Shown here piece by piece: positions 1 through 28,369 of a stretch of 28,369 bases of DNA. Each line of letters begins with the position of its first letter. The first letter of the stretch is position 1. The notes below the pieces were generated by a model, which saw nothing but the letters and a program-made list of their open reading frames with translations, was not told the DNA's origin and made no database searches. Position numbers and translations under genes: made by a program. This DNA comes from a virus: positions 1 through 28,369 of the IMG/VR virus record IMGVR_UViG_3300048135_000767. One strand, 5' to 3'.

Positions 1-594
1 ATCTCTGGTGCGTTTACATCAGCTTTTAGGTCAGTCATTGATGGCAGTAAAAGCGCAGACGAAGCCCTTGGCGATATGTTCAAGAATATTGCTGACGCGT
101 TCTTGGATATGGCGATGAAGATGATCCAAGAGTGGCTTTATATGAAAGTGATTGGCTTGGTTAGCGGCATGTTTGGCGGCGGCGGCGGCGGAGGTGGTGG
201 CTGGAATAATCCGAGCGATTTCAACAGCATCATTCAGCTACCTAGCTATGCGGGAGGCGGTCCTACGGGGAATGCACCGAGGTCAGGGGGCATTGACGGA
301 CGCGGCGGCTTCCCAGCAATCTTGCACCCGCAAGAAACGGTTATTGATCACCACGGTGGTGCGTCAGGTGCGATGGGTCGCTACAGCGCAGGCAACGCAA
401 CCGCCGCTGCAGCAATGGCGCCAATGGCTGCCAACGTTACTTACAACGGACCTACCTTAAACTTCAATGGTGATGAATACATCCCTAGGTCTGAGGCGCC
501 TGCACTTGTTGCAGCCGGTGCCAAACAAGGCCAAGCCCGTGCAATGAATACACTTAAAAACTCTCGCTCACAACGCGCAAAACTGGGGATGTAA
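1..594 (+). CDS. Tail tape measure protein, C-terminal end (5' partial)
   Basis: The frame is open from base 1, so this is the last 197 residues of a longer protein that begins upstream of the window. The first internal ATG, at 76, is probably not the start. The pattern is a helical segment around MFKNIADAFLDMAMKMIQEW, a run of nine glycines, then a Gly-rich tail containing AILHPQETVIDHHGG. That matches the C-terminal end of lambda gpH-type tape measure proteins, which set tail length and are threaded inside the tail tube. The minor tail genes follow directly, as in lambda (H then M, L, K, I, J). The family call comes from pattern and position only, because most of the protein lies outside the window. 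Confidence 0.8.
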   Translation: MSGAFTSAFRSVIDGSKSADEALGDMFKNIADAFLDMAMKMIQEWLYMKVIGLVSGMFGGGGGGGGGWNNPSDFNSIIQLPSYAGGGPTGNAPRSGGIDGRGGFPAILHPQETVIDHHGGASGAMGRYSAGNATAAAAMAPMAANVTYNGPTLNFNGDEYIPRSEAPALVAAGAKQGQARAMNTLKNSRSQRAKLGM

Positions 595-597
595 ACC

Positions 598-1083
598 ATG
601 GCATACGTTAAACTCTGCAATTTTATCGAGGTTTACCGCATTAGAAATGACGGGAGTGAGGACGTTTCTGACCGTTACCAAAACTACGCCCCAGGCGAAA
701 CGATCTCGTACAAAGCAACGCCTGGATATAAGTACCTGAGTTTTATCTACCAGGGCGCAGCAAAGAGCAGGACTGGCGACAATTTAGAGGCTGCCCTGGT
801 GCTGTCTGTTAACGCATTAAGCCAAGACGCGGCAAGGTCGGCAGTAATGAAGCGGAAGCATGTTCGTGTTCACTCTGTCGTTATTGAGTCTGGCTATACC
901 CCGCAGACCCGGACATTAACAACTGAAGAATGGCTGGCTGCCACGATGACGTATGATTATGAAACGCTTGAGGTTGTATTGAGCAGCGGGATAGATGCCG
1001 TTGGAGCGAATGCCCCGACTCGGGTATTAACCAAAGCATTAGTAGGTCGTTTACCTGTTACCGCAAGTATTAACGCCGGATGA
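598..1083 (+). CDS. Minor tail protein (tail-tip assembly, lambda M/L position)
   Basis: This encodes 161 aa. The ATG lies 3 nt after the tape measure stop, and the last codons overlap the next gene by ATGA. The sequence is a mixed beta-rich domain (for example a YKYLSFIYQGAAKSR segment and a TYDYETLEVVLSSG segment). It lacks transmembrane segments or catalytic motifs. Its place between the tape measure and the NlpC/P60-like gene is that of the lambda M/L distal-tail proteins, which link the tail tube to the tip. The assignment is therefore mainly by synteny, and I do not recognise the exact family. Confidence 0.65.
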   Translation: MAYVKLCNFIEVYRIRNDGSEDVSDRYQNYAPGETISYKATPGYKYLSFIYQGAAKSRTGDNLEAALVLSVNALSQDAARSAVMKRKHVRVHSVVIESGYTPQTRTLTTEEWLAATMTYDYETLEVVLSSGIDAVGANAPTRVLTKALVGRLPVTASINAG

Positions 1084-1457
1084 TCCACCCTTACGAACTG
1101 ATCGGCTTGCCATACAGGCTTGGGGCGACACCCGAAAAGCATGAGGCGGCTGACTGTTTATCACTAGCAAAAGCGGTGTTGGCATTCCAAGGTGTCGAAA
1201 CACCAGAACCAACACGTGATTGGTACCGGCGAATAAAAAGAGGCGATACCTCAATATTTAAGGAAGAGCTGGAGCGTTGGGGACAGAAAGTAGAGGAGCC
1301 TAGAATACCGACAGTCGCGCTTTGTCATGGTCCGTTGGGGCTTGGCATGGCGTCATTTTTTGAGGATGGATGGATTCACTTCAGCGGGTCGGAGGCAATC
1401 TGGAGTCCCATCGGCGCCCTTCAGGTCGTCGGGCTGTACTCCTCCCGTATGAAGTAG
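1080..1457 (+). CDS. NlpC/P60-like tail-assembly peptidase (lambda K-like)
   Basis: This encodes 125 aa and starts in an ATGA overlap with the gene before it. The N-terminal block GLPYRLGATPEKHEAADCLS ends in the D-C pair of the NlpC/P60 cysteine peptidase fold, with Cys27 as the likely nucleophile. The WIHFSG block near residue 98 offers the partner histidine. In lambda-like tails such a domain (gpK) sits at the tip and is thought to cut peptidoglycan or help assembly. The usual Gly-Gly before the motif is altered, so activity is uncertain. The end of the gene overlaps the start chosen for the next one by 88 nt. Confidence 0.7.
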   Translation: MIHPYELIGLPYRLGATPEKHEAADCLSLAKAVLAFQGVETPEPTRDWYRRIKRGDTSIFKEELERWGQKVEEPRIPTVALCHGPLGLGMASFFEDGWIHFSGSEAIWSPIGALQVVGLYSSRMK

Positions 1458-4400
1458 ACCTATGCGAACAGTTAGGGATAACGGCGGATGAGTATTGGGA
1501 ATTTATAGCTAACGCGCACGACTTTATAAAAGAACGCCCAGAAGAGTTTGAACGGATTCCAGATATTCAGAATGTTTCAATTACGGCTTTGGTCGTCAAC
1601 ATTGTTGTCGGCATTGCGCTGACTGCAATTAGCGCATTGTTAGCGCCAAAGCCAAAGGCCCCAAGCCAGCCAGAACAAAAGACGCGGTTAGGCGCGTTAG
1701 ATATTGAGGGGTCACAAGGGCGAAGCCGTTACACCAAAGCAAGCAATTTTGACAGCGTCCAGTCGTTAGCGAACCTCGGGGAAACTATCCCTTTGGTATT
1801 TGCCGACCAGTCAAATAAAGCTGGGGGCATTCGGGTTGATACGCAGTTGCTGTTTTCCCAGATGATTACAGCAGGGACGACCCAGACGCTGCTAGCCGTA
1901 ATGATGCTCGGCGCTGGAAAGTTGCGGGAGAAGCCTGATTACGAGGGTTACGCCATTGGCGATCTGATGTTGCGCGATTTCTCTCAATACAAGCAGCAAC
2001 TGTTCTGCAACCTGGGCGACCGTGGCAACAACCGGTTAAAAGACGGCACTAACGGTGATCAATACGAAGACACCAAGTTGGCTATTAACTCAGACGGCAA
2101 CGACGCGTTCAGTGTTTTCTGGTCTCCCGATGGCGCATTCCGTAAGCACTTTTCAGGTACCAGGACACCATCATCAAGAACTAGCTTCGGCTTATTTAAC
2201 CCGTTGCCAAATGGGTTTCGGTACTTGGTGCCGTATGAGTTGGTGCTAGTTCCGTCAGGCGATATTGACGACAATAATTTAGAACAGCAGGCCGAAGACT
2301 CGACAATGAAGCGTGACAAGGTCATGCGTTATTTCAGCCGGTACGGTGGAATCATTAGCGCCAATAATACTGAGGCTGTTTATTACTTGTCAGCTTCCCG
2401 TATTGAAACGGATAAGTTTTCACCTTGGGGGACTGCTGATGTTTTGCAAGCCCAAGACGAAACCAGAATTACGATTGACGAGATCCTCCAAGAGGGCCAG
2501 GAATATATGCTCGGCACTTGCCGTGCCATCTGTATAAACCGACCTGAAAAGCAATTCGCGCCAGAGGATGAAAACGGTCTTAAATACACATTTAAAATCA
2601 CAGATGAATTACCTGGCGGCGGAAGTGATAATGACATTCCTATTGCAGGAACCCAAAGCAAATTAGACCAGACAGACTTTAAATATGAGGATAAAGAAGT
2701 CACGGGACCGTGGTCACGGGGTTGCGTGCAACAGCTAGCGGTTGCTTCGTTAAGTAATACTAGGCGATGTGATGCCACAGAGATTGGGATTAGGTCAGAG
2801 GTTTGGCGCCAATGTCAAAACACAGCAAATTTCAACGCGCATCCTGACGGCGACACAATCGACCGGTATCAAGAAGCAAACTCCAGCATCAACCTTGGCA
2901 CCGTTACCAAGTACACGAAGCGGTATTCATTCTTCAGGATCTATGCCCGTAAAGCGAATGCGGCAGTTTGGCAAGACATTAACGATGGGCGAGCCTTTGC
3001 GGTTCGTGGTGTAAGCCCTGAATACGTTTTCAACACGCTATTTATCAAACATAACGAAGGGCAGCATGAGTTTGAAATCGTGCCGGTGCCAGGATCTAAG
3101 TTTTATGGTGACGCCCGCTCAGGCGGTATTGACGTCCACTTGCTAGACGGCAGAGCGTTAAGCCGTAAAGGTTCAGGGCTAAGCCAAACAAGTATGCACC
3201 CTAATGGGTATCAGATTTTTTATACCGGCGTTCAAGATACTTTGACCTTACAGGATGTCACTAATCCTGAATGGATTTTCAGTTATACCGGGCAAAATAC
3301 TGATGCAGCAAAAGACGTAGGCCCGGTGACAAAGCTTGGCAGTTATAGCGACGGAAACCCTATCCCTAAAACCAAGTCCGGCAAGGTATCTCTCGGCAAG
3401 GATTGGAATACGGACAAGGAAACTAAAGCAATGGTCAAGCAAGACCATGTCACCGGGCTGTATACATTCTGGTGGAACGGCGAGATTAAAGGGCAGGATA
3501 TACCCAAGGAATTCGTCAATGTTATAGGCGGCGGCGGTCGTGAACTTCAGTACAGAACAGACGAATTAAAAGATGCAATAATCCCCAGTGGATGGGGTGA
3601 GACCAAAAAAGCCTATGACATGTTTGACGATAAGGGCAACCTTACCCGTGAGGATGGTGTTGTGCTTGAGAACGGCATCTATAACTATTACTGGAACGGT
3701 GTGTTGGTAATTAGTACAACTAGAAATGATTCTGGCTGGATTCAGAACAGCACCGGTCTTAGACAGTATGAACGAACAGGAGGCGTAAAAGCAGGCGGAA
3801 CTGAGACCGTTTTAGTGCAAGACGAATTATTTAATGTTGCCTCTCGCGATAACAAGAACAGAATTGTTTCCGTTAATACTGGCATGAGGGTTAATACCAC
3901 AACTGGCAACAATGAGTTTTATCGCAGCGGCGTTTTTCTAGGTGTTAGCAACGGGAACAATAAAAATTCTTTCCGCCCTGGCGGTGGGGTTGTATGGGAA
4001 AGAGGCTCTACAAAACACCAGGACCAAGAAGGCGGCAGGATCCAGGACGGTGGCTCTCGCCGTGAGATTGATTGGCCAAGCCCACCCTCAACGGGGACTG
4101 TAAAAAACTCCATGAAATACGGAGCAATCCTGCGCCCAGGCAGCAATGGCGCCTTGCAAATTTGGTGGGACTCTGAATATAAAGGCACAATAAATCCCAC
4201 AGACACATTATATGCAAGCGATGGGTATGAATACACCGTTGATGGTGCATACCCTGGGGAAACTGGTCGAATCAAAGGTGAGTGGTACAGGGTATTTAGC
4301 ATTCTTAGGTTTGAAAATAAGCCCTTAAGGTACGAATATTGGTCTATTGATAAATCTATAGAAGTCGTAAAACCAGACACCTGGGAGATCGCCCGTCAAG

Positions 4401-6121
4401 TGCTGGAAGGAGGCCAGGACGGTAGATGGTCAATTGAGAAATTTGAGCGTGGTGTTGTTGGCGAGGTAGAAGGCAAAACATCACCCCATACTTTAAAAGA
4501 AGGCAACAGGGATTCTGCAGAGGTAAGAGTCACGCATTATGTAGCAGATAAATCTTTTGACTCAGATGCCAAAGATGCTTACACCTGGAAACTGTCGAAG
4601 GGCGGTAATGGCTATAAAGCCAACACGTTCGCAGAGATTGTAGGGACACCTATTAATAGAGTAAAAATAACTGAGGTTCGATTGCCGAGTCAAGATCTTG
4701 ATGAGCCTGATGTTAGCAACGATGATGTAAATGAACGCTTCTGGGACTTTACCCAGCCAAATACAAATTACAGCCCGCTTAATGCCATCTGTGATTATTA
4801 CATCAACAACACTGACACCAGCAGCCATGCCAATGGCCCGGAGCATTCAATTGTGTTCTGCAATGAGTTGATTGAGCAGTTTGACCCCAATGCAGGGCAA
4901 GACGGAAGTGAAAGCCCGATTCCCAAGTATCCAGGGCTAGCGCTGACAGGCATCAAGCTACTTAATAGCAAGGAATGGACCAGCTTTAACAGCCTGTCGG
5001 CTTACATCCAACACGGGCACATGGTGGAGCGTTTGTTTAGTGATAAAGCGCCTTCGCCTTTTGATCGGTCCGATACATCAAGCACTGTTGGCACCAAAGG
5101 AGCCACCCATCTGTTCCCAGAAATTGCTTATCACCTGCTGACTGATCAAGACTTTGGGGCGGGTGAGCTTATTGGGGCGGCATCTGTTGACCGTGACGCA
5201 ATGGAGAAGGCTGCCAGATTCTGCCAAGCAAACGGTTTCTTCTGGGACGGCATCATTACAGAAGGGCAGAACCTGCGAGAGTTCATTTTTGAGAATGCCG
5301 CTTACATGCTGTTGGATTTCACAATTAAAGGCGGCAAGTTTGCCTTACTGCCATCAGTTCCGTATGGCGGTGATTACAAGATGGCGAGAAACCAGAAGCC
5401 TGTAATTAAAGCCCTCTTCACGGATGGAAACATGAGAGGGATGCAAATCTCTTTCTTGACACCTGAAGAGCGTCAACCATTTATCGGCGTCTGTATTTTC
5501 CGCAAAGAGAAAAGAAACGCCTTCCCTGAGCTACGCACAATGACGATGCGGCTGTCCAATGCTGAGGGCGGTAATGACAGCGACCCCATCGAAAAGTTTG
5601 ATTGCAGCGGGTTTATGACATCAGAGAATCATGCCCGGATGTTCTTGCGGTACGCCTTAAAAGTGAGGCAACTTGTGGACCATGGCATCAAGTTCGAGAC
5701 CACACCACAATCGGCCATGAACCTGGAACCTGGCGAGTATTTCCGGGTAGCTAGCAAGTCCACTCACACTGACCGGTTTACTAGCGGCAGCGTTGATTTT
5801 GAGGGCAACATCACTACCAGTGAACCAATTGGGGAGGGCGTTGTCATTGATGTTGTTTATTGGAAGCCAGGCTCGACGGAAGTTAGCAGTATGACCACAG
5901 CAGTCAGGAATAACAAGGTTACGCAATCCCAGCTCTTTGGGTGCTTGTTCTGTCAGAAGACAGAAAAGACTGAAGCCCGTGTCTACAAGTGCGAAAGCTT
6001 GAGCTATGCCGATGACGGTTTGGTCGAAGTTACTGGGTCTTCATCACCGTTAAATGATCGAGGTCAACTGCTGCTTTTAGATTGGGATGCAGACAGCGAC
6101 TTTGTTGAGGAGGTCTACTAA
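1370..6121 (+). CDS. Tail tip attachment / host specificity protein (lambda J-like)
   Basis: This is the largest gene in the window (1583 aa). A GAGG sits 5 nt before the ATG at 1370, which is the only ATG in frame near the homologous-looking N-terminal stretch LPYEVDLCEQLGITADEYW. A short hydrophobic segment (VVNIVVGIALTAISALLAP, about residues 74-92) followed by a Pro/Lys-rich linker is typical of gpJ-type hub proteins. The C-terminal third, with a PEIAYHLLTDQDFGAGE-like segment, resembles the conserved J core. The middle, about residues 690-950, carries diverged short beta repeats centred on W-N-G or W-W-D. J proteins form the tail hub and bind the receptor. The 88-nt overlap with the preceding gene means the start could be wrong, but no later ATG exists near the N-terminus. 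Confidence 0.8.
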   Translation: MDSLQRVGGNLESHRRPSGRRAVLLPYEVDLCEQLGITADEYWEFIANAHDFIKERPEEFERIPDIQNVSITALVVNIVVGIALTAISALLAPKPKAPSQPEQKTRLGALDIEGSQGRSRYTKASNFDSVQSLANLGETIPLVFADQSNKAGGIRVDTQLLFSQMITAGTTQTLLAVMMLGAGKLREKPDYEGYAIGDLMLRDFSQYKQQLFCNLGDRGNNRLKDGTNGDQYEDTKLAINSDGNDAFSVFWSPDGAFRKHFSGTRTPSSRTSFGLFNPLPNGFRYLVPYELVLVPSGDIDDNNLEQQAEDSTMKRDKVMRYFSRYGGIISANNTEAVYYLSASRIETDKFSPWGTADVLQAQDETRITIDEILQEGQEYMLGTCRAICINRPEKQFAPEDENGLKYTFKITDELPGGGSDNDIPIAGTQSKLDQTDFKYEDKEVTGPWSRGCVQQLAVASLSNTRRCDATEIGIRSEVWRQCQNTANFNAHPDGDTIDRYQEANSSINLGTVTKYTKRYSFFRIYARKANAAVWQDINDGRAFAVRGVSPEYVFNTLFIKHNEGQHEFEIVPVPGSKFYGDARSGGIDVHLLDGRALSRKGSGLSQTSMHPNGYQIFYTGVQDTLTLQDVTNPEWIFSYTGQNTDAAKDVGPVTKLGSYSDGNPIPKTKSGKVSLGKDWNTDKETKAMVKQDHVTGLYTFWWNGEIKGQDIPKEFVNVIGGGGRELQYRTDELKDAIIPSGWGETKKAYDMFDDKGNLTREDGVVLENGIYNYYWNGVLVISTTRNDSGWIQNSTGLRQYERTGGVKAGGTETVLVQDELFNVASRDNKNRIVSVNTGMRVNTTTGNNEFYRSGVFLGVSNGNNKNSFRPGGGVVWERGSTKHQDQEGGRIQDGGSRREIDWPSPPSTGTVKNSMKYGAILRPGSNGALQIWWDSEYKGTINPTDTLYASDGYEYTVDGAYPGETGRIKGEWYRVFSILRFENKPLRYEYWSIDKSIEVVKPDTWEIARQVLEGGQDGRWSIEKFERGVVGEVEGKTSPHTLKEGNRDSAEVRVTHYVADKSFDSDAKDAYTWKLSKGGNGYKANTFAEIVGTPINRVKITEVRLPSQDLDEPDVSNDDVNERFWDFTQPNTNYSPLNAICDYYINNTDTSSHANGPEHSIVFCNELIEQFDPNAGQDGSESPIPKYPGLALTGIKLLNSKEWTSFNSLSAYIQHGHMVERLFSDKAPSPFDRSDTSSTVGTKGATHLFPEIAYHLLTDQDFGAGELIGAASVDRDAMEKAARFCQANGFFWDGIITEGQNLREFIFENAAYMLLDFTIKGGKFALLPSVPYGGDYKMARNQKPVIKALFTDGNMRGMQISFLTPEERQPFIGVCIFRKEKRNAFPELRTMTMRLSNAEGGNDSDPIEKFDCSGFMTSENHARMFLRYALKVRQLVDHGIKFETTPQSAMNLEPGEYFRVASKSTHTDRFTSGSVDFEGNITTSEPIGEGVVIDVVYWKPGSTEVSSMTTAVRNNKVTQSQLFGCLFCQKTEKTEARVYKCESLSYADDGLVEVTGSSSPLNDRGQLLLLDWDADSDFVEEVY

Positions 6122-6525
6122 TGACGGTCATGCACCCGTTCCCTGATTACATCATTCCAACTAGTAGGACGTATAAGCCGGGGAGGCTACCAGAAACACA
6201 GTTTGAAGCCAGAAATGGTGCAGTTTCGTTTGTGCAGTATGGGCAGAACTTCGTCAATGCAGAACTGACGCTGAATTTTGCCAACATCAATGACGGTAGC
6301 GCCTCTGAGATCTTGCAGCATTACGCGCGGGTGCTTGGTGATGACTTCGTGGTCTTCGACAACAACGCTGCCTTTCAAGGCATGAATGCTGAATTAGTAG
6401 GAAGCCTCCAAAACGGCAGAGGTCTTTTACGGTGGCGATATAGCGATGCGCCCCAGGTCACAAGCGTTTACCCAGGCATCAGCTCAGTGCAAGTGCAGTT
6501 CACTGGCTTCTTATACGGGGCCTAA
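6121..6525 (+). CDS. Tail protein of unknown family
   Basis: This encodes 134 aa. The ATG shares one base with the J stop codon and is preceded by a good GAGGAGG ribosome binding site. The protein is beta-rich with no signal peptide or membrane helix. The ending GISSVQVQFTGFLYGA looks like a tail-tube or tip adaptor strand. Its neighbours are all tail genes, so a structural tail role is likely. I do not recognise the family. Confidence 0.65.
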   Translation: MTVMHPFPDYIIPTSRTYKPGRLPETQFEARNGAVSFVQYGQNFVNAELTLNFANINDGSASEILQHYARVLGDDFVVFDNNAAFQGMNAELVGSLQNGRGLLRWRYSDAPQVTSVYPGISSVQVQFTGFLYGA

Positions 6526-6551
6526 AATAGAGATATTGGTCAGCACCCCTT

Positions 6552-7034
6552 ATGTACTTCTCAGGGCAACACGGCAGCTTAGAAATTGCCAGCGAGGGTG
6601 ACCCGAACTATTTCCCGGTTGGCAGACTGAAGAACTGGTCATACACCACGCAACAGCAAACGCTTGATACCACCTGCCTTTCTGATGTTGATAAGACTAT
6701 TTTGAATGGCATCCGGTCTACGACCGGCCAAGCCTCTTTGTTGTACTACGAAGAGTCGGCATTAAATAGCAGCAACGTGCATTTGTTGGGCCATGATCTG
6801 GTCAAAATTGGGCGCCCGAACAACCCTGATACTCCTAATTTTGGCGGCAGCGCACAAGCGCCAACAATGGTTTTAATCAAGCTTGCATTGCCTGGAGGCA
6901 AGGGCAAAGCATCACGCCAAACTCAGATGTATGCCTATATCACAAGCTTTGCGATGACCTGCAGTGTTGGTGAAGTAGTCAGTGCCGACATCTCATGGGA
7001 AGCGCATGGAGCGCCGTTCGAGTGGCAGTATTGA
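6552..7034 (+). CDS. Tail tube-like structural protein
   Basis: This encodes 160 aa. It starts as a compact beta protein (FSGQHGSLEIASEGDPNYF, then GRLKNWSYTTQQQTLDTTCL) and ends with a domain that includes SVGEVVSADISWEAHG. This pattern, an N-terminal opening strand, a W-S-Y-type strand and a late A-x-I-S-W-E strand, is what major tail-tube or V-like proteins show. The ATG at 6552 has no clear Shine-Dalgarno sequence. Position after J is unusual for a tube gene. Fold-level call only. Confidence 0.6.
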   Translation: MYFSGQHGSLEIASEGDPNYFPVGRLKNWSYTTQQQTLDTTCLSDVDKTILNGIRSTTGQASLLYYEESALNSSNVHLLGHDLVKIGRPNNPDTPNFGGSAQAPTMVLIKLALPGGKGKASRQTQMYAYITSFAMTCSVGEVVSADISWEAHGAPFEWQY

Positions 7035-7040
7035 TTCGCT

Positions 7041-7907
7041 ATGACGGTATATCTTGGCGATTCTGGCGGGATTGAATTAAAGCGGACCGCAGGCCAAGCG
7101 GCAGACATGACGCTGCTAGACGGCGATGTTTCTGTTGAGAAGCGCCGTTTCAGTCCGCAAGAGGATTTCCTTGGAACGTTTATAACGGGCGACCAAGTCG
7201 ATATTGAAAGCAAAGACGGTTCTAATCTGCACCTAGTCAAAGGGCACGATTTTCCTGACTGGCGCGGTTATGTCTTTATGGATGCCCTGGGCGGAATCCG
7301 CCTGTTCGATTCGTTTAAAAAAGCAGTCGAAGGTCAGCGCAGTGAAGCGATTGAACTGGTTGATTGGCCCGACAAACAAGAACTGACGATGCGTACAAGG
7401 GGAGATAATTTTACCCCACTTGCAAAGATCACCTCATACGAATTTACGACTGAAAGAGAGACCGTTAATACAACAATCCTGGGCAGTCAGTTTGTCCAGC
7501 AGTATGAGGCAGGCTTGATTTCAGGGCAAGGAACAATCGAGTGTTTCTGGGAGCATCGATACCAACTCTGCGATCCTGACATCTGTGATGACGGCGTTGA
7601 GTTTGTGGCCTATCTAGCGCAGCTTTGCATTCGTATTACACAAGGCGCTGATTTCTTTGGTCGGTTCTTCGTTTTTCGGGATGGAGACCCTGGAGTTAAT
7701 TCGGTCTGGTACGAGGCAGAGTGCATTGTTACTAGTGCATCCATCAATGTGGCGTCCGCTGAAGCGATCACATCCACCATTCAATTCGTGACCACTGGTC
7801 AATTCAAGCTTCTCACTGGTATTCCGCCTGCATACCTATTAGAGGAAGACGGTGTAAGCCTGATTCTCAAGGAAGACGGCGTGAGTCGCATAATCATAGC
7901 CGAGTAG
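7041..7907 (+). CDS. Tail structural protein, tube-like, with LLEEDG tail repeats
   Basis: This encodes 288 aa and begins 6 nt after the previous stop. A central part (residues about 105-260) has the same pattern of strands as the gene before it, including a Y-E-F-T-T-E-R-E-T-V-N-T-T segment and an EAECIVTSASINVASAEA strand. The C-terminus carries two near-repeats, YLLEEDGVSLI and LILKEDGVSRI. Such short LLxEDG repeats are a recognisable end motif in many marine phage structural proteins. No catalytic motif is visible. It is probably a virion protein of the tail, and may be related to the 160-aa neighbour. Confidence 0.6.
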   Translation: MTVYLGDSGGIELKRTAGQAADMTLLDGDVSVEKRRFSPQEDFLGTFITGDQVDIESKDGSNLHLVKGHDFPDWRGYVFMDALGGIRLFDSFKKAVEGQRSEAIELVDWPDKQELTMRTRGDNFTPLAKITSYEFTTERETVNTTILGSQFVQQYEAGLISGQGTIECFWEHRYQLCDPDICDDGVEFVAYLAQLCIRITQGADFFGRFFVFRDGDPGVNSVWYEAECIVTSASINVASAEAITSTIQFVTTGQFKLLTGIPPAYLLEEDGVSLILKEDGVSRIIIAE

Positions 7908-7913
7908 AATCTA

Positions 7914-7919
7914 TATAAT
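7914..7919 (+). promoter_or_regulatory. Candidate -10 element before the 934-aa fibre gene
   Basis: A perfect TATAAT sits 19 nt before the ATG at 7939, just after the stop of the preceding gene. The base at the expected -35 (TAATCA at 7891-7896, 17-bp spacing) is a poor match, so any activity would rely on the -10. An AAAGG ribosome binding site precedes the ATG. This may be a separate promoter for the fibre genes. Confidence 0.35.
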
Positions 7920-7938
7920 GGTTGACTAAAGGCGGCAC

Positions 7939-10743
7939 ATGCCAGACACCGAAATTAGCAAGTTACCGCCTCTGTCGCAGGGGCAGCTAAGCGGTGCAGA
8001 CGTCCTTGCGATTGCAGATGTCTCGATGGTCGAGACAAAGAAGATCCGATCGGACGATCTGATAATAGCCGGACTCGCCGCATTGCCTGACGGCTCAGTC
8101 GACCCTAACAAGCTGGATTGGTCAATCCTCAACAGTGACAGCATCAGCGGTGATGACATAGCTGACGGGTCAATTGCTGATGAGAAGTTAATTACAAATA
8201 CACTGACGGCACGGGTTATCGCCCCAAACGCCATTGGTGCGTCTGAACTAGCTGATGCCAGCGTCGATACTGCAGCCATTCAGGTCGGGGCTGTGGACAA
8301 TGGCGCCCTGGCGACGAACTCTGTCGATTCGCGGGTCATCCAAGACGGTGGGGTCAATGGCGACAATATTGCCAACGGCGCAGTTGTATATCAAAAGCTA
8401 GACATTAGAGACGGTGATATACCTGGCGCAAAGCTAAGTTCTAACTCTGTTACGGCAACTCAACTTGCCACCAACTCGGTTGGAGCGTCTGAGCTTGCCA
8501 ATTCCAGCGTGGATACGGCAGCCATTCGGGTTGGTGCTGTTGATAATGGTGCCCTGGCAACAAACTCTGTTGATGACCGGGTCATCCAAAACAGTGGTGT
8601 TAGCAACATTAACCTCGCCAATGCGTCCGTTACGGTTAATAAGTTATCACTTAATGATGATGATTTGCCAGGTTCGGTAATTGCCGATAACACGATAACG
8701 CCAGAAGAATTAGAACCAGATTTACCGGGAACAATCCTTGTTGATTCGGCTATCAATACAGCCAAGATTGCAGATTTATCTGTAACAAGTTCCAAAATTG
8801 TCGATAGCGCAGTTATTACAGCAAAAGTTGCTGACGCTGCAATTACAAATGACAAGATTGCAAACGGCATAAACGGCGCAAAGATTGCTGACGCGACGAT
8901 AGGACCGAGCAAATTTGCAAACGATACTTTTGATCGCGGGATAGACAATAACGGCACCAATGTTGGCATCACCAACTCTGTCGTCCCTAGTACAACCAGC
9001 GGAATTAGCTACAACACCCAAGGGTTAATCACGGGTTCTGTCCCTTTGGTCGGCCCCGACCTGCCGCCCGCCACCGAATCAGAGATTGGCGGTATCAGTG
9101 TTCCACCTGGCAGCGGTTTAATTGTTAGCCCATTGGGTGAAATCGACCACCTGACATTGGTTAGCGCAGCCACCCGCAGTGGTATTAGCTATGACGAACA
9201 CGGCCATATCACCAATACGGTCCCACTTGTCGGCAATGACTTGCCCCCTGCTAGCACAACTGAGCTTGGCGGTGTCAGCGTCCCTACCACCGATAACAAC
9301 CCCTTAAGTGTCAGCGCAACAGGAGAAATTAGACATGAAATAACTGGTTTTCTTGCTACGAATGACCTGGTGTCCGTCAATATTGACGCGTTCGGACATG
9401 TCACCGGCGGGAACACGCAACTAACACCGTCGCAAGTCCCAGGTCTAGACGCCAGCATCATCACCACTGGTCAATTCGGCACTAACCGCATTGAAGATGG
9501 TTCGATCACCGGACCAAAGATCGACGATTATGCCACCTGCTTAATGCAGGAAGACTTTCCAGGACAAGGGGACTTCCTGGGCCAGTTCTGGTATACCCCA
9601 TCTACTGCCCAGCTTCGCGTCTACTCCCGTGGATCGGGACCACAGAATATCTGGCTACCAGTTGGTTTCGGTCTACTGCAGCAGCAAAACCTGCGGTTCG
9701 CCTTTACCTTCGACGCTACCAACTCAACAATCACCTCGATCACGCAGTACGGCGCACCACTTGGTCTGGCCGTTGGTGATCCAATCCCAACAGCAACTGA
9801 CATTAACGCTGGTGCGTACGGCGTCTGCGTTGTTGCAGGTACTGGCGTCAGCCTGCTTGATGTCACGGGCGCCAACTTCACAATCGGCGACTGGATCCTT
9901 TCGGCTGGTGAGGTCGCAGGCTGGCAACACATCAACACCGTCGACGGCGGTGGCGGTGGCGGTGGGGCGATGTTCCTCAACGACCTGCTTGATGTAACTG
10001 TCCCAACCCCTAGCCAGCCGCTACAAGACGGTCAAATACTCAAGTACGACGGCAATGTTGGCCAGTGGGTCAACGTCCCAGATGCTGCCACAGTTGCCAT
10101 TGGTGACACCCCACCTAGTAACGCAACAAGCGGCGCACTTTGGTGGGATACAGAATCCGGTCGTCTTTTCATCTGGTACGAAGAAGAAGCAGGCTCCGAC
10201 CAAACCGCGCAATGGGTGCCCGCAACACCTGAGTCGGGACTAACTGGCAGCGGCGATTCCCCAGTCCAAACCCTTAAGTTCCTCAATGACCTCGACGACG
10301 TCGAAGCAGATAAATTCGCTGGTGCGTTGCTCCGCTACAACAGCGCCAACCTGCGATGGGAATCTTCAACCCTGATCGACTCTGGTACGTTCGCTGGTGT
10401 CTTTAACGCTATCGCCCCACCGGCTCCGCTCGATGTAGTAGAGCCCAAGAACCTCAACGACCTCAACGATGTAAACGCCACCAACACCGACAAGGCATTC
10501 CTGCAATACAACGCAGGTACCAGCAATTGGGAATCACAGCTGAACTTTGACGGCGGGGTATATCCAGTCGTTGTCACTGCTGAGGATTACGTCGCCCCAA
10601 GCATCATTGGTACGACAACCATCGAAAACCTCAACGACTTCCTCGACGTAGACGTGCAGGAAATCGACGAGGCATATCTGATTTACAACGACAACCTGAA
10701 CCGATGGGAAGAGACAACTATAATTAGTGGAGGCACGTTCTAG
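7939..10743 (+). CDS. Tail fibre protein with tandem repeat domains
   Basis: This encodes 934 aa of repetitive, Asp/Asn/Ala/Ser-rich sequence. The first third is built from pentad-like units of the type DGSIxDEKL and NSVDxRVIQ. An 81-residue block with IGASELADASVDTAAIQVGA is duplicated as VGASELANSSVDTAAIRVGA. The middle repeats SGISYxxxGxITxxVPLVG. The last third holds four copies of an LNDLxDV...Y...W module ending in GG-x-F. A Gly run near residue 670 joins the parts. This is the architecture of cyanophage fibres: long trimeric beta structures for host contact. The RBS is AAAGG. No adhesin tip domain is recognisable. Confidence 0.8.
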   Translation: MPDTEISKLPPLSQGQLSGADVLAIADVSMVETKKIRSDDLIIAGLAALPDGSVDPNKLDWSILNSDSISGDDIADGSIADEKLITNTLTARVIAPNAIGASELADASVDTAAIQVGAVDNGALATNSVDSRVIQDGGVNGDNIANGAVVYQKLDIRDGDIPGAKLSSNSVTATQLATNSVGASELANSSVDTAAIRVGAVDNGALATNSVDDRVIQNSGVSNINLANASVTVNKLSLNDDDLPGSVIADNTITPEELEPDLPGTILVDSAINTAKIADLSVTSSKIVDSAVITAKVADAAITNDKIANGINGAKIADATIGPSKFANDTFDRGIDNNGTNVGITNSVVPSTTSGISYNTQGLITGSVPLVGPDLPPATESEIGGISVPPGSGLIVSPLGEIDHLTLVSAATRSGISYDEHGHITNTVPLVGNDLPPASTTELGGVSVPTTDNNPLSVSATGEIRHEITGFLATNDLVSVNIDAFGHVTGGNTQLTPSQVPGLDASIITTGQFGTNRIEDGSITGPKIDDYATCLMQEDFPGQGDFLGQFWYTPSTAQLRVYSRGSGPQNIWLPVGFGLLQQQNLRFAFTFDATNSTITSITQYGAPLGLAVGDPIPTATDINAGAYGVCVVAGTGVSLLDVTGANFTIGDWILSAGEVAGWQHINTVDGGGGGGGAMFLNDLLDVTVPTPSQPLQDGQILKYDGNVGQWVNVPDAATVAIGDTPPSNATSGALWWDTESGRLFIWYEEEAGSDQTAQWVPATPESGLTGSGDSPVQTLKFLNDLDDVEADKFAGALLRYNSANLRWESSTLIDSGTFAGVFNAIAPPAPLDVVEPKNLNDLNDVNATNTDKAFLQYNAGTSNWESQLNFDGGVYPVVVTAEDYVAPSIIGTTTIENLNDFLDVDVQEIDEAYLIYNDNLNRWEETTIISGGTF

Positions 10744-10745
10744 CT

Positions 10746-10988
10746 ATGGCACTTGATTTCCCATCGACATCAGGGCAACCAGTAGATGGCAGCTTCCGCA
10801 GCTTGCAAAATACCACCCTCGGGGATGTGCTCTATGCCTGGAGCGGTGTCTACTGGCACGCGATTGGCACCGTCGAACTGGGTGATTTGGCCAACGTCAA
10901 TGTTGTTGATGGCGATTCGCAAGATGTCTTGGTTTATAACGGCGAAGCCTGGGAGAACGAACCAGATGTTAACGGCGGCAGGTTCTAG
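10746..10988 (+). CDS. Small fibre-associated protein carrying a further LGDLxxV repeat
   Basis: This encodes 80 aa and starts 2 nt after the 934-aa gene in a different frame. Its second half, VELGDLANVNVVDGDSQDVL then a YNGEAWE segment and a GGRF end, is the same repeat type as the end of the large fibre (LNDL-DV, then Y-N, then W-E, then GG-x-F). The first half (GSFRSLQNTTLGDVLYAWSG) resembles the short G-x-x-W fibre units of cyanophages. It could be an accessory fibre subunit or a copy of the repeat that was split off from the large gene. Confidence 0.65.
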   Translation: MALDFPSTSGQPVDGSFRSLQNTTLGDVLYAWSGVYWHAIGTVELGDLANVNVVDGDSQDVLVYNGEAWENEPDVNGGRF

Positions 10989-11006
10989 AATGTAAGGAGC
11001 CCGCGC

Positions 11007-11033
11007 ATGTCGGGTAATCCTTTGCTTGCATAA
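11007..11033 (+). other. Eight-codon leader ORF before the S74 fibre gene
   Basis: A perfect AAGGAG site (10994-10999) stands 7 nt before an ATG that reads MSGNPLLA and stops with TAA at 11031. The real fibre start, a GTG at 11036, follows only 2 nt after that stop and has no ribosome binding site of its own. The simplest reading is that ribosomes enter at the leader and reinitiate at the GTG. No homology is claimed for the peptide. Confidence 0.5.
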
Positions 11034-11035
11034 GC

Positions 11036-13051
11036 GTGACTGTCATCAAAATCAAGAACTCGAATGTATCGGGGCGCTTACCCGCCAGCGGTGACATCGA
11101 GATTGCCGAGTTAGCGCTTAACATCGCGGACAAAAAGCTTTACTCCAAGGACGCCGCTGGATCAATCTTCGAGATTGGCGTTGCAGGCGACCTACCTAGC
11201 GGGCCAAACCCACCTAACAGCGGCAACAATATTGGCGACATCTTCTACGACACGACCGAAGGAAACTTGGTCTACTGGGACGGTTCTGCATGGATCCCGA
11301 TTCCTGGCGACCCTGATGGCAACGGTTTTGTCAAGGTAGACGGCGACAACATGACGGGGAATTTAACCCTCGGCACCGACAAGATTACGCTTGATGCTGG
11401 TACCGGCAAGGGCGAGTTTAGTGATGGCGTCAAGGCAACCGGTAGATCAAATTTTGAGGCAAAGACTGGCGATTCAGCTGTTATTCAAATTACTGGTGAT
11501 CTCGATACTGCTTTTCCTAGCGGTAACGTATATTACGCCAGTGTAAGTGGCGATATTAACGTTGACTCCACTGGTATAGCATCTTGCTATACCACTAGCA
11601 TTGGTGGCACTGGCGCTATCGCTGACCTTTCAATCTTTAGGGCTAATTCTAAACCTTTAGCACTAGACAACATTGAAGTTATCAAAGGTTACGAAGCATC
11701 TGGTATTTCACATAGCACACGTACTAAACCTTCCTATGGATTTTTTGGTGGATTAACATCTACAAACCCATATGCATACAACTTCTACGCCGAAGGTACC
11801 GCGCCGAATTATTTTAAAGGTCTCACCGAGAACGCAGGTGGCGTCAAGATAACGGGTGGAAATTCTTTGTTAATACCTACCGGTATTTTCTCGACTAACA
11901 TAGATAACCTCCAACTACAAACAAATCACGGTAATGGTACTTTCATAGTCAGTGCTGGAACAATGGGTTTCCCTGCCATCGCAACCAGCACTAAATTAGA
12001 TATTAAGGATACATTACCCAGTGGTCAAGATTACTTAATCGGGATTGCAACTGATATTCAGTGTTCTAATCCTGGTAAAAATATTTACAACATGTTGTCA
12101 GATGTCTCTACTGATGTGACAATACCTAACACTTACACTGGATTCTTATCACGAGTCCGTTCAGGCACATCTCCTTCAGTAGATACAGCTTGTTATGGGT
12201 TTAGCTTTGAAAGTAGACCATTTACTTCAGCTCCTGAACTTTATGGTTTTTATTCTACAGTAAATACCACTCACGCAACTTCTGCGTATAATTTCTACGC
12301 CGCAGGCAACGCACCAAATTATTTCCGAGGTAGGTTGAAAATTGGTCCTAACAGCATCGCATCTGATAGAGAGTGGATTACGACTACAGACCAAGGCATC
12401 CATTTCGCAACCACGGCGGCAGGCATCAGCAATGCTGTATTTGAAATCCAATCAAACTACAACGCCAGTAGTAGTCAAGCAATTGGTTGTATCTTTACAA
12501 GACCTACATCTGATATTGACACAACTCCATTAGAACAGGGAACCATTAAAATTCTGCGTGATGATCAACGAGGAATCATAATTAACCATGGCGTCGATGG
12601 AAGTGTTATCGGGACTTCTGATTACAGAATTAAAACTAACGTTGCTACACTAAGCAATGCCAGTGCAACTATCAAAAATCTAAACCCAGTTACTTTTGAT
12701 ACTGCTTATAAAACTGGTTACGTTGGTTTCGTTGCTCACGAATTACAACAGTACGTACCGCAAGCCGTAAGCGGAACGAAAGACGCAACCGAAGCAATCG
12801 GCACCCTTGCTGATTACAACGGCACCGTTCTTGAGACAGCAGTTGTTGAACCAGAAGCAGAAGAGCTGACTTACACCGAAGAGGTGGAGACTGACGGTGT
12901 AGCCACAATGGTTACTCGTACCCGCACCTGGACAGCCACTGGAACGCAACCTGTGTACCAAGGCGTTGACCAGACCAAGCTCATCCCGCTGCTTACCAAA
13001 GCCCTGCAGGAAGCCCTGGAACGCATCGAAGCATTGGAGGCAGCCGCTTAA
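11036..13051 (+). CDS. Tail fibre with C-terminal peptidase S74 chaperone
   Basis: This encodes 671 aa and starts with GTG. The upstream frame stops at 11015, and no ATG is available. The N-terminus (MTVIKIKNSNVSGRLPASGD, then ELALNIADKKLYSKD) is the common phage fibre attachment unit. Two repeats, YNFYAEGTAPNYFKG and YNFYAAGNAPNYFRG, lie in the middle. The last 150 residues form the intramolecular chaperone of endosialidase (peptidase S74): SDYRIKTNV carries the Ser and Lys used for self-cleavage, followed by GFVAHELQQ and VDQTKLIPLLTKALQEALE. That domain helps the fibre trimerise and is then cut off. An intrinsic terminator follows directly. Confidence 0.9.
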   Translation: MTVIKIKNSNVSGRLPASGDIEIAELALNIADKKLYSKDAAGSIFEIGVAGDLPSGPNPPNSGNNIGDIFYDTTEGNLVYWDGSAWIPIPGDPDGNGFVKVDGDNMTGNLTLGTDKITLDAGTGKGEFSDGVKATGRSNFEAKTGDSAVIQITGDLDTAFPSGNVYYASVSGDINVDSTGIASCYTTSIGGTGAIADLSIFRANSKPLALDNIEVIKGYEASGISHSTRTKPSYGFFGGLTSTNPYAYNFYAEGTAPNYFKGLTENAGGVKITGGNSLLIPTGIFSTNIDNLQLQTNHGNGTFIVSAGTMGFPAIATSTKLDIKDTLPSGQDYLIGIATDIQCSNPGKNIYNMLSDVSTDVTIPNTYTGFLSRVRSGTSPSVDTACYGFSFESRPFTSAPELYGFYSTVNTTHATSAYNFYAAGNAPNYFRGRLKIGPNSIASDREWITTTDQGIHFATTAAGISNAVFEIQSNYNASSSQAIGCIFTRPTSDIDTTPLEQGTIKILRDDQRGIIINHGVDGSVIGTSDYRIKTNVATLSNASATIKNLNPVTFDTAYKTGYVGFVAHELQQYVPQAVSGTKDATEAIGTLADYNGTVLETAVVEPEAEELTYTEEVETDGVATMVTRTRTWTATGTQPVYQGVDQTKLIPLLTKALQEALERIEALEAAA

Positions 13052-13069
13052 TTCACCAGGTAATAAGAG

Positions 13070-13094
13070 GGGGGCCCACATGGCCCCCTTTTTT
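13070..13094 (+). terminator. Rho-independent terminator ending the tail operon
   Basis: A 7-bp perfect stem (GGGGGCC, 13070-13076, with GGCCCCC, 13082-13088) closes a 5-nt loop and is followed by six T residues (13089-13094). It sits 18 nt after the fibre stop and just before the end of the convergent endolysin gene. Read on the minus strand the same hairpin is followed only by a weak TCTTATT, so it may also slow the facing transcript. Confidence 0.9.
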
Positions 13095-13097
13095 GTG

Positions 13098-13808
13098 TCA
13101 AATGACCTCCATGCAGGTGTCGTAATACTGCTGCCTGTCAGCCAGGCCGTTCGTACCACCGTTTACTCGCTTCGTGACGGCTAGTACATCAGCGCCGTTG
13201 TCAATCAATTCATTCATGTCGTTGTCCTGCCACCAAAATCCTGCAGCAGTAAACGGGTAGTTCTCCGCCACATAATCCACGCCATTCATAACCTGCGGGT
13301 CGTTCAAGTAGTTACTTAGTCGCAGGTAATTGTACTTTCCGGTTGTTTGCAGGTAGCCCGCCCCCTTGTACTTAGGTCCATCGCCCACTTCGTCATTCTG
13401 CAGGTCCTCCCTGAACTCATACGCCTCACCACTTGCCAACTCTTTCTTGTACCGCCCACCCCCAGATTCATGCGCCGTCTGACTCAGGAAATGTCTAATC
13501 CGCTGGGGCGTCGTGATCTCGTACTTCGCCAAGCAAAGGTTGAGTTCATCAATCTCGTAGTTTGCAATCAAGTTTGAATCGCACTTCCAGATTGCAGCCA
13601 ACTGCTCTTTGCTGACGTAGTGCGAACCGAGCTGGACCGTGCCATCATCTGTAGCCGAATCACGGTAGTACTCGATCCACCCTGCGTCGTCCTCCAAAAG
13701 GGAGTCCGGCATCAATTTCCACAACTCCGCCACCGCTAGCCGCTGGTGCGGCAAATCCTGGTAGTACCTGAAGAACGCGGTAAAATTATCAATCGTCAAT
13801 CGAGTCAT
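13098..13808 (-). CDS. Endolysin, glycoside hydrolase family 19-like
   Basis: This encodes 236 aa. The central block RIRHFLSQTAHESGGG places the likely catalytic acid at Glu114 in the AHES motif of GH19 chitinase/lysozyme-like enzymes. KYKGAGYLQTTGKYNY (146-161) and VNGGTNGLADRQQYY near the C-terminus are the other conserved GH19 blocks. The N-terminal 80 residues look like a small extra domain. The enzyme would cut peptidoglycan sugar chains at lysis. There is no signal peptide, so a holin is expected, and none is recognised nearby. The start overlaps the sigma gene by 20 nt. It is the last gene of the minus-strand operon and converges on the tail genes. Confidence 0.85.
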   Translation of the reverse strand: MTRLTIDNFTAFFRYYQDLPHQRLAVAELWKLMPDSLLEDDAGWIEYYRDSATDDGTVQLGSHYVSKEQLAAIWKCDSNLIANYEIDELNLCLAKYEITTPQRIRHFLSQTAHESGGGRYKKELASGEAYEFREDLQNDEVGDGPKYKGAGYLQTTGKYNYLRLSNYLNDPQVMNGVDYVAENYPFTAAGFWWQDNDMNELIDNGADVLAVTKRVNGGTNGLADRQQYYDTCMEVI

Positions 13809-14679
13809 TGAAGCAACCAGTCCTTACTCTTAAGGATAACGTAGCTTTATTTATCCTCTGCCTAACAGCTTCGCGGCTGACGTGGTATAGCTCGCCAATC
13901 TCGCGCAGATTTAGTCGGCTTACGCCTTCAATACCATAGAAGTGTCGGAGCATCTGCTGGCTGGGCTCGGGTATGCGTTCTAATGCAGACAATACAGCCC
14001 GATACGGGATTTTTAACATTTGCTTCTCTAACGCATCTTCAGTCTTTGGATCGGCCAGAACATCGCCTATTGAAGTACAGCCATCTGAATGCGAAATCGG
14101 CTTATCAGTGCTGACCCAGTCATAATATGGCATAATCGCAGCGTCGAAGGCTTCGCGTTTCATCTTGACTGCTTCTAGAGATTCATCTAAATGCGGTACA
14201 ACACCTTCAGTTCTGAGCGCTTTCTCCGAATGACGCCGCAAATGACCAAGCTGATCAATGACATTGGATGGCAGTCGTATCATCCGCTCCTTTTCAGAAA
14301 TCGACCTGCTGATAGACTGCCGCACCCACCAATATGAATACGTGCTGAATTTGTACCCTCGAGTCGGGTCATATCTATCAGCAGCACGCGCCAATCCGAC
14401 TGCCCCTTCTTGACATAAGTCTGCATAGTGCATGTGGTCCGTCATATGCAAATATTTGCGTGCGATGGTCGCGACCAAGCGCATGTTGCCCAAGACGAAG
14501 CGGTCGCGTGCACGCTGCCCCCTTTTGATGACGAATTTTTCTTTGCGGGTGAGTGTGTCGGCCGGTTTGTCCAACAGAGCATTCATCGCTTGGATTTTGC
14601 GACCGCATTCGATTTCTTCGTCGGGAGTCATCAGGGGCTCTCTGCCAGCCAGAGCCATATACTCAGATATGCTGCTCAT
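13789..14679 (-). CDS. Sigma-70 family RNA polymerase sigma factor (regions 2 to 4)
   Basis: This encodes 296 aa. Region 2 runs from about residue 64 to 126 and contains LGNMRLVATIARKYL, the core-binding ADLCQEGAVGLARAADRYDP block and the -10 recognition helix GYKFSTYSYWWVRQSISRSI. Region 3 follows with ERMIRLPSNV. Region 4 (about 228-285) has the LREIGELYHVSREAVRQRI helix-turn-helix that reads the -35. It looks like a cyanobacterial group 2/3 sigma factor with region 1.1 missing, presumably directing host RNA polymerase to phage promoters. It starts inside the end of the 103-aa gene (17-nt overlap). Confidence 0.92.
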   Translation of the reverse strand: MSSISEYMALAGREPLMTPDEEIECGRKIQAMNALLDKPADTLTRKEKFVIKRGQRARDRFVLGNMRLVATIARKYLHMTDHMHYADLCQEGAVGLARAADRYDPTRGYKFSTYSYWWVRQSISRSISEKERMIRLPSNVIDQLGHLRRHSEKALRTEGVVPHLDESLEAVKMKREAFDAAIMPYYDWVSTDKPISHSDGCTSIGDVLADPKTEDALEKQMLKIPYRAVLSALERIPEPSQQMLRHFYGIEGVSRLNLREIGELYHVSREAVRQRINKATLSLRVRTGCFNDSIDD

Positions 14680-14974
14680 TGGAAATCGCTTTTAGGAGGA
14701 TCAGATACAGGATAGCGTCGTCTATGCGACCGTCGATGGGCTCAGATAAATCTTGATAAGGATTACTGACCCAACTGTCGATAGAGTCCAAATGTTTGGT
14801 TAGGTAGACCATGGCCACTTGCGCGGGGCTGAGGCCTAGCCGCGTGGCAAGCCTCTTGAAGTTAGCCAATTGGTCGTCGCTGTTGGCATACTCGCGACCC
14901 TTGCTGTCGGTCAGCTCAATCAGCCGCTCCATGGTGGCGACCAGATACTCTTCTTTGAATCTAGTGGTATTCAC
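14663..14974 (-). CDS. Conserved phage protein in the Z operon, possibly Nmad1/DUF1599-like
   Basis: I chose the GTG at 14974, which has a GGGAG 10 nt upstream and gives 103 aa. An internal ATG at 14932 would give 89 aa. A longer reading to 15178 is out of frame with, and shadowed by, the 84-aa gene. The sequence contains DSKGREYANSDDQLANFKRL, then QVAMVYLTKHLDSI and EPIDGRIDDAILYLILL. This K-x-x-EY-N, KH-D-I, E-x-x-GR-DD-Y order is shared by small helical phage proteins, some of which are linked to nucleotide modification. The family name is a tentative resemblance. Its position directly behind the Z-synthesis genes makes a nucleotide-related role worth testing. Confidence 0.6.
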   Translation of the reverse strand: MNTTRFKEEYLVATMERLIELTDSKGREYANSDDQLANFKRLATRLGLSPAQVAMVYLTKHLDSIDSWVSNPYQDLSEPIDGRIDDAILYLILLKAISNEQHI

Positions 14975-15215
14975 GGGCGATACGCTCCCAGGGTGCTTCG
15001 GTTGGGTTCTGGTTGTCAGGGCGCCACACCCAGGGCTGACTGCGGAGGAATTCCTTAAAGGACTCAGGCCTGTTATCGACTGGGTGCGCAGGGAACTCAA
15101 ATGCGGCCTCGATTTCTCGGAAAGAAACGCCAGTAAGACAGCGCGCGATCGAGAGGGCAGAGTGTCTTCCTGTTTCATAGAGTCTTTTTGCTGCCTCGTA
15201 ATTCTCAGGTGTCAT
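14961..15215 (-). CDS. 84-aa protein of unknown function in the Z operon
   Basis: I place the start at the ATG at 15215, which overlaps the DatZ stop by 11 nt; the frame extends further to 15344 but that part reads as DatZ shadow. Residues 5-42 (NYEAAKRLYETGRHSALSIA, then GVSFREIEAAFEF) resemble a helix-turn-helix of the resolvase/transposase type: a helix, a turn around residues 28-31 and a recognition helix REIEAAF. The C-terminal half is Trp- and Pro-rich. It may be a small DNA-binding protein. I do not recognise a family. Confidence 0.6.
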   Translation of the reverse strand: MTPENYEAAKRLYETGRHSALSIARCLTGVSFREIEAAFEFPAHPVDNRPESFKEFLRSQPWVWRPDNQNPTEAPWERIAREYH

Positions 15216-15768
15216 GGAATGTGTCGGTGAAGTAGTCTCTGAGGAGGTTCCGTTCGCTGGTGCTGAAGAGAGATCGCTCGAGTCGAGTCCACATTTGCTG
15301 GCAGAGGAGCTCTCTGACTTCATAAGCGTGTCGTCCAAGGCCATAGAGCTTTAAGAAAAGGATGGATTCAGCAGTGTCGCAGAACTTGACTAAGTCTTTG
15401 ACCGCTGCGGGTGCAGGCACAGTGTTGTAGATCGAAATCTCCAACTCATTCAGTGCTTGCTTGACGTCTGGCGTTTTGAATGGCGTCGGGCAATCGCCCG
15501 TGCGAATCTCCGCCAGGTCATGAGTTAATGCTAGCTCCTCGGCTATGCGCTGTTCTGTCGGCGTGCCTAAGACTAGTGGCCCCCATTGCCGGGTTAGAAG
15601 CCAGACGTTGTACATGTGCTGGCCAATCGATTGCTCTTTGGCCGTACAGACAATCCCCCATCGGCCTATATACTGAGACTTCAAGAAATCGGCAGCACCG
15701 GTTAGGGCACCCTCGTGTTTCTTGCGGTCAACTGCTTCGTTCGGCTGATGTTGCAGATTTTCAGACAT
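15205..15768 (-). CDS. datZ: DatZ, HD-domain dATP triphosphohydrolase of the Z-genome pathway
   Basis: This encodes 187 aa from the ATG at 15768, which has GGAG 9 nt upstream; an ATG at 15783 is the alternative. HD-domain metal ligands are His51 (SIGQH), His83-Asp84 (ALTHD) and Asp131 (KFCDTAES). The enzyme removes the triphosphate from dATP, so that adenine is kept out of the DNA while 2-aminoadenine is used. Trp37, Ile39 and Pro96 are spaced (2 and 57 residues apart) exactly like the trio I recall from S-2L DatZ work as base-selectivity residues (Trp20, Ile22, Pro79). It resembles the YfbR 5'-nucleotidase family. It overlaps MazZ by 8 nt. Confidence 0.9.
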   Translation of the reverse strand: MSENLQHQPNEAVDRKKHEGALTGAADFLKSQYIGRWGIVCTAKEQSIGQHMYNVWLLTRQWGPLVLGTPTEQRIAEELALTHDLAEIRTGDCPTPFKTPDVKQALNELEISIYNTVPAPAAVKDLVKFCDTAESILFLKLYGLGRHAYEVRELLCQQMWTRLERSLFSTSERNLLRDYFTDTFHDT

Positions 15769-16138
15769 GCCTTGCAGCTCCATTATCAGAGACCACCCAT
15801 TGCCTGGTCTGGTTGATTTCCATCTTGGTCCGCACGGCGTCGGCCATGTCGATTCCCTGCAACGTGAACAGGTCGAGCACCAGGATGGCGACGTCAGCCA
15901 GTTCTTGTGGGTCTTTCATGCGGTCGCTGGCGATCAACTCGCCCAACTCCTCCAGCAGCTTTGAGACTGTGGACAGCGGGGTGCGGCAGGGGACCACCTG
16001 GTCGGCCCATTCAGCAATCAAGCCCTGCAGTAGAGCTATATCGTTCGTAGATTGACTCGACTCTGGACCTGTCAAGCTCGGGCGCTCCGATTCTGTACAC
16101 GTCACTGGCAAGGGGGCCAAATCCGAGGTACTGGACAT
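15761..16138 (-). CDS. mazZ: MazZ, MazG-like (d)GTP pyrophosphohydrolase of the Z pathway
   Basis: The start chosen (ATG 16138) gives 125 aa. The MazG motif is clear: KLLEELGELIASDR with Glu64 and Glu67, followed by QELADV with Glu79 and Asp82, the four metal ligands (ExxE, then ExxD). The C-terminal KMEINQTRQW is typical of the MazG/DUF550 type. MazZ hydrolyses dGTP (and GTP) to the monophosphate, feeding dGMP to PurZ. The first 42 or so codons overlap the PurZ end, and no good ribosome binding site precedes the ATG. A TTG inside the overlap is possible, and the frame is open far upstream to 16609, but that extension is antisense-like filler. Confidence 0.85.
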   Translation of the reverse strand: MSSTSDLAPLPVTCTESERPSLTGPESSQSTNDIALLQGLIAEWADQVVPCRTPLSTVSKLLEELGELIASDRMKDPQELADVAILVLDLFTLQGIDMADAVRTKMEINQTRQWVVSDNGAARHV

Positions 16139-17102
16139 TGGTGCATTCAGAGAGAGACTCCCAGATGTGGCAAAATTCCGCAAACGTCGGCGGATATTGT
16201 GAAAAATTGAGAAATGCGACATCGATTCGATTTTGTGAGCAGGCCTCAATGGCCTGTTGTTGGGACCAGGTGAAGAGTCTCCTGGGGAGCCTGGTAACGG
16301 TGGTGAGTTCCTGCGACCTGCCGATATCTGAGAAGGAAATCTCTTTTGAATCGGCGTAGGTGGGGCCACTGAATTCGCCATCCGCAGGGCGGTTAGCAAC
16401 TCGGATTGGATACGTGCGAAACGTACCATAGACATTGAGACGGCGCATAAACGGCACGCCCGTATCTGAAAGGATAGATGCGGTAGTGACGTCTCTGCAA
16501 GTGACGTGCGGATAGTCGCCGTGATAGACGGACAGGCTGTAGCCTTGAGCAGACTCAATTTGCAAGCGTTCTGCACCGAAGTAGACCCGCTGCATTTCAG
16601 GAGTGCCAATCAAATGGACCCGTTTACCTGATTCGAATACCGGATGGTCGAGCATGTGCGCGGCGACGATATTCATACCTGGGCGGCGCAAGATGCGGTC
16701 GGCCTGAGCGGCCCCCGTGCCCTGCCTCGTAGACCCAGGAGCGGTGCCTCCCTGGCTCTCGGCCTCGCGGTGCCTCTCCTGAACGACAGCCGCATTCTCG
16801 TGGACGAAAACGGTCGGTCGTTGGATGCCGTAATCTTCCAGCCTGGTCAACTCGCGGTACAGACGATTCAGGTCGATTAAGGAGCCAGGCCCCAAGACAA
16901 TCGTCTTGAGACTCGGACTCGCAACTCCACTAGGGAGCATCTTGTGAATAATCTTGAACTCCTGATAGAAGAACGTGTGCCCAGCATTGGGGCTGGGAGC
17001 ATACGCAATCACATCAGGCGAATGTCGCTCAGCCAGGTAGGCAGCGAACAATCCCTTGCCCGTGCTGCCAAATTGGCAGTCCATGATGAGATCAGTCGTC
17101 AT
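16011..17102 (-). CDS. purZ: PurZ, phage adenylosuccinate synthetase homologue for 2-aminoadenine synthesis
   Basis: I use the ATG at 17102 (363 aa), which gives MTTDLIMDCQFGSTGKG; the frame to 17147 adds a non-conserved leader. PurZ joins aspartate to dGMP, giving the succinyl intermediate that is later cleaved to dZMP. The P-loop-like FGSTGKG (residues 11-17) aligns with the PurA motif GDEGKG, with Ser13 in the place of the catalytic Asp. His42 lies in NAGHTFF, like the catalytic His of PurA. KMLPSG, YGTFRTYPIRV and LTTVTRLPRRLFTW are further PurA-type blocks. The Asp-to-Ser change is the hallmark of phage PurZ. It overlaps the 70-aa gene by 11 nt. Confidence 0.93.
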   Translation of the reverse strand: MTTDLIMDCQFGSTGKGLFAAYLAERHSPDVIAYAPSPNAGHTFFYQEFKIIHKMLPSGVASPSLKTIVLGPGSLIDLNRLYRELTRLEDYGIQRPTVFVHENAAVVQERHREAESQGGTAPGSTRQGTGAAQADRILRRPGMNIVAAHMLDHPVFESGKRVHLIGTPEMQRVYFGAERLQIESAQGYSLSVYHGDYPHVTCRDVTTASILSDTGVPFMRRLNVYGTFRTYPIRVANRPADGEFSGPTYADSKEISFSDIGRSQELTTVTRLPRRLFTWSQQQAIEACSQNRIDVAFLNFSQYPPTFAEFCHIWESLSECTNVQYLGFGPLASDVYRIGAPELDRSRVESIYERYSSTAGLDC

Positions 17103-17304
17103 TTTTCGTCTTGTGCCCCTGCTTGCCCCGCGTATGCGAGATTTCAACGAGCTTTGGCAGCATGCCTACCAGAGTGGTGGTGGTGTGCTGCACGGTGTCG
17201 TAGTCCATTTGCAGCCAGTGGTCCCAGAAGTCCTTATGCAGGTCTGTGACTTTTGCCTGGAACTCTTCATCCCAGCTTCTGTCGCCCTTTACAGCGGTTG
17301 CCAT
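17092..17304 (-). CDS. 70-aa protein of unknown function upstream of purZ
   Basis: The ATG overlaps the stop of the SSB-like gene by one base (TGATG), and the end overlaps the purZ start. It is helical and rich in charged and aromatic residues (WDEEFQAKVTDLHKDFWDHW, then a TTTTLVGMLPKLVEIS helix) with a basic Lys/His-rich end (RGKQGHKTKNDD). It contains no catalytic motif I recognise. The tight overlaps on both sides support translation. Function unknown. Confidence 0.65.
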   Translation of the reverse strand: MATAVKGDRSWDEEFQAKVTDLHKDFWDHWLQMDYDTVQHTTTTLVGMLPKLVEISHTRGKQGHKTKNDD

Positions 17305-17606
17305 CAGAACAGGTCCTCTTCTTGCTTCTCTGCGTCCTTGACGGCGTCCGACTTTTTAGGGACGTTGTAGTCATCAGGGCTGATAGCAAGACTGATGTAG
17401 CTGATGCCGGACTTGGATTGCTTCTTCCAGCCAGCAACGCGAATTTTGGCGCTGCCATTGTCATCAAAGTTGACTTCGCCTTTAGTCACCATGTCGGTGA
17501 TAGCGAGCAAATCATCTTTGGAAATGGCACCAGGACCTGTGAAGTCGGGCTGGTTGTCGCGTTCTTTGCGGTCGTTCTTGAAGAGTGAAGCGTTGAAGCT
17601 AGGCAT
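17304..17606 (-). CDS. Small ssDNA-binding-like protein (DUF736-like core)
   Basis: This encodes 100 aa. The core AGWKKQSKSGISYISLAIS (residues 58-76) resembles the WKK-x-S-x-x-G-x-x-Y-L-S-V block of the DUF736/OB-like small proteins common in plasmids and phages. The C-terminus ends in an acidic tail followed by a hydrophobic tip (DAEKQEEDLF), as in single-strand-binding proteins, where the tip recruits partners. It sits between Erf/HTH and the Z genes. A role as phage SSB fits the recombination and PrimPol genes but is inference. The start overlaps the HTH gene by 8 nt. Confidence 0.6.
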   Translation of the reverse strand: MPSFNASLFKNDRKERDNQPDFTGPGAISKDDLLAITDMVTKGEVNFDDNGSAKIRVAGWKKQSKSGISYISLAISPDDYNVPKKSDAVKDAEKQEEDLF

Positions 17607-17823
17607 TTTGAGGAACTCGTGAGATTTCGTACGCCTCTATGACGTCGATGTGGTAAAAAATGCGGTCATCATTGTGACCGGCGTGGATGTAGGCCGGTTC
17701 TTTACCGGCGGCACGCCTGCGAGCAAGCGTGACATATGAGACGCTGAGAAGAGGATGCTCTTTCCAGCGGTCCACCAATTCTGCTGGCGTCAGATACCTG
17801 GTGCGGTCAAAGGAAATCGTCAT
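17599..17823 (-). CDS. Small helix-turn-helix protein (excisionase/AlpA-like)
   Basis: This encodes 74 aa. YLTPAELVDRWKEHPLLSVS followed by YVTLARRRAAGKEPAYI and a DRIFYHIDVIEAYE end is the pattern of the small winged HTH domain of excisionase/AlpA/MerR-type proteins: an N-terminal helix, a turn, a recognition helix with TLARRR and a wing ending in a Y-x-x-x-D-V-x-A-Y helix. No integrase is seen in the window, so it may be a transcription regulator and not an excisionase. It starts 17 nt inside the end of the Erf gene. Confidence 0.65.
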   Translation of the reverse strand: MTISFDRTRYLTPAELVDRWKEHPLLSVSYVTLARRRAAGKEPAYIHAGHNDDRIFYHIDVIEAYEISRVPQNA

Positions 17824-18268
17824 TGCTGACTGTACTTGTCTCTGTCATTCTATTACCCTGGCTGTCAGCGTCATCATCTTCAGTTGCCAAATTGAGTATT
17901 GACAGCAATGCATAACGCCGCTGATAGGTGACAGCACCACCCCAAGTATGGAGTGCGTTGCCACGTCCGCCAGTCGTAACGAGTTCGACAGTTGAACTGA
18001 GGCTTTGGCCTGAAGTATGCCAAAGAGTCGTGACCAAGTTGCCATCATCAAAGGTCTGCGTGATTGTAAGTCCGCAGCCCATTAATGGATGCCTAAGCGC
18101 TGCCAGGATGGTTGCCAAATCGGCAAACTTGCCATACTGCGCGGCCGTGGCCTTCGTGATCACAGGCACCCCAGCATGGAACGTGACGAGAGCCTGAATT
18201 AGCTCAGGTCCCGCAGTGCCCATTCTGGGAGCGAGAGTGGTTGGACTTGTTGACTGTAGCTCGGCCAT
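17807..18268 (-). CDS. Erf-family single-strand annealing recombinase
   Basis: This encodes 153 aa. Blocks typical of the Erf family are present: a KATAAQYGKFADLATILAAL helix, HPLMGCGLTITQTF, then TLWHTSGQSLSSTVEL, and the hallmark GGAVTYQRRYALLSILNL followed by the acidic EDDDAD (residues about 110-134). Erf proteins bind single-stranded ends and anneal homologous strands, usually together with a 5'-3' exonuclease. The RecE-like nuclease next door is such a partner. A GGGA lies 7 nt before the ATG at 18268. This start overlaps the nuclease gene by 70 nt, and an internal ATG at 18223 is an alternative. The C-terminal tail is short. Confidence 0.88.
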   Translation of the reverse strand: MAELQSTSPTTLAPRMGTAGPELIQALVTFHAGVPVITKATAAQYGKFADLATILAALRHPLMGCGLTITQTFDDGNLVTTLWHTSGQSLSSTVELVTTGGRGNALHTWGGAVTYQRRYALLSILNLATEDDDADSQGNRMTETSTVSNDDFL

Positions 18269-19047
18269 GGTGTCGTCCCGAATTCTTCGGTGAGTGAACG
18301 GAGTTGTAGTAGAAGAGCGTCGATCTTCTTAGCGCCTATGCTGAGCATCTCATCGTCGGCCAGAAATACCTGGCAGGCGTAAGGTGGCTCCTTCTCAACG
18401 GCCACAAACACGAACCCTTTTGGGATTGTGCCAGTAGCTGCCTCGATGCAGCGCATATAAAAAGCAGCTTGCAGGTGGTAGTTGAAATTGACCACCGATT
18501 TGCCAAAAGCACGAGCGCTGGCGTCCTGCGTGGTCTTCAAGTCGACGACAAAGCCGCCACTCGTGACCCGGTCGGCACGGCATTTGATGCCAATGCCGCT
18601 CGCTGCATCTTTCGTGATAAAAGTGGCTTCATTTGAGCCATTCCCACGGAATAGAGCTTTTGACGCGGCGTCATGGTCCTGCAGTGACTTGACGATTCCC
18701 GCGATGAGCCGGAATTCGTCTGGTGGCAACAAGGTTGCCTTAGTCGCTGCTTGTGCTTCTTTCCACACTTTGGTCGAACGAGATACCATAGGACCCTCGC
18801 CGTAGCCGCTGCTAAACCGGTCCGGCTCGAGTGCCGCCATGTGAACGGCGGTTCCTAGTCGCATTGCTGGTGTCTCGTAAGAAGTCTCGATCCTTGCTGG
18901 GTCGATTTTCTTTGACCAATAGTGTCTTGGGCTGCGAAGCAGATGCCCGAGGTCGGACCTGCTGATTTCCGGTCTGTTGCGATAATCGCGTGCCGGAATG
19001 TTGTGGGTTGGTTGGAGCAAAGCGTTCTGCAAGTGCTCCGCTATCAT
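18199..19047 (-). CDS. RecE/exodeoxyribonuclease VIII-like PD-(D/E)XK exonuclease
   Basis: This encodes 282 aa. The nuclease motif is clear: Glu140 (NEATFI), Asp159 in IKCRADRV and Asp169-x-Lys171 in VVDLKTTQ, then NYHLQAAFYM (Tyr190, Gln193). The N-terminus has the ISRSDLGHLLRSPRHYW helix and LGTAVHMAALEPDRF block of the DUF3799/RecE C-terminal family. Such enzymes degrade the 5' strand of duplex ends to make the substrate for Erf. It is the first gene of the minus-strand operon and is transcribed away from the helicase at 19117. A consensus TTGACA lies at 19067-19072 on this strand. Confidence 0.88.
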   Translation of the reverse strand: MIAEHLQNALLQPTHNIPARDYRNRPEISRSDLGHLLRSPRHYWSKKIDPARIETSYETPAMRLGTAVHMAALEPDRFSSGYGEGPMVSRSTKVWKEAQAATKATLLPPDEFRLIAGIVKSLQDHDAASKALFRGNGSNEATFITKDAASGIGIKCRADRVTSGGFVVDLKTTQDASARAFGKSVVNFNYHLQAAFYMRCIEAATGTIPKGFVFVAVEKEPPYACQVFLADDEMLSIGAKKIDALLLQLRSLTEEFGTTPWPSYSQQVQPLSLPEWALRDLS

Positions 19048-19095
19048 ACCATCTGATGCCAGAATCTGTCAATCTATTACAGTTTATGCTATATT
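19043..19095. promoter_or_regulatory. Divergent promoter region between the RecE-like and helicase genes
   Basis: Plus strand: TATATT at 19090-19095 is a likely -10 for the helicase; the region 17 bp upstream (TGTCAA) matches poorly as a -35. Minus strand: a perfect TTGACA (19067-19072) and TATGAT (19043-19048) are 18 bp apart. However, this -10 overlaps the RecE-like ATG, so a transcript from it would start inside the gene, and the true minus-strand -10 may be elsewhere. The 8-mer TATTACAG at 19075-19082 is shared with the operator-like palindrome at 20393-20427. Confidence 0.5.
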
Positions 19096-19116
19096 GTAGA
19101 TACGTGAGAGAGACTC

Positions 19117-20382
19117 ATGCTACGACCTTATCAACAAGACTTATATAGTCGGCTGCGTGTCGCTATGCGCAGTCATAGCAGGATTCTCGGTGTATTGCCT
19201 ACAGGTGGCGGCAAAACACGTATATTTACGGAGATTGCTAAGGCTGCCCGTGCCAGTGGCCGCAGCGTACAAATCCTGGTTCACCGCCGAGAGCTCGTCG
19301 AGCAAACGCCTGATGACAACGTCACTACAATCCAAAGTTGGGTTCCCAGTGGTGAAGATTTGGTGATTGTCGATGAAGCTCATCATGCCTGTGCCCGTAC
19401 CTGGAAAGAAAAGCTGCTGCAGTGCCCCAAGGTGCTCGGATTCACTGCCACACCTGAGCGACTCGACGGTGGCGGGCTAGATGTCGTCTTCGAGCATATG
19501 GAGATTGGTGCTGATGCTGGCCAGCTCTTGCGCCTCGGCTATTTGTCTCCATACAAGATTTTCTGCCCACCAGGTCAAGCCGACACAAAGGGCATACGAA
19601 AACAAGGCGGAGATTATAGCCGTAAGCTGCTTGCAGAGGCATGCAGTGACCGCAAAATAGTAGCGGCAGCAGTTAAAAATTGGCGATTTCTTGCCGCTGG
19701 ACGACAGACCATCGGCTTTTGCGTGTCTGTAGCTCACATGAATCTGGTTCAAGAGCAATTTTTGCAGGCGGGCATTCAATGCGCATCCATAGAAGGCAAA
19801 ATGCCTAGAACGATGCGTGATGGTATCGTAGCGAAATTTCGAGATGGTGCAATACAAATACTGCTCAGCGTGGACCTGATATCTGAAGGTTTTGACGTCC
19901 CGAATTGTGATTGTGTTCTCCTGCTTAGGCCGACCCAATCTTTAGGGTTGCATCTCCAGCAGGTGGGGCGTGCGCTGCGCCCTTCAACACAGCATGCTGT
20001 AATCCTTGATTGTGCTGGCAATTCTGCCAATTTTGGCACGCCCGAGCAGGCCCGCTCATGGTCGTTGCAAGGCCGGACCAAAGAGAGAAAAGGACTTGTG
20101 GCGGATATGCCAGTGCGTGTCTGCCCACAATGTTATGGCGTCCACCGTCCAACCCTGAGGATTTGCCCCTACTGTCAATTCGCTCATCCTCTAGATAGCC
20201 GTATCCCCGAAGAAGCAGACATCATCTTGAAGGAAATGGAACTGAAAAAACGCGAAATGAAGCGTGCAGTTGGTCGGGCTCGGTCGGTGAAAGACTTAGA
20301 GCGAATTGCCAAAGAACGTGGCTACTCCATGCGCTGGGTTGACCACATATTGCGGACTAGGAACAGCCGCGCTTGGAGATGA
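19117..20382 (+). CDS. Superfamily 2 DEAH-box helicase with C-terminal zinc ribbon
   Basis: This encodes 421 aa. Motif I (Walker A) is PTGGGKT at residues 28-34. Motif II is DEAH at 86-89, motif III is TAT (110-112) in GFTATPER, and motif VI is QVGRALRP (282-289), preceded by DLISEGFDVPNC. This is the layout of phage Hef/UvsW/RadD-like SF2 enzymes, which unwind branched or duplex DNA. CPQC (336-339) and CPYC (350-353) form a four-Cys zinc ribbon, followed by a Lys/Arg-rich tail. It starts the plus-strand replication operon, 69 bp from the divergent RecE-like gene. Only a weak GAGAG precedes the ATG. Confidence 0.9.
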   Translation: MLRPYQQDLYSRLRVAMRSHSRILGVLPTGGGKTRIFTEIAKAARASGRSVQILVHRRELVEQTPDDNVTTIQSWVPSGEDLVIVDEAHHACARTWKEKLLQCPKVLGFTATPERLDGGGLDVVFEHMEIGADAGQLLRLGYLSPYKIFCPPGQADTKGIRKQGGDYSRKLLAEACSDRKIVAAAVKNWRFLAAGRQTIGFCVSVAHMNLVQEQFLQAGIQCASIEGKMPRTMRDGIVAKFRDGAIQILLSVDLISEGFDVPNCDCVLLLRPTQSLGLHLQQVGRALRPSTQHAVILDCAGNSANFGTPEQARSWSLQGRTKERKGLVADMPVRVCPQCYGVHRPTLRICPYCQFAHPLDSRIPEEADIILKEMELKKREMKRAVGRARSVKDLERIAKERGYSMRWVDHILRTRNSRAWR

Positions 20383-20384
20383 TA

Positions 20385-20427
20385 TTGTCTGCTGTATTAC
20401 AGCATGATATAATAATTCTGTAATACA
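20385..20427 (+). promoter_or_regulatory. Promoter with perfect palindromic operator over the -10
   Basis: TTGTCT (20385-20390) and a perfect TATAAT (20408-20413) are 17 bp apart. A perfect inverted repeat, TGTATTACAG (20393-20402) and CTGTAATACA (20418-20427), brackets the -10 with a 15-bp spacer. A dimeric repressor bound here would block the promoter. The half-site TATTACAG recurs at the helicase promoter (19075-19082). The next gene starts at 20441. Candidate binders encoded nearby are the RHH-like protein at 20826 and the HTH protein at 17599, but nothing in the sequence names the regulator. Confidence 0.75.
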
Positions 20428-20440
20428 ACACGGAAGACCC

Positions 20441-20824
20441 GTGAACACTGCCAAAAATCTCGTTGCTTTCCTGATTGCGTTATTCGCATCCCAGGAAAAG
20501 TCGGAACCACCTGCGGCCATAGTCGAGAATCCGCCTATATATCGGCGCAGTCACACGACCGAGGATTTCAGACGCATCATCGTTGGCGTCTTGATCCCCA
20601 GCTTGAAACAGCGCAATATCCACAGCTTCACTGGGTCTCAAGCGCGTAAGTTCATTCAGGATTGCGTCACCCTGACAGCCGAAGACAAAAAGCTCCGGCC
20701 CAACGGCGCCACGTATACACAAGAGCGCTGGCGTTCACTTCTCTCTCAAGCGCTACGGAGCGTGTCTGACAAAGGCCTACTCTACAAGCGCCCAGGCAAA
20801 TCCCGCACCTATTACCTCTCCTAA
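20441..20824 (+). CDS. 127-aa protein of unknown function
   Basis: It starts with GTG; a GGAAG lies 4 nt upstream, and an operator-controlled promoter stands 13 bp before it. The N-terminus has a short hydrophobic run (NLVAFLIALFAS). The C-terminal two thirds (YTQERWRSLLSQALRSVSDK and then LYKRPGKSRTYYLS) have the feel of a small winged-helix domain with basic wing. That would suit a DNA-binding or regulatory role, but I do not recognise a family. One base separates it from the next gene. Confidence 0.6.
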   Translation: MNTAKNLVAFLIALFASQEKSEPPAAIVENPPIYRRSHTTEDFRRIIVGVLIPSLKQRNIHSFTGSQARKFIQDCVTLTAEDKKLRPNGATYTQERWRSLLSQALRSVSDKGLLYKRPGKSRTYYLS

Positions 20825-20825
20825 A

Positions 20826-21143
20826 ATGTCACGTTCACACGGCAACAAGCGCCATTTTCAAGTCCTCTTGGACCCAAATCGAGCTGCTTTATTAAAAGAG
20901 CTTGCTGATGAATGCAAAATGGCACCTTCAGCACTGATGCGTTTGATGGTGTACAAAAAGCTCAGCGACTACAAATCGAATGCCTATGCAGAAGCTGCTA
21001 GCGCAGATGACAGACAATGGAAACAGTCGGTTCAGAATCGCGTCGATGGACGAACTCGTGCTGCAGCGGCACGGAAAATAAAGCCCATAGCGGACAAGCC
21101 CACGTTTGACCTGGATGCCCTCATTGGTAAGATTTTTACATGA
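20826..21143 (+). CDS. Ribbon-helix-helix-like small DNA-binding protein
   Basis: This encodes 105 aa. Residues 8-50 (KRHFQVLLDPNRAALLKELA, then ECKMAPSALMRLMVYKKLSD) show the ribbon-helix-helix pattern: a beta strand with alternating residues, a helix with A-x-x-L-K-E-L-A, a turn and a second helix with S-A-L-M-R-L-M. CopG/Arc-type proteins bind palindromic operators as dimers. It is a plausible regulator of the nearby palindrome at 20393-20427 (inference). The C-terminal half is basic and Ala-rich. Its last four bases overlap the next start. Confidence 0.6.
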   Translation: MSRSHGNKRHFQVLLDPNRAALLKELADECKMAPSALMRLMVYKKLSDYKSNAYAEAASADDRQWKQSVQNRVDGRTRAAAARKIKPIADKPTFDLDALIGKIFT

Positions 21144-21409
21144 ATATCCATAACATCACTAGCTTGCATGCCTATTCGCTGGTGTGCTCGTCTACCTGGC
21201 TCATGTGGAACTGTCTCGAAATCGTCGAGGAGTCCGTCAATATCCACATTGAAGACCGGAGGGAATGGATGGAGATGGCCGAAGTTGTCACTGAGCATTG
21301 CAGACTCCTAAGGAGAGAGGCCGAATGGCATGATTTCGAAGTCGCAGTTCGGCATATTACCTCAATGACGGCAATCTGCGAGTACAACCTCTCGAAAATC
21401 TATGGGTAA
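21140..21409 (+). CDS. 89-aa protein of unknown function
   Basis: The ATG overlaps the previous stop by four bases (ATGA), and its own end overlaps the next start by 8. The protein is helical and charged, with Trp, His and Glu-rich stretches (EESVNIHIEDRREWMEMAEV, REAEWHDFEVAVRHI). No signal peptide or catalytic motif is visible. Translation is supported by the overlaps on both sides. Function unknown. Confidence 0.6.
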   Translation: MNIHNITSLHAYSLVCSSTWLMWNCLEIVEESVNIHIEDRREWMEMAEVVTEHCRLLRREAEWHDFEVAVRHITSMTAICEYNLSKIYG

Positions 21410-21620
21410 ATCCAGCGACAAAGAGCAGCATCGGCTGCAACGTGACCCAGCTGATTTCAGCCACATCCGCACTGGTGACCGCGTCAGGGTCTTCATGGGC
21501 GCGGGTTGGCTGAAGGGCAGGATGATTCATCGAGTCAAAAATCGCTATCTAAGCGTGAACCTAGACGGACAGAAAAAATCTGTGGCCTGCTGGGATGCAC
21601 GCAACATTGAGAAGATCTGA
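21402..21620 (+). CDS. 72-aa basic protein, SH3-like barrel pattern
   Basis: It overlaps the previous gene by 8 nt and ends one base before the VRR-NUC start. The core DRVRVFMGAGWLKGRMIHRV then NRYLSVNLDGQKKSVACWDA is a five-strand, SH3-barrel-like arrangement (R-V-x-V, G-W-x-x-G-x-V/I, Y-x-V-x-x-D-G) seen in small nucleic-acid-binding phage proteins. It may bind DNA or RNA. The similarity is to a fold pattern, not to a named family. Confidence 0.55.
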   Translation: MGKSSDKEQHRLQRDPADFSHIRTGDRVRVFMGAGWLKGRMIHRVKNRYLSVNLDGQKKSVACWDARNIEKI

Positions 21621-21938
21621 ATGGCCGTCCAGAAAGAGACCAGGCTTCAGAATGAAATTCGATTAGCTGTTAGCCAGCAATGCCCACATGTGACGCTATG
21701 GCGCAACAGCGTTGGGACTTTTAAGACTCAAGATGGGAAATGGGTGCAGGCCGGACTGCCCGCTGGAAGTAGCGATTTGATTGGTATCTGCAATGGCAGA
21801 TTTGTGGCGATTGAAGTGAAGTTGCCCGGGCAGAAGCCACGACCTGACCAAGTCAACTTCTTGGAGCACGTCAAGAAAATGGGCGGGATTGCCGGCGTTG
21901 CTACATCCGTACAAGAGGCCGTTGACATTCTGACATGA
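21621..21938 (+). CDS. VRR-NUC domain nuclease
   Basis: This encodes 105 aa, a stand-alone VRR-NUC nuclease. GLPAGSSDLIGICNGRFVAI carries Asp52, and the following EVKLPGQKPRPDQ carries Glu65, Lys67 and Gln77, giving the D...E-x-K...Q layout of the PD-(D/E)XK group. The C-terminus GIAGVATSVQEAVDIL is the usual end helix. Phage VRR-NUC proteins may act as structure-specific nucleases at branched DNA, alongside the SF2 helicase in this operon. It starts directly after the previous stop. Confidence 0.85.
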   Translation: MAVQKETRLQNEIRLAVSQQCPHVTLWRNSVGTFKTQDGKWVQAGLPAGSSDLIGICNGRFVAIEVKLPGQKPRPDQVNFLEHVKKMGGIAGVATSVQEAVDILT

Positions 21939-21972
21939 AAAAGCCCCGGGTGGTCTCCTCTCCACCCAGGGC
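21938..21972 (-). terminator. Hairpin after the VRR-NUC gene; intrinsic terminator when read on the minus strand
   Basis: GCCCCGGGTGG (21943-21953) pairs with CCACCCAGGGC (21962-21972) around an 8-nt loop with one internal C/A mismatch. A run of five A residues (21938-21942) precedes it on the plus strand, so on the minus strand the stem is followed by TTTTT. On the plus strand no T tract follows; there it could serve as a 3'-end stabiliser. No minus-strand gene is known to end here. Confidence 0.55.
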
Positions 21973-21978
21973 ATGAAC

Positions 21979-22013
21979 GGTCCCAACGTTCAAAGCTAGT
22001 GTAACATGGGACC
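21979..22013 (+). other. Second hairpin in the gap before PrimPol
   Basis: GGTCCCA (21979-21985) is complementary to TGGGACC (22007-22013). GTT (21988-21990) can add pairs with AAC (22003-22005), closing a 12-nt loop. No T run follows. It lies between two other stem-loops in the same 204-bp gap. It may be an RNA element or a DNA structure at an origin. Confidence 0.4.
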
Positions 22014-22023
22014 TGACATACAT

Positions 22024-22058
22024 TCATGCATGATGCAGGTCTGAGCCTATGCTATAAT
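22024..22058 (+). promoter_or_regulatory. Promoter with extended -10 for the zinc-ribbon/PrimPol genes
   Basis: TGC-TATAAT (TATAAT at 22053-22058) is a consensus extended -10. The -35 position is not consensus; instead it falls on a perfect 10-bp palindrome, TCATGCATGA (22024-22033), which could be a binding site for a regulator. The predicted transcript start near 22065 coincides with the base of the large stem-loop at 22066-22116. Confidence 0.6.
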
Positions 22059-22065
22059 GGCTCCA

Positions 22066-22116
22066 CGCATCAAAAAGCCCTGGGCTCCGGCTAAGGACCC
22101 AGGGCTTCAGGATGCG
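22066..22116 (+). other. Large stem-loop at the predicted 5' end of the PrimPol transcript
   Basis: An outer stem CGCATC/GATGCG (22066-22071 and 22111-22116) encloses an inner perfect 9-bp stem AGCCCTGGG/CCCAGGGCT (22076-22084 and 22098-22106), which can extend by TCC/GGA around a bulged C. It begins exactly where transcription from the extended -10 should start, so it would form a structured 5' leader. Read on the minus strand, the inner stem is followed by TTTTT and looks like a terminator. It resembles the hairpin at 21943-21972 (GCCC-GGG and CCCAGGGC arms). Confidence 0.55.
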
Positions 22117-22142
22117 CTTTCACAACACTTTGGTATTTTAAC

Positions 22143-22337
22143 ATGACTGAGCTCCACTGTCCGTGGTGCGGCGGCACCCATTTGTCATTCCTCTCGGATG
22201 ATGCTACCTATCTCTTCGCATCTGAGCATGGTACGAGCTTCTTCTGCGTTGAGTGTGGCAATCCTGGTAAGGCTACATTCGAATGCCGACAGGATGTACA
22301 AGGCATCTATTTTCAAGTACTGCCGGTGATCAAATGA
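22143..22337 (+). CDS. Small zinc-ribbon protein
   Basis: This encodes 64 aa. Two CxxC pairs, CPWC (residues 6-9) and CVEC (35-38), form a probable zinc ribbon. The rest (THLSFLSDDATYLFASEHG) is beta-like. Such small ribbons precede primase or replication genes in several phages and may help bind DNA. The stop codon overlaps the PrimPol start (ATGA), so translation is likely coupled. Confidence 0.65.
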   Translation: MTELHCPWCGGTHLSFLSDDATYLFASEHGTSFFCVECGNPGKATFECRQDVQGIYFQVLPVIK

Positions 22338-24397
22338 ACGCACTCGATTTTTTCTCTGTCCTGGGCAAGGACGAAGTACGGTTGCGTGTTATTGGGGCGA
22401 ATGAGGCCAACAAACTCAACTGGCATGAGGACTTTAAACAGCCTGATGACGCGGACGTTTTTTTCGTCGTCAATGATGGTGGCGACAAGGCTGATGACAT
22501 CACCTTGTGCCGTGCATTCTTCGTTGAGTGGGACGACAAGCCCATTGAATGGCAGCTGTCGGCGTGGAAAGAGCTCGAGTTACCTGAACCGACATTGCAG
22601 TTGCTGACTGGCAACAAGTCTGTCCACAACTATTGGGTTCTGGACAAGCCTTGTACAGTCGATAAGTGGCGCAACATCCAGCTGCGCTTGATTGAGTATT
22701 CAGGCAGTGACCCGGCGCTTAAAGACCCTTCTCGTGTGATGCGCGTGCCTGGGTTCCTACATCGCAAGACTGGCCAGCCTGCTGAGGTTGTTCATCATTC
22801 TGATTCCCGTGTCACTCTGCGTAAGCTCGACGCGTTGCTGCCACTGATAACCAAGAAACGCATCACCCGCCAGGTCAAGAATCTTGAGCCTGGGACTCAG
22901 GGCGAAATTGATGCTGCTTTTGCTGTTATCCCTGCCCGCACCGGTTCTGGCACCAACTCTTATCCGACATACCGCAACATCGCCTGGGGCTTAGCTGATG
23001 CCTGCGAGTCTGCTGGGCTGGGTCGTGAGCATGCAATCGAGCTGATTGAGGCTGCTGGTTGGGGCGACTTTGACGCTCGCCACGTGGTCGACTACGACGG
23101 CTCCCGTGACGTCACGGCTGGCACCTTCTGGTGGCACGCCTACCAGCATGGCTATCAACGGTCACTGCGTGTCCCAAAGCAAATTGCCGCTAAATCTGGC
23201 GAGAGCTGGATCAAGCGGCTGGGGTGGGTGGCACCTGAGGTTGGCAAGTTGTTTAAGCCAACACCGTTGGCCATCATCACGTCGCTGCGCGGCATTGGTG
23301 ATTCGTTCCGATGGAACGAGATGGACAACCACGTTTGGATTGATGGCGAGCCGATTGAGGACATCGACATGTCCCACACCTACATCTCCATTGAAGAGTG
23401 CGGCATCAAGGTTTCCAAAGACACGATGATTGACTGTCTTTGCAAGTTGGCCCGTGAGCGCAAGTTCCATCCAGTGCGTGAGTATCTGGACTCCTGCGAT
23501 GTGCCGCTGCCTGATGAGATGTGGGCCAATATCTGCCAGACTCTGCTCGGGGGCGAGCCTACTGAATTTGACAACTCCATGCTGCGCAAGTGGCTGATTG
23601 GCGGTGTCGCTCGTGCCTATGACCCTGGCGCTGCTTTTGGCCATGTCCACGTTTTGAGTGGCGAGGGCATGAGTGGTAAATCACGGTTCTTCCAGGAGCT
23701 GGCATCTGATGAATGGTTCCTCGAGGGCTTTTCCCCTTCAAATAATGTGCGTGATGACGCGCTCAAGATGCACCGCAAGTGGATTGTTGAGTGGGGTGAA
23801 CTCGATTCATCGATTGGTGGCCGTACTGCTGGCGCGACCAAAAACCTGCTGTCTGTGAAGACAGACTCAATGCGCGTGCCTTATGGCCGTGGTGTCCAGG
23901 ACTATGGTCGCCCGTTCATTATCTGCGGCACGACTAACAAGGCCGATGGTTTCTTTGTTGATGAGACTGGCAACCGTCGTTTTGTGGTCTATGAAGTCAC
24001 TGAGAATGTGGACTTCAACAAAATCCTGGCGATGCGTGACTCGATTTGGGCCAGCGCCAAACGGGACTATCTCAATGGCTTGCCCTGGTGGCCGTCACAG
24101 GAGGAGAAGGCCTGGAGCGAGAAGGCCAATGACCTGTTGATGGAGGAGGACCCATGGACCGAAAAAATCGAGAAGTTCTGGGTCAGGTGGATGACAGAGC
24201 CAGACCCTGATAAGGGTGAAATCGAGGGTTACATAACGACATCGGATGTTCTAGAAGGGATGCAAATCCCAGCCAGCCAACAGACCAACACAGACTTACC
24301 ACGTATTGCAAAGATACTACGTAGGTTGGGGTTCACGAAAACACGTAAAACTGTTAATGGGCGTTCTAAAGCGATATTCAGACCACCAAGCATATAG
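22334..24397 (+). CDS. PrimPol (AEP primase-polymerase) fused to a VirE/SF3-type helicase
   Basis: The ATG at 22334 gives 687 aa; a longer frame from 22283 runs through the zinc-ribbon gene. The N-terminal AEP domain has Glu65/Asp67 in FFVEWDD (motif I), Ser96-x-His98 in GNKSVHNYW (motif II) and KDPSRVMRVPGFLHRK (131-145, motif III). The C-terminal domain has a Walker A GEGMSGKS around residue 445, a Walker B-like WIVEWGELD and a NRRFVVYEV end typical of VirE/D5-like phage helicases. It probably primes and copies the phage genome. No other polymerase is in the window. From memory, S-2L relies on such an enzyme, which cannot tell A from Z, leaving discrimination to DatZ. Confidence 0.9.
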   Translation: MNALDFFSVLGKDEVRLRVIGANEANKLNWHEDFKQPDDADVFFVVNDGGDKADDITLCRAFFVEWDDKPIEWQLSAWKELELPEPTLQLLTGNKSVHNYWVLDKPCTVDKWRNIQLRLIEYSGSDPALKDPSRVMRVPGFLHRKTGQPAEVVHHSDSRVTLRKLDALLPLITKKRITRQVKNLEPGTQGEIDAAFAVIPARTGSGTNSYPTYRNIAWGLADACESAGLGREHAIELIEAAGWGDFDARHVVDYDGSRDVTAGTFWWHAYQHGYQRSLRVPKQIAAKSGESWIKRLGWVAPEVGKLFKPTPLAIITSLRGIGDSFRWNEMDNHVWIDGEPIEDIDMSHTYISIEECGIKVSKDTMIDCLCKLARERKFHPVREYLDSCDVPLPDEMWANICQTLLGGEPTEFDNSMLRKWLIGGVARAYDPGAAFGHVHVLSGEGMSGKSRFFQELASDEWFLEGFSPSNNVRDDALKMHRKWIVEWGELDSSIGGRTAGATKNLLSVKTDSMRVPYGRGVQDYGRPFIICGTTNKADGFFVDETGNRRFVVYEVTENVDFNKILAMRDSIWASAKRDYLNGLPWWPSQEEKAWSEKANDLLMEEDPWTEKIEKFWVRWMTEPDPDKGEIEGYITTSDVLEGMQIPASQQTNTDLPRIAKILRRLGFTKTRKTVNGRSKAIFRPPSI

Positions 24398-24405
24398 GCA
24401 AGGAT

Positions 24406-24474
24406 GTAGGAGGGTATGCATGGGCAAGGCGACCGTAAAAGCGGCGATTTGCTCTCCTCCCCTTCCTACTTTTT
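24406..24474 (+). terminator. Probable intrinsic terminator after PrimPol
   Basis: GTAGGAGGG (24406-24414) pairs with CCTTCCTAC (24461-24469) with one G-U pair, and five T residues follow (24470-24474). The loop is long (46 nt) and contains short complementary pieces. Two short ORFs (starts at 24416 and 24420) with a GGAGG in front run through this loop, but they look like by-products of the stem. Confidence 0.55.
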
Positions 24475-24569
24475 AATTTAAAAAAAAAGGAAAGGAAAAG
24501 GTGTTTTTCCGGAAAGGGTTGGAAACGGGGTGCAGTGTATGTATGGGGTGCAGGGGTTAATATGACGGC
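24475..24569 (+). repeat. Purine-rich non-coding stretch with direct repeats before the small terminase gene
   Basis: An A/G-rich run (about 24479-24501) is followed by TTCCGGAA-type symmetry and two direct copies of GGGGTGCAG (24527-24535 and 24545-24553), 18 bp apart. The position just before a terminase gene fits a packaging or initiation site, but nothing proves it. A three-codon ORF (ATG 24562) with AGGGG 5 nt upstream ends in an ATGA overlap with the next gene. Confidence 0.4.
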
Positions 24570-24878
24570 ATGAAGATTGAGAAGTCAGATCAAATCGCTG
24601 CATTGCAGCTCTGGGTGGACCAAGGCTGGCCTGTTCATCGGTTGCATCAGAAGGCAGCTGACCTGTGGGGCATCGATGCTGATGAAACTGAGGCACTGCT
24701 AGATGAGATTCGAACCGCAAACAGGTCTGCTTTATCTATCGAGCGTGCTGACTTTTTGGCCCAGCAGATGACGCGGCTTGAGGCTCTCGCTGTCAAGGCA
24801 CAGGAAGAAAACAACTTGGCTGTAGCATTGGGAGCATTCAAAGAACTACATGCTCTGGCGGGGCTGTACCAGAAATGA
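24570..24878 (+). CDS. Putative terminase small subunit
   Basis: This encodes 102 aa. The N-terminal half could hold an HTH (DQIAALQLWVDQGWPVHRLH, then AADLWGIDADETEALLDEIR), and the second half is a helical stretch, ERADFLAQQMTRLEALAVKA then NLAVALGAFKELHALAGLYQ. That helical end is common in small terminase subunits of siphoviruses, which recognise the packaging site. The large terminase starts 2.5 kb downstream, separated by the minus-strand cluster, which weakens the usual adjacency argument. The next gene overlaps it by ATGA. Confidence 0.55.
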   Translation: MKIEKSDQIAALQLWVDQGWPVHRLHQKAADLWGIDADETEALLDEIRTANRSALSIERADFLAQQMTRLEALAVKAQEENNLAVALGAFKELHALAGLYQK

Positions 24879-25030
24879 AGGAAGAGGGAATCTGGACTGA
24901 ATACAAGGGTTTCAGAGCTTGGTGCACCAGTGCGCATCTGGTGCCTGATAAGGAAGCGCAGCTGAGAAAGGCTTTTGAGCGCGAGGAAGATGCCAGAAGG
25001 CAGCGACAGGCCCTCCTGCCATCGGATTAA
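24875..25030 (+). CDS. 51-aa charged protein of unknown function
   Basis: ATG 24875 overlaps the previous stop in an ATGA. The product (MKEEGIWTEYKGFRAWCTSA, then a DKEAQLRKAFEREEDARRQ helix) is highly charged, with a basic and acidic helix. No motif is recognised. Translation is supported by the four-base overlap and the clean end before the convergent gene. Confidence 0.55.
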   Translation: MKEEGIWTEYKGFRAWCTSAHLVPDKEAQLRKAFEREEDARRQRQALLPSD

Positions 25031-25032
25031 AC

Positions 25033-25063
25033 AAAAGGGCCCACGGAGGGGCTTCTAGAGCCC
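25033..25063 (-). terminator. Minus-strand terminator at the end of the 74-aa gene
   Basis: On the minus strand GGGCTC (from 25063 to 25058) pairs with GGGCCC (25042-25037), including one G-U pair, and is followed by TTTTGTTT (from 25036). The first arm overlaps the last codons of the 74-aa gene. It separates that gene from the convergent plus-strand gene that stops at 25030. Confidence 0.6.
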
Positions 25064-25279
25064 ATGGTCTGCGAGTTTGTCTTCGAGGATATTGTTAAAT
25101 GCTGCGTATTCGTCTAAATCCTCGTGGAGCAGGAACTCGAACATTGACAGGTCCCAAATGACATCAGGTGTGTCTTTAAGGTCTCCGTCGTTGAGTTTGT
25201 GTGAAATGTCGAGTGCCATCTTCATATGTTTGATGGCTAGCTTGATTTGGGCTTGGACGTCGTCTAGTTCGTAAGTCAT
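25055..25279 (-). CDS. 74-aa acidic helical protein of unknown function
   Basis: It is mostly helical and acidic (DDVQAQIKLAIKHMKMALDI, then MFEFLLHEDLDEYAAFNNIL). It starts at ATG 25279. There is no Shine-Dalgarno sequence upstream, so it may be translated by coupling with the 43-aa gene before it (40 nt upstream) or by read-through. A GGGGCC-CGTA-GGCCCC hairpin lies in the gap at 25298-25313. Function unknown. Confidence 0.55.
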   Translation of the reverse strand: MTYELDDVQAQIKLAIKHMKMALDISHKLNDGDLKDTPDVIWDLSMFEFLLHEDLDEYAAFNNILEDKLADHGL

Positions 25280-25297
25280 TTGAGGAGAGATGGGTAA

Positions 25298-25313
25298 GGG
25301 GCCCGTAGGCCCC
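25298..25313. other. Perfect GGGGCC/GGCCCC stem-loop between two small minus-strand genes
   Basis: Six perfect pairs close a four-base loop (CGTA on plus). On the minus strand it is followed by TTACCC, so there is no T tract and termination would be weak. It may attenuate expression of the 74-aa gene or protect the mRNA. Confidence 0.4.
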
Positions 25314-25318
25314 GTCGT

Positions 25319-25450
25319 TCATTTCAAATCTTCGATAAAATCCGCGAGGTGGTCAAGAACCGGATAAAGCTCCTGTTCCTCTTCGGTCATCAGCTCCCAG
25401 AGCCGCGCCCGAATTTCCATCGCGGCCCGAAGCCGTGCGGTGTCAGTCAT
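25319..25450 (-). CDS. 43-aa protein of unknown function (or 56 aa from a leaderless ATG)
   Basis: The product MTDTARLRAAMEIRARLWEL then MTEEEQELYPVLDHLADFIE is helical, with a basic first half and an acidic end. ATG 25450 has only a weak AAAG upstream. An in-frame ATG at 25489 falls on the predicted +1 of the promoter at 25496-25525 and would add 13 residues. An alternative is an 8-codon TTG-started leader (25479 to 25453). No family is recognised. Confidence 0.5.
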   Translation of the reverse strand: MTDTARLRAAMEIRARLWELMTEEEQELYPVLDHLADFIEDLK

Positions 25451-25495
25451 CTTTAGTTGCCAAGGTGCGGGCGGCTCAATGCCGCCCATGAACAA

Positions 25496-25525
25496 ATTAT
25501 ATCATGGGATAGCGTTCTTTGTCAA
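25496..25525 (-). promoter_or_regulatory. Consensus promoter P1 (TTGACA, 18 bp, TATAAT)
   Basis: On the minus strand TTGACA (25525-25520) and TATAAT (25501-25496) are exactly consensus with 18 bp between them. It is one of three near-identical copies in this cluster. The flanking bases (ATTGACAAA, ATGATATAATTTGTTCATGG) are conserved too. It serves the 43-aa and probably the 74-aa gene. An ATG sits 7 nt after the -10, at the expected +1. A GGGCGGC/GCCGCCC stem follows in the leader. Confidence 0.85.
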
Positions 25526-25534
25526 TGCGCCCAT

Positions 25535-25556
25535 AAAAAAGGGGCCTTGCGGCCCC
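25535..25556 (-). terminator. Intrinsic terminator of the 50/58-aa gene
   Basis: On the minus strand GGGGCC-GCAA-GGCCCC (six perfect pairs, a GNRA tetraloop) is followed by six T residues. It lies 5 nt after the stop of the small gene at 25562, and just before the next promoter, so each tiny gene forms its own unit. Confidence 0.92.
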
Positions 25557-25561
25557 GTGTG

Positions 25562-25738
25562 TCAGATTCGTTCAATCTCGCGGTTGATCCGGTTGATCTC
25601 GTCTATGCTGGCCTGGAGTTTTTTGTAGCTCTCTGCCAGCTGCCGATCGGTTTCGGCGTGACGTTCTCGCATCTCGTCAAAGCGAGCGCGGAATGTATCG
25701 CTGATGCGTCCCATGTTGTCAAGGTGCGGGCGGCTCAT
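25562..25738 (-). CDS. Small coiled-coil protein, 58 aa (50 aa from a second ATG)
   Basis: The frame opens at ATG 25738 (MSRPHLDN) or ATG 25714 (MGRISDTFRARFDEMRERHA). The body is a helix with repeating Leu/Ile and charged residues ending INRINREIERI, probably a coiled coil. GGAGG lies only 2 nt before the first ATG and no site precedes the second, so the start is open. It has its own consensus promoter and its own terminator. Function unknown. Confidence 0.55.
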   Translation of the reverse strand: MSRPHLDNMGRISDTFRARFDEMRERHAETDRQLAESYKKLQASIDEINRINREIERI

Positions 25739-25754
25739 TGCCTCCCATGCACAT

Positions 25755-25784
25755 ATTATATCAATGGATATTATTGTTTGTCAA
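25755..25784 (-). promoter_or_regulatory. Consensus promoter P2 (TTGACA, 18 bp, TATAAT)
   Basis: TTGACA (25784-25779) and TATAAT (25760-25755) on the minus strand are 18 bp apart. The -35 lies inside the last codons of the 50-aa gene at 25771-25923. The leader that follows is nearly the same as that of P1 (GAGCCGCCCGCACCTTG is identical). An ATG again falls 7 nt after the -10. Confidence 0.85.
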
Positions 25785-25923
25785 TATTTCGTTTTTGGGC
25801 TTCCCAAAATGAGCGCTCGAGATGCGTTAGGCCACGGCCATCCTTAGAGGCCTTGGCCCTTAGCTTGGCCTCTGCGATGATAAGGTCGGGGCGATGGCCC
25901 CAAGGGACTCTAGAACCGGTCAT
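25771..25923 (-). CDS. 50-aa basic protein of unknown function
   Basis: MTGSRVPWGHRPDLIIAEAK is followed by a basic helix (LRAKASKDGRGL) and an ERSFWEAQKRNIDKQ end. The ATG at 25923 overlaps the end of the 34-aa gene by 14 nt. No motif is recognised. The last codons contain the -35 box of promoter P2. The frame is open upstream to 25995, but that part reads as shadow of the preceding genes. Confidence 0.55.
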   Translation of the reverse strand: MTGSRVPWGHRPDLIIAEAKLRAKASKDGRGLTHLERSFWEAQKRNIDKQ

Positions 25924-26014
25924 GCGCTGGTGCCGGATGGGAGCTGACGTTGGCGGGCATCTCGTTGCCCATGCAGCAGATGAGCGTGGCCACAATGGCG
26001 ATGAAACATTTCAT
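25910..26014 (-). CDS. 34-aa small protein with hydrophobic N-terminus (possible secreted or lipoprotein)
   Basis: It starts in an ATGA overlap with the preceding gene. MKCFIAIVATLICCMGNEMP has a short Lys-Cys start, a hydrophobic core and two cysteines near residue 14, like a short signal peptide or lipoprotein leader; the remainder is Pro/His-rich. This size and form resemble small Rz1-type spanins, but the lipobox is not clean. No lysis partner is next to it, so a membrane role is only a suggestion. Confidence 0.45.
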   Translation of the reverse strand: MKCFIAIVATLICCMGNEMPANVSSHPAPAHDRF

Positions 26015-26196
26015 TTGAAGGTGCAGTAGGTGATTTCGTGTTCGCGACCGCTGATGTATTCGGTCACTCGGTCCTGGAGACGTCGTTTGGTCCAACTCCA
26101 ACCTGCGACCTGCCCGTTGTCGAGCAGGAAGTTGTAACAGGTGGCTTTGTCTAGTAAATGAATCTTGAACGGGTGGATGTTGGCTGCGTTGTTCAT
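26011..26196 (-). CDS. 61-aa protein of unknown function
   Basis: It begins in a four-base ATGA overlap with the 163-aa gene and ends in an ATGA overlap with the 34-aa gene, so translation is well supported. The sequence (PFKIHLLDKATCYNFLLDNG, then WSWTKRRLQDRVTEYISGRE) is mixed alpha/beta with a basic Lys-Arg-Arg stretch. No family recognised. Confidence 0.6.
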   Translation of the reverse strand: MNNAANIHPFKIHLLDKATCYNFLLDNGQVAGWSWTKRRLQDRVTEYISGREHEITYCTFK

Positions 26197-26684
26197 AAGA
26201 CGCCTGCGTTGACCAAGACCTGACGGCCTGCATCTGTAATGGCAAGCATTTTGTGTGATTTAACCTTGCCCTCGACAGATGCCAGCACGCCTGCCTTCTT
26301 CAGATTGGTAACACGGGGCTGATTCTGCTTGCCGTAGGACGGGATGTCGTATCCGATGCGGACGGCCACCTCGAAATTGGCATCCTTCGTTGCTTCCAGA
26401 ATCTGCTCAGCTAGCTCGAAGAACAAAGCCTGCGTGGCTGGGTTCAAATTGTGCCATGAGAAATCGGTGCGCCTAACGGCTGCTGGTTCTTTGGCTTCTT
26501 CATTCAGATAGTGGGCCAGAGCTTGGACTGCCTGCTCTTTGGAGCTTCGCTGTCCATTAATGAAGAAGTAGCCCTTAGGGCTCACCTTTACGCAACGGCT
26601 GGTGAAGGCGACGTCGTCTTTAGCTGAAACGATTATGCCGCGTTCGATGATTGCGAGGGCTGTTTCTGTGGTGGTGCGGGTCAT
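26193..26684 (-). CDS. 163-aa protein with a C-terminal winged-helix-like part
   Basis: The ATG at 26684 overlaps the stop of an 8-codon leader ORF by ATGA. The C-terminal 45 residues (PRVTNLKKAGVLASVEGKVK, then MLAITDAGRQVL) look like a winged helix: a recognition helix, a hairpin wing and an end helix. The N-terminal 60 residues (SPKGYFFINGQRSSKEQAVQ) may be a separate small domain. It is transcribed from promoter P3. A regulator is possible; no family is named. Confidence 0.6.
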   Translation of the reverse strand: MTRTTTETALAIIERGIIVSAKDDVAFTSRCVKVSPKGYFFINGQRSSKEQAVQALAHYLNEEAKEPAAVRRTDFSWHNLNPATQALFFELAEQILEATKDANFEVAVRIGYDIPSYGKQNQPRVTNLKKAGVLASVEGKVKSHKMLAITDAGRQVLVNAGVL

Positions 26685-26707
26685 TTGAACGTTGGGGGAG
26701 TGCTCAT
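26681..26707 (-). other. Eight-codon leader ORF overlapping the 163-aa gene start
   Basis: GGAG lies 5 nt before an ATG (26707) that reads MSTPPTFK and stops with TGA inside the ATG of the 163-aa gene. The main gene has no ribosome binding site of its own, so translational coupling is likely. Confidence 0.5.
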
Positions 26708-26724
26708 TGCATCTCCATGAACAA

Positions 26725-26754
26725 ATTATATCATGTTGAATCCGCGTTTGTCAA
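26725..26754 (-). promoter_or_regulatory. Consensus promoter P3 (TTGACA, 18 bp, TATAAT)
   Basis: TTGACA (26754-26749) and TATAAT (26730-26725) on the minus strand, 18 bp apart, form the third copy of the same module. The -35 overlaps the stop codon of the sigma-like gene (TGA at 26751-26753). An ATG occurs 7 nt after the -10 here too. It serves the operon 26684 to 25771. Confidence 0.85.
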
Positions 26755-27311
26755 ATGGTATCGTGAACATCCATTGCGTCCAGCGCCACAACATGCCTGA
26801 CCATTGCCGCCTGTCGAATCGTGAACACGTCACGCTCTTTTAATTCCCATTTGGCCATCGCGTCCTCATGGCTTAATCCCTCCTCTCGGGCTTGTTCATA
26901 TCTGCGCAATTTACGTCTGGCCTCAGCGCTCACGTGGACCATACCACCTTTCATCTCGATCGCCCGTGACAGTGCCTGCCTGACCCACCAGGTCGCATAG
27001 GTTGAGTATGCATAACCGCATTCGCTGTCATATTTCTCAGCGGCACGTTGTAATCCCATCACACCTTCCTGCAGCAAGTCCTCAAACGTGAGCCCAGTGC
27101 CAGCTAGTCTTCTTGTATATGACTTAGCAATTTTGGTCACTAGTCGTAAATTGCAGAGCACAAAGGTATCACGCGCTTTACGACCTGAACGTTCGACGCC
27201 TCTAGGCACTGGCTCTGGGTGCGTCAGCCACTTTTGGATTCGCCGCCCCAATTCAATCTCTTGCTCTTTGGTGAGCAAAGCATATCGACCGGAGATGCCT
27301 AAGAACTGCAA
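26751..27311 (-). CDS. Sigma-70-like protein lacking region 4
   Basis: This encodes 186 aa and starts with TTG (27311), as no ATG or GTG is available upstream in frame. Region 2 spans about residues 52-118: CNLRLVTKIAKSYTRRLAGT, LTFEDLLQEGVMGLQRAAEKYD, GYAYSTYATWWVRQALSRAI. Region 3 follows (GGMVHVSAEARRKLRRYEQ), then a linker. The protein ends at residue 186 with no -35-binding region 4. Downstream there are only 66 bp before the next gene, so no lost half is nearby. It could be a core-binding modulator or one half of a split sigma. Confidence 0.8.
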   Translation of the reverse strand: MQFLGISGRYALLTKEQEIELGRRIQKWLTHPEPVPRGVERSGRKARDTFVLCNLRLVTKIAKSYTRRLAGTGLTFEDLLQEGVMGLQRAAEKYDSECGYAYSTYATWWVRQALSRAIEMKGGMVHVSAEARRKLRRYEQAREEGLSHEDAMAKWELKERDVFTIRQAAMVRHVVALDAMDVHDTI

Positions 27312-27332
27312 TTCGCAGTGGCAATTGCCCCA

Positions 27333-27356
27333 ATGATAACACCGATAACGACATGA
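27333..27356 (+). other. Seven-codon leader ORF overlapping the terminase start
   Basis: ATG 27333 reads MITPITT and stops in an ATGA overlap with the terminase ATG at 27353. No clear ribosome binding site precedes it or the terminase. It may be chance, but it matches the coupled-leader pattern seen elsewhere in this phage. Confidence 0.3.
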
Positions 27357-28369
27357 GCATTCTTGAATCAGTGGCCGGTGGGACTATTCTCGAGGCGCCC
27401 AAATCAAGAGAGGTAGTGGTGGACCCTGGGGCCGAGCAGGCCCTGCGTGACCGCATTTTGGCCGACTGCCTGCCGGCTCAGCGCGAGTTTCTGGCCGATG
27501 AGAATCACCGCATCCTGAGTTATATCGGTGGTTTTGGCAGTGGCAAATCTTGGGCTTTGGCCGCCAAGCTGATATTCCTGGGGCTGCGCAATCCAGGCCA
27601 GACGCTCATGGCTTGCGAGCCGACGTTCCCAATGATTAGGACGGTTCTCATCCCCGCATTGGACGCGGCGTTGGAGCAGTGGGAAATTGAGTTCTCATTC
27701 CGTGCGTCACCACAGCCTGAATATCATTTGGAGTTACCCACTGGGCCGGTGACAATCCTATGTCAATCAGCTGAGAATTATCAACGCATTCGCGGGCAAA
27801 ACCTAGCAGCGGCCGTTTGGGACGAGGCAGACACGAGCGCTGTTGATGTAGCACAGAAAGCGGGCGAGATGCTGTTGGCCCGAATGAGGACTGGCAACGT
27901 TAATCAGTTGGCCATCGCGTCTACGCCCGAGGGCTACAGATATTGCTATCGGACGTTTGTTGAGGAGGATGGCGAAGACAAACGGCTTATCAGGGTGAAG
28001 ACCAGAGACAATCCCTTCTTGCCTCCTGAATTCATCCCCAGTCTTGAGCGTAATTACCCGCCTCAGCTGATTCAGGCCTATCTCGAAGGTGAATTCGTCA
28101 ACCTGGCGTCCTGTGCTCTCTATCCTGATTGGGATAGAACCTTGCACTACACCGATGCCCAGCCTGGCAAGGATGAAACGATTTACTGCGGCGTTGACCT
28201 TAACGTTGGCAACTGTGTCACGCAACATCTTGTCAGACGTGGTGACGAGTTCCATTTCTTTAATGAAGCTGTGTACCGAGACACGATGCAGATTGCCCAG
28301 GGTCTTAAGGAACTGTATCCTTACCACTTCGCAAACAATCAGCTCATTCTCATACCCGACGCGTCAGCC
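27353..28369 (+). CDS. Large terminase subunit (3' partial)
   Basis: The frame runs to the window end (339 codons seen), so no stop is present. Walker A is GGFGSGKS (59-66), Walker B is AAAVWDEAD (152-160), and IASTPEG (188-194) is the coupling motif. GVDLNVG (280-286) starts the RNase H-like nuclease domain with Asp282. This is the packaging motor, which cuts and loads the DNA into procapsids. The start is divergent from the TTG-started sigma-like gene, 41 bp away. Confidence 0.93.
   Translation, partial: MSILESVAGGTILEAPKSREVVVDPGAEQALRDRILADCLPAQREFLADENHRILSYIGGFGSGKSWALAAKLIFLGLRNPGQTLMACEPTFPMIRTVLIPALDAALEQWEIEFSFRASPQPEYHLELPTGPVTILCQSAENYQRIRGQNLAAAVWDEADTSAVDVAQKAGEMLLARMRTGNVNQLAIASTPEGYRYCYRTFVEEDGEDKRLIRVKTRDNPFLPPEFIPSLERNYPPQLIQAYLEGEFVNLASCALYPDWDRTLHYTDAQPGKDETIYCGVDLNVGNCVTQHLVRRGDEFHFFNEAVYRDTMQIAQGLKELYPYHFANNQLILIPDASA

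Follow-up and report, generated by a model that had tools for sequence, protein, structure and literature searches.

S-2L is the phage in which 2-aminoadenine (Z) DNA was first reported, and the locus described here raises the question of whether an environmental virus replaces adenine (A) in the same way and, if so, how A would be kept out of its genome. The window, the whole stretch of DNA that we analysed, is a 28,369 nt fragment of an uncultured virus (IMG/VR record IMGVR_UViG_3300048135_000767, positions 1-28,369). Judged from sequence, there is good support for reading its central block as a 2-aminoadenine pathway, and the block is very probably the Z-cluster of an S-2L-type cyanophage in which A is selected against in the nucleotide pool and not by a Z-specific polymerase. 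The predicted features of the block are as follows.

16011-17102, minus strand: PurZ, 2-amino-adenylosuccinate synthetase (363 aa with an ATG start; a TTG at 17147 would extend it)
15761-16138, minus strand: MazZ-1, (d)GTP pyrophosphohydrolase (125 aa if translated from the best ATG, at 16138, although the true start is uncertain)
15205-15783, minus strand: DatZ, HD-domain dATP triphosphohydrolase (192 aa)
16011-16138, minus strand: overlap of the PurZ 3' end and the MazZ 5' extension, apparently dual-coding

All three genes are full length with intact frames, and each overlaps the next in the order PurZ, MazZ, DatZ. The PurZ/MazZ overlap is 128 nt with the MazZ ATG (16138) and 65 nt with a TTG at 16075, while the MazZ frame stays open to 16609; the MazZ/DatZ overlap is 23 nt. 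The first-pass annotation had described the three genes as encoded back to back and overlapping, and coordinates, intact frames, and family matches all bear this out. The span that it gave, 15205-17102, matches the triad exactly, although the chain of overlaps runs on at both ends, to a 70-aa ORF upstream and an 84-aa gene downstream. Compared with S-2L, MazZ in the relatives of the window (discussed below) has an N-terminal extension that is encoded within the PurZ 3' end. In clade A of these relatives, PurZ synonymous divergence falls from approximately 0.65-0.71 to 0.37 over the last 43 codons and to 0.11 over the last 22, and a weaker drop was seen over the same ends in clade B (0.45 and 0.35). 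Amino-acid change does not drop across the PurZ 3' end where synonymous divergence falls, which argues for constraint on the MazZ frame within PurZ, so that the overlap apparently codes for both proteins. For the window itself, synonymous sites were saturated in the same test against L003, one of its nearest relatives.

Profiles from Pfam, NCBIfam, and PHROGs name the triad as an adenylosuccinate-synthetase-like PurZ (NF038379, 289.8 bits; phrog_1211, E 1e-62), a dATP/dGTP pyrophosphohydrolase (MazZ; PF04447, E 1e-8), and a dATP triphosphohydrolase (DatZ; phrog_7076, E 2e-15). The 300-bit cut-off of NF038379, which is a naming threshold and not a biochemical feature, is missed by 8-15 bits in the window and in both relatives that were tested (285 and 292), with S-2L at 350. 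Given their 100/100 placement with S-2L in the PurZ tree, we read this cut-off as set too tight for the S-2L-type lineage. Comparison of the three proteins with those of S-2L, a check proposed at first pass, gave 50% identity for PurZ (48.7% by tblastn), 56% for MazZ, and 49% for DatZ (46.8% in the search), with no broken active site. A tblastn search of PurZ against 50,697 phage records returned S-2L first and DpoZ-type Z-phages next at 42% and lower, and S-2L was also the best match to DatZ, with none above ~31% thereafter among the matches listed. Nucleotide similarity of the block to S-2L is limited to 151 bases of mazZ.

To compare individual residues, we used the S-2L positions given in PMC8342488 and PMC8065100. 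PurZ retains the serine that takes the place of the catalytic aspartate in the GDEGKG loop of PurA (FGSTGKG; S13, S-2L S23), which is invariant in the 26 clade members covering the site, together with the PurZ-only substrate residues T267 and Q302 (S-2L T273 and Q308) and the 2'-OH gate V235 (S-2L V241). In S-2L numbering, the retained PurZ residues are G22, S23, N49-T53, G130-T132, R146, Q190, T205, R240, V241, R244, T273-T276, R280, N305, F306, Q308, G335, and P336, and the altered ones are Y21F, Y203H, and C204V. MazZ retains the metal ligands E34, E35, E38, E50, and D53, the guanine-selecting I56 and D60, and R83, with changes at I16A, N20V, and M93A. DatZ retains the ligands of metals A and B (H34, H66, D67, D119, E70, and D75) as well as R19, W20, I22, P79, K81, and K116 (W42, I44, and P101 of the window correspond to W20, I22, and P79), and has one change, A32G. 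When these positions were tabulated over 26-27 clade members, only MazZ 16, MazZ 20, and DatZ 32 were found to vary, all others being invariant where covered. Because the same residues are kept in so many members, and because dN/dS where estimable in the relatives is 0.02-0.21, the block is not a product of chance. By sequence, PurZ, MazZ, and DatZ are orthologous to the characterised Z-cluster enzymes of S-2L and share their substrate-selecting residues, in agreement with the earlier statement that the triad is known from S-2L.

The enzymology of the S-2L proteins and their reconstitution in E. coli have been published (PMC8342488, PMC8065100), and each reaction, the host steps, and a full replacement of A by Z are proposed here by analogy with that biochemistry and by homology. 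MazZ would cut dGTP to dGMP, feeding PurZ, which would convert dGMP, aspartate, and (d)ATP to dSMP (succino-2-aminodeoxyadenylate). Host PurB would then free dZMP from dSMP, host kinases (guanylate kinase and NDP kinase) would convert dZMP to dZTP, and DatZ would hydrolyse dATP and leave dZTP. The pool at the replication machinery would hold dZTP in place of dATP, and for this reason a non-discriminating polymerase, here the phage AEP PrimPol, would put Z opposite T. The first-pass claim that the triad makes the Z nucleotide and destroys dATP is upheld as far as orthology and conserved residues go, but it left out host PurB, guanylate kinase, and NDP kinase, which would also be required. The polymerase of the window is the following.

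22334-24397, plus strand: PrimPol, AEP and VapE helicase (37% identity to the S-2L PrimPol; PDB 6zp9, E 5e-30)

Mapped on S-2L, this protein retains E85, D87, D88, T112, K115, H118, D146, R157, and H163, all metal ligands included. Its steric gate is Phe where S-2L has Tyr63, and its VapE Walker A motif reads GKS, with HKT found in S-2L and in relatives of the Toprim type described below (seen at L002 20825-23038 and in L014/L016). No PolA, PolB, or Pol III was found in the 28.4 kb of the window, where PrimPol is the sole DNA polymerase detected. The window is incomplete, so the absence of DpoZ covers these 28.4 kb and the missing head and tail part could hold a polymerase; in near-complete relatives, no polymerase was found in that part. 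PolA (PF00476; family A, DpoZ), the polymerase with which other such viruses reject A, was absent from all 20 S-2L-type records searched (19 from IMG/VR including the window, and S-2L itself) and present in 7/7 other PurZ records, and neither PolB nor Pol III alpha was found in any of seven representative S-2L-type records. Residues, gene content, phylogeny, synteny, and the missing DpoZ were observed directly, and selection at the level of the pool is a proposal.

The same lack of a Z-selective polymerase could also be taken to mean that the pools are merely shifted and that virion DNA mixes A and Z, with PrimPol or a host polymerase taking up residual dATP. The S-2L PrimPol does accept A more readily than Z (PMC8065100), and the Z-cluster expressed in E. 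coli replaced a mean of only 12% of plasmid A (PMC8342488). Nevertheless, S-2L has DNA without A from the same gene set (PMC8065100), and DatZ and the dZTP-sparing residues are strictly conserved, so we consider such partial substitution unlikely. Far less probable is a role in host takeover without base replacement, through manipulation of the purine pool or starvation of host DNA, with PurZ acting as an ordinary PurA: the serine in place of the PurA catalytic aspartate and the PurZ-only residues speak against it, as does the linkage of the triad wherever a clade contig is long enough. Some pocket substitutions occur in the window alone (MazZ V206 and DatZ G54), as might be expected of a recently acquired or degenerating cluster that does not function in this phage. 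We give this last explanation hardly any credence, as the frames are all intact, the metal ligands are invariant, dN/dS in relatives is 0.02-0.21 where estimable, and the cluster belongs to a deep clade with many environmental relatives. A functional Z-cluster acting on the nucleotide pool therefore remains our preferred reading.

Two PurZ scans of IMG/VR yielded 37 loci, and in the PurZ tree the window, S-2L, and some 24 IMG/VR contigs form the single clade with 100/100 support mentioned above. The same block is present in nearly all clade contigs of sufficient length. S-2L is therefore no longer a singleton, and its group is widespread. Genes for terminase, portal, capsid, and tail are present in the contigs of 39.6-43.9 kb. 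One of the relatives (G010) carries an exact terminal repeat of 99 nt, which suggests that this genome is complete, and the first 25 bases of another (G008) recur 884 nt before its end. The window belongs to this group as an S-2L-type Z-phage, with a Z-cluster, an AEP-VapE PrimPol, no DpoZ in 28.4 kb, and syntenic recombination genes. Its host is probably cyanobacterial, which fits with the best matches of its sigma factor, in Synechococcus phages, and of its SF2 helicase, in S-2L; a PurZ scan of bacterial genome contigs, performed as a host search, found no relative. The genes around the triad and PrimPol are listed below.

13789-14679, minus strand: phage sigma-70 factor with regions 1.2, 2, and 4 (PF04542, PF04545, PF00140)
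14663-14932, minus strand: small phage protein (phrog_6802, E 2e-15), between the 84-aa and sigma genes
14961-15215, minus strand: 84-aa helix-turn-helix (HTH) protein, sharing 11 nt with the end of DatZ
17092-17304, minus strand: 70-aa ORF overlapping the PurZ start, present only in the nearest relatives L003/L004 (72% identity)
17304-17606, minus strand: SSB-like protein (phrog_18154/7364, weak; 38% to its S-2L homologue S2L_25)
17807-18268, minus strand: single-strand annealing protein (35% to the S-2L SSAP, same position)
18199-19047, minus strand: PD-(D/E)XK nuclease (31% to S-2L S2L_27, same position)
19117-20382, plus strand: SF2 helicase (43% to S-2L S2L_30)
21621-21938, plus strand: VRR-NUC endonuclease (44% to S-2L S2L_31; phrog_93, E 2e-19)
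26751-27311, minus strand: truncated sigma factor with regions 1.2 and 2 only (71% to an S-2L sigma fragment)

On the minus strand, the PD-(D/E)XK nuclease is followed by the annealing protein, a small HTH gene, the SSB-like protein, the 70-aa ORF, and PurZ, and then by MazZ, DatZ, the 84-aa HTH gene, the phrog_6802 gene, the sigma-70 factor, and a lysozyme-like gene; the SF2 helicase, VRR-NUC, and PrimPol diverge on the plus strand. A defence-system scan of these neighbours returned only generic sigma and helicase similarity. The 84-aa HTH gene has 24 matches in IMG/VR, each of which, where not cut off by a contig end, lies directly after DatZ, and it has no match among the isolate phages in the collection. 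It is a Z-linked fourth gene of the sub-lineage of the window. AF2 predicts a confident small helical domain for its product (pLDDT 89). A search for function by fold gave the GcrA DNA-binding domain as the best match, which was not significant (E 1.3). Together with the nearby sigma factor, the protein might act in transcription of Z-DNA, which we offer as a lead only. The sigma-70 factor is 37% identical to that of Synechococcus phage S-CBS3, and both sigma factors of the window are conserved in many relatives. We also considered a sigma factor as a Z-defining link and rejected it, as Synechococcus siphophages outside the Z-phage matches listed carry one too.

Within the lineage, the domain fused to the VapE helicase is exchanged. 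It is AEP only in the window and S-2L (among ten records tested), a PF09250 Prim-Pol domain in L003/L004 and L018, and a zinc-finger and Toprim region in a dozen others (e.g., L014:3384-5300 and L016:1269-3227). Five members (L015, L019, L021, L022, and L024) were placed in this last type by their near-identical length, position, and phylogeny to aligned members. That the region is a Toprim primase domain is supported by the EGE and DRD motifs conserved in six aligned proteins, by PHROG primase/helicase matches (E 9e-10 and 1.3e-12), and by Foldseek matches to the RNase M5 Toprim and Twinkle (probability ~1, E 2e-3 to 1e-2), the latter obtained with a low-confidence model (mean pLDDT 55.5); a PDB profile search of the region returned nothing convincing. 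At least four changes of the primase domain are required on the PurZ, DatZ, and helicase trees. The near-complete Toprim-type genomes G008, G010, G011, and G013 encode no recognisable DNA polymerase. This agrees with the model for S-2L, where A is barred by DatZ and not by the polymerase (PMC8065100), and would take that model further, with the host replicase copying these genomes. Given the absence of DpoZ and these polymerase-less members, the evidence points to exclusion of A by dATP removal. A wider proposal, which we regard as evenly balanced, is that S-2L-type Z-phages form a wide environmental lineage whose members bar A by pool control only and swap primase-polymerase modules freely, that Toprim members have no DNA polymerase, so that unmodified host replicase writes their Z-genomes, and that the 84-aa HTH gene may act in Z-DNA transcription.

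While the cassette itself is already known, the lineage merits further attention, as do its lack of DpoZ throughout and the exchange of primases. In 2021, the S-2L replication module was called unique among Z-phages (PMC8342488), and a 2026 survey sets S-2L beside non-Z cyanophages, with metagenomes unmentioned in its main text (PMC12884076). The freshwater cyanophage Pam4 and S-2L-related metagenomic contigs have been described in a paper in which PurZ and adenylosuccinate synthetase go unmentioned (PMC9382816), and our search of openly accessible journal papers found no published description of an S-2L-type Z-lineage. A lineage around S-2L makes it possible to test a question central to the field, namely whether dATP removal is enough for an A-free genome or a Z-selective polymerase is needed. 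The near-complete relatives, in which no polymerase could be recognised, lead to the prediction that Z-DNA can be copied by an ordinary cyanobacterial replicase, and this prediction also bears on the engineering of Z-DNA cells.

Among known systems, the marine Synechococcus siphophages S-CBS1 and S-CBS3 share with the window a phage-encoded cyanobacterial-type sigma factor but are absent among the PurZ matches listed, and no Synechococcus phage was matched in the DatZ search. The PurZ0 phages Wayne and Ghobes are Z-DNA phages with a PurZ-type enzyme, as in the window, and use DutZ, DmtZ, and DUF5664 in place of DatZ and MazZ (PMC12884076). The phages phiVC8, ZP6, PMBT28, and SH-Ab 15497 are DpoZ-type Z-phages that have the PurZ-MazZ-DatZ order but, unlike the window, encode a DNA polymerase of family A close by; their PurZ is only 38-41% identical to that of the window, and phiVC8 carries the other MazZ type, MazZ-2 (PMC8342488). 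The arrangement of the cassette, which the first-pass annotation had called informative, is thus the standard one, found in these four phages and in S-2L. S-2L (MW334946) differs from the window in a PurZ/MazZ overlap of 20 nt, compared with up to 128 nt, and in having S2L_21 and terminase after DatZ, a place taken in the window by the additional 84-aa HTH gene and by a sigma factor of full length; the three enzymes are 49-56% identical, with a few pocket substitutions in the window. Both share the overlapping PurZ-MazZ-DatZ order, the upstream SSB-like, SSAP, and PD-(D/E)XK genes, the divergent SF2 helicase, VRR-NUC, and AEP-VapE PrimPol, the lack of PolA, and a related truncated sigma gene.
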